Shown piece by piece: positions 1 to 64,000 of a stretch of DNA of 64,000 nucleotides; within the stretch, counting starts at the first letter, position 1, and each line of letters opens with the position of its first letter. The stretch spans positions 310,001 through 374,000 of the forward strand of contig JAQXDE010000055.1 in the NCBI GenBank assembly GCA_029251525.1, written 5' to 3'. Position numbers and translations under genes: made by a program. Origin of the DNA: Saprospiraceae bacterium (GTDB lineage Bacteria > Bacteroidota > Bacteroidia > Chitinophagales > Saprospiraceae). The notes beneath the pieces were generated by a model. It saw only the letters and a list, made by a program, of their open reading frames with translations, ran no database searches and was not told the DNA's origin.

Positions 1-22
1 CATGATTGCATTCATATGAGCA

Positions 23-366
23 TTAACAATGAGTTTTACTCTCTAATAATTTTGGACCTTCAATCTTAGTATTAAAAAAATCATTTTCTGTAAAGGTATC
101 AAGCAACAATTTATATTTCAAAACATAAAAGGCTATTCCTATTCTGGCTCCTCGGCTAAACCAATTGGTTTTATAAATCAAATATTTTTAAAAAATCTTA
201 GCAATTTTCTTTCCATCTTGGGGGTCTTTATCAACCATTTTGGGTAGATCAAGTTCTGTAGTTGGAATATCAACTGGATCAAATGGAAGAGATGATTTTT
301 TTTATTTCTACCTTCATAGAAAGAAGAGGAAAGGTTTTTAAAAAAGTCACTTATGGCTTGTAACAT
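23..366 (-). pseudogene. Broken small gene, function unknown
   Basis: Read on the minus strand, an ATG at 366 opens MLQAISDFFKNL and runs to a tract of eight A. If one A is added there, the frame continues with protein-like sequence (SLPFDPVDIPTTELDLPK, then DPQDGKKIAKIF) to an in-frame TAA at about 190. The same frame then continues NWFSRGARIGIAFYVLKYK and ends at a stop at 23-25. One frameshift plus one nonsense codon therefore separate three blocks with ordinary composition. I read this as a decayed gene of about 114 codons. A short intact protein, or homopolymer errors in the assembly, are alternatives. No family recognised. Confidence 0.4.
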
Positions 367-465
367 GTACGGTGTTAATTAGATTTTTTTGTTAAAAATA
401 ATCAATTAAAATCAAAATATAAAAAGTATGTTTTTTTGAATAGTCTAATAAATATCTAATGAGAA

Positions 466-498
466 AGGGCTGTTAACACATTAAGCGCTAACAGCCCT
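466..498 (-). terminator. Hairpin downstream of lepB
   Basis: A 10-bp perfect stem (AGGGCTGTTA at 466-475 and its complement at 489-498) lies 42 nt past the lepB stop. It is nested inside a weaker outer repeat of GAATAG and CTATTC with flanking T and A runs. Its position and GC-rich stem suggest transcription termination, although no long U tract follows directly. Confidence 0.55.
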
Positions 499-540
499 AT
501 TCAAAAAATATATTTATTTTCTGAAAAAATAACAGTCTAA

Positions 541-2181
541 TTACATTTTGTATGCACCAGAAAAGATTCGATTCCAATTAATTCCATTTTTCATATTACC
601 ATTTTTGGTAGAAAACCAAATGAAAAGTGGTCTTCCAACAATATGATTTTCTGGAATAAATCCAAAGTATCGACAATCTTCCGAAGCATGACGATTGTCT
701 CCCATTCCCCAAAAGTAATCCTGTTGGAATGTATATTCAGTTGCAGGTTGACCATTGATGGTGAACAATCCATTATTTTCTATTAATGTGTTTTTTTCAT
801 ACACATTGATGATTCGACGGTAAAGTGCTATAGTTTGTTTATTCAAAGAGATAGTTGCACCTTTTTTTGGAATGGTCAAAGGGCCAAAATTATCAACCGT
901 CCAATCTCCATAGTATCGTGCATCGTGAGGGAAAATTCTTGCTTTGGCCATAATAGGATTAGGCTTATTTTCTACCACAGTAATCACTGCATTTGGATAC
1001 CAATTTTGGATTTCGCTTTTTTGACTTTGGCTAAGATGCATCTTAAATCCAGCCCTATCTGTTCCAGGGGAAATATCTCCAACTGCAGGTGCAGTAGTTA
1101 CTCCAATCCCTTCTAGTTTCTCAAGAAACTTGTCTTGATCTCCCTTACTTTCTATTTGGATTCCTTCAACAGTATATTGAAATTGGACATTTTTCGAGTT
1201 TTGGAGAGGCTTTCCATTGATGAACACTTGGCGATCTTTTATTTCCATAACATCGCCAGGGATACCAATACATCTTTTGATGTAATGATCTCTTTTGTCG
1301 ATTGGTCTTAGACGTAGATTCCTCTTTTTTGCATATTTAGCTACTTCTGGATTTCGTCTTACATCTTCTGCTGTCCAAACTTGTCTTCTTGAATTTGGGT
1401 TGGTGGTGAAATAAACACTATCGCCTTCAGGATAATTGAAAACAATAGGGTCATTATTGTTTATCTTTGCTATTGCTGGTAATCTGTGATAGCCTAAACT
1501 TGGTGTTTTTAAATATGATTCAGAATTTAAATAAGGAATTGTGTTATGTAAAAGTGGGATCATAGCTATCGTCATTGGTGTTCGAATTCCATAATGAGCT
1601 TTACTTACAAACATAAAATCGCCAACCAAAAGTGATCCTTCCATTGAGGGAGTTGGTATTACATATGCTTCAATTAAGAACATCCGAATAAATGCAGCAG
1701 CAAAAACAGCAAAAACAATCGCTTCTGCCCATTCTCTGATGGGGCCTTTTTGATATGGATTATTAGTACGAAGTCTTTTTAGTTTAACATTATTGTTAGA
1801 TTCTATGGCAGTTTGGATTTCAGCGAAATATTTCTTCTCCGATTCCAAAATTTGACCTTCATATTTTGATTTGGGGTCACTTCCGATTTTCCAAAATATA
1901 TAAGGTGCAAAAATTACCGCCAAGGCTGATGAACCGAAATCATGTTTTCCAAATGATCGAACCATGTCAACACAAAGTCCAGCCCAAATAAAAAAATTGA
2001 CAATTGGAAATAACATCCACAATGCATGGGAAGGCTTTTGCCCAACAATTTTGCACCATACGATGAAGTTGGTTCCAGGAATCCATGCTTTTTTAGCTTC
2101 AACACCTGCTTTTTCAAATAACTTTTGCAAAGTGAAACAAGTCAATAAATAACTAATTAGGAAAAAAAGTAAAATGCTCAA
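541..2181 (-). CDS. lepB: Signal peptidase I, long Bacteroidota form
   Basis: Serine/lysine protease of the inner membrane that removes signal peptides from Sec-exported preproteins. At 546 aa it is much longer than the E. coli enzyme. The N-terminal 105 residues hold about three hydrophobic segments of a DUF5684-like region. A second anchor at about 153-172 precedes box B (PTPSMEGSL), with catalytic Ser179. Box D (YIKRCIGIPGD) carries the general-base Lys302, and box E (MGDNRHASED) begins at 493. Between 318 and 485 lies the insertion typical of the Bacteroidota form. All catalytic residues are present, so the enzyme should be active. It is monocistronic, with its own -7 box about 90 nt upstream and a hairpin downstream. 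Confidence 0.95.
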   Translation of the reverse strand: MSILLFFLISYLLTCFTLQKLFEKAGVEAKKAWIPGTNFIVWCKIVGQKPSHALWMLFPIVNFFIWAGLCVDMVRSFGKHDFGSSALAVIFAPYIFWKIGSDPKSKYEGQILESEKKYFAEIQTAIESNNNVKLKRLRTNNPYQKGPIREWAEAIVFAVFAAAFIRMFLIEAYVIPTPSMEGSLLVGDFMFVSKAHYGIRTPMTIAMIPLLHNTIPYLNSESYLKTPSLGYHRLPAIAKINNNDPIVFNYPEGDSVYFTTNPNSRRQVWTAEDVRRNPEVAKYAKKRNLRLRPIDKRDHYIKRCIGIPGDVMEIKDRQVFINGKPLQNSKNVQFQYTVEGIQIESKGDQDKFLEKLEGIGVTTAPAVGDISPGTDRAGFKMHLSQSQKSEIQNWYPNAVITVVENKPNPIMAKARIFPHDARYYGDWTVDNFGPLTIPKKGATISLNKQTIALYRRIINVYEKNTLIENNGLFTINGQPATEYTFQQDYFWGMGDNRHASEDCRYFGFIPENHIVGRPLFIWFSTKNGNMKNGINWNRIFSGAYKM

Positions 2182-2269
2182 AGTTCTTTCTGTTTGGTTT
2201 TTAAAATAAAGTTCTTTAGAAAAACGAAAAATAGAGGTTGATGTTCCACGTTTTCATTCTTAGACACCG

Positions 2270-2277
2270 CAAAGATA
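2270..2277 (-). promoter_or_regulatory. Promoter -7 box for lepB
   Basis: On the minus strand this reads TATCTTTG, an exact match to the Bacteroidota sigma consensus TAnnTTTG. It predicts a leader of roughly 80 nt before the lepB ATG at 2181. No clear TTTG -33 element was found. Confidence 0.55.
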
Positions 2278-2448
2278 ATTTAAAATGTGAATTAGAAAAT
2301 GTTATGGATTCCTTAATATGGATGAGTGTTTAGTTTTTTTCGACAAAGGAAAAGTAGAAGCGGTTTAAGTTTAATTGGAAAGGTGAAATTTAGTCGAAGA
2401 ATAATTGCTAACAAATATAAACATTATGGCCATTCGCAGATATTTTTT

Positions 2449-3159
2449 TTATTGTTTAACCTTTTTAGTTCCAATGATTTTCCTAGATTTTTGAATGATT
2501 GCTTCTGCTTTATCGTATCCCTGAACAATCAAATAAAGATCATCTCCCTTTTTTAGGAATACTGTTGGAAAGCTCCGAACTCCAATATTTTGAGAATAAG
2601 TAAAATCCTTTTTTACCCTTTCTTTTAATTCATCGGAATTAAATCTCTGGGCGAAATCTATTTTATTGTATCCATATTCCTGCGCCAATTCAGCATATGT
2701 TTCTGGAAGGTTAGTATTCTTGTTTTTTAAGTAAAATTGATTTTGAATTTTTTTAAAGAAATCAAATTCTGATTCTGGCTTTAGTTCTCTCATCAAAACC
2801 ACCGCTCTACAAGCAGGCTCGGTATCATAAACAAATTTTTTGTCTTTAAGAATTTCATAACTAAATGGTTGACCAGTTTGCTTACTAACTTCTTCCCAAT
2901 GGTTTTTTAAAAAGCCGCTAAGGTCTATCATCGTCTCTGTGTTATATGGACGCAGTCCTCCCATAATTAGTTGAAAATCAATTTCTTCGCCAAGTGAATC
3001 TATAGCTTCTGATATTTCAGGTGAAAATCCATAACACCATGAGCACATTGGATCACCAAAGTAAATCAATTTAGGTTTTGATTGAGCCATAATTTTATTT
3101 TGAAAAATTAGGAGAATTAAGAGTAAGGTAAGAGGTTTTTTAATCAATAGATTCCACAT
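2449..3159 (-). CDS. DsbA-family thiol oxidoreductase, exported
   Basis: 236 aa. A hydrophobic export signal covers roughly residues 5-25 and ends near MAQ. The thioredoxin-fold active site follows: DPMCSWCYGF with Cys39 and Cys42. The DPMCSWC form resembles the FrnE/DsbA-like branch and not classical CPHC DsbA. A cis-Pro segment (GVRSFPTVFL) lies near residue 198. It probably oxidises or isomerises disulfides in the periplasm. Its start lies 20 nt inside the end of the upstream DUF1573 gene, so the two are likely translated together. A later start (for example M24) would remove the signal, so I keep the long form. Confidence 0.8.
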   Translation of the reverse strand: MWNLLIKKPLTLLLILLIFQNKIMAQSKPKLIYFGDPMCSWCYGFSPEISEAIDSLGEEIDFQLIMGGLRPYNTETMIDLSGFLKNHWEEVSKQTGQPFSYEILKDKKFVYDTEPACRAVVLMRELKPESEFDFFKKIQNQFYLKNKNTNLPETYAELAQEYGYNKIDFAQRFNSDELKERVKKDFTYSQNIGVRSFPTVFLKKGDDLYLIVQGYDKAEAIIQKSRKIIGTKKVKQ

Positions 3160-3505
3160 AGCCCATAATTTTTAGAATAGTACCTTTTCTTTGATTACTA
3201 AAATAAACTTTTATTTTCTTTTTAAAATATCCAGTTTTTTTTGCGTCAAAAATTACTTTGATTTGGCTAGTGGAATCTGGAGGTATTGGATCCCAAGACC
3301 AATCAGGTGTAGTACAACCGCAAGTTGTTCGGACATTATCAATAAGTATAGGGTCACTACTTGTATTTTTAAATTCGAAATGGAATTCTGCAGGTTCTTG
3401 GTGGATAATATCTCCAAAATCATGCTCAATTGGAGTAATCCATTCGATACTATCTTCTCCATGGAAAAGGAGAGGCAGTGAAAAAAAAAGTATAATATAT
3501 TTCAT
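3140..3505 (-). CDS. DUF1573 domain protein, exported
   Basis: About 121 aa from the ATG at 3505. This start places a clean signal sequence (MKYIILFFSLPLLF) at the N-terminus; an upstream in-frame start at 3556 would put 17 unlikely residues before it. The rest is one DUF1573 Ig-like domain: HDFGDI, the FEFKNTSSDPILI strand, and the typical cysteine motif TTCGCTTPDW. The function of DUF1573 is unknown. The fold resembles ASH/MSP beta-sandwich domains, often exported in Bacteroidota. It overlaps the DsbA-like gene, which may act on the two cysteines. A second DUF1573 gene lies at 37602-38084. Confidence 0.8.
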   Translation of the reverse strand: MKYIILFFSLPLLFHGEDSIEWITPIEHDFGDIIHQEPAEFHFEFKNTSSDPILIDNVRTTCGCTTPDWSWDPIPPDSTSQIKVIFDAKKTGYFKKKIKVYFSNQRKGTILKIMGYVESID

Positions 3506-3556
3506 AGAAATTGATTCAATTTGATTAATATACAAAACGTTCAAAATACGCCCCAT

Positions 3557-3890
3557 GTTATCGAAAAGCTAAATGAAATAAATTCTAGTTATTAAAAGAG
3601 GAAAATAAAATTCATTTTTTCATCTAAAATGCTTTCATTAGTTAATGAAAAAACAATTTGTACTATAAATTTGGTCCAATTAGTGACCAAATTTAATAGG
3701 TACGAAAATTAAAAAAAAGAAAAGGCCGTAAGGTATTTAAATCATAAAATGTTGAGAACAAAAGAAAATGAATTAAAAAAAAATCTTTAAAAAGATACGA
3801 ATATATGTAGCTTTTTTTTAGTTTATCGCTTTCGTTTATTTTTACTTAAATTTAATTCCGAAGAAAGACCTAAATATAACTCCCACTAAA
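3557..3890. other. AT-rich intergenic region between divergent genes
   Basis: Separates the DUF1573/DsbA operon (minus) from the HTH gene (plus). It is very AT-rich with long A and T runs. No convincing ORF, hairpin or clean TAnnTTTG box was seen, but it must hold the promoters of both directions. Confidence 0.5.
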
Positions 3891-4904
3891 ATGAGAAAAA
3901 CGATACAGGATCAACTTTTTGAAGACGTACTTGCCAAATTTCCGAAAAAATCAATTGCCGTAGAGGAACTCACTGAGCTATTTGGTGTTGGAAAGGATGC
4001 TGTATACCGTCGCTTAAGAGGGGATACTTTATTGGCTCCTGAGGAATTAGCTGCTCTTGCACAAAAATTTAACTTGTCTCTAGATTCCTACGTTTTTGAA
4101 GATGCGAACACTGTTTTTTGTAGTTTTAATCCTTTTACTAAAGAAATAAAAAATGTTTCTGATTACTTGGAAGGTATTCATAAGTTAATGGGTAAAGTGC
4201 AACACTTACCTAATACGAGTATGCATTATGCGACTTCGGATGTTCCGTTGTTCGTCTATTTTTATTTCCCTGAAATATTACAATTCAAAATTTATATTTG
4301 GGGGCGAGCGGTTTGGATGTTTGACTATTTGGATGATATGAAATTTAACTTCAATGTAATCGGGCCACATGGAATGGAGATGGCTCAAGATATGTTGAAA
4401 TATTACGTAAAACTTCCCAGTACAGAATTGTGGAGTACTGACATTTTAGATAACACATTAAATCAAATTGAGTATCATGTGAATAGTGGTCATTTTTCTA
4501 ATTTAGAGGATGCTATGATACTTTGTCAAAGATTGAACGAGTTGGCGGATCATATGGAGACAACAGCGAAGTTAGGGTATAAATTTTTGCCAAGTCAATC
4601 GCAAGAAATAAAAGGTGGGGAAATCAAATTATATCATAATGAGATGGTTTACTCCAACAATACCATTCTCTTTGATACCGTTGCTGGCAAAGCGGTCTAT
4701 TCGAGTTATACCAATCCTAATTTTTTAAAAATCAACGATCAGCGTATGTGTGATTTTACTCATTCGTTTTTTGAAAAGATCAGGTCAAAGTCTATTTTAA
4801 TGAGTGTGCAAGGGGAGAAACAACGATCTTGGTACTTTAATCGAATGAGGAGAAAAATAGAATTGACTCGAACGCGGATTACTTTGCAAATGGAAACGTT
4901 CTAA
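3891..4904 (+). CDS. Helix-turn-helix regulator, N-terminal HTH with unknown sensor domain
   Basis: 337 aa. Residues about 20-68 form an HTH: VEELTELFGVGKDAVYRRL, followed by a helix EELAALAQKFNLSLD resembling XRE-type regulators. The remaining 270 residues contain no family I can name. They have no membrane segment, many aromatic residues, and a charged C-terminus (SWYFNRMRRKIELTRTR). It is probably a cytoplasmic transcription factor. The gene stands alone between a divergent DUF1573/DsbA operon and an Omp85-like gene that has its own promoter. The target and any ligand are unknown. Confidence 0.7.
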   Translation: MRKTIQDQLFEDVLAKFPKKSIAVEELTELFGVGKDAVYRRLRGDTLLAPEELAALAQKFNLSLDSYVFEDANTVFCSFNPFTKEIKNVSDYLEGIHKLMGKVQHLPNTSMHYATSDVPLFVYFYFPEILQFKIYIWGRAVWMFDYLDDMKFNFNVIGPHGMEMAQDMLKYYVKLPSTELWSTDILDNTLNQIEYHVNSGHFSNLEDAMILCQRLNELADHMETTAKLGYKFLPSQSQEIKGGEIKLYHNEMVYSNNTILFDTVAGKAVYSSYTNPNFLKINDQRMCDFTHSFFEKIRSKSILMSVQGEKQRSWYFNRMRRKIELTRTRITLQMETF

Positions 4905-4975
4905 TTTTTTTAATTTCTACTCAGCTTCTATCAAAAAAAACTTTGTGTAACTCTACGTCAAACTTTTTTGAACTT

Positions 4976-5004
4976 TTTGGCAAAAAAATAAAACTCTATC
5001 TTTA
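4976..5004 (+). promoter_or_regulatory. Promoter of the Omp85-like gene
   Basis: A TTTG (4976-4979) is followed after 17 bp by TATCTTTA (4997-5004), one base off the consensus TAnnTTTG. The box ends 25 nt before the TTG start at 5030. Confidence 0.45.
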
Positions 5005-5029
5005 CTTTTATTTAATGTAATCGTCGACT

Positions 5030-6301
5030 TTGAAAAAAATAATTGTACTATTTTTTGTTACATCTATGGGCGCTAATTATCTTTTTTCACAGGAAGGAGG
5101 TTGGATAATTAAGACGATTGAATTTAGAGGTCTAAAAAAAACAAAAGAGAATTATTTACGCCAATTTCTAAAAAATCGAGAAGGGGAGGAGTTCGTAATA
5201 GCTCATTTAGAAAGTGATATCCAACAGCTTTGGAATGTAGGGACCAATCAAAAAGTAACTACTCATGTTGATTCACTTGCCAATCAAAAAGTAAAAATCA
5301 CTTTTCAACTGCAGGAGAAAAACACACTTTTACCCATCTTAAACTTTGGAGGGATCAAAAATAACGTTTGGTTCCAAGCAGGATTTATAGATTTTAATTG
5401 GTTGGGTAGAGGTCATCAATTTTTGGCTTTTTATCAAAATATAGATAGTCGATATGGTGGTCAAATTTATTATCGAATTCCTTTTTTGAATCAACGGTGG
5501 GGATTAGCTCTTAATTTGTTGCAATGGCGATCAAGAGAACCCTTATATTTTTCAGAAGGTGTAGTAGATTATGATTATGATAATTTAAACTTTGGAGCAA
5601 CTGTTATTCACCATTTCGGATTTAGAAGACAACTAGAGTTGGGAGGTAGTTTTTTTCGAGAGACATATGAAAAAAGTGAATCTCAAATTTTGGATAATCC
5701 TCCTGGGCCGAATGATTTAGTACAATCAAAACTTTCCTCTAAAGTGGAATATATTCATAATTATTTAGACTATTACGATTTCTATTTAAGTGGTTGGGCT
5801 GCTCGTGGAATTTGGCAAACGGTTTTCAATTTTGATGAAACTTCGTTTTTTAATAGTTTGATTTTGGAGGGAAAAAAATTCCTGCGTCTTGGAAAGAAAG
5901 GAAATTTGGCGATCCGAACTCGTTTTGGAATTTCTACCAATAATAATTCTCCTTTTGCGCCTTTTGTGGTGGATAGCAGAGTGAACTTAAGAGGTTCAGG
6001 AAATCGAATTGAGCGTGGGACAGCACAAGCTATTTTAAATATAGAGTATAGACATACTTTTTTAAATTTAAGTAATTGGGCGATACAAGGAGTCATTTTT
6101 ACTGATTTGGGGAATTGGCGAACACCAGGTGGACAGTTGGATGAATTGGTGAGTAAAGGCGAATTACGACAATTTGTAGGAGGTGGTTTTCGAGTGCTTT
6201 ATAAACGGATTTATGATGCTGTATGGCGTGTGGATTATGGGGTAGACGTTTTTAATAAAAACCAGCGAGGGTTTGTGTTGGGGATTGGGCAGTATTTTTA
6301 A
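5030..6301 (+). CDS. Omp85-like outer-membrane protein with one POTRA domain
   Basis: 423 aa beginning at a TTG. A signal peptide (residues 1-20, ending near LFSQ) precedes a single POTRA-like domain at about 22-95 (IIKTIEFRGLKKTKENYLRQF). Alternating amphipathic strands then run to the C-terminus, which ends in GIGQYF, the terminal aromatic typical of outer-membrane barrels. LRGSGNR near residue 320 resembles the RG loop motif of BamA/TamA. It is much shorter than BamA, which has five POTRA domains, so it is more likely a specialised Omp85 paralogue than the essential assembly factor. It is convergent with the sigma-factor operon, with a long inverted repeat between them. Confidence 0.75.
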   Translation: MKKIIVLFFVTSMGANYLFSQEGGWIIKTIEFRGLKKTKENYLRQFLKNREGEEFVIAHLESDIQQLWNVGTNQKVTTHVDSLANQKVKITFQLQEKNTLLPILNFGGIKNNVWFQAGFIDFNWLGRGHQFLAFYQNIDSRYGGQIYYRIPFLNQRWGLALNLLQWRSREPLYFSEGVVDYDYDNLNFGATVIHHFGFRRQLELGGSFFRETYEKSESQILDNPPGPNDLVQSKLSSKVEYIHNYLDYYDFYLSGWAARGIWQTVFNFDETSFFNSLILEGKKFLRLGKKGNLAIRTRFGISTNNNSPFAPFVVDSRVNLRGSGNRIERGTAQAILNIEYRHTFLNLSNWAIQGVIFTDLGNWRTPGGQLDELVSKGELRQFVGGGFRVLYKRIYDAVWRVDYGVDVFNKNQRGFVLGIGQYF

Positions 6302-6304
6302 TTT

Positions 6305-6387
6305 TAGCTACAGACGAACCCAGACTAAGTTGAATTGAACTCCAATATTAGGTTTCTATCAGTTTAGTCTGGGTTCGTCTGTAGCTA
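6305..6387. repeat. 24-bp perfect inverted repeat between convergent genes
   Basis: Arms at 6305-6328 and 6364-6387 are perfectly complementary (core ACAGACGAACCCAGACTAA) with a 35-nt spacer. The arms are richer in GC than their surroundings. Outside the second arm a 2-nt AG step leads to AGCTAAAAATT, which mirrors the AATTTTAGCT before the first arm. No U tract follows on either strand, so it is not a textbook terminator. A bidirectional 3'-end structure or a small mobile palindrome are both possible. Confidence 0.7.
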
Positions 6388-6390
6388 GAG

Positions 6391-7821
6391 CTAAAAATTA
6401 TACTTAACCCCAATATTCCCCCCTAACAACAGATACTTCTGTGATAATCCATAATCATCACTAGCGAAATCATTTCTAAAATATCTTAAAAAAGGAGACA
6501 AATTTAATTCCCAATGCTTGGTTAGTTTTCTTTTAAAGTTAAACCCCAATTGATAACTTAATCCAATGTTTGATTTGAAAATTTCAACACCATCTCCATT
6601 CGACAAGTCGATATCACTTGAATTAGAACTTGGAATAGTTCCCTCAGTTTTCAATAATAAATTTGCAAAAATCCCAGCTTGTATTCCCGCCTGCCATTTT
6701 TTTCCGATAAAGTGATTGTAGCCAATTAAAAGAGGAATATCAACCAATAGATATCTATTGAAAATTTTCTTTCGGTATTCAGTTGTTTTGGTTTTAGTAA
6801 TCCACCCCATAATTTCAACTGGTTCATCCCTAAGTCCATAACTTAAATATTCTACGCCAAAAAAGTCAGTCTTCAATTCCTTAGTTGAATAATATTTATA
6901 TCGTTCAGCAATAGAAGTAAGTTGTAATCCAGTCGTGATTTCTAAATTATAATTTTCTTTATTTAAAATCTTGTACGAAAAATTAAAGCCAACTTGAGAT
7001 GTCTCCAAAGGCGTTTCTAAAGTCTCTCGAATTTGGAGCAAAGTATTTGAATTTTCATTTTTTTCTTCCAAGGTTCTATTTGTATGATTTGCTCCTACAT
7101 AAATTCCAATGGAAAATTGATTTCTACTATTCTTAAGAAGTGATGTTTCAATGGTTGATTCCCAAAACTTCTCTTCATTTTCTAAGGAGACCTTTTCAGA
7201 AGGAAAATCTAAAAAGGAAATCAAAGAGGAAATGTCTAGAATATTTTCTTTTACTCGGATTGCATCTTTTAAAGAATGAGAACCACGGAGAATTAATTCC
7301 TCATCTGTAGAAATAGCAGAAACGCTTGCCGAGGTACTTTTAATTGACCTATTATCATTTGAAACAACATTTGAGATTGGCAATTGAGGCGGTTTTACAC
7401 TTGATTGAGTTAATTTCGACTGATTCTTATTTTTAGAAAAATTAGATCTTGTAGTATTACTGTTTGGTGAAATACTTCTGTTTTGTAAATCATTCCCATT
7501 AGTAGACTCAGTTGTTTCATTTAAGTTTGCCTTGGTTTCCTTTTTGCCATGTTTTGTCTTAGTTGTAATATTTTGCTTGTCAGTATTTTGAACTATTATT
7601 TCTTTTTGGGTAAACTGATCTCCTAACAACCAAACACCAACTGATAACAATAAAACACCTGTTCCCCACCAGAAGAAAACTCTTCTACGTTTTTTCTTTT
7701 TCTCAATATTTATTTCATCGACTTGAGGTTCGATAGCAGTCCAGATACTTTCGATATCGATCTCATTATTTTGCCCTTCAGCATCTTTACTTAGCCTGTT
7801 ATGAAACTTTTCCCAATTCAT
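6391..7821 (-). CDS. Membrane-anchored beta-barrel protein paired with an ECF sigma factor
   Basis: 476 aa. The first 47 residues are acidic then basic (EKKKKRRR) and look cytoplasmic. A single membrane helix follows at about 48-67 (VFFWWGTGVLLLSVGVWLL). A Ser/Thr/Asn/Lys-rich low-complexity linker covers about 75-180. The last 240 residues alternate like a beta-barrel of the outer-membrane barrel superfamily and end in GVKYNF. Its ATG overlaps the stop of the upstream sigma gene by 4 nt. The layout suggests an anti-sigma-like regulator that could span the envelope. The N-terminus shows no recognisable zinc-binding anti-sigma motif, so that role is inferred from context. Confidence 0.6.
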   Translation of the reverse strand: MNWEKFHNRLSKDAEGQNNEIDIESIWTAIEPQVDEINIEKKKKRRRVFFWWGTGVLLLSVGVWLLGDQFTQKEIIVQNTDKQNITTKTKHGKKETKANLNETTESTNGNDLQNRSISPNSNTTRSNFSKNKNQSKLTQSSVKPPQLPISNVVSNDNRSIKSTSASVSAISTDEELILRGSHSLKDAIRVKENILDISSLISFLDFPSEKVSLENEEKFWESTIETSLLKNSRNQFSIGIYVGANHTNRTLEEKNENSNTLLQIRETLETPLETSQVGFNFSYKILNKENYNLEITTGLQLTSIAERYKYYSTKELKTDFFGVEYLSYGLRDEPVEIMGWITKTKTTEYRKKIFNRYLLVDIPLLIGYNHFIGKKWQAGIQAGIFANLLLKTEGTIPSSNSSDIDLSNGDGVEIFKSNIGLSYQLGFNFKRKLTKHWELNLSPFLRYFRNDFASDDYGLSQKYLLLGGNIGVKYNF

Positions 7822-8366
7822 GCGGATCTATATTTAGTAATATTAATTGATTCTAATTTTTTTTTGAGCAATCGTTTTGCTCTTGTTAATTGTGATCTTG
7901 AAGAGCTTTCGGTGATGCCTAAAAGTTCTCCAATTTCATTATGATTATATCCTTCCATCACATTCAAATTAAAAACGGTACGATATCCAATCGGCAATTC
8001 TGCCACCATTATTTTTATTTCTTCAATTCCTAGTTTATTAAAAATTGCAGGGTCAACGGAGTCGTTTACTTCCAAATTTGTCAATGAAGTTTCTTTTTTA
8101 AAATGACTTTTTCCTATCCATTGCAAAGCACATCTAACGGTAATCTTTCGTATCCATCCTTCGAACGAACCCGTATTTTTAAACTTATCAATGTATCTAA
8201 AAATCAGAATAAAAGATTCTTGCACTACATCTTTTGCCGAAGCCTGATCTGAAACATATCGACGACTTACCTTCATCAACATGCCAGAGTACCGTCTTAC
8301 CAATTTGTATTGGCTTGACTTTATACCCTTCTGGCAATCGTTGATTAATTGTTTTTCAGAGATCAA
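7818..8366 (-). CDS. RNA polymerase sigma factor, ECF subfamily
   Basis: 182 aa, the usual size for an ECF sigma. Region 2 is visible at about 25-92, with the core-binding DVVQESFILIFRYIDKF near 47-63 and the -10-reading GSFEGWIRKI. Region 4 at about 122-172 has the HTH YNHNEIGELLGITESSSRSQ, which contacts the -35 element. It is translationally coupled (ATGA) to the barrel protein downstream, the normal arrangement for a sigma and its membrane regulator. The region upstream of its start holds a 10-bp palindrome, ATCGTACGAT, at 8382-8391, which could be part of an autoregulated promoter. Confidence 0.9.
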   Translation of the reverse strand: MISEKQLINDCQKGIKSSQYKLVRRYSGMLMKVSRRYVSDQASAKDVVQESFILIFRYIDKFKNTGSFEGWIRKITVRCALQWIGKSHFKKETSLTNLEVNDSVDPAIFNKLGIEEIKIMVAELPIGYRTVFNLNVMEGYNHNEIGELLGITESSSRSQLTRAKRLLKKKLESINITKYRSA

Positions 8367-8455
8367 ATTTTCGTTTTTTACATCGTACGATTTAAACTAA
8401 TTATGAGTAGGTTTAAATGGTATATAGGTTTTTACAAAAAAGAGTTTTTCTTTGT

Positions 8456-8498
8456 AAAAGATGTGGTCGGAGATTAATTTTTCCGACCATATCTTTTT
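8456..8498 (-). terminator. Terminator of the large lipoprotein gene
   Basis: Arms at 8456-8471 and 8482-8497 form a 16-bp stem with one G-U pair around the core TGGTCGGA/TCCGACCA. It lies 27 nt past the stop at 8524, and its lower stem supplies a short T run on the minus strand. Confidence 0.65.
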
Positions 8499-8523
8499 CA
8501 GGTTTACATCTTTTATTTTTGTT

Positions 8524-10281
8524 TTACAAGTTGATATTAAAGTCACCTTGAATTTGAACTTGTATGCCAGTATTAACATTTATTGCTGGTCCGCCAAAGG
8601 TTCCAATTAATTTGGAGTCATATTCAGTTACATTAAAGGAAGTAAAACTTAATGCTCCATTAGGGTTTACAGGTGTTAAGGTTATTCCTTGGGTTTGATC
8701 ACTAATCCATTCAACAAAGTTAGCATCACTATAGTCCCCTATGGTGGTTCCATTAAAAAAGATAATTGCTGTAGAATTGGGTACGCCAGCATCCATAAAT
8801 GTAAAATCACCATCATTATGAACTGTAGCATTTACAAATACTAAACTGGTATCTGAGTTATATATTATTCTAATATAATTTTGTATTCCACCATTGTTAC
8901 AAACCTGGACATCTCCTAAGTCACTTATTTGATTGAATGAAGCTGTAGAGATTGCGCTTGTTTCCAAATTATCTAGGTTTACTCCATAGACTTCAATTTC
9001 TGAAACATTGTTACAAGCAGTTAGAAAAATTTCAAATTCTCCACTTTCGATATAAAAGTAACTTTGATAACCACTCATAGTGACGATTACCATTCCATTC
9101 TCAATCAGATTATTATCGCAATCCCGAAGGGTTCCTTTAATAATTGTATTGTTCGCATTTATACTAGAAATAGCAATTGTTCCTATGGAAGTAGTAATAG
9201 TAAATGGTCCAAAATCTTGACTGGAAATTAAATTATCACAATTATCATAAAGGTTAAATGTCAATATTTCATTAGCAGGAAACTTACCATAGAAAGTTCC
9301 TGTATTAGTAGTGTAACCCGTGCCAACAGATCCATTTCCTAATTCGACTTCTACAAGAAAACCTCCTAACGGATTACCATCTGTATCGGTAAAAGTTCCA
9401 TCAACTTGAACTATTGGAAATGGATAATCACAGTTCCAAAATGAGAAATGTTCTACTTTTCCGACATAGGTATTGTTTTGCAACGTAGCAACAGATTCTT
9501 CTTGCCACAATCCATATTCGTCGTTAAAAGACCAAAGCGGAATCTCATCAGGAGCGATTGAAAGTAGTTCATCGGAAACTGGCATTGTAATCGTTGCTGA
9601 ATTTCCATCTGCGATATTTAGCCTTTCACCATTAGGCGATTCCAATTCAACAGCAATCATTCCGAAGGTTTGCAAGGCAACTTCTTCGCTTAAGATATTT
9701 ACACCTTGTAAATTACCAGGCATCTTGTCCAATGTTTCTTTTGCCAAAGGATCAAGCCAATGACTTGCAATCATAACAGTACCTTCATAAATATTCCCGT
9801 TAGCATCTTTTATACTATTAGGTTTAAATTCAACACTTGCACCTCCTTCTATTAAAACGGTTGCACCCTCTAGAGCAGAGAATTCATTGTCGAATTCTTT
9901 TTTTATCATTTGGATTTTTATGCGACTAGTTTTTCCTTCCTGAGGAAAAAACCGACGACTTCCTGGGAAGTGAGTAGCATTTTGAAAAGCCTCCACATGT
10001 TGACCAAGAGAATTCATTGTTACATCGTTAATAGTAAAATGTCCAAATACGTTCGTAAAATAATTTTCACCATTCATTTTGATTTTTACATCGGACATTG
10101 GTTGATTGTTTTCATCTACAACTTGACCAATGAGGTCTCCGGTAATATTATTTACACTAGGTGTGTATGTAAGAATTATGGGAGGATCAGTTGTTTCATT
10201 TTCAGTAACATGGTTAATGTCTTTTCGACAAGATGAGGTTAAGATCAATAACAAAAATCCAATTATATTTAATTTATTCAT
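8524..10281 (-). CDS. Large surface lipoprotein with carboxypeptidase-regulatory-like domain
   Basis: 585 aa. The N-terminus is a lipoprotein signal (LLLILTSSC, lipidated Cys18). A carboxypeptidase-regulatory-like beta-sandwich sits at about 48-100 (GQVVDENNQPMSDVKI). A second copy of that type of motif appears near 290 (GTFTDTDGNPLGGFLVEVE) and a weaker one near 380. The middle resembles the large cell-surface lipoproteins of Bacteroidota, including a segment (KPNSIKDANGNIYEGTV) reminiscent of ZU5-like modules. No catalytic motif is seen. It is probably anchored in the outer membrane. It sits upstream of the sigma operon on the same strand but has its own terminator. Confidence 0.65.
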   Translation of the reverse strand: MNKLNIIGFLLLILTSSCRKDINHVTENETTDPPIILTYTPSVNNITGDLIGQVVDENNQPMSDVKIKMNGENYFTNVFGHFTINDVTMNSLGQHVEAFQNATHFPGSRRFFPQEGKTSRIKIQMIKKEFDNEFSALEGATVLIEGGASVEFKPNSIKDANGNIYEGTVMIASHWLDPLAKETLDKMPGNLQGVNILSEEVALQTFGMIAVELESPNGERLNIADGNSATITMPVSDELLSIAPDEIPLWSFNDEYGLWQEESVATLQNNTYVGKVEHFSFWNCDYPFPIVQVDGTFTDTDGNPLGGFLVEVELGNGSVGTGYTTNTGTFYGKFPANEILTFNLYDNCDNLISSQDFGPFTITTSIGTIAISSINANNTIIKGTLRDCDNNLIENGMVIVTMSGYQSYFYIESGEFEIFLTACNNVSEIEVYGVNLDNLETSAISTASFNQISDLGDVQVCNNGGIQNYIRIIYNSDTSLVFVNATVHNDGDFTFMDAGVPNSTAIIFFNGTTIGDYSDANFVEWISDQTQGITLTPVNPNGALSFTSFNVTEYDSKLIGTFGGPAINVNTGIQVQIQGDFNINL

Positions 10282-10548
10282 TATTCTTTTTTTCTAATTT
10301 TTTCTAATTAATATTAATTTAATAGACTTGTATTTTGCGCAAATCAAGTATGGAATAATACCTCATTCTTTAAATATAAAAATGTTGTATTTCGTTCTTC
10401 TAACCTATAAATCAGCAAAAGGATAATTTCGCTGCACGGGGTTTCAGTATTTTTGAAGTAAAAATTTTAATTTCAGAGAAAACTAGTTACTCTAATCAAT
10501 AAAATATTGGTAATCAAGTTTTTACAATAACAACAAAACTTTAAAACT

Positions 10549-11184
10549 ATGTTTTTAAAACTTTTAAAATATGGCTTACTAGCCTTGTTTGTCACTTTGC
10601 TTTTTATTTTTTTAATTGACCTTTGGGTGCAAACATCTACAAGTGAACAGATTTTTACTTCTGTCGAAGAAATGCCTAAAAACAAAGTTGGACTCCTATT
10701 AGGTACTAGGAAAATGCTAAGAAGTGGCTACATTAATTTATATTATTCCCACCGAATCGATGCTGCAGAACAATTGTTTAAATCTGGGAAAATCGAATTC
10801 ATTCTCATTAGTGGGGATAACAGTCGCGAAGAATATGACGAACCTACCGACATGAAAAATGACCTCGTTGAAAGAGGTGTTCCTGAAAATAAAATCTATT
10901 TGGACTACGCAGGCTTTCGAACTTTAGATTCTGTAATTCGAGCTAATGCGATTTTTGGACAGGAAAAATTCACGGTTATCAGCCAACCTTTTCACAATGA
11001 ACGCGCGATTTTTATTTCTGAGAAAAAAGGATTGAAACCTATTGGCTTCAACGCAAAAGATGTAAGTAATCGATATGGCTGGAAAGTGCAAGTGAGAGAA
11101 AAATTAGCAAGGGTGAAAATGTTATTGGACATCATAATTGGAAAACAACCAAAATTCTATGGAGAAAAAATTGAGATTACATAA
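10549..11184 (+). CDS. SanA/YdcF-family (DUF218) membrane protein
   Basis: 211 aa. One N-terminal membrane helix (about 8-27) is followed by a DUF218 fold: KVGLLLGT near 44, the FILISGDNS strand near 85, a TDMKNDLVERGVPENKIYLD segment, the LDSVIRANAIFG helix and VISQPFHNERA. This order matches E. coli SanA, an inner-membrane protein linked to envelope permeability and vancomycin exclusion. The biochemical activity of the family is not settled. The gene is monocistronic. The best match is to the SanA branch, not YdcF or ElyC, because of the single anchor and the FHNERA segment. Confidence 0.8.
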   Translation: MFLKLLKYGLLALFVTLLFIFLIDLWVQTSTSEQIFTSVEEMPKNKVGLLLGTRKMLRSGYINLYYSHRIDAAEQLFKSGKIEFILISGDNSREEYDEPTDMKNDLVERGVPENKIYLDYAGFRTLDSVIRANAIFGQEKFTVISQPFHNERAIFISEKKGLKPIGFNAKDVSNRYGWKVQVREKLARVKMLLDIIIGKQPKFYGEKIEIT

Positions 11185-11229
11185 AAGGATTCCAATTTTA
11201 CCTGTAAATTTACCTATAATTTAAATAGC

Positions 11230-11595
11230 TTAAATTATAATCTCCATAAAATTATCCTTTGAATCGAGTTTTTCACTTTCATAATATCCATCACCTTTTG
11301 TTCTAGGTTAGCCCTGAGTTTCAAGATTATCTTTGTGTAATTATTCTGTCAATGCATTTACTTTTTCTTTTGAACCAACGCTTACTTTCAAGTGAATAAT
11401 CCCCAAATATTCATTGGTTTTATCGTTGTTATTTATTGATTTATCAGGTCGATGCATTAATTCGAATCTACAATCTCTTTTAAAATCAAGAAAATAGGCG
11501 GTGAAATTTTTAGATGAGTTATGATGTTTCTTACAAGAAGTGGTATTGAAATATTTTATTGTAAAATTCTTTCATTTGCTCAAAATCATTAATTC
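11230..11595 (-). pseudogene. Decayed glyoxalase/VOC superfamily gene
   Basis: On the minus strand one frame reads FELMHRPDK, then YLGIIHLKVSVGSKEKVNAL, then a TAA, then LHKDNLETQG, another TAA, then PRTKGDGYYESEKLD and FMEIII before a real stop at 11230-11232. That is the C-terminal half of a vicinal-oxygen-chelate protein, including the metal-site FELMHRP strand, IIH and the final MEI glutamate. Both internal stops replace residues in conserved-looking places. Further upstream the same gene appears as NDFEQMKEFY in another frame, which implies a frameshift near 11565. No start codon or intact frame remains, so it should be non-functional. Confidence 0.75.
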
Positions 11596-11816
11596 AGATT
11601 GTTAAATTTTTAAAATAAGTTTTTTAATATTTATGTGAGTTGATCTTTATTCTCCCCAATATCACAAATATCAATGGCATTATTTATTAAGTAAAAATCC
11701 TGTATACTTTTTGTGGTATTAGGCTCTTTTTTGTTTTTTGTAAAAAAAAGAAATAAAAAAACGTCACACACTAAATAACTTAACATATTTCTTTCTTTCT
11801 TAACCATCAATTTTCA

Positions 11817-11824
11817 TACCTTTG
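11817..11824 (+). promoter_or_regulatory. Promoter -7 box for the SNF2 gene
   Basis: TACCTTTG is an exact TAnnTTTG match, ending 37 nt before the ATG at 11862. A pyrimidine-rich tract lies where the -33 element should be, without a clear TTTG. Confidence 0.6.
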
Positions 11825-11861
11825 CAAATTACCCAAAATACAAGAAAAATAGAGGCATTTT

Positions 11862-14800
11862 ATGGTTGTAACGGAAGTAATGAAGCAATTTAAAAAGGAT
11901 TATAAAGATTTAAATGAAGCTCAAAAAAATGTGCTAAAAATCCTTTCGATTGCTTATGAATATTTGAAAATTGAGGAGCTCCGAACTTGCCTCAACCATT
12001 GTCGCATTACAGATGCACATGGTAATTATTTTAAAAACGAAGAAGTTTTACTGCGGTTTTTGGAATTGATGGAGGGCAAAGGGTTCGTGTATATTTTTGA
12101 GGATGAAGATGGCGAAACTCAGGTAGAATGCACTCGTTCGATGATTGAAGGGGTAATGCGATTTGCGGTAATCGATCATTCGTTTGATTTTTATGTGAAA
12201 AATATCAAAGATCTTTTTCCTTTTCGAGGATGGTATGGTCAATTGAAGGGATTTCACCGCTCGGTTAGGGAGATGAGAGTTGCACTATACCAAGGTCGTT
12301 GGGAAACCTTCAATTCCGTTTATACTTACGCAACTAATCACCACAAAGAACAGCTTGTAGATTTTGATTTGTTTCATCAGCTATTTGATGATCCATTTGA
12401 TCAAAGATGGTTGAGTACTTTTCATTTAAGTATTCAGGTGGAAGTTGTAAAAGTATTGTTATACGATGCTTTGAAGAAATTGGAACCTATTGATGCTTAC
12501 ATAGATTTTCTTAAAGTTCATCCAAATCTTAAAGATCAAGAGGACGACATAAATCCATACTTAGATTTGTTGGTTACCGGACTATTGTTTCAGGGGAAGA
12601 TTGAGGAAGCAAAGTCATATGTTAAAATTAAGGACTTGGAAATGTCTTTTTTGATGAGACAAGGCTGGATTGATTTTTTAAGAAAAAGAAATAATGAAAG
12701 TCTTTTTAATTATGCGCGCGCGCTAAAGATTTATCGAAAATCTTGGGCACATCGTGAATCTTATTTCCAAGATATCAGTGGTGTTTTTCACCTTCTTGCT
12801 TTGCTTAAGAAACAAGATCCCACAAGTTTAACCCATATTGAAGAATGTGCTTTTCAAACTCGAAAAAGTAAATTCAAGGTTCCTTTTCAATGTCTTCAAT
12901 CTGCAGCTTCTTACCTACAAGGCGAATTGCGTCAGGCTAATTCTTTGCTTAACAATGTAAAGATCACCTCTACCCTTAGTTTGTTTTTTTATGTTTTAGT
13001 TAGCCGATGGAATCAAAAAAATATAGAAGAAAAATGGATTGAGCAATTAGAAAGTGCACTTATACCCGCTAAGAGAAATGGCTTCCTTTGGTTTGAATTT
13101 CAAATTGCTGGGTTACTTGCAGAGCTGGAATTAAGTGAAGAAAAAACACGGAAATATACTCAGCTCACCAAACACTTAGGAGAGCAGACTGGAATGGAAT
13201 CAATCTTTTCTTTGGTTAAAGTAACTGAACGTTGGGAGCACTCGCTTGACCTGTTAAGCTCGATGGGATTAGAAGAACATTCTTCTAGGAGTTCTCGCGG
13301 GAAAAAGTCAAGAGTTGCTTGGTTTGTAGATTTTGATCGAAAAGAAATTCAACCTAAGTTACAAGTTATTGGAAATGATGGAATGTGGAGTAAAGGAAGG
13401 AATATTAGCTTGAAAAAAATTTCTATGTTAGATGTAGATGGTTTAACAAACGACGATCATCGAGTGGTCAAAGCTATCAAATCATTTCAATATGGGTACA
13501 ATGCTACAGCTAATTACGAAATAGATTTTGATGAAGCAATCAAAGAATTAGTAGGACATCCTTATTTGTTTTTGAAAGATTCCCCAGGGGTAATAGTGGA
13601 ACTTTTGGAGAAAGAACCAGAGCTCTCTGTAGAACCAACTAAGGATGGTTTTGAAATGAGGTTTATGCATGATTTTGATACAAAAGGTACAGTTATCGTT
13701 AAAGAAACGCCTACCCGTTATATCATCATGAATGTCGAAGAGCGTCATATTAAAATACAAAAAGCACTCGGTGGTGGTGCATTAAAAATACCAGAACAAG
13801 CAAAAGGACAATTGCTCAATGCAATCGGTCATGTATCGAAAACGGTAACGGTTCAGTCAGGTTTGGACGAGCATTTGGAAGGTGTGCCGACCGTCGAGAG
13901 TGACGCATCGATTCATATTCATATGTTGCCTAGTGGGAATGGTTTTAAAATGGAATTTTTTGTCAAACCTTTCAAAGATAAACCACCTTATTTTAAACCA
14001 GGGGAAGGGCGGAAAAATGTAATTGCAGAGGTAGAAGGCGAACGAGTTTTGGCGAGAAGAAATATCGATTTGGAAGCAACTAATGCTCAAGCAATTGAAG
14101 ATGCTTGTCCTGCATTTGAGTTAGTTCCCTCTCATAATCGAGAATGGTTATTTCCAGATGCACCAAGTTGTTTACAAGTTTTAATGGAAATCGAACCTTT
14201 GCGGGCAGAAGGAAAATTAATATTGGAACATCCCAAAGGTGAGCAACTTCGACTCACAGGAACAATTGGTTTTGATCAAGTTTCTATGCGAATTCAGCGA
14301 GACAATGATTGGTTTGGATTAACTGGAAAAGTAAAAGTGAATGACGATTTGGTCATTGATTTTAAAGAGTTGTTGGACAAAGTAGAAGGATCGAATTCGC
14401 AATTTATTGAAGTAGGGGAGGGTGAATTTATTGCCTTGACAGAGGCGTTGCGTAATCAGATTACTAATGTAAATGCTTTGATAAATGAAACGGATGGCGA
14501 GTTGAATTTTCATCCGTTAGCCGCGCCAATGATGGAAGAGTTTGCAGGCCATATTCAAGAGTTAGAAGTGGATGCTAATTGGAAAATGCACTTGCAGAAA
14601 TTAGATTCCATTCAAGATTTTTCAGCAACTGTTCCAGCGGACTATAAAGCAACCTTGCGGACCTATCAAGAAGAAGGGTTTCAATGGTTGTCGCGTTTGG
14701 CTTTTTGGGGAGTGGGAGCATGTTTAGCTGATGATATGGGATTAGGAAAAACGATTCAAGCTTTGGCTGTTTTAGTTGATCGAGCCAAAGAAGGCCCAGC

Positions 14801-16025
14801 AATGGTGATTGCGCCAGCCTCTGTTTGTCGAAATTGGTTACGAGAAACGGAGAAATTCGCTCCAACCTTAAACCCCATTTTGTTTGGGCAAGGAAACCGA
14901 GAAAGGATTGTTAATAATCTTGGGCCACAAGACTTCTTAATCGTAAGTTATGGATTATTGCCGCAGGAATCTGAATTATTAGTTTCTAAACAATTTAATA
15001 CTGTCGTGCTTGATGAAGCCCAAGCAATTAAAAATAGAGCAACCAAACGTTCCCGCGCAGCAATGCAACTAAAAGCTAATTTTAAAATATTAACGACAGG
15101 GACACCAGTTGAAAATCACTTGGGTGAATTATGGAATTTATTTAATTTTTTAAATCCAGGTTTGCTTGGTGGGCTTCGAAGTTTTCAGGAAAGGTTTGCA
15201 ATGCCAATCGAGAAAATGCAAGATAAAGAACGTCGAGATCAGTTACGCCGATTAATTCAACCATTTATTTTGCGACGTCGAAAAGACGATGTATTGAAGG
15301 AATTACCAAGTAAAACAGAAATCACCTTGACCGTAGAGTTATCAGAACGTGAGCGAGCATTTTATGAGGCGTTACGTCAGCAAGCAGTTGAAAACATTCA
15401 AGATTCGAGTGAAGAAAAAGGAAGTTCGAATATGCAGATTTTGGCAGAAATTATGCGCTTAAGACAAGCTGCTTGTAATCCCAAAATGGTAATTCCAACT
15501 TCTGAAATTAAAAGTTCTAAATTACAATTATTTGACGAGACGGTGACTGAACTTTTACAAGGCGGACATAAAGCGTTGGTATTTAGTCAGTTTGTTAAAC
15601 ACTTGAATCTAGTGCGAGAACTACTTGATCGCAAAGGAGTTAACTATAAATATCTTGATGGTAGTACACCTCTCAAAAAGAGAGAGGAAGCTATAAATGC
15701 ATTTCAATCAGGAGATGGAGATTTATTTTTAATTAGTTTGAAAGCAGGTGGAGTAGGGCTTAATTTGACAGCAGCTGATTATGTTTTACATCTTGATCCT
15801 TGGTGGAATCCTGCTGTTGAAGATCAAGCTTCTGATCGAGCACACAGAATTGGACAGACTCGTCCGGTAACGATTTTGAGATTAGTTGCTGCGGATACGA
15901 TTGAGGAAAAGATTGTGAAGTTACACGGATTAAAAAGAGACTTGGCAGATAGTTTATTAGAAGGGACTGATTCTACTGGAAGGATGTCTGCTCAACAGTT
16001 GTTGGAATTGATTAAGGAAGTATAA
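11862..16025 (+). CDS. SNF2-family helicase-like ATPase with long N-terminal extension
   Basis: 1387 aa. The C-terminal ~450 residues are a complete Swi2/Snf2 motor. Motif I (DDMGLGKT) is at about 955-962, the DEAQ Walker B near 1050, motif III (LTTGTP) follows, and the C-terminal lobe has VFSQF, AGGVGLNL, and motif VI (QASDRAHRIGQ). Bacterial members such as RapA remodel RNA polymerase or DNA-bound complexes using ATP. The first ~930 residues contain no recognisable zinc finger. They look like helical repeats (about 100-450) followed by beta-rich segments (about 460-900). The gene is monocistronic, with a promoter just upstream. A role in transcription recycling or DNA repair is inference. 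Confidence 0.85.
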   Translation: MVVTEVMKQFKKDYKDLNEAQKNVLKILSIAYEYLKIEELRTCLNHCRITDAHGNYFKNEEVLLRFLELMEGKGFVYIFEDEDGETQVECTRSMIEGVMRFAVIDHSFDFYVKNIKDLFPFRGWYGQLKGFHRSVREMRVALYQGRWETFNSVYTYATNHHKEQLVDFDLFHQLFDDPFDQRWLSTFHLSIQVEVVKVLLYDALKKLEPIDAYIDFLKVHPNLKDQEDDINPYLDLLVTGLLFQGKIEEAKSYVKIKDLEMSFLMRQGWIDFLRKRNNESLFNYARALKIYRKSWAHRESYFQDISGVFHLLALLKKQDPTSLTHIEECAFQTRKSKFKVPFQCLQSAASYLQGELRQANSLLNNVKITSTLSLFFYVLVSRWNQKNIEEKWIEQLESALIPAKRNGFLWFEFQIAGLLAELELSEEKTRKYTQLTKHLGEQTGMESIFSLVKVTERWEHSLDLLSSMGLEEHSSRSSRGKKSRVAWFVDFDRKEIQPKLQVIGNDGMWSKGRNISLKKISMLDVDGLTNDDHRVVKAIKSFQYGYNATANYEIDFDEAIKELVGHPYLFLKDSPGVIVELLEKEPELSVEPTKDGFEMRFMHDFDTKGTVIVKETPTRYIIMNVEERHIKIQKALGGGALKIPEQAKGQLLNAIGHVSKTVTVQSGLDEHLEGVPTVESDASIHIHMLPSGNGFKMEFFVKPFKDKPPYFKPGEGRKNVIAEVEGERVLARRNIDLEATNAQAIEDACPAFELVPSHNREWLFPDAPSCLQVLMEIEPLRAEGKLILEHPKGEQLRLTGTIGFDQVSMRIQRDNDWFGLTGKVKVNDDLVIDFKELLDKVEGSNSQFIEVGEGEFIALTEALRNQITNVNALINETDGELNFHPLAAPMMEEFAGHIQELEVDANWKMHLQKLDSIQDFSATVPADYKATLRTYQEEGFQWLSRLAFWGVGACLADDMGLGKTIQALAVLVDRAKEGPAMVIAPASVCRNWLRETEKFAPTLNPILFGQGNRERIVNNLGPQDFLIVSYGLLPQESELLVSKQFNTVVLDEAQAIKNRATKRSRAAMQLKANFKILTTGTPVENHLGELWNLFNFLNPGLLGGLRSFQERFAMPIEKMQDKERRDQLRRLIQPFILRRRKDDVLKELPSKTEITLTVELSERERAFYEALRQQAVENIQDSSEEKGSSNMQILAEIMRLRQAACNPKMVIPTSEIKSSKLQLFDETVTELLQGGHKALVFSQFVKHLNLVRELLDRKGVNYKYLDGSTPLKKREEAINAFQSGDGDLFLISLKAGGVGLNLTAADYVLHLDPWWNPAVEDQASDRAHRIGQTRPVTILRLVAADTIEEKIVKLHGLKRDLADSLLEGTDSTGRMSAQQLLELIKEV

Positions 16026-16382
16026 TTTATTAACAAATGTTTGGATATCATTTTGTCAGAATTTTGTTGCCTTCCGAGTACTGAATTTCTACAGGTATTA
16101 CTAACCTGTTTTAGTTCTCATTATTTATCTGAGCAAAATCGCTGATTTGTTTTTTTAAGAATAGGGATAGATAATCTATATCAAATCTGTTGGTAAATAT
16201 CACCAATAAATATTGCCTCTTTTCTATAGATAAATTTTTAACCAAAGAAATTAAAGGTGAACAGTTGCCTGGTTTTTTAGGAATTCTAACAGTCAATAAA
16301 AATTAACTCTAAACTGTTAAGCATAAACCATTATAAATTTATACATTAGAGGAAATTTACATATTTACAATATTAAAGGACC
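16026..16382. other. Intergenic region after the SNF2 gene
   Basis: AT-rich. The minus strand holds a 61-codon open frame (16111-16296, TTG start) whose peptide (IEKRQYLLVIFTNRFDID) could be a gene remnant, but it has no good start, partner or family. No clear terminator was found for the SNF2 gene and no clean -7 box for the methyltransferase. Confidence 0.4.
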
Positions 16383-17261
16383 ATGGAAACCGCCACATTT
16401 GCAAATATTCATTGGCACGATGAACGATTTAAATATGATTGTGAAGCTCGCAATCAAGCTGTAGAACAGGCATGCTTAAGTCATTTTGATGGAAAAAACG
16501 GGATAACAATTGTAGACTTGGGATCAGGTACTGGGTCTAATTGTTTATACTTTTTTGAAAAATTTCCCTTTCACCAAAATTGGATTTTCATAGAAAAAGA
16601 GGAAAAGGTTTCAAAATATGCATTAAATAGACTAAGCATTGAAGCTGATAAAAAAGGTTACGAAGTAATTCATGGAACCAATCAATTAGAATTAAAAAAA
16701 GAAAGTAAAAGTATTAAGATTAAATATTTAACCGATTCATTTCTAAATCTAGTAGACCTAGTTAATTTAGATGAAGTGGATTTAGTTATGGCTAGTGCAG
16801 TCTTTGATTTAATATCTTTTTCTCAATTTGTAGATTTTGGAAGTGTATTATTAGAGAAAAGATTACCTCTTTTCACTACCTTGAACTATGCTGAAATGAA
16901 TTTTAATTCTGACTCTCCTTCAGATGTAGTTTTTATTGAAAAATATGAGAGCTTTATGAATCGGCCGCAAGAGTTTGGTAAAGCAATGGGAAAAAAATGT
17001 CCTCGAATCTTGGTTGATTTTTTCCAAAAGCAAGAGGCAAAGATTAAATATGGTCCAAGTATTTGGAAGCTAGAAGGCGAATCCGCGCAAGTAATGAATC
17101 ATCACTTATTAAATTTTATGGAGTCGGCTAGTAGGCACATTATGGAAAATGAAGACGAAAAACTATTTAAAGATTGGATTACTTCAAAGAGAGAGGCTGT
17201 GGAAGAAGGTGTATTGAACACATATGTGCAATATTATGATATGTTTATCTCTAACCAATAA
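16383..17261 (+). CDS. Class I SAM-dependent methyltransferase, substrate unknown
   Basis: 292 aa. Motif I, the glycine-rich SAM loop, is IVDLGSGTGSN at about 42-52, followed by an acidic strand end (WIFIEKEEKV) that should bind the ribose hydroxyls. DEVDLVMASAVFDLIS near 130 takes the place of motif IV/post-I. No N-terminal signal or membrane segment is seen, so it is cytoplasmic. The C-terminal third has no clear substrate-binding signature. The gene is separated from its neighbours by about 300 nt on both sides and appears monocistronic. Family assignment is firm; substrate is not. Confidence 0.8.
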   Translation: METATFANIHWHDERFKYDCEARNQAVEQACLSHFDGKNGITIVDLGSGTGSNCLYFFEKFPFHQNWIFIEKEEKVSKYALNRLSIEADKKGYEVIHGTNQLELKKESKSIKIKYLTDSFLNLVDLVNLDEVDLVMASAVFDLISFSQFVDFGSVLLEKRLPLFTTLNYAEMNFNSDSPSDVVFIEKYESFMNRPQEFGKAMGKKCPRILVDFFQKQEAKIKYGPSIWKLEGESAQVMNHHLLNFMESASRHIMENEDEKLFKDWITSKREAVEEGVLNTYVQYYDMFISNQ

Positions 17262-17507
17262 GATCTAATTTTTCGTTTTAGTAATACCATCAAATGCCTA
17301 ATTGTTTTTAAAAGATTACTTCAACCACACTATTGTTTTAAGCCCCTTTTTTGTTTATTAATGTATATTAAGATGTGTTTATAGTTCTTAAAAATACAGG
17401 GAAATAGTTATTTAAGCCTTTTTTTGTCACTTTTTCGATTTTTTCTCAACCTATCCTTTTGATACGTAAATGACACAAACCTTTCCGTTTAAAAACATTT
17501 TAAATTT

Positions 17508-17515
17508 TATCTTTG
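17508..17515 (+). promoter_or_regulatory. Promoter -7 box for the TonB-dependent receptor
   Basis: TATCTTTG is an exact TAnnTTTG match. It overlaps the TTG that would otherwise extend the receptor frame upstream, so that longer start is excluded. The leader to the ATG at 17567 would be about 45 nt. The preceding 17262-17500 is AT-rich and otherwise empty. Confidence 0.65.
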
Positions 17516-17566
17516 TATCAAATTAATAGCGAATCATCGCATAATTATTCAAATCAAAAAGAGATA

Positions 17567-19882
17567 ATGAGATTTAGACTTTTTACAATTCCTATGTTGA
17601 TTGGGATGTTTTTATTTTTAACCAGTCAAGTAGCGGGACAAACTGGAACAGTTCGTGGAAATATTTTTGATGAATTAGGTGAACCGATTATCTATGGAAC
17701 AGTTCGATTGTCTGGGACAGATTTGGGAACTACCACTGATATTGATGGGTTCTTTGCATTAGGAAATGTACCTGTTGGAGACTATAGATTGGTGGTTACT
17801 TATATCGGGTATGATAGTTTAAGTGTACCAATAACAATTAAAAATAATTCGATTAATTATCAACGGTTAACTTTGGAAGAAGGTGGAGTTGCTTTGTCCG
17901 AGATTACCATTTCTGGTGAACGGGAAGAAGCAAGGACAGAAGTGAAAGTATCGGCTGTACGGATTTCGACTAGAGATATTAAAGCTCTTCCATCTACGGG
18001 AGGAGAGCCGGATATTGCACAATACCTTTCAGTACTACCTGGGGTAGTATTTTCTGGAGATCAAGGTGGGCAATTGTATATCCGGGGAGGATCGCCAATT
18101 CAAAATAAAATTCTTTTGGATGGATTAACCATATACAAACCATTTCACTCAATAGGGTTTTTCTCCGTTTTTGAGACTGAAGCAATTCGAAGTGTTGACG
18201 TATATACTGGTGGGTTCAATGCAGAATATGGTGGAAGAATTTCTGCCATTGTAGATATCAAAACTCGAGAGGGGAATAAGAAACGTTGGGGAGGAACTAC
18301 ATCAGCTAGTCCATTTATGGGGAAAGTATTATTGGAAGGTCCTTTGAAAAAAATAGATGAAGATACCGGAAATAGTATCTCTTTACTGCTTACAGCTAAG
18401 CATTCCTATCTTGATCAAACATCCTCGTCATTTTATGAATACGCGGTTCAAGATTCATCAGGTTCATTACCTTTTAGTTTTACCGATGTTTATGGGAAGA
18501 TGTCATTTGTATTTGGAGGAGGAAGTAAAATGAACTTATTTGGATTTAATTTTACTGACAGAGTTGTCTACGATGGTTTAGCTACTTTAGATTGGAAAAC
18601 AACTGGAGGTGGTGCTAATTTTAAGTTGGTTCCTCCATCCTCTAGTTTGATTATTGATGGTATTATTGGAGGCTCAAGGTATGACATTAGCTTAGTTGAG
18701 GACAATAGTATGGTTGAAGGTAGTGAAGTGCCTCGAAAAAGTAGTATCACCAGTTATACCGTTGGGTTTAATTTTACTTATTTTGGGAGAAATAATGAAG
18801 TCAAGTACGGGTTTAATTTCACGGGATTAAATACTGATTTTGAATTTACGAATTTGTTTGGTCGAAAGTTTAAGCAAGAAAGTTTCGTTTCAGAGGCTGC
18901 AGCTTTTATGAAATTCAAACAAATTTTTGGAAAACTAATTATTGAACCTAGTGTGCGCTTTCAATATTATATTGCAGACTTACCTGATTTAGAAATTGAA
19001 CCTCGAATCGGTTTGAAATATAATGCAACTGACAATTTAAGATTTAAATTAGCAGCTGGATTATATTCTCAAAATTTGCTGACTTCGGTTAATGAAAAAG
19101 ATATTGTCAATTTGTTTGTTGGTTTTTTAGCTGGCCCTGATGAAACTTTGTACGTTCCTGGTTCAACCACAGAAAAAACTGATCATCGTTTGCAAAAAGC
19201 AACTCATGCAGTTGTTGGTGTTGAAGTTGATGTTACTAAAAAAGTACAACTTAATGTCGAAGGGTATTTGAAAAAATACAACCAGCTTATTAATATAAAT
19301 CGGAATAAGTTAAATGTTCTTGATCCTGATTATATTACAGAGTCAGGTGAGGCATATGGAATTGATTTTTTAGTAAAATATAATACGAAGAATTTATATC
19401 TCTACGGAACTTACTCGTTAGGATTTGTAAATCGAGATGATGGGGAGCAAGTTTATCCAACTATTTTTGATCGTCGTCATAATGTAAATATGTTAGCAAC
19501 CTATAACTTTGGAGATGAGGGGAAATGGGAGGCAAGTGCTAGATGGAATATGGGATCAGGTTTTCCTTTTACTCAAACACAGGGGTTTTATGAAAATGAG
19601 CAATTTGACCAAGGAACTAGCACACAGTTTTTATCCAATAATCCTAGTTTGGGAATTATTTATTCTGACGATAGAAATGGCGGTCGGTTACCATATTTTC
19701 ACCGAATGGATATATCTTTAAAAAGAACTTTTGAATTTTCAAAGTACACTAAACTACAAGCCATCGCTAGTGTGACTAATGCCTATAATCGAAATAATAT
19801 CTTTTATGTAGATCGTGTGACTACAGAAAGAGTAGATCAATTGCCTATTTTACCTAGTATGAGTTTAATTTTTAGCTTTTAA
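17567..19882 (+). CDS. TonB-dependent receptor with carboxypeptidase-regulatory-like N-terminus
   Basis: 771 aa from the ATG at 17567, chosen because a signal peptide (MRFRLFTIPMLIGMF to VAGQ) starts there and the upstream TTG lies in the promoter. A CarboxypepD_reg-like domain (about 27-108; GNIFDELGEPIIYGTV, IDGFFALGNVP) is followed by a TonB plug (about 140-235; LYIRGGSPIQNKILLDG and the FNAEYGGRISAIVDI end). A long beta-barrel ends in MSLIFSF. This is an outer-membrane transporter for an unknown substrate. There is no adjacent SusD-like gene, so it is not a classical glycan pair. It is followed at 82 nt by a secreted arginine-deiminase-like gene, with an inverted repeat in the gap. Confidence 0.9.
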   Translation: MRFRLFTIPMLIGMFLFLTSQVAGQTGTVRGNIFDELGEPIIYGTVRLSGTDLGTTTDIDGFFALGNVPVGDYRLVVTYIGYDSLSVPITIKNNSINYQRLTLEEGGVALSEITISGEREEARTEVKVSAVRISTRDIKALPSTGGEPDIAQYLSVLPGVVFSGDQGGQLYIRGGSPIQNKILLDGLTIYKPFHSIGFFSVFETEAIRSVDVYTGGFNAEYGGRISAIVDIKTREGNKKRWGGTTSASPFMGKVLLEGPLKKIDEDTGNSISLLLTAKHSYLDQTSSSFYEYAVQDSSGSLPFSFTDVYGKMSFVFGGGSKMNLFGFNFTDRVVYDGLATLDWKTTGGGANFKLVPPSSSLIIDGIIGGSRYDISLVEDNSMVEGSEVPRKSSITSYTVGFNFTYFGRNNEVKYGFNFTGLNTDFEFTNLFGRKFKQESFVSEAAAFMKFKQIFGKLIIEPSVRFQYYIADLPDLEIEPRIGLKYNATDNLRFKLAAGLYSQNLLTSVNEKDIVNLFVGFLAGPDETLYVPGSTTEKTDHRLQKATHAVVGVEVDVTKKVQLNVEGYLKKYNQLININRNKLNVLDPDYITESGEAYGIDFLVKYNTKNLYLYGTYSLGFVNRDDGEQVYPTIFDRRHNVNMLATYNFGDEGKWEASARWNMGSGFPFTQTQGFYENEQFDQGTSTQFLSNNPSLGIIYSDDRNGGRLPYFHRMDISLKRTFEFSKYTKLQAIASVTNAYNRNNIFYVDRVTTERVDQLPILPSMSLIFSF

Positions 19883-19890
19883 TCCGCTAA

Positions 19891-19950
19891 ATAGTAAATT
19901 GGTTGATTATTTGATTAATCTATTAACTAAGTAATCAACTAATTTACTAT
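19891..19950. repeat. 19-bp inverted repeat between TonB receptor and deiminase genes
   Basis: Arms at 19891-19909 and 19932-19950 pair over 19 bp with one G-U position and a 22-nt AT-rich loop. No U tract follows. It may protect the 3' end of the receptor mRNA or cause partial termination. Confidence 0.6.
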
Positions 19951-19963
19951 CAATATAAAATCC

Positions 19964-21745
19964 ATGCATATGAAAATCAAACTTTTACTCTTCCTCGCTT
20001 TCTTATTTTTCCAAAATATACATACTCAGGCACAAAAAAATGAAATATTGCCCCGTGGTTTTTCCAAAAAAGAGTTGCTTGAAATGGCTGATAATCAATT
20101 TAGGAAACCTAATGGAACATTATTTTCTGACCCTCCTCCGGGCGAAGTTCGTACTATGGCGGAATGGGAAGAATTAGAAGCTTTGATTATTACCTGGTCA
20201 ACAGGATCTAATGGTATTAAAAATATATTAGTTGAGATCGTGCGCCATGCAAAAGAAGAAGTTCAAGTCATCATTGTGTGTTCGAATTCAGCAGTTGTGA
20301 TAAATCAATTGACTCCTGCAGGGGTAAATACTGACAACATTATTTTTGTAGAAACTCAATTTAATAGTATTTGGGTAAGGGACTATGGTCCAAATACTGT
20401 TTATCTAAATGATGTGGATGAGCAATATATGGTGGACTGGATTTATAATAGACCGCGACCATTAGATGATACCATCGTTCCTCCAGCCATTGCAAATATA
20501 TTAGATATTGAAATTTTTCGGACGCTTAATACCCCAAATGACTTAGTGCATACAGGAGGAAATTTCATGAATGATGGAATGGGGACTGCTTTTTCTTCCA
20601 GGTTAATATTAGATGAAAATGGGCCTTTTAATCAATTTGGGACTAGTAATCACAGTGAAGCAGAAGTGAAAGATATCATGAATTTATTTATGGGGATTGA
20701 TGAATATGTTTTAATGAATAATCTGCCATATGATCCTATTGATCATATTGACATGCATATGAAACTATTAGATGAGGAAACTTTACTTGTGGGTGAATAT
20801 CCAGATGGAGTTGCAGATGGACCGCAAATAGAAGCAAATCTGCAATATGTTTTAAACAATTTTATGACGCCATATGGAAGACCTTATAATGTTATTCGGA
20901 TTCCAATGCCACCTGAAAATGGAAACTATCCAGATAGTAGTCCACAAGGTGATTATCGAACCTATGCAAACGCAGTTTTTGTTAACAAAACAGTATTGTT
21001 GCCGATTTATGAAGAACAATACGATACTACAGCAATTAAAATTTGGGAAGATGCAATGCCTGGTTACAATATTCAAGGGATTGATTGTAATGATATTATT
21101 TATTTGAATGGAGCTATTCATTGCATTACTAAAGAGGTTGGAGTGAAAGAACCTTTATTAATAAATCATGCTAAAGTTCGTGGTGGATGTATAATGCAAG
21201 ATCAACTGATAGAAGCTACGATTCAACACAAAACTGGAATTTCTGAAGCAACACTATTTTATTCAATGGATACTTCAGGAAGTTATCAAACTTTAGTAAT
21301 GTCAAATACATCTGATGATACTTGGAGCGCATTGATTCCTGCAACTAATGAGGAGACTGAGATGTTTTACTATATCAAAGCAACATCAAATAACGGAAAA
21401 CAAATAAATCGTCCCATGGTGGCACCTCAGGGTTACTTTCATTATAATGTAACTGATTGTACTGTGGCAACCAAGGACATTGAATTAGGCATAAATTTGA
21501 AGGATATATATCCAAATCCTGCATCAGCAATAACTGTTATCCCAGTTATAACTACTAAGAGTTTAGAAGTGAAAATAGAGGTAACTGATATCTTAGGACG
21601 TACAATGAAAACTATTTTTTCTGGAGAAATACCTATTGGTGAAAATAATTATTTCATCCATGCCAATGAATATGCAGCAGGTACTTATTTTGTGAATTTA
21701 AAAACGGAAGACAAGGTTTTTGTTCAGAAACTAATTGTTCATTAG
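19964..21745 (+). CDS. Secreted peptidylarginine-deiminase-like enzyme with T9SS type A tail
   Basis: 593 aa. A signal peptide (1-24, ending TQAQ) precedes a guanidine-modifying-enzyme domain of the bacterial PAD/agmatine deiminase family. Candidate catalytic residues are all visible: WVRDYGP (Asp140), DHIDMH (His261, Asp263), ANAVFVN (Asn337 region) and GAIHC (Cys387). P. gingivalis PPAD uses an Asp, His, Asp, Asn and Cys set in the same order. An Ig-like segment lies at about 400-500. The last ~85 residues form a T9SS type A sorting domain (IYPNPAS, GTYFVNLK, FVQKLIVH). It should be exported and surface-attached or released, converting peptide arginine or agmatine-like substrates to citrulline or carbamoyl products. 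Substrate is inferred. Confidence 0.85.
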   Translation: MHMKIKLLLFLAFLFFQNIHTQAQKNEILPRGFSKKELLEMADNQFRKPNGTLFSDPPPGEVRTMAEWEELEALIITWSTGSNGIKNILVEIVRHAKEEVQVIIVCSNSAVVINQLTPAGVNTDNIIFVETQFNSIWVRDYGPNTVYLNDVDEQYMVDWIYNRPRPLDDTIVPPAIANILDIEIFRTLNTPNDLVHTGGNFMNDGMGTAFSSRLILDENGPFNQFGTSNHSEAEVKDIMNLFMGIDEYVLMNNLPYDPIDHIDMHMKLLDEETLLVGEYPDGVADGPQIEANLQYVLNNFMTPYGRPYNVIRIPMPPENGNYPDSSPQGDYRTYANAVFVNKTVLLPIYEEQYDTTAIKIWEDAMPGYNIQGIDCNDIIYLNGAIHCITKEVGVKEPLLINHAKVRGGCIMQDQLIEATIQHKTGISEATLFYSMDTSGSYQTLVMSNTSDDTWSALIPATNEETEMFYYIKATSNNGKQINRPMVAPQGYFHYNVTDCTVATKDIELGINLKDIYPNPASAITVIPVITTKSLEVKIEVTDILGRTMKTIFSGEIPIGENNYFIHANEYAAGTYFVNLKTEDKVFVQKLIVH

Positions 21746-21775
21746 GAGCTGTTTTGAGATTTTAATTAAAGAAAG

Positions 21776-21803
21776 CTGCTAACTTCATCGAGTTAGCAGT
21801 TTT
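21776..21803 (+). terminator. Terminator of the deiminase gene
   Basis: A 9-bp perfect stem (CTGCTAACT at 21776-21784, AGTTAGCAG at 21791-21799) with a 6-nt loop is followed by TTTT. It begins 31 nt after the stop. Confidence 0.75.
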
Positions 21804-22017
21804 CCTATCTTTAGAAAATGTATCATAAGTTGGTTCGTAAAATTGTACATTAATCCATTTCTTAACCAAGCATTAATCTTAAAATCAGATCAGTAGTTAT
21901 TTCAAATAAAAAAATAAATTCATCAGAATTGATTTTTATTTTTTTGGCTAAATAAAATTCTGAGAATAGGAATTTAATTTAGTGTTTTATTTAAAAAATC
22001 GCATTTTGGGTATTTTT

Positions 22018-22956
22018 TTATTCCAAACCTAATTCTCTTCTGTATACTACATCTTCATTTCTATTCTTTGACCAATAATCGAGGAGTATAGATTTTTTTC
22101 TCGTTCCTTTGGTCGTCATAGTTTTAGGACTTGAACCAAATCCACTTTTATAAGTTTCTTCCCAAGATATTATTCTATGAGGAAATGCTTTTTCGAAAAT
22201 TATTGATAATTTTCGATCAATGGTTTTATAAAATAAGTGGAAATGCATTTCTTTTCCTTTCTCTTTTATACTAGCCGTTGCTTTTTCGTTTTTAAAATCA
22301 ATATGTTTTAAACGAGCATAAGTTGTGCTTGGAATTATATCAATATTTCCTTGAGGTAAACTATTTGGGTCAATTCTGATTTTTGACCATAATTCATCTT
22401 CTAATAATGTTTTTTCTAGTCTTGTTGTTTTATCACCTTCTGATTCGAAGTAGGAGAAAAGTTGAGATTCATAACTGTATCTACCCAAATTCAATTGCAT
22501 AAAAGTGTGTCCACACCATTCTTGTGAGGAGTTCGTCACTTTTAATGTATTTGGATTTTTTGTCAAATCAACAGGAGTAAAGGAAGATAACATCATCGAG
22601 TACGGATAAATTCCTGTATTAAATTTTCGAGTCATATTTAATTTTAAAACTGGAATGATATCTTTTGGACTACGACCTGGATTATCAAGTTTGACATGAT
22701 TCTTTTTTGAAAAATCTTCGCTTACAAAAACTAGAACGGCACTTCCCTCCCGATTTTCACCATAGCGAGCTTGTTGTAAATCGTAACTAGTAATTTCAGC
22801 TTTTCCCTGGTACCAATATTCATTAAATGGATCGGAGGATTTTTTTACTTGTATAGCCAACGGATTTTCTGAAAGAGTAGGAGAGGGATTCTTATTTCCA
22901 CAACTCAATAAGAATAGAATGATACTAAATGATAATACTCTTTTTATTTGAACCAT
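22018..22956 (-). CDS. Conserved lipoprotein, function unknown
   Basis: 312 aa. The lipoprotein signal ends in FLLSC (Cys19). The mature protein contains YWYQGKAEITSYDLQQARYGE, then WCGHTF near 148 and a run of beta-strand-like segments. I recall similar 'septum formation inhibitor Maf'-labelled lipoproteins in Bacteroidota, but this has none of the Maf nucleotide-pyrophosphatase motifs, so that name should not be used. Probably periplasmic-facing or outer-membrane lipoprotein. No neighbour suggests a pathway. Confidence 0.6.
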   Translation of the reverse strand: MVQIKRVLSFSIILFLLSCGNKNPSPTLSENPLAIQVKKSSDPFNEYWYQGKAEITSYDLQQARYGENREGSAVLVFVSEDFSKKNHVKLDNPGRSPKDIIPVLKLNMTRKFNTGIYPYSMMLSSFTPVDLTKNPNTLKVTNSSQEWCGHTFMQLNLGRYSYESQLFSYFESEGDKTTRLEKTLLEDELWSKIRIDPNSLPQGNIDIIPSTTYARLKHIDFKNEKATASIKEKGKEMHFHLFYKTIDRKLSIIFEKAFPHRIISWEETYKSGFGSSPKTMTTKGTRKKSILLDYWSKNRNEDVVYRRELGLE

Positions 22957-23040
22957 AATTTGAATTTTTAGTAATAAATGAGAAATAGTTGCCCAAACAA
23001 TAGTTTTGTAACAGAAAAAAGATGATTCGGGTTTTAAAAT

Positions 23041-23083
23041 AAAAAAGAGGTGATAGCAAATAATGCCATCCCCTCTTTTTTAT
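23041..23083 (-). terminator. Terminator of the first adhesin gene
   Basis: AAAAGAGGTGAT and ATCCCCTCTTTT pair around a short loop, with A and T runs on both sides, so it can work on either strand. It lies just past the minus-strand stop at 23104. Confidence 0.65.
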
Positions 23084-23103
23084 TATTTATGAATAAGAGA
23101 AAG

Positions 23104-26100
23104 CTAGCGAATCAGCGTGACATCTGAAACATCAGATTTAGCATCTGGTGATTTAATAGTTTTAATTTCGCCATCAGGATATTTTAACTGAATGGTGTAA
23201 ATATATACGTCAGCAGGAGCAGCTTCTCCATTAAAAGTTCCATCCCAACCTGTATCGGGAGTTTCATTATTATAAACTAAGTTTCCCCATCTATTCCAAA
23301 TAGAAAATCGAATGACTTCAACAGGTCCAAGAGTTCCGGTCTGACCATTATAACCCTCATAGGTGAAATTAAAGAAATCATTTAACCCATCTCCATCTGG
23401 AGTAAATACATTAGGCACTAAATAATTAGGAATAGTTCCATCTACAGTAAAAGTGGCTAAACCTTCACACCCGAATTCATTAATGACGGTTACAGAAATT
23501 GAATTCGCGTCAGGATTTCCATCAGAAATTTCTAATATGGAAATGATTATTGGATTACCAGTTCCAGCAGGTTGTCCATTATAAGTCCAAATATACTGGT
23601 CACCAGGCGTTCCTCCATTGGAGATTACGGCAGTGAATTCAACATCAGTTCCAACTTGAATAGAATTAATACCAGTAATACTTACAACGGGAACGGATTC
23701 AACATTAATAATTGCTTCAGCATTAGCTGGACAATCTTGAATTGTTGCTGAAACATTAAGTACTCCAGAGTTTGAGGTAGTTAGGTTAACAGTACTCATT
23801 TCACTTGATCCGTTAATACTTCCTGCGTTGGTAGACCACATAAAATCATCTATTCCATTAAATTCCTCATTAGATATTTGGTCTCCTGCACAGACCGTGA
23901 TTGTATCCCAGGCAAGGTCTAAGATTGGGTCTACAACATCTAAGGTAAGTATCTTCACATCAGTACAAGCTCGATTTGTAGTTGTTCTCGTATAGGTATT
24001 AGTTTCGGTCATTACCAGAACTAGATTTAAGTTTTCTAAATCGGAATCAATAGACGGATGTGAACCCCATTGATGCATAATGTCTGGAAAACTAGAAGGC
24101 TCATAAGTTGGTGTAACTATTGAAACTATATCTCCTGCACAGTAAATATCTTTAAATGGAATGGTTTCCACCGATAAGTCAGGCAATGAATCTACTCTAA
24201 CTGTAATGGAATCAAGTACCGTACATGCTCCAACAACAAGTTGAGTAAAGTATGTCGTTGATATCAAAGGCATTACTGTAATTAATGTATCTGAAATTGG
24301 TGCTAGAGTAGGATCTATTGGATTAGATTGCCATTCAAAGCCAACTCCAGCCGTTGAAGTGTTAGCTGATAAGTCAACCGTCTCGCCTAAGCAGATCTCG
24401 ATGTAGTCATCATTATTGATATTTGCGTTAGCAGGAATACCAGTCACATTGACAGTTGCAAGTTGTGTACAATAAGAATTAGCACTTGTTGCAACTACCG
24501 TATAAAATAAATTTCCAGCATTTGCTTGAACCGTTGGATTAGGTAAAGTATTATTATTCATATTTATATTTGGCGTCCATTCGTAGGTTGTGGTGGTTCC
24601 TGGAATAGGTGCAGCCAAATCAAAGAAATAACTTTCACATAAAGTTGTATCGGTGGTTGTTAAATTAGGAAAGTCAAAAGGATCAACATTAACGGTAATT
24701 TGATCTTCTACTAAACAACCAGCAACTTCGACTGAAGCAGTATAGGTTGTAGTTACAGGGGGAGTATCAGTAATAGTTTGAGCATTTGGGTCAGGAAGAG
24801 TAATACCTGGAGTCCAAATTAAGTTTTGATTATTGACATTATTAACCGCTTCCAGCATGACATCTGTTCCTTCACAAATATTAGTAACAGTAAGTGGGTT
24901 TATCGAAATCTGAGGGTCAACGATTTGAAGGAAAATAGAATCTGTATCAAAACAAGGTCCTACATTTCCTTCTACAAACACCATTACATCTGAAGTAGGA
25001 GTGGCAAAAGGATTTGGAGAAGTCGCATTGTCAACTACACTTACTGGTGTCCAGAAATAAGTTGTTGCCCCTTCTACATTCAATGAGAGTCCATTCCCTG
25101 CACAAACTAAAGCTGTATCTGCTCCAAGGTTAATGATAACTTCGGGTTCGTCAGTTAATTCGATTGTGATCTCAGCGAAGTTAATCGTACCACAACCAAA
25201 GTTATTTGAAAGAGTAATAATGATTGTTTCTGTTCCCTCCAATAAGTTATCAACTAAAGGAATCAATGGGTAATTTAAGATTGTTTGACCTGGGTTCAGT
25301 GTAACGGTATCAGGCATATTTAATATATAATCTACACCTAACGTTGCCGTTCCTCCAATTGAAACACCATACTGGGCAATGTCTTCTTGTGGATTATTTA
25401 GTGAAACAACTAACTCATCTGCAGTACCTGAACATCCCTCAATTAAGTAATCAATACCAGAGGCAAAATTGACAGAAAGTTGGGGTGTTCCACCTTTGAT
25501 CTCAGAGACGAAAACACCTGAATCAAAAGATGAATCTCCTCTATCAGCGATGGCTAGTTTTAGATGATAAGTATTACATGGATCCACCGTTGCACTTGCA
25601 GTTAAACTTTTTTTAACTCCTAAATAATCAGAAGTCAACCCGCCATATACTACACTTTGTCCTAGCTCATTATTTCGATAATATTCCCAATTGTTTTCGA
25701 AATTCACACTATTGATTTCCACAAGTGTGTTGTTTCCATCAGGAAGTGTTGCAATATTTAATTGATTAGCAATATTTACATCACCATTAATTCCAGGGCC
25801 AGAAATTAAGAAAGCAAAAATATCATTGAAGGTGGAATTAACGAAGTTTGGATATTCCTCTGAACCAAAGACATATTCAAATGTGAGTTCGTCAGTAGCC
25901 GCAAAAACATCCATTTCTACCACACAAGCATCTTGTGAAGCTGCGCCACCCGATTGATTAGAAAAATAGTCTAAATCACTATCTCCAGGTGATCCATTGA
26001 TAGAACTGGCAAAAAAGTTAGCTGGATTTGCCATTTCTGATACTTGACCTGAAGAAAGAACAAGTCCTTTTTCTAAACCTAAATCAGAATTATCTGCAAC

Positions 26101-27144
26101 AAAAGTTCCATAAGCTCCATCAGGACAATTTATTAAAACATTAGAAATAACTGTTTGTGGTGAAGCTACTGCATCAATGATGTCTTGCTCTGTAGTTGTA
26201 GTTTCTATTTCAACCACATCTAGTGTTTCACATGGTTGAGCAGAACATTCCCAATTTGCAGCAAATCCTTCAAAAGTAGAAGTACCATCTGAAATAAATT
26301 CAACTGTTAAACAACCTGTGGCTTGTGTGGTAAAACAAACTCCACCATCACCTGTCATTCCATTGGCTCCAAAGCCCCCTATAGAGGCTATTTGCGTTCC
26401 TCCAACTCCATTTGTTCCTGAATAAATATTCATTTGATCACCTGCATCATCAATATTGTAATATTCGATATTGAAAGTAATACATTCATTATTTGGAACT
26501 GGCGGGCAGATTTCGAAAACAAAATTTTCACCATTGCTATAATCTTCATCAGGTCCACCTGAATCATATAATTCACCTGAACAAGAAGTTGAACTACCTT
26601 CATCAATTGTATTAACTTCTGCTAAAGTATCTACACAAAGAATAAAATCTCCCCAATTGGGAGTGGCAGTTGCTGAAAAATCATCAACTCTCAAAAAATA
26701 TGGTATACCGGGAGTTAAACCTAACAAATCCAATTCTAAACTACTTTCCCCAACGTCAGCTTTTGCACAGAGTAATTCATCTAATTCGTTGACCGCACAA
26801 TCACCACGATACACAGCTACTTGAGGTTGTGTCATAGGCGTTCCATTTAAATCTTCTCCACTTAATAAAACAGTGAAATCAACTACACTTCCATCAGCAG
26901 GTACAGTGAATTCAAACCAAACATCATTATTGACATTGTCCCAACAAGATGGAATATTTACATTTGATGGAGGATCAAAGATCTGAGATGTTGTTGCATT
27001 AATGTTATTATATATTGCTGAGGAGTCGCACAACGGAGCTTCGCCTAAATTAATTATCCCAGTACAATCATCATTTGCTGGTATTTGGGCAAATAGATTA
27101 AAGGATAAAATAGTCAAACAAAAAAGTAAAATTCTTTTCATCAT
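23104..27144 (-). CDS. Giant choice-of-anchor L adhesin with T9SS type B (gliding-type) C-terminus
   Basis: 1346 aa. After a signal peptide (1-19, ending LFAQ) come an N-terminal beta-domain (about 25-165), a CUB-like segment opening with the GGPDEDYSNGE motif (about 190-300), and a choice-of-anchor L domain (about 310-530; FEYVFGSEEYPNFVN, FENNWEYYRNNE, YHLKLAIADRGD). A Calx-beta-like segment follows (about 540-650), then about seven short Ig/PKD-like repeats with one or two cysteines each. The C-terminal ~100 residues carry VPNVFTPDGDGLNDFF and WNRWGNLVY, ending TLIR, the hallmark of T9SS type B cargo. It should be secreted and held on the cell surface. It is a tandem paralogue of 27760-31749. 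Confidence 0.85.
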   Translation of the reverse strand: MMKRILLFCLTILSFNLFAQIPANDDCTGIINLGEAPLCDSSAIYNNINATTSQIFDPPSNVNIPSCWDNVNNDVWFEFTVPADGSVVDFTVLLSGEDLNGTPMTQPQVAVYRGDCAVNELDELLCAKADVGESSLELDLLGLTPGIPYFLRVDDFSATATPNWGDFILCVDTLAEVNTIDEGSSTSCSGELYDSGGPDEDYSNGENFVFEICPPVPNNECITFNIEYYNIDDAGDQMNIYSGTNGVGGTQIASIGGFGANGMTGDGGVCFTTQATGCLTVEFISDGTSTFEGFAANWECSAQPCETLDVVEIETTTTEQDIIDAVASPQTVISNVLINCPDGAYGTFVADNSDLGLEKGLVLSSGQVSEMANPANFFASSINGSPGDSDLDYFSNQSGGAASQDACVVEMDVFAATDELTFEYVFGSEEYPNFVNSTFNDIFAFLISGPGINGDVNIANQLNIATLPDGNNTLVEINSVNFENNWEYYRNNELGQSVVYGGLTSDYLGVKKSLTASATVDPCNTYHLKLAIADRGDSSFDSGVFVSEIKGGTPQLSVNFASGIDYLIEGCSGTADELVVSLNNPQEDIAQYGVSIGGTATLGVDYILNMPDTVTLNPGQTILNYPLIPLVDNLLEGTETIIITLSNNFGCGTINFAEITIELTDEPEVIINLGADTALVCAGNGLSLNVEGATTYFWTPVSVVDNATSPNPFATPTSDVMVFVEGNVGPCFDTDSIFLQIVDPQISINPLTVTNICEGTDVMLEAVNNVNNQNLIWTPGITLPDPNAQTITDTPPVTTTYTASVEVAGCLVEDQITVNVDPFDFPNLTTTDTTLCESYFFDLAAPIPGTTTTYEWTPNINMNNNTLPNPTVQANAGNLFYTVVATSANSYCTQLATVNVTGIPANANINNDDYIEICLGETVDLSANTSTAGVGFEWQSNPIDPTLAPISDTLITVMPLISTTYFTQLVVGACTVLDSITVRVDSLPDLSVETIPFKDIYCAGDIVSIVTPTYEPSSFPDIMHQWGSHPSIDSDLENLNLVLVMTETNTYTRTTTNRACTDVKILTLDVVDPILDLAWDTITVCAGDQISNEEFNGIDDFMWSTNAGSINGSSEMSTVNLTTSNSGVLNVSATIQDCPANAEAIINVESVPVVSITGINSIQVGTDVEFTAVISNGGTPGDQYIWTYNGQPAGTGNPIIISILEISDGNPDANSISVTVINEFGCEGLATFTVDGTIPNYLVPNVFTPDGDGLNDFFNFTYEGYNGQTGTLGPVEVIRFSIWNRWGNLVYNNETPDTGWDGTFNGEAAPADVYIYTIQLKYPDGEIKTIKSPDAKSDVSDVTLIR

Positions 27145-27759
27145 AATGAAATGGTCTTTGTGAAATATTTTAGTTACTTCGTTTTGGAATACTTTTCAGG
27201 AAAATATTGGATAAAAAGTAATCATATTTTAGTCAAAAATACCCAATCACCAAAAATAGGTACTTTTTTGTCGATTCCAATTATTTTATGACATAAAATG
27301 ATGTAAAATATCTTTCAAAAAGAGGATGTATTTGAATGGAATAAACGGCTGGAGGATTCAATATTTTGGGGTTTTATTTTTAATAAATATTAGAATTTAT
27401 TTTAATCCAAATAGACCGGCCGAAAGATGAAGAAAAATAATAGTTAATCTAAGTTTCTAATTGTCGACCCTGATTATGGAACAAAAAAAAATAAAATTGT
27501 GTTTCTTTTTTGCCATCAAGGATGGTATTATTAAACTGTGTTTGTTCCTAAACTATTTTCACCAAAATGGTAATTTACTATAAATATTTTGTTAAACCCT
27601 TTTTATCATGATAGATAAATTTAGTCCAAATAACTTTAGAGTGAACTGATATTAGTAAATATATTATCTAACTTAAACAAGTTTAAATTAAAAATTCCAA
27701 ATTTTTGAACCCTCAAAAATTTGAAATTTTTAATAAAGACTTATGTATCTATTTTAAAA
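27145..27759. other. 615-bp intergenic region between the two adhesin genes
   Basis: AT-rich with no ORF of note. Near the upstream side two minus-strand TATTTTTG boxes (27234-27241 and 27251-27258) match TAnnTTTG and are candidate promoters for the first adhesin. Near 27690-27731 is the terminator of the second. The middle holds a small GC island (GACCGGCCG, about 27415) and nothing else I can interpret. Confidence 0.5.
27690..27731 (-). terminator. AT-rich terminator of the second adhesin gene
   Basis: Arms 27690-27708 and 27713-27731 pair over 19 bp with one mismatch around an ACCC loop. The stem is almost only A-T. On the minus strand it lies 29 nt after the stop and ends in a T run. Confidence 0.7.
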
Positions 27760-30700
27760 TCAACGTATTAGAGTTACGTTCTCAGATTTTGTATTGGTAT
27801 CCCCATTTGGATATTTTACCGTAATTGCATAGACATAAACATCAGATGGTAAACCTTTTCCATCTTTTTTTCCATCCCATCCAGTCTCTGGATTATCATT
27901 TTCATAAACAATATTTCCCCATCGATTGAATATAGTGAATTGGACAATTTCTGCATTTCCAATTCCAATGATTTCATCGGTTCCTTCTTTTTTAAATAAA
28001 GGAAAGAAATAATCATTTAATCCATCTCCATCAGGTGTAAAAACATTTGGCATAAATAAATCTGGTTTAACTCCAATAATATCAATTGAAATGTCACAAT
28101 CACAGCCTTCGCTATTGGTTATTGTAGCTATATATTCATTTATATTTTCTAGAACAACTATTTCAATAGAGTCCCCTTGTCCAACAGTATTTCCTTTGTT
28201 AGTCCATTCAATGGTTACAGAACTTTCTGAGAAATAATCCAAATACAAATTAACGGTTTCCCCTAAACCAATTTCATTATCTGGAGAGAAAGAAATAGCA
28301 TTACAGTCAGGAGAATCAATAATTGTTATTTCAATTGATTTTATATCTTGACAACCTTCTGTTTCTCCAATTACTGTTACAGTGCTATTTTCAGTAGCAG
28401 TTAGTGTTGGATTCGGACAATCATTGCAAGTTAGGTTATCAGAATTAGAAATAATCCAATTGTAATTATCTGCTCCAGTTGCTTCTAAGTCTAAAGTTTC
28501 ACCTTTACAAAGGTTAGCATCAACAGTATTAAGTTCTACATTCACATCTATTACATCTATAGCCATACTTTCTGTATTAGTGCAGGCTCCATTTGTAATA
28601 TTTCGAGTGTAATTTTGAGAAGTTGTTGCGGTAATTGCAAGGTTATAATTATCTGCTGCACTTAAAAAAGTTCCATCATTTGGTATCCATTCAAATTCTA
28701 TGTCTGGAAAAAAACCAAGATCAATAGAGGGTGAAATAAAAGAAACGACTTCACCTTTACAATATTTATCTCTTTGCGGAATGAGTTCTATTGATGTATT
28801 ATTAGGAATTGAATCTACTTTGACCGTAACAATTTCCTCTAGGGTACATCCTCCTACCACAAGTTGAGCTATATAATTGGTTGTAAACTCAGGTGAGGCG
28901 ATAACGGTAATATCTGCACCACTTGTTAATGAAGAATCAGGAGACCATGTAAATCCAACACCAAAAGTTGAGGTAATTGCATTTAATTGAACTGTTTCAC
29001 CTAAGCAAATTTCATAATAATTTCCTCCTGCTATGTCTAAATTTGCTGGAACCACCTCTACATTCACAGATGCAGTTTCATTACAATATCCATTCGGACT
29101 AGTTGCCACTAATGTGTAAATTGAATTTGAGGTAGGATAAGCGATAGGATTGGAAATAGTAGGATCGGAAAGTTCTCCTCCTGGAGACCAAGAATAATCT
29201 GTAGTGGAGCCAGGTGTGGTTGATGCTAAAACTAAACTATCTCCAAGACAAAGCACGGTATCCATTGTTGTTAAAGTTGGAAATTGGAATGCATCGACAT
29301 TGACCGTCACTTGATCCGAAACAGAACACCCTGCAATTGAAACAGTAGCGGTGTAAGTAATTGTTTGAGGTGGACTTGCATTTGTGCTAGCTGAATTTGG
29401 ACTATCTAATCCAAATACTGGGGACCAGGTTAATCCTGAGTTTCCAACATTATTATTAGCAGTTAAAGAGACACTTGATCCTTCGCAAATTTCAGTGGTA
29501 GAATTGGCAATAATATCTATCGTTGGATTGATTAGTTCTATAAAAACTTCATCAGTTAAAATACAATTTCCTAAAGTTCCATTTACAGTATAAATTTCAC
29601 TTATGGTTGGAGTCGCAATTGGATTTGAAATAGTAGAACTACTAAGATTTAGTACAGGTGTCCAACTATAGGTTTGTGCACCTTCAGCAGTCAATTGAAC
29701 AGAGTTTCCATTACAAACAAAAAGGGTATCCAATCCATTTACTGCGAAAAAATCTGGTTCGTCTTTTATTTCTAAAACAATTGTCGCAAAATCAAATGCA
29801 CCGCATCCAAAATCATAAACGAAGGTTAGTTCAATAGTTTCGGTTCCTTCTAGCACTCCATCATTTATAATGTCAATAGGAAAATTCAAATTTGTTTGTC
29901 CTGCTGTAAAAGTTACCGAATCGGGAAGGTTTAGGTTGTAATCTACTCCTGCTGTAGCCGATCCTGCAATTTGAACATCTAAGGTTAAGTCTTCTCCTAA
30001 AGGATTAGATAAGTTTAAATTTAACTCATCAGGATTGATACAGCCTTCAACATAATAATCAAATGAACCAATTGCACTTAATGAGGTATTTGGTAAGCCA
30101 TTATCTATTTCTCCAAAGAAAACTCCAGAGTCAGCATTGGTACTAACATCAGCAATCGCCACTTTCACATGGTAAGTGCTGCATTGTTCAACTGCTGAAG
30201 AGGCAGTAAGTGTTTTCTTGCTTATACTATTAAAATCAGTCGTTAATCCATCATAATGTGGGCCTAGAATCGTTTGTTCATTTTTCCGATAATATTCAAA
30301 ATTAGTTTGTGGATTTACATTGAAATAATGAACAGGTGTAACTGTTCCTGGTAAAACAGAAATCAGTTCTTGTCCATTATAATCAGGAGAACCAACTATA
30401 CCTGGTCCTGAAATCCAAATTCCCATGACATCTCGACCAGCATTTGAATTTATATTTCCTACATAATCATCTGAACCAAAAATATATTCTAATGACAATT
30501 CATTCCCTGCAGCAACCACGTCCATTTCCAAGATACAAGCATCAGTTAATGTTGGTTGGTTATTAGAAAATGTAGCAGCAAGGGTTGCTAAATCTGCATC
30601 TGAATTATTATTTAAATCTTGGTTAGGATCTCCATCTGAATCATTTGGCATAAAAGCATAATCAACACTTCCTGTGGTCAAAACAATTCCATTAGGCATG

Positions 30701-31749
30701 AAGATTCCTGTATTGTCTCCTCCATCGAAAGCTGCATGCGCTTCGTCATCACAATTGACTGTAACATTTGAAACTGAATTAGGTAAGGCTCCTAATTTTT
30801 CTATGATCAATGCCTCAGTAGGAGAGGTAGTAGTGTTTGCACCAGTCCAAGTTGGGCATGGATCAGCTGAACTCTCCCACGTAATTTCATATCCTGCACC
30901 ATTGATAAAGAAATCAGCTCCCCATTCTACCGTTACACAACCACTAGAAGCATAAACGGTATAACAACTTCCTCCAGCAGAGACATCTTCTCCAATTTCA
31001 TTTGCATTATTAGTGGTAGTTCCATCGTAGAATTCTAATTCATCAAAGCCAGGTTCTGTATCATAAGTATTTACGGTCAATGCAATACAGCCAGGATTTG
31101 AAGCTGGACAAATGGTAAACGTACAATTTTCATTGTTTGAATAATTATCATCAGGGCCACCAGAATCGTAAAGAATACCTGATTCAGCATCCGAGCTTAC
31201 ATCCACACACATTAGATTAATATCTGGAAAAGTATCAACACATACATTGAATGTTCCCCATACTGGGGTTGCCGTGCTACTTTGATCATCTACTCGAATA
31301 AAGTAATTGATACCCGGAGTTAAACCAGAAGCATCAAAAGTAATTTCCGTTTCGCCGGCTCCGGCAACTTGGCAATCTAATTCTGCTAATTCATCCACCA
31401 AGCATTCTCCTCGGTAAAGAGCAGCTTTAAATTGTCCAATTGGATTTGATCCTGCACTTGTTACTGTTACCTCAAAATCCACATAACTTCCATCAATTGG
31501 AGCTTGAAATTCAAACCAAACATCATGATCTACTGAACCCCAGCAAGTTGGAATATTATCAGCTGGAACTGAAAATAAACCCGAAGACAAAGTTGCTTGG
31601 ACATTAGTATATTCAGTAGTAGTACAGGTTCCAAAAGGTGCGATACCTAGTTGGATTGCAGTACTACATTCGTCATATATTGGAGCTTGGGATTGAATTT
31701 GTGAGAAAGTAAAAAGGAAAGAAAAAATGTAAAAGATTCGCTTAATCAT
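27760..31749 (-). CDS. Second giant choice-of-anchor L adhesin, T9SS type B
   Basis: 1329 aa with the same domain order as its neighbour: signal peptide (1-21), N-terminal beta-domain, CUB-like segment (GGPDDNYSNNE), choice-of-anchor L domain (LEYIFGSDDYVGN, NFEYYRKNEQ, YHVKVAIADVS), Calx-beta-like segment, about seven Ig-like repeats containing ICEGSSVSL or LCLGDSLVL motifs, and a C-terminal FMPNVFTPDGDGLND...TLIR sorting domain. The two clearly arose by tandem duplication and have since diverged, most in the repeat region. The function is probably attachment or gliding-related surface structure; the ligand is unknown. Confidence 0.85.
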   Translation of the reverse strand: MIKRIFYIFSFLFTFSQIQSQAPIYDECSTAIQLGIAPFGTCTTTEYTNVQATLSSGLFSVPADNIPTCWGSVDHDVWFEFQAPIDGSYVDFEVTVTSAGSNPIGQFKAALYRGECLVDELAELDCQVAGAGETEITFDASGLTPGINYFIRVDDQSSTATPVWGTFNVCVDTFPDINLMCVDVSSDAESGILYDSGGPDDNYSNNENCTFTICPASNPGCIALTVNTYDTEPGFDELEFYDGTTTNNANEIGEDVSAGGSCYTVYASSGCVTVEWGADFFINGAGYEITWESSADPCPTWTGANTTTSPTEALIIEKLGALPNSVSNVTVNCDDEAHAAFDGGDNTGIFMPNGIVLTTGSVDYAFMPNDSDGDPNQDLNNNSDADLATLAATFSNNQPTLTDACILEMDVVAAGNELSLEYIFGSDDYVGNINSNAGRDVMGIWISGPGIVGSPDYNGQELISVLPGTVTPVHYFNVNPQTNFEYYRKNEQTILGPHYDGLTTDFNSISKKTLTASSAVEQCSTYHVKVAIADVSTNADSGVFFGEIDNGLPNTSLSAIGSFDYYVEGCINPDELNLNLSNPLGEDLTLDVQIAGSATAGVDYNLNLPDSVTFTAGQTNLNFPIDIINDGVLEGTETIELTFVYDFGCGAFDFATIVLEIKDEPDFFAVNGLDTLFVCNGNSVQLTAEGAQTYSWTPVLNLSSSTISNPIATPTISEIYTVNGTLGNCILTDEVFIELINPTIDIIANSTTEICEGSSVSLTANNNVGNSGLTWSPVFGLDSPNSASTNASPPQTITYTATVSIAGCSVSDQVTVNVDAFQFPTLTTMDTVLCLGDSLVLASTTPGSTTDYSWSPGGELSDPTISNPIAYPTSNSIYTLVATSPNGYCNETASVNVEVVPANLDIAGGNYYEICLGETVQLNAITSTFGVGFTWSPDSSLTSGADITVIASPEFTTNYIAQLVVGGCTLEEIVTVKVDSIPNNTSIELIPQRDKYCKGEVVSFISPSIDLGFFPDIEFEWIPNDGTFLSAADNYNLAITATTSQNYTRNITNGACTNTESMAIDVIDVNVELNTVDANLCKGETLDLEATGADNYNWIISNSDNLTCNDCPNPTLTATENSTVTVIGETEGCQDIKSIEITIIDSPDCNAISFSPDNEIGLGETVNLYLDYFSESSVTIEWTNKGNTVGQGDSIEIVVLENINEYIATITNSEGCDCDISIDIIGVKPDLFMPNVFTPDGDGLNDYFFPLFKKEGTDEIIGIGNAEIVQFTIFNRWGNIVYENDNPETGWDGKKDGKGLPSDVYVYAITVKYPNGDTNTKSENVTLIR

Positions 31750-31873
31750 AAACTAAAGTGTTTTCTACTCTTGGTTGAGTTTTTCGTTAAGTTGAAGTTG
31801 ACTAGGTTTTAAAATTGAAGATAAGAGTAAACAACTTCAGTAAAAAAAATTCCAAGGAACAAATTAGTTATAC

Positions 31874-32272
31874 TTATTCACATTTTTGAAGATTGGCTTC
31901 TACTTCTCTAAAATCTGTATATTTTCCGTCATTTCCCCATTGATGATTTATATAATTAATGAGTAAAGCGATATCCATAGTTTCTAATTCAGGGATTCCA
32001 GCCATAGGTTGATTATAAGTTTTACCATTCACAACGATCTCACCTTCAATTCCTAGCAGAATTACACAGGGTAATTTGTCATAATTTTTTTTCAAATAAT
32101 CAGACCCTGCTAGTGGAGGAATGAGACCTTTTAATCCTATTCCATCTGGCATGTGGCAAGATTGGCAATGGATCTCATAAAGGTATTTACCATCACTATA
32201 GGAGTTGCTACAATCTGTCCAAGTAAAGATTGTAAATAAAATCAAACCAAAGAAAAAGAGGTATCGTCGCAT
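31874..32272 (-). CDS. Monohaem cytochrome c, exported
   Basis: 132 aa. A hydrophobic N-terminus (about 4-18) is an export signal and possibly a lipoprotein signal (WTDC, Cys21, weak lipobox). The haem-binding CQSCH is at 36-40, and the likely axial methionine is Met90 in NQPMAG. Its length and motif spacing fit class I cytochrome c. The ATG overlaps the stop of the SCO gene by one base (TAATG), so the two are coupled. It probably carries electrons in the periplasm, perhaps to a terminal oxidase that the SCO protein helps to metallate. Confidence 0.85.
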   Translation of the reverse strand: MRRYLFFFGLILFTIFTWTDCSNSYSDGKYLYEIHCQSCHMPDGIGLKGLIPPLAGSDYLKKNYDKLPCVILLGIEGEIVVNGKTYNQPMAGIPELETMDIALLINYINHQWGNDGKYTDFREVEANLQKCE

Positions 32273-32889
32273 TATTTTGTTTCTGAATATTCAGACTTTA
32301 AAAGGAATTCCATGTCTTTCATAAATCTATTTACATCTTTTGGATCAGTACCGTGCGCAATAGATCGAATATGACGATTCTTATCAATTAAAACAAACAA
32401 ATCATCATGGTCAAATCCACCAGGAGCAGTTTCATCTTTTAATGCATTGGAAAAATAGTCATAGGCAATTGCTAAAATTTCTTCTTCATTTCCTGTAACT
32501 AGGTTCCATTTTGGAGCTTCAATCTCAAGTCCATTTGCATATGTTTTTAAAACGGGTACACTATCTGTTCTAACATCTATTGAATGGGAAATCATTCCTA
32601 CTCGATCATCATTTAAAAATCTATCATAGATACGCCCCATATGTAAACTAGTGGTTGGGCAAATCGAGGGGCAGGTTGTGAAGAAATTATTACTTACATA
32701 AATTTTTCCTCCGAATGTTTTGTTTGTCACCTCGATGCTATCCTGATTTGTAAATGAAAAATCGCGAATTTTCTCATATACCATTTTACCGTTTACCTCT
32801 TCACCTCGATTTAGAATTTTGAGTGTTTTTTTTTCGGTACAGTTAGAAAGGATTAATAAAGTCAGACTAAAAAATAAAATGGTTCTCAT
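32272..32889 (-). CDS. SCO1/SenC-family copper chaperone lipoprotein
   Basis: 205 aa from the ATG at 32889. The upstream in-frame start at 32934 would add 15 unlikely residues before the signal. The lipobox is LILSNC (Cys17). The thioredoxin-like fold has the copper-binding CPSIC (Cys73, Cys77) and the distal histidine in GGFDHDD (His161), all three ligands needed for Cu delivery. Members of the family help assemble the CuA centre of cytochrome oxidase or act in thiol redox control. It is second in a three-gene operon with a coiled-coil lipoprotein and a cytochrome c. Confidence 0.9.
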   Translation of the reverse strand: MRTILFFSLTLLILSNCTEKKTLKILNRGEEVNGKMVYEKIRDFSFTNQDSIEVTNKTFGGKIYVSNNFFTTCPSICPTTSLHMGRIYDRFLNDDRVGMISHSIDVRTDSVPVLKTYANGLEIEAPKWNLVTGNEEEILAIAYDYFSNALKDETAPGGFDHDDLFVLIDKNRHIRSIAHGTDPKDVNRFMKDMEFLLKSEYSETK

Positions 32890-32946
32890 GGTTCTTTTTT
32901 TAGAAAATGTAAAAAATAAATGAGGGGTGTGCATAGTTATGGGTTT

Positions 32947-33363
32947 TTAAAAATCAATAACTTGCTTTGCATTGTTTAAGTTTTCAATCATGATATCTTT
33001 CATTTTTTGAACTCTATCTTTTTGATTTTTCAAATAGTCAATAGCTTCTTTTATATCCGTACTTTCTGGGGGATTTTTGAATTGTTTCATCCAATTCATC
33101 ATCGCATCATCCGCTGCTTGAAGTTGATCGTAGGCAACTTGGTATTTTTCCATATTTGTTGAATCAGATTCTATCATTTTTTTCAATTTTCTTTGAGCTC
33201 CTCTAATTTTTCCCATCATCATCATTTCATCATGCACAGCCATAACTTCTTTGTACACATGCTCTTTTTCTTTTATTAGAGCATTTTGTTGAGGTTTTTC
33301 CTCACTACAACTAAAAACTAAAATAATACTTAGGATTGATAGTAAACTTATATTTTTAAGCAT
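32947..33363 (-). CDS. Small coiled-coil lipoprotein, function unknown
   Basis: 138 aa. Signal with lipobox ILVFSC (Cys19). The mature part is almost entirely charged helix with heptad-like spacing (KEVMAVHDEMMMMGK, QRKLKKMIES, EAIDYLKNQKDRVQKM). It is rich in methionine and histidine near 48-56 (HDEMMMMGK), which could suit copper binding; that is inference. First gene of the SCO/cytochrome c operon, 57 nt ahead of the SCO start. Similar proteins in Bacteroidota are sometimes misnamed after viral inclusion proteins. Confidence 0.65.
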   Translation of the reverse strand: MLKNISLLSILSIILVFSCSEEKPQQNALIKEKEHVYKEVMAVHDEMMMMGKIRGAQRKLKKMIESDSTNMEKYQVAYDQLQAADDAMMNWMKQFKNPPESTDIKEAIDYLKNQKDRVQKMKDIMIENLNNAKQVIDF

Positions 33364-33409
33364 GGTAAAATAGTTTATGAAATCATTTTACTAAAAATGG
33401 TATGATGAT

Positions 33410-33426
33410 TTAAACCATTGGTTTAA
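33410..33426 (-). promoter_or_regulatory. Palindromic operator candidate upstream of the SCO operon
   Basis: TTAAACCA and TGGTTTAA are perfect 8-bp arms around one central T. The site sits 47 nt upstream of the first gene of the operon, where a regulator would bind. No regulator is encoded nearby and I cannot name one. Confidence 0.35.
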
Positions 33427-33540
33427 TAAATAATCTCAGGTTATTATATTAACTACAAATGTTAGTTGAATAAGTTGTAAATGTACCTTGCGATTTTCCA
33501 AAAACAAAAAACAAAGACTCTATTTATAGTAGGTATAAAT

Positions 33541-33579
33541 TTAATAAAAAAGGTTAATCATTTTTATGATTAACCTTTT
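33541..33579 (-). terminator. Terminator overlapping the end of the arfB-like gene
   Basis: A 14-bp perfect stem (33548-33561 with 33566-33579, AAAAGGTTAATCAT type arms) and a 4-nt loop are followed on the minus strand by a T-rich tract. The stop codon (33554-33556) lies inside the second arm, so the last codons of the gene form the hairpin. Confidence 0.8.
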
Positions 33580-33985
33580 GACGGAGTGCTTTTTTCTCTC
33601 CTGTGATTTTTTTTTCTTTTAATCGTTTTTCATTCAAGGATTTTGGTATTCTAGTTTTCTTTCGAGGTTTTTCAATAGTCAATGCTTTTTCTAATTTTTC
33701 GAAAAACTTTGTCTTGGTATTTTCTTTATTTCGAAGTTGGGATCTAGAATCTTGGCTAGCAATTTGTAAAATCCCATTTTGAGAAATGATTCCTGCTAGT
33801 TTTTTTACAACTAATTTTTTTTCTTTTTGAGTTAATATTTCAGAATTCAAAACATCAAAAAGTAATTCTACCCTAGTAGAAACTTTGTTGACATGCTGTC
33901 CACCTTTTCCCGAGCTCCTTGACATTCGAAAATTAAATTCTTTCTCTAAATCGAATAACCTTAATGGTAAAGTTTGTTCTTTCAT
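33554..33985 (-). CDS. arfB: ArfB-like peptidyl-tRNA hydrolase (ribosome rescue)
   Basis: 143 aa. The release-factor class I catalytic motif GKGGQ is present (GGQ at 28-30), preceded by FRMSRSSG as in ArfB/YaeJ and ICT1. The codon-recognition domain of true release factors is missing. A basic C-terminal tail (about 110-143, rich in Lys and Arg) is what ArfB inserts into the empty mRNA channel. It should hydrolyse peptidyl-tRNA on ribosomes stalled without a stop codon. Monocistronic; its terminator hairpin covers the stop codon. Confidence 0.9.
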   Translation of the reverse strand: MKEQTLPLRLFDLEKEFNFRMSRSSGKGGQHVNKVSTRVELLFDVLNSEILTQKEKKLVVKKLAGIISQNGILQIASQDSRSQLRNKENTKTKFFEKLEKALTIEKPRKKTRIPKSLNEKRLKEKKITGEKKALRQKVNHKND

Positions 33986-34103
33986 GCGTTCTCTTTTTTC
34001 TTAAAGTAACAAAACACTGAAAGAAGAAAATTAGTTCCAATGATAAGTAGATTATTTGATTCAAAATTTTTAAAAAATGGCTCTTATTATCATCAGGTTT
34101 GTG

Positions 34104-34580
34104 CTACATATGTTTTGCTAATTCGATCTTCAATTGCTCAGGCGTCTTATACCCAACAATTTTGTCAATTATTTTCATGTTTTCATCCATTACAACTAAG
34201 GTAGGATAGCCTCTTACGGAGAAAAAACCAGATAATTGGTGAGGTGAATTCCTACCTCTTTTTTTTGGTCTAAATCTAGGGTTAGAGTACTCTTTCCCCA
34301 TAAAGTTAATTGGGTCAGGGCCTTCAGCGTTAAATTTTACAGCATAAAAATTCTTTCCAATTTGATTAATGACTTCAGGGTTAGAAAAAGTGTTTTTGTC
34401 CATCATCTTACAAGGGCCACACCATGGAGTGTAAACATCTACTATTGTTTTTCTTGGTTCTTTTTGAACCAATGATTCAATATTCTCCATAGTTGCCCAA
34501 GGAACCTCTGTATAGTTTTTAGGTTTTGAAGAGCAAGAGAGCAAACCAATGGTTAAAAATATAATGAGTAATTTTTTCAT
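34104..34580 (-). CDS. Thioredoxin-family lipoprotein
   Basis: 158 aa. Lipobox IGLLSC (Cys16). A thioredoxin fold follows with active site WCGPCK (Cys54, Cys57) and the cis-proline segment GYPTLVV. An insertion of about 25 basic residues (FRPKKRGRNSPHQ) separates the active site from the cis-Pro strand, longer than in plain thioredoxins. Acts on thiols at the periplasmic face of a membrane. It lies 45 nt downstream of the penicillin acylase family gene on the same strand and may share its transcript. Confidence 0.85.
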   Translation of the reverse strand: MKKLLIIFLTIGLLSCSSKPKNYTEVPWATMENIESLVQKEPRKTIVDVYTPWCGPCKMMDKNTFSNPEVINQIGKNFYAVKFNAEGPDPINFMGKEYSNPRFRPKKRGRNSPHQLSGFFSVRGYPTLVVMDENMKIIDKIVGYKTPEQLKIELAKHM

Positions 34581-34625
34581 GATTATGCTTTTAAAGATTA
34601 ATTTGTTTTGTTGATTATTAGGTTG

Positions 34626-37067
34626 TTATTTAAATTCTTGACTAAAAAGTATTCTGTCGTTTTTCACATTTTCATCCTTAAAAAAGAGTAATTCGTAATA
34701 TTCTCCATTTGCCCATGTCTTCACCATACTGTCATAAAATGGACTGCCAGGGTTTCCAGATTGCCCTGCTGGATAAACTCCGAATGCCTTTGGATATTCT
34801 CCTACTTCTACAATCATTCTCCAAGATGGACCATGTACATTTTTACCTCTAACACCAAATGCATTCAGGACATTTCCGTGTCCTCCTGCTGAAACGAAAT
34901 CAGATTGAAAACCTTTTAAGTTATTGATCATATGTGGGATTTTAATATCTCGATGATTCTCCCAAGTGACAAAATTGCCATCTTTTTTCCACTTTTGCGC
35001 GTTTTTAACAACTTCTTTAAAAGTCATTATAACAACATCTTTTGCAGTTTCCTTTGCAGGAGTTTCTTTAATATCAAAAAACAAGTTTTTTGGGCTTTTT
35101 TCTAATAGTTCAATTGTACGCCAATTTTCAGGGAACAACATTGGAAATTCTTTTTTTCTTATAGCATAAATTTCATCCCAAGTTTTTTTGTAAAAATTAT
35201 TATACCAATCATCAAAAAATATAGGAGCAACTTTATTTTTGTCAAAATTATAATCCCACTTTTTTAAAATGTCATAAAGTTCTTTTTCCTCAGTATTTAG
35301 ATTTTCACTTTCTAAATATTGTAAAAAAAGAGGTAAAGTTTCAGCAGCTTTTATACTGAAGTTATTGCCTTGCAAATCCTTCATATCTTGAATTGTGATA
35401 TTTGTCATTGCGGACAAAGTTCTATTTAAAACACGTCCGCGAAAATCTTCAAACCCACCATTATAATAGTAGGGATAAGTAGTATCTGTAGAGAACTGGT
35501 TTGCTGAGCCTACAAAACCCTGAGTTGGATTTTTGACAAAAGGAGTTTGTTCGAAAGGTATGTATCCTTTCCAGCCACTCGAGGAGAGACTTCCGTCTCG
35601 AACAAATCGACCTTGTTCCTCCTCCTTTATGGGTAATTTCCCTTGGACTTTTAAACCAATAATACCTTCTGTAGTTGCGAATGCTACATTTTGAGCAGGG
35701 TTATCAAATCTTTTCAAGCCGTCATAAAATTCCTCAAAATTCTTAGCAGAATTAACACCTAAAAAAGTTTTTAATTCGTTGCCATTACTTTCATGAGCTA
35801 ACCAATGAAGAGCTAAATCTTGCCGAGGATGATCTTTATTTTCATAACTTACAGGGCCCCAATGTGTATATTTTACAGTATCTAAAATATCAGGTTGACC
35901 ATTGACTTTTATCGTTTCAATTACGTATTCAGTAGGTTTTGACTCACCATCAAAAATGTAAGCTTCCTTGCTTTCATCTGCCCATTTTATTTTATATAAA
36001 TCAGATACATCATGTCCAACATTGGTAAAACCCCAAGCTACATTCTCATTGAATCCAATAGTCACCCCAGGAACTCCAGGTAATGAAACTCCATAAACAT
36101 TGACTTCTGGAGTGTGTAATTGTAATTCAAACCAAATAGCTGGCAATGTTAAACTCAAGTGTGGATCATTACATAAAATTGGATTTCCAGATGCAGTTTT
36201 ATTTCCTGCAACCACCCAATTATTACTTCCATTAGACTCATGTGGTTTTTCATGAGGTTCGTGGAATATTGCTCCGATGCTAGGTGTTTTTATCAATTTA
36301 TCAGTTAATGGCGAATCAAAGTTCCATTCTACATCATTTGGAATAATCGGTGATTCTTTTTCACTTCGTTCAGGAAATAAGAAGTCAAATTGTGCTCTGC
36401 CGAAGGTGGCTAGTGCGTTCGTTGCTTCAAGATCCGTTTCACGGGATGAAAGAGACTCTGCCATAGCTTTCATGAAAATGGCGCTTTTTAAAGGAGTCCA
36501 TTCTTCAGGGGTATAATTTAAGAATTTAAATTCGAGGGGGTAGTCTTTTGGAGAAAGAGAATTAATATAGGTATTCGCACCTTTAACATATGCTTCAACT
36601 AAGGCAAATTCTTCAGGTGTTTTTTTCCAGGATTTGAGGGTGTTTTGAGCAGCAAGTACTAATCCTTTTCTTCGTTTCCCTTTGTCGAATTCAATTGTTC
36701 GCTCACCTAATACTTCAGATAATCTTCCACTTGTAGCTCTTGTTGTAAAATCCATTTGCCACAATCGATGCTTAGATTCAATGTAACCTTGAACGGTAAT
36801 AGCATCTATCATGCTTTCAGCAAAAATGTGCGGAACCAATTTGTCATCATAGATTACTTTTACTGGTGCATTTAACTTTAAACCTTTTAGTGAACCTAAT
36901 TGTGGTGTCGAATTTATTTTTTCAGCATTTTGCCAAAACCCAGTAAATGGATTTAATAATTTCCCTAGTGGAGGAACAGGATTTGATTCTAGTGAAATTG
37001 GGTTATTAACTAAGTAGGTCAGGGAAATGGTCCCTAATAAAACGATGATAAATTTTAATTTGTCCAT
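34626..37067 (-). CDS. Penicillin acylase family amidohydrolase (Ntn hydrolase)
   Basis: 813 aa, the usual size. An N-terminal signal or anchor (about 5-20) is followed by the alpha region, a spacer, and the processing site at GSNNWVV where Ser281 becomes the N-terminal nucleophile of the beta chain. Other family features are the ILCNDPHL segment just after it, YGVSLPGVPGVTIGFN, and a C-terminal GGHGNVLNAF. These enzymes cleave amides of penicillin G, acyl-homoserine lactones or related compounds. The substrate here cannot be told from sequence. Likely periplasmic, upstream of a thioredoxin lipoprotein. Confidence 0.9.
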   Translation of the reverse strand: MDKLKFIIVLLGTISLTYLVNNPISLESNPVPPLGKLLNPFTGFWQNAEKINSTPQLGSLKGLKLNAPVKVIYDDKLVPHIFAESMIDAITVQGYIESKHRLWQMDFTTRATSGRLSEVLGERTIEFDKGKRRKGLVLAAQNTLKSWKKTPEEFALVEAYVKGANTYINSLSPKDYPLEFKFLNYTPEEWTPLKSAIFMKAMAESLSSRETDLEATNALATFGRAQFDFLFPERSEKESPIIPNDVEWNFDSPLTDKLIKTPSIGAIFHEPHEKPHESNGSNNWVVAGNKTASGNPILCNDPHLSLTLPAIWFELQLHTPEVNVYGVSLPGVPGVTIGFNENVAWGFTNVGHDVSDLYKIKWADESKEAYIFDGESKPTEYVIETIKVNGQPDILDTVKYTHWGPVSYENKDHPRQDLALHWLAHESNGNELKTFLGVNSAKNFEEFYDGLKRFDNPAQNVAFATTEGIIGLKVQGKLPIKEEEQGRFVRDGSLSSSGWKGYIPFEQTPFVKNPTQGFVGSANQFSTDTTYPYYYNGGFEDFRGRVLNRTLSAMTNITIQDMKDLQGNNFSIKAAETLPLFLQYLESENLNTEEKELYDILKKWDYNFDKNKVAPIFFDDWYNNFYKKTWDEIYAIRKKEFPMLFPENWRTIELLEKSPKNLFFDIKETPAKETAKDVVIMTFKEVVKNAQKWKKDGNFVTWENHRDIKIPHMINNLKGFQSDFVSAGGHGNVLNAFGVRGKNVHGPSWRMIVEVGEYPKAFGVYPAGQSGNPGSPFYDSMVKTWANGEYYELLFFKDENVKNDRILFSQEFK

Positions 37068-37182
37068 TTTAATTGTTCTTAATTGTTTTTTTATTGCAAA
37101 GTATCATTTAAAATATGATTAGCCAATTTTTCTTTTTGATTAGATATTCTTTTGAGGTTTAATTACAATTATTTGATTAATG

Positions 37183-37315
37183 ACCGAGTAGAGTGAGAGA
37201 AAGAAACATAAGACTGGATATTGATGAGTTCAGCTTAGGTTTTTTGATGGCTGATAATGGACTTAAGTATGGAAAAAATGTAAAAAAACGATTTTTACAT
37301 TTTTTAATACTCGGT
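37183..37315. repeat. 133-bp segment bounded by 8-bp inverted ends with internal hairpin
   Basis: ACCGAGTA (37183-37190) and TACTCGGT (37308-37315) are exact complements. Inside, a 14-bp perfect hairpin (37273-37286 with 37292-37305, arms AAAAAATGTAAAAA) has A and T runs. No target-site duplication and no ORF with a credible start. It could be a small structured RNA, a terminator or a tiny non-autonomous element. It is part of the 534-bp gap 37068-37601. Confidence 0.4.
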
Positions 37316-37380
37316 AGGTTTATAAATAGCAAAGTTTGAAAGATTTGTTTTTTTGACAAAAAAATAATAAAACATTTGCT

Positions 37381-37433
37381 AAACTAATATACTCATCTTA
37401 TAACCGATTTATCGGAAATGGTTATATTAGTTT
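37381..37433 (+). repeat. Nested inverted repeat, terminator-like
   Basis: An outer stem AAACTAATATA (37381-37391) pairs perfectly with 37423-37433. Inside lie CCGAT/ATCGG (37404-37408 with 37411-37415). A T run follows on the plus strand, although no plus-strand gene precedes it nearby. Rest of the gap is AT-rich and featureless. Confidence 0.45.
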
Positions 37434-37522
37434 TTGTTTGAGCTAGAAGCCGATGCTTTTAAAACAAGAGCCTTATTTCTTAGATGAAAAAGCACAATAG
37501 GAATTTTTTTCCTTTTTTAATG

Positions 37523-37557
37523 AAAAAAACCTACTCTTGGTGAAGAGTAGGTTTTTT
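37523..37557 (-). terminator. Strong terminator of the DUF1573 gene
   Basis: AAAAAACCTACTCTT (37524-37538) and its exact complement (37543-37557) enclose a GGTG loop. A and T runs make it bidirectional. It lies 45 nt past the stop at 37602. Confidence 0.85.
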
Positions 37558-37601
37558 CATTTTGATTTGTTTATTTATTGATCACCTAACTTAAACCAAA
37601 A

Positions 37602-38084
37602 TTACTGGCTTTTACCATTTGGATTGGATAAAATAGTTGGAGCTGCAGCAGGCACTGCTTCTGGCTGCTCTGCCTTTTTATTAACCATTCCTACAACTTT
37701 AAGTACTCTTTTTACATCTTTCCCTTCATTAGTATAAAGGGTTACAGTTTTATTGATTTTCCCCAACCTGTTAGTTGCATAACGGATTTTGATTTCTGAA
37801 GTCTCACCTGGAAGGATTGGTGCTTTTTCGTAAGTAGGAACCGTACAGCCACAACTTCCTTTAGCATTCTTTATTATCAATGGTTCATTCCCTGTATTGG
37901 TGAATGTAATAGTTCTAAATGGATCGGAATCTTGCTCGATTGTACCAAAGTCAACTGTTGTTGAAGATAAATCCATTGTCGGGCCGTCAACAGTTTCTGT
38001 TGCAGCAGCAGTAGATTGAACCTGTGCAAAAGAAATAGATACCGCAAAAGACAATAATGTTAATAAAGAGAATAATTTTTTCAT
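37602..38084 (-). CDS. DUF1573 domain protein, secreted
   Basis: 160 aa. Signal peptide (1-20, ending SFAQ) then a DUF1573 domain: VDFGTIEQDSD, ITFTNTGNEPLII, the GSCGCTVP cysteine motif, ILPGETSEIKI and a final VLKVVGMV strand. The low-complexity C-terminus (about 135-160) is rich in Ala, Pro and Glu. Exported, with no known enzyme activity. It has its own promoter and terminator. It is related to 3140-3505 but longer, and it lacks a paired thiol oxidoreductase. Confidence 0.85.
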   Translation of the reverse strand: MKKLFSLLTLLSFAVSISFAQVQSTAAATETVDGPTMDLSSTTVDFGTIEQDSDPFRTITFTNTGNEPLIIKNAKGSCGCTVPTYEKAPILPGETSEIKIRYATNRLGKINKTVTLYTNEGKDVKRVLKVVGMVNKKAEQPEAVPAAAPTILSNPNGKSQ

Positions 38085-38131
38085 TGAATTTTTAATTTAA
38101 TTATTTGATGCCATGAAATTGTATAACAAAA

Positions 38132-38139
38132 CAAAAATA
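38132..38139 (-). promoter_or_regulatory. Promoter -7 box for the DUF1573 gene
   Basis: Minus-strand TATTTTTG matches TAnnTTTG and lies 48 nt upstream of the ATG at 38084. Confidence 0.45.
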
Positions 38140-38347
38140 AAGATATATTTCCCAAAATGAAAGTTTATTTGTTGTTTATAAGGTTAATAACTTGTTAATA
38201 ATAAAATTTATTGATTTTAGGTAAACCCTTTTAAGAGGAAAGCAAACAGCAGCTAGCTATTTCTAATAATTCAAATCATTTAGCTTAAGGCAAATTTTAT
38301 GCCTTTGGAATTCGAGCGAAAAGTGTAAATTTTACCTCAATATTTTG

Positions 38348-38355
38348 TACTTTTG
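38348..38355 (+). promoter_or_regulatory. Promoter -7 box for the E1 dehydrogenase gene
   Basis: TACTTTTG fits TAnnTTTG exactly. It would give a long leader of about 170 nt to the ATG at 38534. The gap 38085-38533 otherwise holds a small AAGGCA/TGCCTT hairpin at 38287-38305 and AT-rich sequence. Confidence 0.5.
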
Positions 38356-38533
38356 TAATCAATTCAAGATCAGACCAACAACTTCTTTTATTTATTTTTC
38401 ACCAATAAAAAAATAGCGAATTTTATACTTTCTAAGTGTAAGTTACTGCAATAATGTTGGGTATTTTTTCATTGCATTTTTTTAATTGAGTTTTTTGGGA
38501 AAAATTTGTTAAAAAATAAAATCGTTTCACCTC

Positions 38534-40951
38534 ATGATCGACAATCTTATATTAAAATCAATTACAAAAAAAGGGAAAAAAGAAAATACACTTCGTTCAG
38601 AGGCTCTTGAAGATTTTTGGACATGCCTTGTAAGCCGAGAAGCATCTTTAATGGCTCGAAAAGAGGTTCTAACTGGAAAAGCTAAGTTTGGAATTACTGG
38701 TGATGGAAAGGAAGTCCCTCAGGTTGCCTTAGCTCGTGCATTCAAAAAAGGAGATTGGCGGTCTGGGTATTATCGAGATCAAACTTTTATGTTTGCAATG
38801 GGATTGAGTTCTGTGGAAGCGTTTTTTGCACAATTGTATGCTGATCCAGATAATGATCCTTTCTCAGGTGGTCGCCAAATGAATAGTCATTACTCGACAA
38901 ATCTTTTTGATGAAAAAGGAGATTGGTTAGATCATAAGGATTTGTACAATGTTTCATCTGACATTTCTTCGACTGCTGGACAAATGGCGAGAGCCCTTGG
39001 TTTAGCATTGGCCTCAAAAAAATATCGAGAATCCAAGGTTTTAAAAAATACTCAATTTTCCAATAAAGGGAATGAAATAAGTTGGGTTACAATAGGTGAT
39101 GCTAGTACCTCCGAGGGTATATTTTGGGAAACCATTAATGCTGCTGGAGTTCAAAAATTGCCAATGGCAGTTTGTGTTTGGGATGATGGATACGGGATTT
39201 CAGTTCCAAAAAAGTATCAGACCACAAAGGGGGATATATCTACTTTACTTGAAGGGTTTCGTATAAATGAAGAAGGTGTAGGGTACAATATGTATAATGT
39301 GAAAGGATGGGATTATAAAGGTCTCCGCGATATGTTTAATAAAGGTGCAGAAACCATGCGGGAAAATCATAATCCGGCTCTTTTTCATGTGGATGAGTTG
39401 ACTCAGCCACAAGGTCATTCAACTTCAGGATCGCATGAAAGGTACAAATCAAAAGAGAGGTTGAATTGGGAGCAAGAAAATGATTGTCTTAAGCGAATGG
39501 AGGAGTGGATGATTGACCAAAAATACATTTCCCAAGAAGACGTAGAAATACTCCGGGAAAATGCTAAACAATATGTAAAGGAAGCAAAGAATAATGCTTG
39601 GAAAATGTTTATTGATCCAATTAAAATTGAGATTCAAACACTTTCTGAAATGTACACTCAATTGCAAAATGAAGTGCAAAATCCAGAAGAAGTTCATTCG
39701 ATCCACAAATCGATGAATAATCTTTTTAGTCCAATGATTTCGGAGATTCTTGCTAATGCAAGGAAAATGTTATTCGCAACTATCGGAGCAGATAGTAATG
39801 CTCGTGAAAATATTGTTTTGTGGATTGAACGAGTAGAGCAACTAGGTGATGAAAGATATCATACTCACCTTTACAGTAATTCACCAAAGTCAGCATTAAG
39901 AGTTCCTGTGATTCCGCCGGTTTATACGGAGAAATCACCAAAGTTAAATGGTTTCGAAGTGTTGAATAAGTGTTTTGATAAAGCGTTAAAGCGCTTGCCT
40001 GAAATGTTTGCTTTTGGAGAGGATGTTGGACATATTGGGGATGTAAATCAAGGGTTTGCTGGGTTGCAAGAAAAGTATGGAGTTGAACGAATCTTTGATA
40101 CAGGAATTAGAGAGTGGAGTATCATGGGGCAAGCAATAGGAATGTCAATGAGAGGAATGAGACCTATAGCTGAAATTCAATATTTAGACTATTTAATTTA
40201 TGGTTTGGAGCCATTGACAGATGATCTAGCAACGATGCGATGGAGAAGTAATAATTTGCAACAGGCACCCGCTATAATTCGGACGAGAGGGCACAGGCTA
40301 GAAGGAGTATGGCATGCAGGATCTCCAATTGGTATGATAATAAATTCTCTAAGAGGGATGTATGTTTTGACTCCTCGAAATATGACCCAAGCAGCAGGGT
40401 TTTATAATACCCTTTTGCAATCTGATGATCCAGCAATTGTGATTGAATGTTTGAATGGGTACAGATTGAAAGAATCTTTGCCTGATAATATTGATAAATT
40501 TACCGTTCCACTGGGTGTTCCTGAAATTATGCAAAAGGGTTCAGATGTAACTCTAGTTACATATGGCTCATGTGTGAGAATTGCTCAGGCAGGAATTGCT
40601 CAATTGGAGAAACAGAATATTTCAGTTGAACTAATTGATGTCCAAACATTATTACCTTTTGATTTGGAGCATCAGATTGTGGAATCTATTAAAAAAACAA
40701 ATAGAGTGGTTTTTTTAGATGAAGATTTTCCTGGTGGAGCATCTGCTTATATGATGCAAGAAGTTCTGGAAAAACAAGAAGGGTATGCATATTTAGATGC
40801 TCAACCTTTGACTATAACCGCTCATCCAAATCGATCTCCTTATGGTTCAGACGGTGATTATTTTTCAAAACCCAACGCAGAAGATGTTTTTGAGGTTATA
40901 TATAATATGATGCGAGATGGGGAGCCTGATAGATTTTTAGAAATTCGATAA
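38534..40951 (+). CDS. 2-oxo acid dehydrogenase E1, fused alpha and beta subunits
   Basis: 805 aa in one chain. The alpha half (about 1-400) has the thiamine-diphosphate motif GDASTSEG at 188-195 with NAAGVQKLP after it. The beta half (about 440-805) has FGEDVGHIGDVNQGF, then IREWSIMGQAIGMSMRG and the final strand DEDFPGGASAYMMQ. It decarboxylates a 2-oxo acid and passes the acyl group to lipoyl-E2. The fusion is common in Bacteroidota and is closest in pattern to branched-chain 2-oxoacid or pyruvate dehydrogenase E1; I cannot tell which. No E2 or E3 gene is adjacent. Confidence 0.9.
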   Translation: MIDNLILKSITKKGKKENTLRSEALEDFWTCLVSREASLMARKEVLTGKAKFGITGDGKEVPQVALARAFKKGDWRSGYYRDQTFMFAMGLSSVEAFFAQLYADPDNDPFSGGRQMNSHYSTNLFDEKGDWLDHKDLYNVSSDISSTAGQMARALGLALASKKYRESKVLKNTQFSNKGNEISWVTIGDASTSEGIFWETINAAGVQKLPMAVCVWDDGYGISVPKKYQTTKGDISTLLEGFRINEEGVGYNMYNVKGWDYKGLRDMFNKGAETMRENHNPALFHVDELTQPQGHSTSGSHERYKSKERLNWEQENDCLKRMEEWMIDQKYISQEDVEILRENAKQYVKEAKNNAWKMFIDPIKIEIQTLSEMYTQLQNEVQNPEEVHSIHKSMNNLFSPMISEILANARKMLFATIGADSNARENIVLWIERVEQLGDERYHTHLYSNSPKSALRVPVIPPVYTEKSPKLNGFEVLNKCFDKALKRLPEMFAFGEDVGHIGDVNQGFAGLQEKYGVERIFDTGIREWSIMGQAIGMSMRGMRPIAEIQYLDYLIYGLEPLTDDLATMRWRSNNLQQAPAIIRTRGHRLEGVWHAGSPIGMIINSLRGMYVLTPRNMTQAAGFYNTLLQSDDPAIVIECLNGYRLKESLPDNIDKFTVPLGVPEIMQKGSDVTLVTYGSCVRIAQAGIAQLEKQNISVELIDVQTLLPFDLEHQIVESIKKTNRVVFLDEDFPGGASAYMMQEVLEKQEGYAYLDAQPLTITAHPNRSPYGSDGDYFSKPNAEDVFEVIYNMMRDGEPDRFLEIR

Positions 40952-41105
40952 TGGTTAAATAAGTAAAATATTATTTTTTTTCATCCTATTTGTCGAAAGA
41001 GAAAAGCCATGGTTGATATTAATACCATAGAATAAAATTTCTAGTTATTATTTCTCCATCAAAACATATGTTATTTTTTAGTCTTTTGCTTCACTAAAAA
41101 AAAAT

Positions 41106-41113
41106 TATATTTG
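41106..41113 (+). promoter_or_regulatory. Promoter -7 box for the glycosyltransferase gene
   Basis: TATATTTG matches TAnnTTTG exactly. It overlaps the upstream-most TTG (41111) of the open frame, so translation should begin downstream of it. Confidence 0.6.
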
Positions 41114-41161
41114 TCTTTGTGTCAATTAAAAAACAATAAAGTAACCATTAATTCTACTACC

Positions 41162-41899
41162 TTGTCAGATAGCATTGTCATAATACCTACCTACAATGAG
41201 AAAGAAAATATAGCCAAAATTATTGAGGCAGTGTTTTCTCTCAACAAATCTTTCCATATTCTGATTGTGGACGATGGTTCACCTGATGGGACTGCAACTA
41301 TTGTTAAAGAACTTCAATTTAAATATCCAAAATTACTTTTTATAGAGGAAAGAAGAGGAAAGCTGGGGTTGGGAACAGCCTATATTCATGGATTCAAATG
41401 GAGTTTGGATAGAGATTACGATTTTATTTATGAGATGGATGCAGATTTTTCTCATAACCCAAAAGATCTGGTTCGATTATATGATGCAGCTATAGATTGT
41501 GGAGGAATGTCTGTCGGGTCTAGATATGTTTCAGGGGGTAAATTAGAAAATTGGCCATGGGATAGGATTTTACTTTCCTATGGGGCATCTTTATATGTAA
41601 GAATGATTACCTGGATGCCTGTTAAAGATCCAACTGCCGGATTTGTTTGTTACTCTAGCCAAATTTTAGAAGAAATGGATTTTGATAAAATAAGATTCAT
41701 TGGATATGCTTTCCAAATTGAAATGAAATTTGCTACCCGGTCATTAGGATTTAAAATAGCAGAAGTCCCGATTACTTTTACTGATAGAGTAGAGGGTGAT
41801 TCTAAAATGCATGGTGGAATCATTAAAGAAGCAATTCTTGGGGTTTTAAATATGAAATGGAAAAGTTTTTTTAGTTCTTACACTAAATCTAAGTTGTAA
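41162..41899 (+). CDS. Polyprenol-phosphate mannosyltransferase-like GT2 glycosyltransferase
   Basis: About 245 aa from the TTG at 41162. This gives the family-typical start (M)SDSIVIIPTYNEKENI; the frame has no ATG before this, and the earlier TTG at 41111 lies in the promoter. GT2 motifs are clear: DDGSPDGT near 42 and the metal-binding DAD in EMDADFSHNP near 99, then KDPTAGF and RVEGDSKM. It resembles DPM1/Ppm1 dolichyl- or polyprenyl-phosphate-mannose synthases. No C-terminal GtrA membrane region. It should act at the cytoplasmic face of the membrane, and the sugar may be mannose or glucose. Confidence 0.8.
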   Translation: MSDSIVIIPTYNEKENIAKIIEAVFSLNKSFHILIVDDGSPDGTATIVKELQFKYPKLLFIEERRGKLGLGTAYIHGFKWSLDRDYDFIYEMDADFSHNPKDLVRLYDAAIDCGGMSVGSRYVSGGKLENWPWDRILLSYGASLYVRMITWMPVKDPTAGFVCYSSQILEEMDFDKIRFIGYAFQIEMKFATRSLGFKIAEVPITFTDRVEGDSKMHGGIIKEAILGVLNMKWKSFFSSYTKSKL

Positions 41900-41979
41900 A
41901 TTCTCACCTTAATCGAATCAGTTTTTTTACTTAATTGTCTTGCTTGGTTTTATTTTTGAATTTCATTTGAAAATTGTAT

Positions 41980-42003
41980 CCACAATTTCCCACCTCTGTC
42001 CAA
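41980..42003 (-). promoter_or_regulatory. Second MraZ-box-like repeat set, reversed
   Basis: On the minus strand the order is TTGGACAGAG, GTGGGAAATT, GTGGATACAA, three units at 10-bp spacing, the first degenerate. The segment GTGGnAAnTTGTGGAnA is shared with the forward set at 42301. It may be a second operator, or chance in a GTGG-containing region. Confidence 0.3.
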
Positions 42004-42180
42004 TTTTTGATCAAAAAATCCTATTGTTTTTTTTTCAATACATAAATAACTGTAAATCAATTATATATTTGATTGATTTCATCCTAAGTGAAGCTCAAAA
42101 AGCCACTTGATTTTCCTTTTTTTACAAAAAGAGTATTTTCTACCACCTTTTCCAACAACTTATTTTATCTAACTATTTCT

Positions 42181-42206
42181 AAAAAGTGAAAATTTGTTCA
42201 CTTTTT
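42181..42206. repeat. 10-bp perfect inverted repeat in the mraZ leader
   Basis: AAAAAGTGAA (42181-42190) and TTCACTTTTT (42197-42206) with a 6-nt loop. Each arm contains AAAGTG. It could terminate the upstream transcript, or be an extra binding site. The rest of the gap 41900-42402 is AT-rich. Confidence 0.55.
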
Positions 42207-42300
42207 AGTGATAATAAAATCATCATGACGACAAATTAACACTTATTTGATTATATAATTTAAAAGTTGTTAAATGTGGATAACTTTTTGGCAAAAAAAA

Positions 42301-42324
42301 GTGGCAGAAAGTGGTAATTTGTGG
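42301..42324 (+). promoter_or_regulatory. MraZ operator: three GTGG repeats at 10-bp spacing
   Basis: GTGGCAGAAA, GTGGTAATTT and GTGGACATTA begin at 42301, 42311 and 42321, exactly one helical turn apart, with AAA or TTT before each GTGG. Characterised MraZ operators are also direct repeats of a TGGGN/GTGG-type core at about 10-bp period just before mraZ. A lone GTGG lies at 42276. The repeats end 11 nt before the -7 box, so MraZ binding here would block RNA polymerase. Confidence 0.8.
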
Positions 42325-42334
42325 ACATTATTTA

Positions 42335-42342
42335 TACTTTTG
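42335..42342 (+). promoter_or_regulatory. Promoter -7 box of the dcw cluster
   Basis: TACTTTTG matches TAnnTTTG, 60 nt before the mraZ ATG. A TTTG at 42318 is closer than usual for a -33 element. Confidence 0.65.
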
Positions 42343-42402
42343 ATATATGTTCTACTGAAAAGAATTTCTTTTTCACATAATTTTTAAGAGTAAAAAATAA
42401 GA

Positions 42403-42885
42403 ATGCCTCAACTATTAGGAGAATATGATTGTAAACTTGATGCTAAAGGTAGGGTGAGAATGCCTTCCCCACTTCTTAAGCAATTGGGTGAACATGAAGA
42501 TGGAGAGGCCTTTGTTTTTGTTGTGAATAGGGGGATTGAAGATTGTTTGACTTTGTATCCAAAGGTAGTTTGGGATGAGGTAAGCGAGGAGGTGAATCAG
42601 CTGAATACATACGTGAAAAAGAACAGGGCATTTGTCCGGTATTTTTTTAGAGGTGCAACTGAATTGAATACAGATAGTTCTGATCGAATTAATTTGCCAA
42701 GAAAATTATTGGAATATGCTGGGATTGAAAAAGAATTAGTGTTGTTTGCTCATACTAATAAAATTGAAATTTGGGCAAAAGATAAATATGATGGGGTTCT
42801 AGAAGAAGAACCTGAAGATTTCTCCGACCTGGCAGAAGAGGTTATGGGGAAGGTCAATAAAGGGACTTCGCCTGAAGAGGCTTAA
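42403..42885 (+). CDS. mraZ: MraZ transcriptional regulator, first gene of dcw
   Basis: 160 aa. Two SpoVT-AbrB-like half-domains each carry the DxxxR motif: DAKGR at about 14-18 and DSSDR near 91-95. The protein forms a ring that binds repeated sites and represses its own operon in E. coli and mycoplasmas. An acidic C-terminal tail (about 130-150, EEEPEDFSDLAEE) is longer than in E. coli. It sits at the head of the division and cell wall cluster, 36 nt before rsmH, with matching repeats at 42301-42324. Confidence 0.95.
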   Translation: MPQLLGEYDCKLDAKGRVRMPSPLLKQLGEHEDGEAFVFVVNRGIEDCLTLYPKVVWDEVSEEVNQLNTYVKKNRAFVRYFFRGATELNTDSSDRINLPRKLLEYAGIEKELVLFAHTNKIEIWAKDKYDGVLEEEPEDFSDLAEEVMGKVNKGTSPEEA

Positions 42886-42921
42886 GTTTTACGAAAAAAC
42901 CAATAACCAACTTTAAACCTT

Positions 42922-43839
42922 ATGACCTATCATGACCCTGTACTAAAGGATGAAAGTATAAATGCTTTGATGATAATGCCAAGTAGTATTTTTGTGGACG
43001 CTACTTTTGGTGGAGGAGGACACACTAAAGCAATACTTGAAAGGCTGGATGAAAACAGTCGGCTTTTTGGCTTCGATCAAGATGAAGACGTTCTACCGAA
43101 CCTGCCAAATGATGATCGGTTTACATTTGTTCATCACAATTTCAAGTACTTAAAACGATTTTTAAAACTTCATGGCGTAACAGAGGTGAATGGAATTTTA
43201 GCGGATTTAGGAGTTTCGTCACATCAATTAAATGAGGCCGAAAGAGGCTTTTCATATAGGTTCGATGCTGAACTTGACATGCGGATGAATCAACAGGATG
43301 CACTTTCAGCTAAAGAATTAGTGAATTCATATTCTGCTGATGAATTGCAAAGAGTTTTTAGTGATTATGGTGAAGTTCGTAATTCTAAAACACTTGCTGA
43401 AGCAATAGTCAAAGAAAGACAATTGAAACCAATTGTAACTACTAGCGATTTTTTAAGAGTAGCAGATCCATATATCAGAGGGCAAAGATTACGCTATTTG
43501 TCGCAGGTGTTTCAAGCAATAAGGATTGAGGTAAATGATGAAATGGGTGTTTTAAAAACTTTTCTTCAAGAATCGTTAGAAGTATTGAAGCCTGGAGGAC
43601 GGCTGGTAGTTATCACTTATCATTCAATTGAAGACCGGTTTGTAAAGAAGTTTTTAAAAGCGGGAAATTTTGAAGGAGAACCTGAAAAAGATTTTTTTGG
43701 TAATATTTATCGCCCATTCAAAGTCATCACAAAGAAACCATTACTTCCTTCAAAGGAGGAGATAAAATTAAATCCAAGAGCAAGAAGTGCAAGTTTAAGG
43801 GTGGCGGAAAAAGTAGAAGATAATAGAAAAAATGGCTAA
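42922..43839 (+). CDS. rsmH: 16S rRNA (cytosine-1402 N4) methyltransferase
   Basis: 305 aa, normal length. SAM loop VDATFGGGGHT at about 25-35, DFG-like DQDEDV, then ILADLGVSSHQL and the ERGFSYR segment. C-terminal VVITYHSIEDRFVK is the family signature. It methylates C1402 of 16S rRNA at the P site. Starts 36 nt after mraZ, and its stop overlaps the next gene by 8 nt. Confidence 0.97.
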   Translation: MTYHDPVLKDESINALMIMPSSIFVDATFGGGGHTKAILERLDENSRLFGFDQDEDVLPNLPNDDRFTFVHHNFKYLKRFLKLHGVTEVNGILADLGVSSHQLNEAERGFSYRFDAELDMRMNQQDALSAKELVNSYSADELQRVFSDYGEVRNSKTLAEAIVKERQLKPIVTTSDFLRVADPYIRGQRLRYLSQVFQAIRIEVNDEMGVLKTFLQESLEVLKPGGRLVVITYHSIEDRFVKKFLKAGNFEGEPEKDFFGNIYRPFKVITKKPLLPSKEEIKLNPRARSASLRVAEKVEDNRKNG

Positions 43840-44179
43840 GAATAAACCTAAAGAATTAAAAGAGTATTTGACGCTAGATTTTAGCGCAGAAACGGTTTTA
43901 AAAAATTTACCATTTATTTTGTTTTTAGGATTTATTGGGATGATGTATATAATGAATGCACATTATTCTGAAAAAAAATTGTGGCAGATTCAAAAGTACG
44001 AAAATGAAATTGAGGAATTAAAATGGGAGTATGATGCGATTAAAGCGAACTTAATGTATCAAACTAAACAGTCTGAAGTGGCAAAAGTATTAGGAGGTAT
44101 TGGGTTGAAAAATTCAGCTTCTACTCCAAAAAGAATAATTGTGAAAAAGGGAATTGAGATAAAAACTAAAGAGAAATAA
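43832..44179 (+). CDS. ftsL: FtsL-like divisome protein
   Basis: 115 aa. Basic N-terminus, one membrane helix at about 26-43 (LPFILFLGFIGMMYIM), then a coiled-coil-like stretch (about 50-85, LWQIQKYENEIEELKWEYDAIK). That topology and its position between rsmH and ftsI mark it as FtsL-like; sequence is poorly conserved in this family. It should link FtsQ and FtsW/FtsI in the divisome. It overlaps rsmH by 8 nt. Confidence 0.85.
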   Translation: MAKNKPKELKEYLTLDFSAETVLKNLPFILFLGFIGMMYIMNAHYSEKKLWQIQKYENEIEELKWEYDAIKANLMYQTKQSEVAKVLGGIGLKNSASTPKRIIVKKGIEIKTKEK

Positions 44180-44224
44180 ATTTCTCAAATCTCAAAACCA
44201 AAAAAATCTCAATACTCAAAAAAA

Positions 44225-46345
44225 ATGAGTCAGAATAAAAATGAAGTTTTATATCGCGTTTATATAGTATTGGGATTGTTGGTGGTTTTCGCGGGATTCA
44301 TATTTTATAATGCTGTAAAAATAAATGTACTGGAAGGTGATAAGTGGAGAAAAGAAGGTGAGAAAGATCATTTTCGAAACCATGTAGTGAAAGCCAGTAG
44401 AGGAAATATAATAACAGAAGATGGTGCATTATTGGCATCTTCGCTCCCGTTCTTTGACATATTTTTTGATTTGACAAGACCCTCGCAAGGGTTGTGGACA
44501 AATTCTAATCTTGATTCATTAGTGGATGGCTTGATGCCATATGTCATTGATGATTTCAATATGACCAATTTAGCATTCAGAGATTCTTTAATTAAAGCTA
44601 GAAATGCTGGTAAGCAATATATGCTTATAAAGAGAGATGTTTCTTATGCAGATTATGAAGAGATAAAGCAATTACCAATTTTTAGAAGAGGTCAAATGGC
44701 AGGTGGGTTTATTGCTGAGGAAAAGTTTAAAAGAGAAAGTCCATATGGAATGTTAGCTCTGAGAACTTTGGGTTACGTTCGAAATAATCGAATGGTCGGC
44801 TTGGAAGGTTGGTTTGACAAAGAGCTAAAAGGTTCTGATGGAAAAAAGTTAAAAGTTTACGAAGCTGCTTCTAAAATTTTGGTGCCAGTTGATGATTTAA
44901 ATTCAATTAAGCCAAAAAGTGGTAACGATATTGTCACCACTCTTGATGTTAATATTCAAGATGTAGTGCAAAAGGCATTGCTTCGAGGAATGGAACATCA
45001 TGATGCTGAGGATGGAACAGCTATAGTTATGGAGGTGAAAACTGGGAAAATTAGAGCCATGTCTAATGTCGGGAAAACCACCAAAGGATGGTACGAAAAT
45101 TATAACCATGCAATTGGAACAAAGGTAGAACCCGGTTCAACTTTTAAACTTGCTTCTATGATGGCCCTTTTGGAAGATGGATACATTGATTTAGATGATT
45201 CAATAAATCTGGAACAAGGACTATATACTTTTTACGAAGAAGAAATGCGAGATGCTTCTTTTCATCAATTAGATTCAACTACGATTAGAAAAGCATTTGA
45301 AATTTCATCAAATGTCGGAGTGGCAAAATTAATTCAAAGATATTACGGAGATACAGATGAGGCATCAAAATTTATTCAGCATCTAAAAGATTTTAGATTA
45401 GACCAAATAGTTGGTATTGAACTTAATGGTGAAGCTAAACCATATATAAAAGAAGCTTACAATGAAGATGATAGTTGGAGTGGAATTTCATTACCATGGA
45501 TGTCAATCGGTTATGAGGTAGAATTAACGCCTTTACAAATGTTGACTTTTTATAATGCAGTTGCTAATGATGGAAGAATGATGAAGCCATATTTAGTAAC
45601 TCAAGTTCAGCAATTTGGAGAAGCATTAAAAACTTTCAAGCCAACTGTAATAAAGAAAGAAATTGCAAGGCCAGAAACGATTCAAAAGGTAAAAGAGCTT
45701 TTGGAAGGAGTTGTTAAAACTGGGACAGCAAAGAAATTAAAATCAAATCGGTATCAATTTGCAGGTAAAACAGGAACCGCTCAAATTAATTACTACAAAT
45801 TTGATCAACGGGACAATATCAAATATCGCGCATCTTTTGTTGGGTATTTTCCAGCTGAAGATCCAATCTATTCTTGCATTGTAGTTGTAACTGAACCTCG
45901 AAAAAGTGGTAGATATGGTTCAGAAGTCGCAGGACCAATTTTTAGACAGATTGCGGATAAATGTTTTATCCAACAAAAAGAATTATATCCAAAAGGAAAT
46001 GAGCGAAAAAAGGTTTTAACTAAAAATCAATTGCCACAACTAGATGTAGGTTATAGGAAAGATGTAGATAAGATTTTGAAGAATCTGAAATTAATACATA
46101 CTGATAGTGGAGTGAAAAATTGGGCAGTTTTGACTGCAGATACAGATACAATTCATATAGCTCCTCGGTATATTAGTCGAGATTTAGTGCCAAATGTAGT
46201 TGGGATGGGATTGAGAGATGCACTTTACATTTTAGAAAATTTAGGATTGAAAGTAACATTTCAAGGGGCTGGGAAAGTTGTCCAACAGTCGCTCAAAGGC
46301 GGTACAAAGATCAGAGGGCAAAAGATAAATTTAAAACTAAGATAA
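44225..46345 (+). CDS. ftsI: Division-specific transpeptidase (PBP, FtsI) with PASTA domain
   Basis: 706 aa. Membrane anchor at about 10-30, PBP dimer/pedestal domain to about 230, then the transpeptidase with GSTFK (nucleophile Ser305), SSN (361-363) and KTGTA (Lys515). A C-terminal PASTA-like domain (about 650-706, VPNVVGMGLRDALYILE) is as in the Bacteroidota and SpoVD-type enzymes. It cross-links septal peptidoglycan in complex with FtsW. It starts 45 nt after ftsL. A 235-nt gap follows with a 14-bp palindrome. Confidence 0.95.
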   Translation: MSQNKNEVLYRVYIVLGLLVVFAGFIFYNAVKINVLEGDKWRKEGEKDHFRNHVVKASRGNIITEDGALLASSLPFFDIFFDLTRPSQGLWTNSNLDSLVDGLMPYVIDDFNMTNLAFRDSLIKARNAGKQYMLIKRDVSYADYEEIKQLPIFRRGQMAGGFIAEEKFKRESPYGMLALRTLGYVRNNRMVGLEGWFDKELKGSDGKKLKVYEAASKILVPVDDLNSIKPKSGNDIVTTLDVNIQDVVQKALLRGMEHHDAEDGTAIVMEVKTGKIRAMSNVGKTTKGWYENYNHAIGTKVEPGSTFKLASMMALLEDGYIDLDDSINLEQGLYTFYEEEMRDASFHQLDSTTIRKAFEISSNVGVAKLIQRYYGDTDEASKFIQHLKDFRLDQIVGIELNGEAKPYIKEAYNEDDSWSGISLPWMSIGYEVELTPLQMLTFYNAVANDGRMMKPYLVTQVQQFGEALKTFKPTVIKKEIARPETIQKVKELLEGVVKTGTAKKLKSNRYQFAGKTGTAQINYYKFDQRDNIKYRASFVGYFPAEDPIYSCIVVVTEPRKSGRYGSEVAGPIFRQIADKCFIQQKELYPKGNERKKVLTKNQLPQLDVGYRKDVDKILKNLKLIHTDSGVKNWAVLTADTDTIHIAPRYISRDLVPNVVGMGLRDALYILENLGLKVTFQGAGKVVQQSLKGGTKIRGQKINLKLR

Positions 46346-46424
46346 ATAGTTTTAACTACAGAAATTATTTTTATCGACGATAGAAGTGTAAGAGTTTTTT
46401 TAAACTAATTAAAAGGAGAAATTT

Positions 46425-46438
46425 CTCCCACTCATTGA
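46425..46438. repeat. 14-bp palindrome between ftsI and murE
   Basis: GGAGAAATTTCTCC is a perfect loopless palindrome, unlikely to fold well as RNA and better explained as a DNA-binding site. The rest of the gap (46346-46580) has T runs and no recognised promoter. Confidence 0.4.
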
Positions 46439-46580
46439 AAAATAGCACATAGGTTTTTTTACAAAAAAGAAACTAAACAATTTTAAACTTTTGTTAGGAA
46501 AGGGAAAAATCAAAATATTCTTGGTGTTACTTTTTTCATGAATAAAAAAAATAACAACTAAACGTTCCTGAAAATAATAA

Positions 46581-48062
46581 TTGGTAAAATTAAAATGTCA
46601 TGAATTGCACGAACTAAATAAAATATTGCAAAATGTATCAGTAAAAGAACTGATTGGAAAACAAAACTTAATCGTTGGTAATATAATTTTTGATTCCCGA
46701 AAAGTAGATGATAATTGCATTTTTGTAGCTGTCTCGGGAACCCAAGTTGATGGACATGATTTTATTGAAAAAGCAATTCAAGGCAAAGCGATAGTAATTG
46801 TTTGTGAAGTTTTACCAGAGAGGTTACACAAAGGTGTGACTTATATTAAAGTCTCAGATTCAAATGAAGCCCTAGGGGTTATGTCTTCTAATTTCTACGG
46901 AAATCCATCTGGGCAATTGAAATTAATCGGCATCACTGGTACCAACGGAAAGACAACCACTGTGACTCTTTTACATGATTTATTTTCTAAAATGGGATAC
47001 AAAGTTGGTTTACTTTCTACAGTCGAGAATAAGATTGGAGATAAAATAATTCCTTCTACACATACTACACCAGATGCAGTTGTGATGAATGAATTGATTT
47101 CTGATATGGTCGATGCTGGTTGTGATTACGCATTTATGGAAGTAAGCTCACATGCTATTCATCAACGTAGAATTGCAGGGTTAACTTTTGCAGGTGGTGT
47201 TTTTACCAATATTTCTCACGATCATTTGGACTATCACAAAACATTTAAAGAATATTTGAATGCGAAGAAAAAATTCTTCGACGATTTGCCAGAAGATGCT
47301 TTTGCTTTGATCAACTTAGATGATAGAAATGGAATGGTAATGGTTCAAAACACTAGAGCCAAAATCCAAAAATATAGCCTACGAAAAAAAGCAGATTTTA
47401 AAGTAAAAATAGTGGACAATAGTCTTTCGGGACTCCACCTTGAAATAAATGATAACGAATTCTTTGGACGATTAATTGGTGAGTTCAATGCTTATAATTT
47501 ACTATCTGCATATGCTGTGGGAGTATTATTAGAAAAAGACAGTTTGTATACACTTACTATTTTGAGTCAACTAAAATCTGCGGAGGGAAGATTCGATTAT
47601 ATAAAAAATGAAAAAACTGGTACAGTAGGAATAGTTGATTACGCACATACGCCCGATGCTTTGGAAAAAGTCTTAAGCACAATTGAAAAGTTAAAAACAG
47701 GAAATGAACAAATCATAACTGTTGTTGGATGTGGAGGGGATCGCGACAAAGCGAAACGTCCTGTGATGGCAAAAATGGCATGTGCCTACAGCAATCATGT
47801 CATTATCACTTCAGACAACCCTCGAACGGAAAATCCTGACGAAATCATCGAAGATATGATGAAAGGAGTACCGATTTATTCACAACAAAAAGTTTTGACC
47901 ATTCCTAATCGCTTACAAGCAATCAAAACTGCAAGTCGAATTGCAAACAATGGAGACCTTATTTTGGTAGCTGGCAAAGGCCATGAAAAATACCAAGATA
48001 TAAAAGGAGTCAAATATGAATTCGACGACAAACAAGTTTTGGGAGAATGTTTGAAGGGATAA
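46581..48062 (+). CDS. murE: UDP-MurNAc-tripeptide ligase, meso-DAP adding
   Basis: About 493 aa. Mur-ligase P-loop GTNGKTT at 120-126, and the DNPR motif at 412-415 (SDNPRTE) that selects meso-diaminopimelate. A DAP-type peptidoglycan is therefore predicted. Adds the third amino acid of the stem peptide using ATP in the cytoplasm. There is no ATG near the N-terminus: TTG at 46581 or TTG at 46605 are the candidate starts. No murF follows, unlike E. coli. Confidence 0.93.
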   Translation: MVKLKCHELHELNKILQNVSVKELIGKQNLIVGNIIFDSRKVDDNCIFVAVSGTQVDGHDFIEKAIQGKAIVIVCEVLPERLHKGVTYIKVSDSNEALGVMSSNFYGNPSGQLKLIGITGTNGKTTTVTLLHDLFSKMGYKVGLLSTVENKIGDKIIPSTHTTPDAVVMNELISDMVDAGCDYAFMEVSSHAIHQRRIAGLTFAGGVFTNISHDHLDYHKTFKEYLNAKKKFFDDLPEDAFALINLDDRNGMVMVQNTRAKIQKYSLRKKADFKVKIVDNSLSGLHLEINDNEFFGRLIGEFNAYNLLSAYAVGVLLEKDSLYTLTILSQLKSAEGRFDYIKNEKTGTVGIVDYAHTPDALEKVLSTIEKLKTGNEQIITVVGCGGDRDKAKRPVMAKMACAYSNHVIITSDNPRTENPDEIIEDMMKGVPIYSQQKVLTIPNRLQAIKTASRIANNGDLILVAGKGHEKYQDIKGVKYEFDDKQVLGECLKG

Positions 48063-48096
48063 AAAAAGATTATCATTCTCAGATTCACTTTGGTTG

Positions 48097-48142
48097 ATAG
48101 TTGCGGCGGTAAGTTATTTTACTGCTGCAGCTATTAATTTTT
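48097..48142 (+). terminator. Hairpin and T tract between murE and mraY
   Basis: A 16-bp stem with three G-U pairs (48097-48112 with 48119-48134; core GCGGCGGTAA/TTACTGCTGC) and a 6-nt loop is followed by TAATTTTTT. It looks like an intrinsic terminator or attenuator 35 nt after the murE stop. Confidence 0.6.
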
Positions 48143-48318
48143 TAAAAGGTACAAAATGAATCATGAGTTTAAAATAATATTTTGACATAATATCGGTTTC
48201 AAAAAGTCAAAAAAGTAGCAGAATAAATACCTGTTTTTTTGGATAAAGGAAATAACAGTAACGCCCTAGTTTACTTGGGACAATTTAAAACGAACGAAAA
48301 CAATAATCTTTTTGAATA

Positions 48319-49572
48319 ATGCTATATCACCTACTTGAGTACATTGCGCAAATTTGTCCGGACTGCCCAGGAGGTAATTTGCATAAGTTTATATCCTTTC
48401 GTGCAGGTATGGCTATGATTATCTCTTTGATAATATCATTATTGTTCGGAGGGCACATAATCAAATTTCTGAAGGCATTGCAAATTGGTGAAACTGTTCG
48501 AGATTTAGGCTTGGCAGGACAAAAAGAAAAAGAGGGAACTCCTACGATGGGAGGGATAATAATTATTATGGCAATCTTGATTCCTTTTTTGCTAATGGCT
48601 GATTTGCTGAATATGTATTCCTTGGTGATGATACTCGTAACGACTTGGATGGGGATAATTGGGTTTACTGATGATTATATCAAAGTCTTTAAAAAGAATA
48701 AAGATGGTCTTGCTGGGAAATTCAAAATATTAGGACAAGTGGTGTTGGGATTAATTGTGGGAGTCGTTATGTTCCATAGCGATGACATAAGAATAAGAAT
48801 GGATTATGAAGTGGCAGAAAATTGTGAGTATGTTACAACTGTCCAACAACCTGAAAATGAAGATTTAAATAAGACAGATGTTAAGGCAGCATTAACGAAT
48901 GTTCCTTTTTTGAAAGACCATGAGTTAGATTATTCCATTTTTTTAAAACCGTTTGTAGAAGATCCGGTCAAAAGACAAAAATGGGCTTGGATAATTTTTA
49001 TTCCAATGGTCATACTTATAGTTACAGCAGTTTCGAATGCTGCGAATTTGACAGATGGTATAGATGGATTAGCAACTGGGGTTTCATCAATAATTGGAGC
49101 TACATTAGGAATATTAGCGTATGTTTCCAGTAATGCAATTACGGCTGATTATCTCAATATTATGCACTTGCCCGGAGCACAGGAATTAGTAATTTTTTCT
49201 GCTTGTTTATTAGGTGCATGTATCGGTTTCTTTTGGTATAATTCATTTCCTGCTCAGATTTTCATGGGTGATACAGGAAGTTTGACTATAGGAGGAATCA
49301 TAGCAGCAGTTGCAATATTAATTCGGATGGAATGGTTGATTCCGATTCTTTGCGGGATATTTGTTTCAGAAAATTTATCAGTGATGATTCAAGTTTCCTA
49401 TTTCAAATACACTCGAAAAAAATACGGAGAGGGTAGACGGATTTTTAAAATGTCTCCTTTGCATCACCATTACCAAAAACTAGGAATGCATGAGTCAAAA
49501 ATTGTTTCCCGATTTTTAATTATCGGAGTTTTGCTAGCAGTTTTAACACTCATTTCTTTGAAGTTCAGATAA
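48319..49572 (+). CDS. mraY: Phospho-MurNAc-pentapeptide transferase (lipid I synthesis)
   Basis: 417 aa, longer than the ~360 of E. coli because of an insertion (about 155-215) between membrane segments, as usual in Bacteroidota. Multi-pass inner-membrane enzyme. Catalytic motifs: LTDGIDGLATG with Asp246, FMGDTGSL (Asp318 region), and HHHYQKLG at 382-384 for nucleotide binding. Transfers phospho-MurNAc-pentapeptide to undecaprenyl phosphate. The ATG at 48319 follows a 256-nt gap with a terminator-like hairpin. Confidence 0.95.
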   Translation: MLYHLLEYIAQICPDCPGGNLHKFISFRAGMAMIISLIISLLFGGHIIKFLKALQIGETVRDLGLAGQKEKEGTPTMGGIIIIMAILIPFLLMADLLNMYSLVMILVTTWMGIIGFTDDYIKVFKKNKDGLAGKFKILGQVVLGLIVGVVMFHSDDIRIRMDYEVAENCEYVTTVQQPENEDLNKTDVKAALTNVPFLKDHELDYSIFLKPFVEDPVKRQKWAWIIFIPMVILIVTAVSNAANLTDGIDGLATGVSSIIGATLGILAYVSSNAITADYLNIMHLPGAQELVIFSACLLGACIGFFWYNSFPAQIFMGDTGSLTIGGIIAAVAILIRMEWLIPILCGIFVSENLSVMIQVSYFKYTRKKYGEGRRIFKMSPLHHHYQKLGMHESKIVSRFLIIGVLLAVLTLISLKFR

Positions 49573-49646
49573 GTAAAAGGCAAAGGTCTTTTCAACTAAA
49601 ATCTTTTTTTTGTGAGAAATTGAAGGATTATAAATTGACGGAAAAG

Positions 49647-49730
49647 CATAGAGATCGGGATACATAAAAAGCTATTTCTATTCTCGGTCAAAGTTAAAAG
49701 GTTTGAGTATTTAGTCTCTATGTTTTTTTT
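49647..49730 (+). terminator. Branched terminator-like structure between mraY and murD
   Basis: CATAGAGA (49647-49654) pairs with TCTCTATG (49715-49722), directly followed by eight T. Inside, GATCGGGA and TCTCGGTC can pair with two G-U positions. It lies about 75 nt after the mraY stop. Confidence 0.5.
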
Positions 49731-49772
49731 CGTAATAAAAAAGTTCTCAAAGGACATCAAATTTGTTTTGAA

Positions 49773-51083
49773 ATGAAAATAGTTGTTTTAGGAGCTGGTG
49801 AAAGTGGAGTAGGGGCTGCCTTATTAGCACAAAAAAAAGGTTATGAAGTTTTTGTTTCAGATAAAGGAGAAATCAAAAGAGAATTTAAATTAGAATTAGA
49901 GAAAGCTGAAATTCCATACGAGGAATTGCAACATACACAAATTAAAATTTTCGAAGCCTCAGAGGTTATCAAAAGTCCAGGCATTCCAGACAAAGTTGTT
50001 TTAATTAAAGAATTGAAACAACGAGGAATTCCAGTTATCTCTGAGATTGAATTTGCGTCAAGGTTTACCAAAGCTACCATCCTAGGAATTACAGGTAGTA
50101 ATGGGAAAACTACTACCACGAAACTCATTTTTCACCTTCTCAAAACAGTAGGATTAAATGTAGCAGTAGGTGGAAATATTGGGACTAGTTTTGCTCGACT
50201 ATTGGTAGAAGGCAATTACGATTATTTCGTGTTGGAGCTGAGTAGTTTTCAACTCGATGGAATTAAGAATTTCCGATCAAATGTAAGTGTAATGTTAAAT
50301 ATTACCCCCGATCATTTAGATAGATATAATTACGAAATGAAAAATTATATCCAATCGAAATTCAGAATAATTGAAAATCAAAAAGAGAACGATCTTTTTA
50401 TTTATAATGGTTTTGATAGGAATATTAAAACCCATTTACAGAACAAACAATTGGAAGTTAGAGAACTACCTATTAATGAAGTTTTTCATCAGAAAAATAA
50501 ATTGACAGTAGGGGTCTCAGAATTTGATACTAAAAAGTGCAGCCTAAAGGGGCAGCATAACATGTTCAATGCCACTTGCGCGATCCTTGCGGTTCAAGCA
50601 ATTGGCATTGACAAAAAAAGTATTCAGCAAGGTTTAGACACTTTTGTTAATGCTCCGCACCGTCTTGAATTTGTTGCTACAATTGATGGAGTTGATTTTA
50701 TCAATGATAGTAAAGCAACTAATGTGGACGCTGTTTTTTATGCGCTTTCAGCGATGGAAAAACCAGTCATCTGGGTGGTCGGAGGAGTAGACAAAGGTAA
50801 TGAGTACGAAGCTATTGTAAGTTTAGTTTTGGAAAAGGTAAAAGCTATCGTTTGCTTAGGAGTTGACAATGAATTAATTATCGAGGCCTTTCAAGGTAAG
50901 GTTGAAATAATTGAAGAAACTCAAAGTTGTCGGGATGTAATTAAAATTTCCCAACAATATGCACAAGAAGGTGATGTAGTTTTACTTTCACCGGCATGTG
51001 CAAGTTTTGATTTATTTAACAATTACATTGACAGAGGTGATCAATTTAGAACTGCTGTGCTTGAAAGAAAGATTAAGGATTAA
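49773..51083 (+). CDS. murD: UDP-MurNAc-alanine D-glutamate ligase
   Basis: 436 aa. An N-terminal Rossmann-like start (VVLGAGESG), P-loop GSNGKTT at 108-114, HRLEF and NDSKATN after the central domain, and a C-terminal LLSPACASFD. Adds D-glutamate to UDP-MurNAc-L-alanine in the cytoplasm. Separated from ftsW by 67 nt. Confidence 0.96.
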   Translation: MKIVVLGAGESGVGAALLAQKKGYEVFVSDKGEIKREFKLELEKAEIPYEELQHTQIKIFEASEVIKSPGIPDKVVLIKELKQRGIPVISEIEFASRFTKATILGITGSNGKTTTTKLIFHLLKTVGLNVAVGGNIGTSFARLLVEGNYDYFVLELSSFQLDGIKNFRSNVSVMLNITPDHLDRYNYEMKNYIQSKFRIIENQKENDLFIYNGFDRNIKTHLQNKQLEVRELPINEVFHQKNKLTVGVSEFDTKKCSLKGQHNMFNATCAILAVQAIGIDKKSIQQGLDTFVNAPHRLEFVATIDGVDFINDSKATNVDAVFYALSAMEKPVIWVVGGVDKGNEYEAIVSLVLEKVKAIVCLGVDNELIIEAFQGKVEIIEETQSCRDVIKISQQYAQEGDVVLLSPACASFDLFNNYIDRGDQFRTAVLERKIKD

Positions 51084-51150
51084 AGATTCAAGATGATGGA
51101 TTTTATAAAACCTAAATTCATCACCCTAAATCTAGCATCAAAAAGAAAGA

Positions 51151-52293
51151 ATGTCATTTGGAAATCAATTATATGCGAAGTTAAGAGGTGATAGAGTCAT
51201 CTGGATGATTGTGGCAATTTTGTCCATTTATTCCATATTGACTGTTTATAGTGCATCGACCACTGAGGCCTATAGATTGAGTGGAGGAGATACAGAGGCT
51301 GCGATGATTAAGCATACGACATTGATTTTGTTCGGGCTGTTTCTGACCTATGTATGTTACTTAACACCTTACATACAATATTCAAAATTAGCTCCTTATT
51401 TGATGTTGATTACAATTCCTTTGTTGGTTTATACCATGGCTTTTGGAGTTGAGCTGAACCAAGCTACCCGATGGATAAGAGTTCCATTTGTGGGTTTGAC
51501 ATTTCAACCTTCTGATTTTGCAAAGATTGCACTTGTCGTTTATGTGGCTAGAGCAATCTCTTCAAAACAGGATTACATTGATGATTTCAATGATGCATTT
51601 ATGCCAATCATTATTCCGATCTTGATCGTTTGTGGGTTGATTGCACCAGATGATTTGTCAACAGCAGCTGTATTGTTTTTTACTTGCTTACTGATGATGT
51701 TCATGGGGCGTGTTAGTTTGAAATATATTTTACTCTTGATGTTTTTAGGAGTTGTTCTTTTTTCATTTTTAGTGACGCTGGGAACTATTTTTCCAGAAAC
51801 AGTAAGAATTGGAACATGGATAAAACGATTAACAGCATTTTGGTACGGAGAAACTGGAGATGTAAATATTCAGGTTCTTCAATCAAAAATCGCAATTGCA
51901 AATGGGGAGTGGTTTGGACAAGGGCCGGGAAATAGTATTCAAAGGAATTTTATTCCAGCCTCGAATTCAGATTATATCTATGCTATTATTTTTGAGGAAT
52001 ATGGATTGATTTTCGGAGGTTTCTTGATTCTCTTTCTTTACGTTGCACTTTTTTTTAGAGTTGTGGCAATTGTTACGAGAAGCCCAAAAGCGTTCGGAGC
52101 TATGCTAGCATTAGGTTTGGGATTATTGATATCTCTTCAGGCGATGATGAACATGGGAGTAAATGTAAATATTTTACCAGTTACAGGACTGGCACTTCCG
52201 ATGGTAAGTAAAGGAGGAACGTCGGTTCTATTTTCAGGAATTGCCTTCGGGATGATTTTAAGCGTGAGCCGATATATAGAAAAGACAACATAA
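51151..52293 (+). CDS. ftsW: FtsW peptidoglycan polymerase (SEDS family)
   Basis: 380 aa with about ten membrane segments. SEDS signatures: FQPSDFAK near 125, SDYIYAII, and a C-terminal GLPMVSKGGTS-like stretch (LALPMVSKGGTS). Polymerises septal glycan strands together with FtsI. Start ATG at 51151; the next gene follows after 79 nt. Confidence 0.95.
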   Translation: MSFGNQLYAKLRGDRVIWMIVAILSIYSILTVYSASTTEAYRLSGGDTEAAMIKHTTLILFGLFLTYVCYLTPYIQYSKLAPYLMLITIPLLVYTMAFGVELNQATRWIRVPFVGLTFQPSDFAKIALVVYVARAISSKQDYIDDFNDAFMPIIIPILIVCGLIAPDDLSTAAVLFFTCLLMMFMGRVSLKYILLLMFLGVVLFSFLVTLGTIFPETVRIGTWIKRLTAFWYGETGDVNIQVLQSKIAIANGEWFGQGPGNSIQRNFIPASNSDYIYAIIFEEYGLIFGGFLILFLYVALFFRVVAIVTRSPKAFGAMLALGLGLLISLQAMMNMGVNVNILPVTGLALPMVSKGGTSVLFSGIAFGMILSVSRYIEKTT

Positions 52294-52372
52294 AGAATCT
52301 TAGTAAGATAATGAAAAATAGACTTTAGAAAATAAAAGTACAACGTCCCTAAAAAAATAAATTATTTCACGT

Positions 52373-52906
52373 ATGAGACCAACAATTTTATATTTTGACA
52401 AAAAGGTAGAGTTTAAAGGACAAGTAAGTGAACAGCTTTTGGCTGACACTTGGATTGCAGTTAAAAACATCTCCAGAAAAGATTTGATGGAGAAACTAGA
52501 TTTGCAAGTTTCCTTAAATTTAAATTGGGATGCAGGTTTATTGTTAAAAAATGATGCGGCAAGGGCATTGGGTGGAAATTATTTAATGCCTCCAAGTTTA
52601 GATGGTTGGTCAATTATCGTTGGGAAATATTTTAATGATAATTTAGAAATGGTTCGTAAGCTCAGGATATTGAGTGAGGAATATGGTGAGGTTTATTTTT
52701 TCTCAAGTATTGATTCTAATGAGAAAAATTTATGGATACATGGTGAAGATGGAGTAATGGAAAAATGGGAAACAGAAGATGAAGATTTGGAAGATGAGGT
52801 AGAACATTTACCATTCGATTTTAGAAAATTTAATAATCAGTTGAAGTTCAAAGATGTATTGCTTTGCAAGAATACGAAGAGTTTGAACCAAATGAGATTG
52901 TGGTAG
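52373..52906 (+). CDS. Unrecognised 177-aa protein between ftsW and murG
   Basis: No signal peptide or membrane segment; predicted soluble and acidic, with an EDEDLEDEVE tract near 145-154. The middle (about 77-122) has WSIIVGKYF, then ILSEEYGEVYFFSS and LWIHGEDGV, a pattern I loosely associate with uncharacterised proteins, but I cannot name a family. Its stop codon TAG shares one base with the GTG start of murG (TAGTG), so the two should be translated as a pair. In the dcw clusters I know, no gene is expected here. A role in cell-wall synthesis or division is inferred only from position. Confidence 0.75.
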   Translation: MRPTILYFDKKVEFKGQVSEQLLADTWIAVKNISRKDLMEKLDLQVSLNLNWDAGLLLKNDAARALGGNYLMPPSLDGWSIIVGKYFNDNLEMVRKLRILSEEYGEVYFFSSIDSNEKNLWIHGEDGVMEKWETEDEDLEDEVEHLPFDFRKFNNQLKFKDVLLCKNTKSLNQMRLW

Positions 52907-54003
52907 TGGATAAGCTGAAAATAATAATAAGTGGAGGCGGAAGTGGCGGGCATATTTTTCCCGCAATAGCAATAGCAAATGAAATCAAAAAACAATTACC
53001 TGATGCTGAAATTCTATTTGTAGGGGCAAAGGGGAAAATAGAAATGGAAAAAGTCCCGAAAGCGGGATTTCCCATCAAAGGTCTTTGGATTAGCGGATTC
53101 CATAGAAAGTTGACCTTACGGAATTTGTTGTTTCCTTTCAAACTAGTGAGTAGTTTATTCAAAGCTTTTGGGATCATTCAAAGTTTTAAGCCTGATGTGG
53201 TGGTTGGAGTTGGAGGCTATGCGAGTGGGCCGACCCTTCAAGTTGCAACTATGAAAGGAATTCCAACTTTGATTCAAGAACAAAATTCTTTTCCAGGAAT
53301 TACAAATCGACTTTTAGCAAAAAAAGTAAATCGAATTTGTGTAGCCTATGAAGGAATGGATAAATTTTTTCCAAAAGAAAAAATTCGACACACAGGTAAT
53401 CCAGTACGACAAGACATAGTTGAGTTGACTGATAAAAAAGAAGAAGGATTAAAGCATTTTGGTTTAGACCTAAATAAAAAGACAATTCTACTTTTTGGAG
53501 GTAGCCTAGGAGCAAGAACATTAAATGATTCGATAGCAACAAATAAAGATTTGTTGGACGCAAATCAAAACGTGCAAGTATTATGGCAGGCAGGGGAATT
53601 ATATATTGAGGAGTTCAAACAATCTGCAGCTGCCCATTTGGATAACGTTAAGATTTTATCATTTATTGATCGTATGGATTTAGCTTATGCGATGGCGGAT
53701 TTGGTAATTTGTAGAGCAGGCGCATTGACAATTTCGGAATTGTGTTTGGTGGCAAAACCAGCAATTTTGATACCATCACCAAATGTGGCTGAAGATCATC
53801 AAACTTTGAATGCAAAAGCACTTTCAACAAAAGATGCAGGAGTTTTGGTTGAAGATAAAAATGCTGAAGGAATGTTGAAAGAAGCGTTACAGATTTTAGA
53901 AAATCAGCACGCTGTGGATGGATTGAAAAATAATATAAAAAAATTAGCTAAAGCAAATGCAGCTGAAAATATAGTTTCTGAAATATTTCAAATAATAAAA
54001 TGA
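52906..54003 (+). CDS. murG: UDP-GlcNAc:lipid I transferase (lipid II synthesis)
   Basis: About 365 aa from the GTG at 52906, which gives the family-typical start (M)DKLKIIISGGGSGGHIFPA. An earlier TTG at 52864 would add 14 residues overlapping the preceding gene and is less likely. GGGSGGH binds the lipid diphosphate. A UDP-GlcNAc-binding C-terminal half has LFGGSLGA, ICRAGALTISE and the AEDHQ-type segment. Peripheral inner-membrane enzyme. Stop overlaps murC start (ATGA). Confidence 0.96.
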   Translation: MDKLKIIISGGGSGGHIFPAIAIANEIKKQLPDAEILFVGAKGKIEMEKVPKAGFPIKGLWISGFHRKLTLRNLLFPFKLVSSLFKAFGIIQSFKPDVVVGVGGYASGPTLQVATMKGIPTLIQEQNSFPGITNRLLAKKVNRICVAYEGMDKFFPKEKIRHTGNPVRQDIVELTDKKEEGLKHFGLDLNKKTILLFGGSLGARTLNDSIATNKDLLDANQNVQVLWQAGELYIEEFKQSAAAHLDNVKILSFIDRMDLAYAMADLVICRAGALTISELCLVAKPAILIPSPNVAEDHQTLNAKALSTKDAGVLVEDKNAEGMLKEALQILENQHAVDGLKNNIKKLAKANAAENIVSEIFQIIK

Positions 54004-55352
54004 AGCTAGAAGATATTAAAAAAATATACTTTATCGGAATTGGAGGAATAGGGATGAGTGCATTGGCGAGATATTTTAATAGCCGGCAAGTTGAAGTTTT
54101 TGGATACGATAAAACAGAGACAAAGTTGACTAAAAAGTTAGTTGGCGAAGGGATGGAAATCCATTTTGAAGATGATGTTTCGCAAATTCCTGAGGAAGTG
54201 GATTTAGTGGTATTTACACCAGCTATTCCAAATTCTCATGACGAGTTAAACTACTTTTTGGAAAATAATTTTCTAGTTAAAAAGAGATCGGAAGTGCTCG
54301 GAATTATTAGCCGAAGTAAAAAGACGATTGGTGTAGCGGGTACTCATGGGAAAACATCTACAAGTTCAGTTTTAACTTGGATGTTAAAGGTTGGAGGTAA
54401 TGATTGTACAGCCTTCTTGGGTGGAATTGCTCAAAATTTTGAAAGCAATTTTATTGAAGGGAAAAGTGATTGGGTGGTGATTGAAGCTGATGAATATGAT
54501 CGATCTTTTTTGCATCTAAATCCTGATATATCAATTATTTTGTCAACGGATGCAGATCATCTTGATATTTATGGAGATGTTGCTACGATGCAAAAAACAT
54601 TTTTTGATTATGCTGATAAAACGAAATCCAACGGGTTTGTTTTTATAAAAGATGGTTTGCGAATACCATTTACCAAAAATGGCATTACGTATGGTCAATT
54701 TGGAATCAACACAGGAAGTTATCGATCAGAAAATGTGAGGGTGGAAAATGGATTCTTTGTTTTTGATTTTAAAAGTTGTATTGAGAATATTGATAATATA
54801 GAAATCACATTGGCAGGAAAACATAATGTTGAAAATGCTACCGCTGCAATTGCAGTTGCCCAACAATTAGGTATTAAAGGTGATGATATAAAAAAATCAC
54901 TAGCAACATTCAAAGGAATTAAGCGACGATTTGAAAGGGTTTTTGAAGAAGGTAATGTAGTTTATATTGATGATTACGCACATCATCCATCTGAGCTAAA
55001 GGTGGCAATTGAGGCAGCAAAAATGCTTTTTCCCAATAGTAGGATTACGGGCATTTTTCAACCGCATTTATTCTCGCGAACAAATGATTTTGTGGATGGA
55101 TTTGCGACCGAATTAGATGAGTTGGATGAAGTTATTTTGATGGATATTTATCCTGCTAGAGAATTGCCAATGAAGGGAGTAACATCTGAAATTATTTTTG
55201 ATAAAATGAAAAATTCAGAAAAGGTGATGGTGACAAAATCAACTTTAATGGAGGAACTAAAAGGAAGAGATATAGAAGTGTTATTGACATTAGGTGCTGG
55301 AGATATTGATACTTTTGTTTTGAAAATAAAAAATTGGCTTAGTGAAAAATGA
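54000..55352 (+). CDS. murC: UDP-MurNAc L-alanine ligase
   Basis: 450 aa. N-terminal IGIGGIGMSALA, P-loop GTHGKTS at 114-120, DEYDRSF, and DDYAHHPSE in the C-terminal half. Adds the first amino acid to UDP-MurNAc. Overlaps murG by 4 nt; a 74-nt gap with a hairpin follows before ftsQ. Confidence 0.97.
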   Translation: MKLEDIKKIYFIGIGGIGMSALARYFNSRQVEVFGYDKTETKLTKKLVGEGMEIHFEDDVSQIPEEVDLVVFTPAIPNSHDELNYFLENNFLVKKRSEVLGIISRSKKTIGVAGTHGKTSTSSVLTWMLKVGGNDCTAFLGGIAQNFESNFIEGKSDWVVIEADEYDRSFLHLNPDISIILSTDADHLDIYGDVATMQKTFFDYADKTKSNGFVFIKDGLRIPFTKNGITYGQFGINTGSYRSENVRVENGFFVFDFKSCIENIDNIEITLAGKHNVENATAAIAVAQQLGIKGDDIKKSLATFKGIKRRFERVFEEGNVVYIDDYAHHPSELKVAIEAAKMLFPNSRITGIFQPHLFSRTNDFVDGFATELDELDEVILMDIYPARELPMKGVTSEIIFDKMKNSEKVMVTKSTLMEELKGRDIEVLLTLGAGDIDTFVLKIKNWLSEK

Positions 55353-55378
55353 ATGAGTTTTTGTTTTATAAAGTATGG

Positions 55379-55412
55379 ATTTTCAGTTTTTTTAAATTAA
55401 AAAACTGAAAAT
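55379..55412 (+). terminator. AT-rich hairpin between murC and ftsQ
   Basis: ATTTTCAGTTTTTT (55379-55392) pairs perfectly with 55399-55412 around a TAAATT loop. Nearly all A-T, with no U tract beyond the stem, so partial termination or mRNA processing are both possible. Confidence 0.4.
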
Positions 55413-55426
55413 ATAACTAATTAAGA

Positions 55427-56212
55427 ATGAATACCGAGATAATACAAACTATCAAACGACTTACAATCATAGCGACTGTATTTGTATTGTTAGGATTCAT
55501 TGTGTGGTCAGTTAATAAGCGAGAAGGTTCGCTTTCAGAAGGATTGAAAATAAAAGTAGAACCTCTAGTGAACGGAAGAGATTTGTTGACTAGTGGTGAT
55601 ATTCAAAAAATTATACAACGAAGTTTTGTTTATGATTTAACAGAGGAAAAAGTTCCTCTGGGGAAATTGAAAGTAGGTGAAATTGAAAAGATCTTAGAGG
55701 CCGAACCATTTGTTTTAGATGCGGAGGTTTATGTAGATAATCAAAATCAATTATATGCTTATGTAAGTCAACGAACACCTATTCTAAGAGTTATTGACAA
55801 GGATAATCAAACCTATTATTTGGACATAACTGGTAGGCAAATGCCGATGTCCGATCATAGTACTGCAAGGGTGCTGGTAGCAACGGGGGAAATTCCACCT
55901 TATACCCCTGATTTTCTAGAGGCAAAGAAAATGCATTTTTTGAAAAAAATGTTTGAACTAACAGAATATATTCGAGGTGACGAATTCTTGAGTCCAATGA
56001 TCGAACAAATTTATGTGAGTCAGAATGAAGAGTTTATACTCATCCCTAAAGTGGGAAGACAAAAGATAATTTTTGGAAAATACATAGACATAGAAGACAA
56101 GTTTAATCGCTTGAAGTTATTTTACCAAGAAGGTATGTCAAGAGAAGGTTGGCAAAAGTATAAAACCATTAATTTGAAATATCGCAAGCAAGTAGTTTGT
56201 GAGAGGAGATGA
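55427..56212 (+). CDS. ftsQ: FtsQ-like divisome protein
   Basis: 261 aa. One membrane helix at about 12-29 (IATVFVLLGFIVWSV), then a short POTRA-like region (about 36-105) and a beta-domain. Topology and location before ftsA identify it; sequence identity in the family is low. Periplasmic partner of FtsL/FtsB. A 162-nt AT-rich gap separates it from ftsA with no clear promoter. Confidence 0.85.
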   Translation: MNTEIIQTIKRLTIIATVFVLLGFIVWSVNKREGSLSEGLKIKVEPLVNGRDLLTSGDIQKIIQRSFVYDLTEEKVPLGKLKVGEIEKILEAEPFVLDAEVYVDNQNQLYAYVSQRTPILRVIDKDNQTYYLDITGRQMPMSDHSTARVLVATGEIPPYTPDFLEAKKMHFLKKMFELTEYIRGDEFLSPMIEQIYVSQNEEFILIPKVGRQKIIFGKYIDIEDKFNRLKLFYQEGMSREGWQKYKTINLKYRKQVVCERR

Positions 56213-56374
56213 ATACGATATTGATTATGCATAAAATCAATTAAAATTAAATTTTCAAAGTAATTGTTTTAATTATTTATATCAAATAATTCAACTTCAA
56301 AATAAATAAATTGATTCCCTTAAATTAATTAATCATAAAAGAACATAACACTCTTTTTTAAACCTAGAAACATT

Positions 56375-57703
56375 ATGATGGATACAAATTTACCAAAACA
56401 AGAAGTCGTCGTCGCCTTGGACATAGGAACAACAAAGGTCTGTGCCATTGCAGGTCGAAAAGACAAGCATGGGAAAATCGAAATCTTAGGTGTTGGTAAA
56501 GTAAATTCTGAGGGGGTGATGCGAGGCATCGTTACTAATATTGAAAAAACAGTGAGAGCAATTTCTGATTCTGTTGCTGCCGCTGAACGTTCTGTTGGGA
56601 AACCTATTAAAATTGTTCATGTAGGTATTGCAGGTCAGCACATTAAAAGTTTACAGCATCGTGGAATTTTGACTAGGCAAGATGATTATGACGAAATTGG
56701 TCAAAAAGATATAGATCAATTAGTGAGTGATATGTACAAATTAGTTTTGCCTCCAGGTGATAAAATTTTACATGTTATTCCTCAAGAATATACTATTGAT
56801 AGTGAACAAGGAATTACTGATCCTATCGGTATGTCAGGAGTAAGATTGGAGGCAAATTTCCATATTATAACAGGACAAATTACTGCTTCACACAATATTG
56901 ATAGATGCGTTCGAAAAGCTGGTTTACAAGTAGCTGATATGACATTAGAACCTATCGCTTCAGCTACAAGTGTTTTGAGTAAGGAAGAAAAAGAAGCAGG
57001 GATTGCGTTGGTAGATATAGGTGGTGGAACTACTGATATTACTATTTTTCAGGAGGGTATTATTCGACACACGGCAGTTATTCCTTTTGGTGGGAATGTA
57101 ATTACAAAAGACATTAAAGAAGGATGTTCTGTAATTCATCAACAAGCTGAAAAGTTGAAAATAAAATTCGGATCTGCGTTGTCGGAGGAAGTTTATGATA
57201 ATAGAATTATTACTATTCCTGGTTTGAAAGGACGTGACCCAAGAGAAATATCTGAAAAGAATTTGGCAAGAATCATTCAAGCAAGAGTAGAGGAGATTAT
57301 GGATTATGTGGTTTGGGAAATAAGACGATCTGGATATGAGCGCAAGTTGATTGGAGGAATAGTTTTAACAGGTGGGGGATCTTTGTTGAGTAATATTGAA
57401 AAATTAACTGCATATCATACAGGTATGAATACTCGAATTGGTTTGCCTATTGAGCAATTGGCTCATGGTTACTCAGAACAAATTTGTAGCCCTGTATTTT
57501 CTACGGTTATTGGATTATTAATCAAAGGTATTCATGCCAATGAAAAACGACCTGAAAAAATTGCAGAGCCAGTTCTAGAATTTGCTGCCGAGATGGGAGA
57601 AAAAGAACCATCCAATGCAATAGAGGTTGGTGGTAAATGGTATGATCAATTATTTAAAAAAACCAAGGAATGGTTTGAAGATGAACCAGATGCTGAGTTT
57701 TAA
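56375..57703 (+). CDS. ftsA: FtsA, actin-like membrane tether of FtsZ
   Basis: 442 aa. Actin-like phosphate loop VALDIGTTKVCA at about 12-23, a second loop VDIGGGTTDIT near 212, and GGIVLTGGGSLL near 328. The C-terminus (EWFEDE) is an acidic amphipathic helix, where E. coli has its basic membrane-targeting helix; the tail KKTKEWF may still bind membrane. Anchors FtsZ filaments to the inner membrane. 80 nt before ftsZ. Confidence 0.95.
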   Translation: MMDTNLPKQEVVVALDIGTTKVCAIAGRKDKHGKIEILGVGKVNSEGVMRGIVTNIEKTVRAISDSVAAAERSVGKPIKIVHVGIAGQHIKSLQHRGILTRQDDYDEIGQKDIDQLVSDMYKLVLPPGDKILHVIPQEYTIDSEQGITDPIGMSGVRLEANFHIITGQITASHNIDRCVRKAGLQVADMTLEPIASATSVLSKEEKEAGIALVDIGGGTTDITIFQEGIIRHTAVIPFGGNVITKDIKEGCSVIHQQAEKLKIKFGSALSEEVYDNRIITIPGLKGRDPREISEKNLARIIQARVEEIMDYVVWEIRRSGYERKLIGGIVLTGGGSLLSNIEKLTAYHTGMNTRIGLPIEQLAHGYSEQICSPVFSTVIGLLIKGIHANEKRPEKIAEPVLEFAAEMGEKEPSNAIEVGGKWYDQLFKKTKEWFEDEPDAEF

Positions 57704-57783
57704 TATTTTAAATATTTCTACCAAAAAACACTTAAAGAAACATTATATCTAATTCCTTAATATAAATTAAAACACTCTTAATT

Positions 57784-59223
57784 ATGTTATTTGACTTGCC
57801 TAAAGAAACTAGCTCAATAATAAAAGTGATTGGCGTTGGAGGTGGCGGAAGCAATGCAGTAAATCACATGTTCGATCTCGGGATCGTAGGTGTAGATTTC
57901 GCAATATGCAATACGGACAACCAAGCCATGGAACTTAGTAAAGTTCCAACAAAAATACAATTAGGACCAGACTTAACAGAAGGGTTAGGAGCAGGTTCAA
58001 AACCAGATATTGGCCGCCAAGCTTGTATCGAGTCTATTGATGAGATTAAAAACTTTTTAGCTAATGGGACAAAAATGCTTTTTGTAACAGCCGGAATGGG
58101 TGGCGGAACAGGTACAGGTGCTGCTCCGATTATTGCTAAAGCAGCTCAAGAAATGGACATCTTGACAGTTGGAATTGTCACTCTTCCTTTTTCATTCGAA
58201 GGTCGTCGTCGATCAAAACAAGGTGTTGATGGATTGGATGAGTTAAAGAAAAATGTCGATACTTTAATCGTAATTTCAAATGATAAATTGCGTCAGATTC
58301 ACGGTAATTTGAAATTGTCTCAAGCATTTTCTGAAGCAGATGATATTTTATCAACAGCTGCAAAGGGTATTGCAGAGATCATTACAGTTCCTGGATATGT
58401 AAATGTTGATTTTGAAGATGTCAATACTGTTATGAGAGGTAGTGGAGTTGCTATTATGGGAACTGCAACTTCTGAAGGTGAGGATCGAGCCAAACTTGCA
58501 GTAGATGAAGCATTGAATTCTCCATTATTGGAAGAAAACGATATTCAAGGTGCGCAGCACATTTTATTAAATATTACTTCTGGAAATAAAGAAGTGACAA
58601 TGGACGAGATTTTTGAAATAACAGAGTTCGTTCAAGAAGAAGCTGGTTTTGGAACAGATTTGATTTGGGGAAATTGTTACGACGAATCATTGGGTGACCA
58701 ACTCAGTGTAACAGTTATCGCAACTGGTTTTGAAGAAAGTCAGCCAACAGCAACAAAAACTGGAAATGCCAAGATTAAAATCCCTTTGGATAGTTCAGAT
58801 AACACTAAAAAAAAGAATGGCATTTTTGAAATAGGATATGACAATGGCCAATCTGCAAATACAGTAGAATTTGATAATGTCCGATCTAATTACGAACAGT
58901 ATCAAAGACAGATGGGGTACTCGTATGAGGAGCCTTATGTGAAAAGTGAAGACAAAGAACGAATAAAAGAAGAACGAAGAAAAAGACTTGAATTCGAGGC
59001 GTTAAAAAGAGAAGAGCGTTTGAGAAACCTCAGCGTAAAATTAAATAATCCACAAACTGTAAATGAGTTGGAAAATGAACCAGCTTATTTACGTCGAAAA
59101 GTAAATTTAGATGATGTTCCTCATAGTAATGAGGTGTCTAATTTATCTAGACTTTCGATTACGGATGATGTAGAACCTGAAATCAGGAAGGAAAATTCTT
59201 ATCTACATGACCGTCCGGATTAA
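57784..59223 (+). CDS. ftsZ: FtsZ, tubulin-like division GTPase
   Basis: 479 aa. Tubulin signature GGGTGTG at 106-112, GVGGGGSNAV near the N-terminus, and NTDNQAM. The GTPase core ends near 320. A long charged linker (about 330-425, many EERRKRLE residues) precedes the C-terminal block PAYLRRKVNLDDVP at about 433-446, the Bacteroidota-type tail. Last gene of the cluster; an 8-bp inverted repeat (ATGAGTAA type, 59230-59249) and a terminator follow. Confidence 0.97.
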   Translation: MLFDLPKETSSIIKVIGVGGGGSNAVNHMFDLGIVGVDFAICNTDNQAMELSKVPTKIQLGPDLTEGLGAGSKPDIGRQACIESIDEIKNFLANGTKMLFVTAGMGGGTGTGAAPIIAKAAQEMDILTVGIVTLPFSFEGRRRSKQGVDGLDELKKNVDTLIVISNDKLRQIHGNLKLSQAFSEADDILSTAAKGIAEIITVPGYVNVDFEDVNTVMRGSGVAIMGTATSEGEDRAKLAVDEALNSPLLEENDIQGAQHILLNITSGNKEVTMDEIFEITEFVQEEAGFGTDLIWGNCYDESLGDQLSVTVIATGFEESQPTATKTGNAKIKIPLDSSDNTKKKNGIFEIGYDNGQSANTVEFDNVRSNYEQYQRQMGYSYEEPYVKSEDKERIKEERRKRLEFEALKREERLRNLSVKLNNPQTVNELENEPAYLRRKVNLDDVPHSNEVSNLSRLSITDDVEPEIRKENSYLHDRPD

Positions 59224-59309
59224 AGAAAATGAGTAAGTAATTACTCATTAGGTTCCATTAGGATTCCTAGAGTCCGTTATGGTTCTTTTAAGGGATTAGT
59301 TTAAATATG

Positions 59310-59343
59310 AAGGCATTCGCACATTGTGTGGATGCCTTTTTTG
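59310..59343 (+). terminator. Terminator of the dcw cluster
   Basis: AAGGCATTCGC pairs with GTGGATGCCTT (two G-U pairs) around a short loop, followed by TTTTTTGTTTTG. Ends transcription about 90-120 nt past ftsZ. Confidence 0.75.
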
Positions 59344-59455
59344 TTTTGTTTAAAAGACTCTGTTGTTAAGAATTTATGGCATGTTTTTTTCTTAACACTG
59401 ATTATCCTCCTTTTATAAATTCCCTCCTTTTTTTTTACTTCAAAAAATCTAAATC

Positions 59456-60121
59456 ATGAAATTAATTAACAATCAAATTAATCCTAGCTCTATTTTTCCA
59501 AAAACTATTTATTGTTTGCTTTTAACATTATTATTGACTCAATTGTCTTTTGCAAATATTAATAATTCTAACTCAAACAACTTGGGTCGTTTTTATGCAA
59601 ATTCTAAAAACTGTGAAGTCAAAGTAATTTGGAATACGGTGTCCGAAACCGATTTAAAGTTATTTGAACTTGAATGGAGTGGAGATGGAAAAAATTTCTA
59701 CAAAATTCATACTCAAGGGTCTTCAGGTTTATCTCCAAGTAGTGGACTTTACGAATATCTTGATAATAATTCTATGTACAGTAACTATTACAGGTTGAAA
59801 TTTGTAAAATTTGATGGGACATTTAATTATTCAAAGAAAATTTTTGTAAAAAAGAAATGTAAAAGTAAAAATACACTATCAATTTATCCGAATCCAGTTT
59901 CATTGAATTCCAACTTTGTAAACATCGAATTTATACCTTCAAGATCTCAATCACAGATTTTAATTAACGATATGTTAGGAAGATCGATCCAACGCTTAAA
60001 TTTTGAAGTGGAAAGTGGAATTTCTAATAAATTTGAAATAGATATCTCTAGCTTTCCACCTGGAACATATAATTTGATTGTTGTAGGGGAAAGGCAAGCA
60101 AAAATATTTGTAATAAAATAG
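59456..60121 (+). CDS. Small secreted protein with T9SS type A sorting domain
   Basis: 221 aa. Signal peptide (about 1-34, ending SFAN), a short beta-rich region (about 48-130; VIWNTVSETDLKLFELEW, which resembles fibronectin-like modules seen before T9SS tails), and a C-terminal T9SS type A sorting domain: LSIYPNPVS, INDMLGRSI, GTYNLIVVGERQ. Exported across the outer membrane by T9SS; no enzymatic domain seen. Confidence 0.8.
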   Translation: MKLINNQINPSSIFPKTIYCLLLTLLLTQLSFANINNSNSNNLGRFYANSKNCEVKVIWNTVSETDLKLFELEWSGDGKNFYKIHTQGSSGLSPSSGLYEYLDNNSMYSNYYRLKFVKFDGTFNYSKKIFVKKKCKSKNTLSIYPNPVSLNSNFVNIEFIPSRSQSQILINDMLGRSIQRLNFEVESGISNKFEIDISSFPPGTYNLIVVGERQAKIFVIK

Positions 60122-60157
60122 ATTGATATAACTTTTATTTATTATTTACATAAAATA

Positions 60158-60197
60158 AAAAAGAGACCTATTCATTAAGTTGAGTAGGTCTCTTTTT
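60158..60197 (+). terminator. Terminator of the T9SS cargo gene
   Basis: A 17-bp stem with one G-U pair (60158-60174 with 60181-60197; AAAAAGAGACCTA type) and a 6-nt loop, ending in a T run. Begins 36 nt past the stop. Confidence 0.85.
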
Positions 60198-60257
60198 ATT
60201 ATTAAGCCTTATGATATTTTTAACCTAGAACTGAACATAGAGCTTTAAAATTTTCTC

Positions 60258-60265
60258 TATTTTTG
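60258..60265 (+). promoter_or_regulatory. Promoter -7 box for apbE
   Basis: TATTTTTG matches TAnnTTTG and ends 23 nt before the ATG at 60289, which implies a very short leader. Confidence 0.6.
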
Positions 60266-60288
60266 TTTTTTTAAAAAAATAGCTATTT

Positions 60289-61326
60289 ATGAAAAGGTTA
60301 CTCATACTTGCCTGCTTGGTTTTACTTTTTTCATGTCAAAATGAATTTCAAGGTTCAGCGTCTAAATTTTTAAAAATTAAAGGAGAAACGATGGGGACGA
60401 CTTATCATATTACTTACGAAGATGAGTTGGGGCGTAATTTTAAGAATGAAATAGATATAATTTTATTAAAGTTAAATCAATCGGTTTCAACTTATATTCC
60501 TGATTCAGAGATCTCGAAGTTTAACCAAAATAAAGAAATAAATACATTTGATAGGTATTTTCGAGATGTAACTCTAGCATCACAAAAAATATTTGAAGAG
60601 ACTGATGGGTTATTTGATCCAACTGTTATGCCTTTGGTGAATTATTGGGGGTTTGGATACACGGAAAAAAAAGCAATTACAGACATTGATAGTTTTAGAG
60701 TTGATTCGTTAAAAAAATTAGTTGGTTTTGAAAAAATTAAAATCAATTGTGATAAAACTAATCTTGGTTTAATTTGTAGTTTCTCAAAAAACAATCCAAA
60801 TATCCAACTTGATTATTCTGCGATTGCAAAAGGTTATGGAGTAGATATTGTCGCTAATTTTTTTCAGGAAAAAAAAATAAAAAATTTTCTTGTAGAAATT
60901 GGCGGTGAACTTAGAACGTCAGGCAAAAATTCCAAGAAAAAGATATGGACTACCGCAATCAATACTCCAAAAATCAATGCTCAGCTTAACGAGTACGAAG
61001 CCATTATTAAAGTATTTAATAAAGGTATCGCTACCTCAGGTAACTATCGAAATTTTTACGAGGCTAATGGTGAATGGTATGGTCATGAGATAAATCCAAA
61101 AACAGGCTTTCCTGAAAAAAGTAATTTACTCAGCGTCACCATTATGGCTGATGATTGCATGAGTGCTGACGCTTATGCGACAGCCATGATGGTTATGGGA
61201 TTGGAAAAATCAAAAGCGTTAGCAGCAAAAGTCGAAAATATAGATGCCTTTTTTATTTTTGCTAATGAAATTGGTAAGTTAGAAACTTTTTATACGAAAG
61301 GGTTTGAAGGGATAATTTTAGAATAA
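60289..61326 (+). CDS. apbE: FAD:protein FMN transferase (ApbE), lipoprotein
   Basis: 345 aa. Lipobox LLFSC (Cys16). Family motifs: GETMGTTYHI near 31, DYSAIAKGYGVD near 182, VEIGGELRTSGKN, then ATSGNYRNFY, HEINPKTGFP and MSADAYATAMMVMG with the Mg/FAD-site Asp. Attaches FMN to Thr residues of flavoproteins such as NqrB/C or RnfG in the periplasm. The flavoprotein partner is outside the window. Own promoter; the exonuclease gene follows after 26 nt. Confidence 0.95.
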   Translation: MKRLLILACLVLLFSCQNEFQGSASKFLKIKGETMGTTYHITYEDELGRNFKNEIDIILLKLNQSVSTYIPDSEISKFNQNKEINTFDRYFRDVTLASQKIFEETDGLFDPTVMPLVNYWGFGYTEKKAITDIDSFRVDSLKKLVGFEKIKINCDKTNLGLICSFSKNNPNIQLDYSAIAKGYGVDIVANFFQEKKIKNFLVEIGGELRTSGKNSKKKIWTTAINTPKINAQLNEYEAIIKVFNKGIATSGNYRNFYEANGEWYGHEINPKTGFPEKSNLLSVTIMADDCMSADAYATAMMVMGLEKSKALAAKVENIDAFFIFANEIGKLETFYTKGFEGIILE

Positions 61327-61352
61327 AATTTTATTTAAAAATATAACGAAAT

Positions 61353-62162
61353 ATGGATTTTAAATTAGAGAGAGATCTTTGCTTTTTTGATATTGAGTCA
61401 ACTGGGCTAAATGTAGTGAGAGATAGAATAGTGCAAATTGCTATTATTAAATATCACAAAAACAGAGTTGAACCCGAAGAGTTGGAGATGATGATTAACC
61501 CTGGTATTCCGATTTCGGAGGAGGCAATGAATGTTCACGGTATCACACCAAAGATGTTATCAAACAAACCTTCTTTCCAACAAGTTTCTGACCAATTGCT
61601 TAAATTTATTGGAGACTCTGATTTAGCTGGTTATAATTCTAATCGTTTTGATGTACCGATGTTGATGGAAGAATTTTCAAGAGTAGGTATTGAACTTGAC
61701 ATGTCTCGACGAAGAACGATTGATGTCCAACGAATTTTTTACAAAATGGAACCTCGAACCCTAAGTGCTGCTTTAAAATATTACACGGGTAAGAAAATTG
61801 AAAATGCACACGATGCTCTTTCTGATGTTCGTGCAACAATTGATGTGTTAAAAGGGCAATTGGAAAGATATCAAGACGTTGATTTAGAGGATGGAGACGG
61901 CAATATTATTGAAAGGCCGGTTCAAAATGATATGAAAGCATTACATGAATTCACAACTGATGATAAAATGATAGATGCAACTATGCGATTAAAATATAAC
62001 CATGAAGGAGTAATCGTTTTTAACTTTGGAAAATATCAGGGACAGCACGCAGCTAAAGTTTTGAAAAATGACAAGGCTTATTATAACTGGATTTTGAATA
62101 AGGAATTTTCAAGTCAGGTTAAACAACTAGTTAAAAAATTAGTGAAGGATTATGGAAAATAA
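61353..62162 (+). CDS. DnaQ-like 3'-5' exonuclease
   Basis: 269 aa. All five DEDDh residues are present: FDIESTGL (Asp13, Glu15), NRFDVPML (Asp100), and HDALSDVRAT (His153, Asp158). A C-terminal segment (about 225-258; FNFGKYQGQ, then YYNWIL) resembles the C-terminal domain of ExoX-type exonucleases, so it is more likely an independent repair or end-trimming nuclease than a polymerase III epsilon subunit. Probably co-transcribed with apbE. Confidence 0.9.
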   Translation: MDFKLERDLCFFDIESTGLNVVRDRIVQIAIIKYHKNRVEPEELEMMINPGIPISEEAMNVHGITPKMLSNKPSFQQVSDQLLKFIGDSDLAGYNSNRFDVPMLMEEFSRVGIELDMSRRRTIDVQRIFYKMEPRTLSAALKYYTGKKIENAHDALSDVRATIDVLKGQLERYQDVDLEDGDGNIIERPVQNDMKALHEFTTDDKMIDATMRLKYNHEGVIVFNFGKYQGQHAAKVLKNDKAYYNWILNKEFSSQVKQLVKKLVKDYGK

Positions 62163-62213
62163 TAAGCGATGAACTATTTTTTTGCCGCCAATTTTTGAAC
62201 AAAAAATAAGAAA

Positions 62214-63110
62214 ATGAATTCTAGAAATTCTCAAAAACTTATAGATATCCTAAAACTTTTATTTTTTCAGTTATCATTCATTGTTTTGCTTGGTAGCTGT
62301 TATACGCCAATTGATGGATGCTTAAATATCGATGCTACAAATTATGATGCTTCTGCAGATGAACCTTGTGATGACTGTTGCGTCTTTCCAAATTTAAATT
62401 TGAAAATTACTCACAGTGTTACAATAAAAGGGGCATTTGGACAAGATTCTGTGATAAATCATTCTGCTGATTCTACGTTTAGTAACTTCAATGATAACTT
62501 TTTTCAAATAAAAGGAATTGAGTTTTATTTATCTGATTTTCAGTTGGTCTTAATGGACGGAAGTATCGCAGAAGTAGAAGATGAAATGACTTTTATGATT
62601 TATGAAAGTGGGGCATCTCAAACTTCTAAAGATACCACTGTTAAGGATGATTTTGTATTGGTTTCACGAAGTTCTTTTAATTATACTATTGGTGAGTTTC
62701 GAAATCCTGGGACCTTCATGGAATTAAGGTTTTCAGTAGGAATAGATGAAGGGTTAAGTTCCATCAATTCAGATACCTTGGCAGATACACACCCTTTGAG
62801 TAGTGAAAATATGATGTGTTTTGGAACTCGAGATTCGGGATTCGTTTATCAAGAATTCTCTCTGGTAAAAGATACATTGACGAATCCAACTGAGGTAGAA
62901 GTTTTTCAGATGGGAAAAGAAATAGCTAATTCAGTTCAAGTGATCCTTCCTTTATTTGGGGTTTTAGAACCGGGGTTTGATTCAGAAATTCCATTAAAAG
63001 TAAACTATACAAAATGGCTTAAAGGCATAGATTTTACGACAAATGATGTGGAGACTATAAAGTCTAAGATTGTCAGTAATACGGCAGAGGCATTTGAAAT
63101 TGGGGAATAA
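62214..63110 (+). CDS. MbnP-like lipoprotein with altered tryptophan site
   Basis: 298 aa. Lipoprotein signal ending VLLGSC (Cys29), then a cysteine-rich stretch (DEPCDDCC near 53-60). The body resembles MbnP-family proteins: FFQIKGIEFYLSDFQLV, the GTFMELRFSVGID strand, and DTHPL. After HPL, where MbnP has a short tryptophan-rich segment, this protein has MMCFGTRDSGFVY with no tryptophan. It may bind metal differently or be non-functional as an MbnP. Directly followed by a second, canonical-looking copy. Confidence 0.65.
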   Translation: MNSRNSQKLIDILKLLFFQLSFIVLLGSCYTPIDGCLNIDATNYDASADEPCDDCCVFPNLNLKITHSVTIKGAFGQDSVINHSADSTFSNFNDNFFQIKGIEFYLSDFQLVLMDGSIAEVEDEMTFMIYESGASQTSKDTTVKDDFVLVSRSSFNYTIGEFRNPGTFMELRFSVGIDEGLSSINSDTLADTHPLSSENMMCFGTRDSGFVYQEFSLVKDTLTNPTEVEVFQMGKEIANSVQVILPLFGVLEPGFDSEIPLKVNYTKWLKGIDFTTNDVETIKSKIVSNTAEAFEIGE

Positions 63111-63243
63111 TTGATGAAAGTCATCAATATTTTCATCAGTATCAAAAACTCAAAGAGGCTTTTTTTCGTTAGGTAGGTGTGATTTATGATATTTCTTTAC
63201 TCTAAAGAAATCAATCCATCATTATTGGTAAAAATAAATTCTT

Positions 63244-64000
63244 ATGAAAAAAATATTTTGGTTTACTTTATTTACTTCATTTTTATTATTTCAAAACTCT
63301 TGTAGGCCAGACCCTACACTGGAGGAGACAAGTGATGTTGAGTTGATATTTAAAGGTAAATACGCTGATGAAGTTCTGATGATCAATAATGATTATGATT
63401 ATGATGGAAATCCTATTAGATTTGATCAGTTTAATTTTTACATTTCGAATGTTGTTTTGGTTAAAGATATAGTTGGGAATCCAGAAGAAACTGAATTGTT
63501 TGAAATTAATTTTGTTGACTTGAGTTTCAAGCCAGTTGATGTTGAAGATGCGACAAAAGGGGTTGTGATAACTGCTCCTAATATTCCTGTAGGAGAGTAT
63601 TCAGGTATTAAGATAAATATAGGAGTTGCCCCAGATTTGAATATTACTAGCTGGGAGGATTACGGTAGTGGTCATCCACTAAGAAAGGCAGGTCATTACT
63701 GGTCTGCTTGGAACAGCTTTATTTTTTCCAAAACCGAAGCTAAGATTGATATAGATTCTGATGGGACATTTTCTCATAAATTAGCTTACCACACAGGATC
63801 AGATGAGGCTTATCGGACCAAGTTTTTTGCTAAAAATATTATATTGGAAAATGGAACAACCTCCAAGATCTCATTTAATGTTGATGCAAAAAGGATTTTT
63901 GAGGATATAAATGTGATGACTCAAACTGGGACTCATAATATAAATGATATGGTCTTGGTGAATGAAATTATGGACAATTTGCAACAAAAATCTTTAGAAA
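63244..64000 (+). CDS. MbnP-like lipoprotein, cut by window end
   Basis: At least 252 codons, open to the window edge. Lipobox LLFQNSC (Cys20). MbnP-family features: FDQFNFYISNVVLV near 60, VPVG-like NIPVGEYSGIKINIG, then GHPL at 143-146, HYWSAWN at 151-157 with two tryptophans, FIFSKTEAKID, and YHTGSD with His183. In characterised MbnP a tryptophan is oxidised to kynurenine by the dihaem partner MbnH and helps bind copper. A MbnH/MauG-like cytochrome c peroxidase gene would be expected just downstream, outside the window. Confidence 0.75.
   Translation, partial: MKKIFWFTLFTSFLLFQNSCRPDPTLEETSDVELIFKGKYADEVLMINNDYDYDGNPIRFDQFNFYISNVVLVKDIVGNPEETELFEINFVDLSFKPVDVEDATKGVVITAPNIPVGEYSGIKINIGVAPDLNITSWEDYGSGHPLRKAGHYWSAWNSFIFSKTEAKIDIDSDGTFSHKLAYHTGSDEAYRTKFFAKNIILENGTTSKISFNVDAKRIFEDINVMTQTGTHNINDMVLVNEIMDNLQQKSLE

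Follow-up and report, generated by a model that had tools for sequence, protein, structure and literature searches.

A Trp-poor MbnP-fold paralogue retained beside a putative MbnP/MbnH-type pair in a Saprospiraceae bacterium and its relatives

The window analysed here is a stretch of 64,000 nucleotides (positions 310001-374000 of its contig) from a Saprospiraceae bacterium with a genome of 5.25 Mb. Two adjacent genes at its end, referred to below as A and B, are the subject of this report; their features and upstream neighbours are collected in Table 1. In the genome the stop codon of B ends 11 bases past the window, so that the complete protein has 255 aa. A 369-aa di-haem protein, H, is encoded next and begins 29 bases after B (B ends at L002:4011 and H starts at 4041).

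Table 1. Features of the locus in window coordinates
Feature	Position	Strand	Size or basis
Upstream neighbour, ApbE family protein, not thought mechanistic	60289..61326	+	PF02424, 266.6 bits
Upstream neighbour, RNase_T/ExoX-like exonuclease, not thought mechanistic	61353..62162	+	PF00929, 109.9 bits
ORF A, MbnP-fold probable lipoprotein without the Trp and His of the MbnP site	62214..63110	+	298 aa
Cys29 of A, probable lipidated Cys	62298..62300	+	Cys in 91/92 non-redundant A
N-terminal Cys collar of A (Cys36, Cys52, Cys55, Cys56)	62319..62381	+	A alignment
Degenerate site of A, Asn199-Phe210 with Met200, Met201, Cys202	62808..62843	+	alignment
ORF B, MbnP-family probable lipoprotein keeping the first Trp and the His	63244..64000, open at window end	+	PF20243
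Trp153 of B, candidate for oxidation to kynurenine	63700..63702	+	W in 66/69 non-redundant B
His183 of B, candidate metal ligand	63790..63792	+	H in 66/69 B vs 3/92 A

Both proteins belong to the Pfam family PF20243 (MbnP), with 51.9 bits for A and 86.8 bits for B at a curated cut-off of 27; both miss the 140-bit cut-off of the NCBIfam equivalog model TIGR04052 (13.8 and 27.6 bits, respectively). The AlphaFold models have a pLDDT of 89.1 for A and 92.2 for the 252 in-window residues of B, and for each of them MbnP (7l6g) is the sole PDB entry at E<=0.001 (Z 15.6 over 201 residues for A, 16.9 over 207 residues for B). PDB sequence searches with the single proteins or with a B profile gave no MbnP match, in contrast to the profile built from Trp-bearing MbnP (E 5e-5). 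A hydrophobic N-terminal stretch followed by Cys is found in 91 of the 92 non-redundant A, and the Cys after this stretch is invariant in both B alignments; these N-termini are compatible with putative lipoproteins. The remaining A row, which for the same reason gives no reading at Cys36, Cys52, Cys55 and Cys56, is L176, whose N-terminus was trimmed by the script; the longer reading of L176 has the motif.

The best PDB sequence match of H is 6e1c, entitled 'Di-heme enzyme' (160.9 bits), which we take to be MbnH; the best MauG entry scores 101.6. The best NCBIfam model is likewise that of the MbnH family, TIGR04039 (259.5 bits, against 174.8 for the MauG model). The translation contains two CxxCH motifs and matches the di-haem CCP/MauG domain PF03150 at 184 bits. 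A preliminary description of the window, made from its letters, had proposed two adjacent MbnP-like lipoproteins and had set beforehand, as a check, the presence of a dihaem MauG/MbnH-like gene past position 64000; the pair and the gene are both there. H also matches cytochrome c peroxidases (4aal, 137.9 bits) and misses the TIGR04039 equivalog cut-off of 362.85 bits. It may thus be an ordinary di-haem peroxidase, with the Trp of B never oxidised and the neighbours sharing regulation only; since the MbnH-type matches outrank both the peroxidase and the MauG ones, we regard this as unlikely, and return to it with the genome survey.

The tryptophan site was compared in an alignment of 105 A, 83 B and 42 other MbnP, where the last set includes two more proteins from the window's genome, the rest lying outside the A/B loci and mostly in other families of the class. 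Assignment of the rows to A or B followed their HMM scores; it was made within the window's family only and used models that include the site columns. We excluded two A that are defective or partial (L104, L106), together with duplicate rows for L016, L017 and L018; at <90% identity, 92 A, 69 B and 40 other MbnP remain as non-redundant rows. Through the Trp-bearing MbnP profile the site columns align with GMAWNWQAG and VHVG of 7l6g, and the column of Trp153 is the one aligning to the first Trp of WNW via profile A6.

The first-Trp column holds W in 66/69 B and 37/40 other MbnP versus 11/92 A; W occurs anywhere in the site segment in 14/92 A and in all 40 other MbnP. For the His of (F/Y)HxG the counts are 66/69 B, 34/40 other MbnP and 3/92 A. 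In the window, A has Gln232 in the place of this His, and its Met200-Met201 are followed by Cys202-Phe203-Gly204, with Gly204 in the first-Trp column. The site is thus not dead in every A: 11/92 keep the Trp, and in one of these (L047) a His stands in the adjacent column. When all rows are counted, the second Trp of WxW is found in 0/105 A, 9/83 B and 34/42 other MbnP, and a Met preceding the first Trp in 33/105, 1/83 and 28/42, respectively.

The preliminary description thus reads the window copy of A correctly, as lacking the Trp and having Cys and Met in its place. Its proposal that these residues form a different metal site fails, because Cys202 occurs in one of the 105 aligned A; in this region one genome of the same genus reads Leu-Met-Tyr-Phe and another Glu-Arg-His-Phe. 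For the second copy, described as keeping a Trp-rich HYWSAWN site, the sequence is as given and Trp153 is canonical; the motif is WSAW rather than WxW, with Ala155 at the second-Trp position, so that the first Trp alone stands in the canonical place. In the work of Manesis from 2021, kynurenine reportedly forms from the first Trp of WxW in MbnP, and His and Met are said to bind Cu(I). A B protein which keeps the first Trp and loses the second would agree with this chemistry; if the Met before the Trp is a ligand, the ligand set of B must differ.

We also considered a strict complementarity of the two proteins, with a strand-1 His only in A, the Trp and His only in B, and one site shared between them. 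The strand-1 His is present in 63/92 A and in only 11/40 other MbnP; it is therefore no general ligand, which weakens the idea.

The best-conserved part of A in the non-redundant alignment is the N-terminal Cys collar. Cys36 and Cys56 are each present in 91/92 A, the remaining row being trimmed; Cys52 and Cys55 occur as a pair in 84 rows and are jointly missing in 7; neither is ever found without the other, and the trimmed row makes up the rest. No motif related to the collar was found in the 83 B rows; a loose pattern finds a related two-Cys motif in 15/42 other MbnP of the class. For any metal bound by A, this collar would be the conserved candidate, and A would then be a second, chemically different carrier beside B. 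Its strong conservation is what such a carrier would show. However, the joint loss of Cys52 and Cys55, never of one alone, is expected of a disulfide rather than of a metal site, and the related motif in other MbnP suggests a structural element. We presume that the collar forms two disulfides and consider a metal site of its own in A distinctly unlikely.

A faulty duplicate on its way to loss would be another simple explanation of the missing site. In the window's genus A indeed changes faster than B (53% versus 64% identity to a second genome), and 19 of the 199 genomes surveyed have no A match. Yet A is under purifying selection, with a dN/dS of about 0.1: against the nearest genome of the genus the values are 0.10 for A, 0.07 for B and 0.08 for H (177 H codons being available), all of them rough because dS is already 1.4 in this pair, and other unsaturated pairs give 0.04-0.23 for A. 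For some pairs in other parts of the family, A is conserved at least as well as B. Together with the nearly invariant collar and the presence of A in 180/199 genomes and 105/112 genera, this largely refutes the decay of A, which we hold to be highly improbable.

The survey covered 199 genomes of the window's family, with thresholds of E<=1e-20 for A, E<=1e-25 for B and E<=1e-80 for H. B and H were each found in 179/199 genomes, and all three genes in 160/199, which bears out the proposal of a module outside methanotrophs. A single-sequence search with A at 1e-3 gave 181/199 genomes; G075, with a weak match in that search, is counted as lacking A. Further loci (35, referred to as named) were found by the pattern CYEPxEGCL, which selects the first part of the A N-terminus. 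Their titles give Saprospiraceae or Saprospirales in 26 cases, Phaeodactylibacter or Lewinella in 4, Bacteroidetes or Bacteroidota only in 4, and Chitinophagales in 1. According to the NCBI taxonomy, Phaeodactylibacter and Lewinella belong to two other families of the order Saprospirales, and the A protein of one genome of the window's family (G020) is the same as that of a Phaeodactylibacter record in 290/290 residues. The window's family of genomes presumably corresponds to the order Saprospirales.

In the class as a whole, A profile matches are found in 206/295 genomes, many of the listed ones being partial or generic MbnP; about 45 of the listed loci were inspected, and all MbnP aligned from them have Trp in the site segment. 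Within the compared MbnP sets the Trp-poor condition is seen in A alone.

The order of the genes is well kept. B follows A in 30/30 best-scoring family loci (H is visible in 26/30 short flanks) and in 32/35 named loci. H is present in 32/35 of the latter and was not seen in L085, L090 and L099, of which L099 lies at a contig end. Among 40 weaker-scoring loci (of 181 genomes), 17 have A and then B, including L168 with a gap of about 0.7 kb between them; 10 have A and H with no B between; and 13 have neither, including L149 at a contig end. The three sets share organisms in part; with B after A at these frequencies (30/30, 32/35, 17/40), the pairing is not due to chance. Where B is missing beside A, it was found elsewhere in the genome in 2 of the 3 genomes tried, and H likewise in 2 of 2.

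The losses of the genes are not independent. B and H are jointly missing in 12/199 genomes (20 lack B and 20 lack H; about 2 are expected; Fisher p 2e-9), A and B in 6 (p 0.006), and A and H in 7 (p 0.0008); among the 158 more complete genomes the counts are 9 (p 4e-9), 4 (p 0.03) and 3 (p 0.05), respectively, the strength of all these associations being inflated by the shared ancestry of the genomes. The co-loss of B and H fits an enzyme and its substrate. Since these two are lost together far more often than A is lost with either, A appears to be semi-independent, a looser third part. Nor need A accompany the other two: 7/199 genomes have A but neither B nor H, and 11/199 have B and H but no A, which counts against the reading favoured below. 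Its persistence without the other two in a few genomes implies that A may have an independent function, and this would also suit A as a metal carrier in its own right.

The co-loss, together with the retention of the Trp in nearly all B, also argues against H as an ordinary peroxidase. The exceptions are of interest in this respect. In one genome (G164, loci L208 and L205) the B beside A has Leu instead of the Trp and no H in the next 4 kb, and a second, Trp-bearing B adjoins H on another contig, which again speaks against an ordinary peroxidase. On the other hand, in two loci of one genus (L156, L171) H follows a B which lacks both the Trp and the His. H therefore need not act on its neighbour; one of these genomes (G195) has an intact B elsewhere.

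The origin of the tandem was addressed with a quick tree built without the Trp segment from 94 rows (30 of the 105 A, 24 of the 83 B and 40 of the 42 other MbnP); its branches are long, and it leaves the sister group of A and the history of the Trp (lost once and regained, or lost repeatedly) without resolution. In this tree the A rows group as a single clade (SH-aLRT 98), and 23 of the 24 B as a second one (99). B groups with the second-position genes of seven MbnP-MbnP tandems from outside the family and with one single gene (SH-aLRT 98); H follows five of these seven second-position genes in the stretch taken. In these tandems both MbnP have Trp in the site segment. Because B clusters with second-position genes from outside the family, the tandem with a B-type second gene is probably older than the family.

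As to the surroundings, clusters related to the neighbours of the window copy recur at the 35 named loci: the ExoX-like exonuclease at 23, ApbE at 13 and TerC at 11. In two other genomes (L115, L116) H stands directly before genes of an ApbE and an ExoX-like exonuclease, by eye the same two. None of the three terminator-like sites of the region (1.8 expected) falls between A and B, and the fold of this intergenic stretch is ordinary (z -0.87). The distance from A to B, measured to the Cys, exceeds that from B to H in 43/53 loci; we draw no conclusion from the distances alone.

The window's genome holds two further MbnP/MbnH-type loci with canonical WxW, L016:3827-5529 (-) and L017:8359-11508 (+), where the motifs read MYWTW and MHWGW; the second of these MbnP bears a T9SS sorting tail, and two H genes come after it. 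Small proteins with C-x-M-H-C are encoded just before the MbnP gene of L017 (L017:7926-8288) and about 12 kb after H (L002:16811-17107); judged by eye, they are presumably heavy-metal-binding.

The nature of the metal deserves separate consideration. Directly beside the window copy no copper genes were recognised by eye. Of 22 loci taken as B away from A, four also hold A (L194, L197, L199, L201); in the other 18 the gene preceding B belongs to a HupE/UreJ_2 cluster in 4, a MerC cluster in 3 and a Fur cluster in 2, each cluster being named by the Pfam match of one member. Two separate B copies (L113, L114) are found in what look like metal operons, together with MerC and HupE/UreJ_2 genes; one has a Fur-type gene in addition and one DUF6702. 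Such neighbours of separate B copies imply that the metal may not be copper, and the module could handle zinc, nickel or cobalt, for example. MbnP, in contrast, binds copper. The measured relatives CorA and MopE are described as copper-binding in PMC3912023, which also reports a copper site with kynurenine in CorA, and PMC9426467 places MbnP/MbnH pairs in copper operons. We therefore give a metal other than copper limited credence.

Taking the evidence together, we lean towards an envelope module A-B-H in which B and H form an MbnP/MbnH-type pair, and A is a site-poor paralogue kept as an accessory; we hold this somewhat more probable than not. H, as a di-haem MbnH-like enzyme, would oxidise Trp153 of B to kynurenine, after which B would hold a metal ion, most likely Cu(I), by means of His183 and further ligands. 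A would be an MbnP-fold paralogue whose oxidisable Trp and His have disappeared from most members, including the window copy, and which may be retained as a non-catalytic accessory lipoprotein, i.e., an adapter, a docking protein or a hand-over partner. Its conserved feature would then be the disulfide-type collar beside the lipid anchor.

It is tempting to go further and to see in A a 'pseudo-MbnP' without the kynurenine site, a new kind of component which arose in this family from one of the copies of an ancestral MbnP. Through its Cys-collared N-terminus it would position the true MbnP and the haem enzyme, receive from them or regulate them. We offer this as a tentative and rather doubtful extension of the accessory role; if it is true, the MbnP/MbnH pair is a three-part system in the window's family.

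What we believe to be new is an MbnP paralogue that is Trp-poor, carries a Cys collar, is maintained by selection across the family and stands next to an MbnP/MbnH-type pair which apparently works. The retention of A despite the loss of its site hints at an unrecognised helper role. To our knowledge, kynurenine-dependent metal sites have been measured in only a few methanotroph proteins. The genes described here provide a natural comparison, in about 100 genera, of neighbouring proteins that share one fold but differ in the Trp, and the natural losses of the Trp in B, with and without an adjoining H, can be compared likewise. With such comparisons one can test which residues are required by the di-haem enzyme, and what purpose an MbnP without the site serves.

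Among the known systems closest to this locus is MbnP of Methylosinus trichosporium (7l6g). It shares the fold of A and B; its first Trp and the His of VHVG fall in the columns of Trp153 and His183 of B, as aligned via the Trp-bearing profile; and like B it is encoded beside an MbnH-like gene. In contrast to it, B is without the second Trp of WxW and has no Met ahead of the first; A has neither of the two Trp nor the His, and carries the N-terminal Cys collar in addition; and two MbnP-fold genes stand here ahead of one H. Among the matches listed in the literature search a Trp-less tandem MbnP was absent. The MbnP-MbnP tandems from outside the family similarly have two MbnP in a row, the second grouping with B; unlike A, both of their MbnP keep the Trp.

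The other pairs of a kynurenine-copper surface protein with a di-haem peroxidase, CorA/CorB and MopE/SACCP, as presented in PMC3912023 and PMC3621798, resemble B and H in arrangement. PMC3621798 states that the MbnP sequence has no marked similarity to MopE or CorA, and neither appears in the PDB match lists of our searches with A, B or the profiles; it also notes that MbnP/MbnH pairs are spread far beyond the producers of methanobactin. As for H, the closest relative by sequence is MbnH (6e1c, TIGR04039), with which it has in common the two CxxCH motifs and a neighbour of the MbnP family; it differs in staying below the equivalog cut-off (259.5 of 362.85 bits) and in that two di-haem genes stand in tandem after B in 14 of the 35 named loci (L078-L112).
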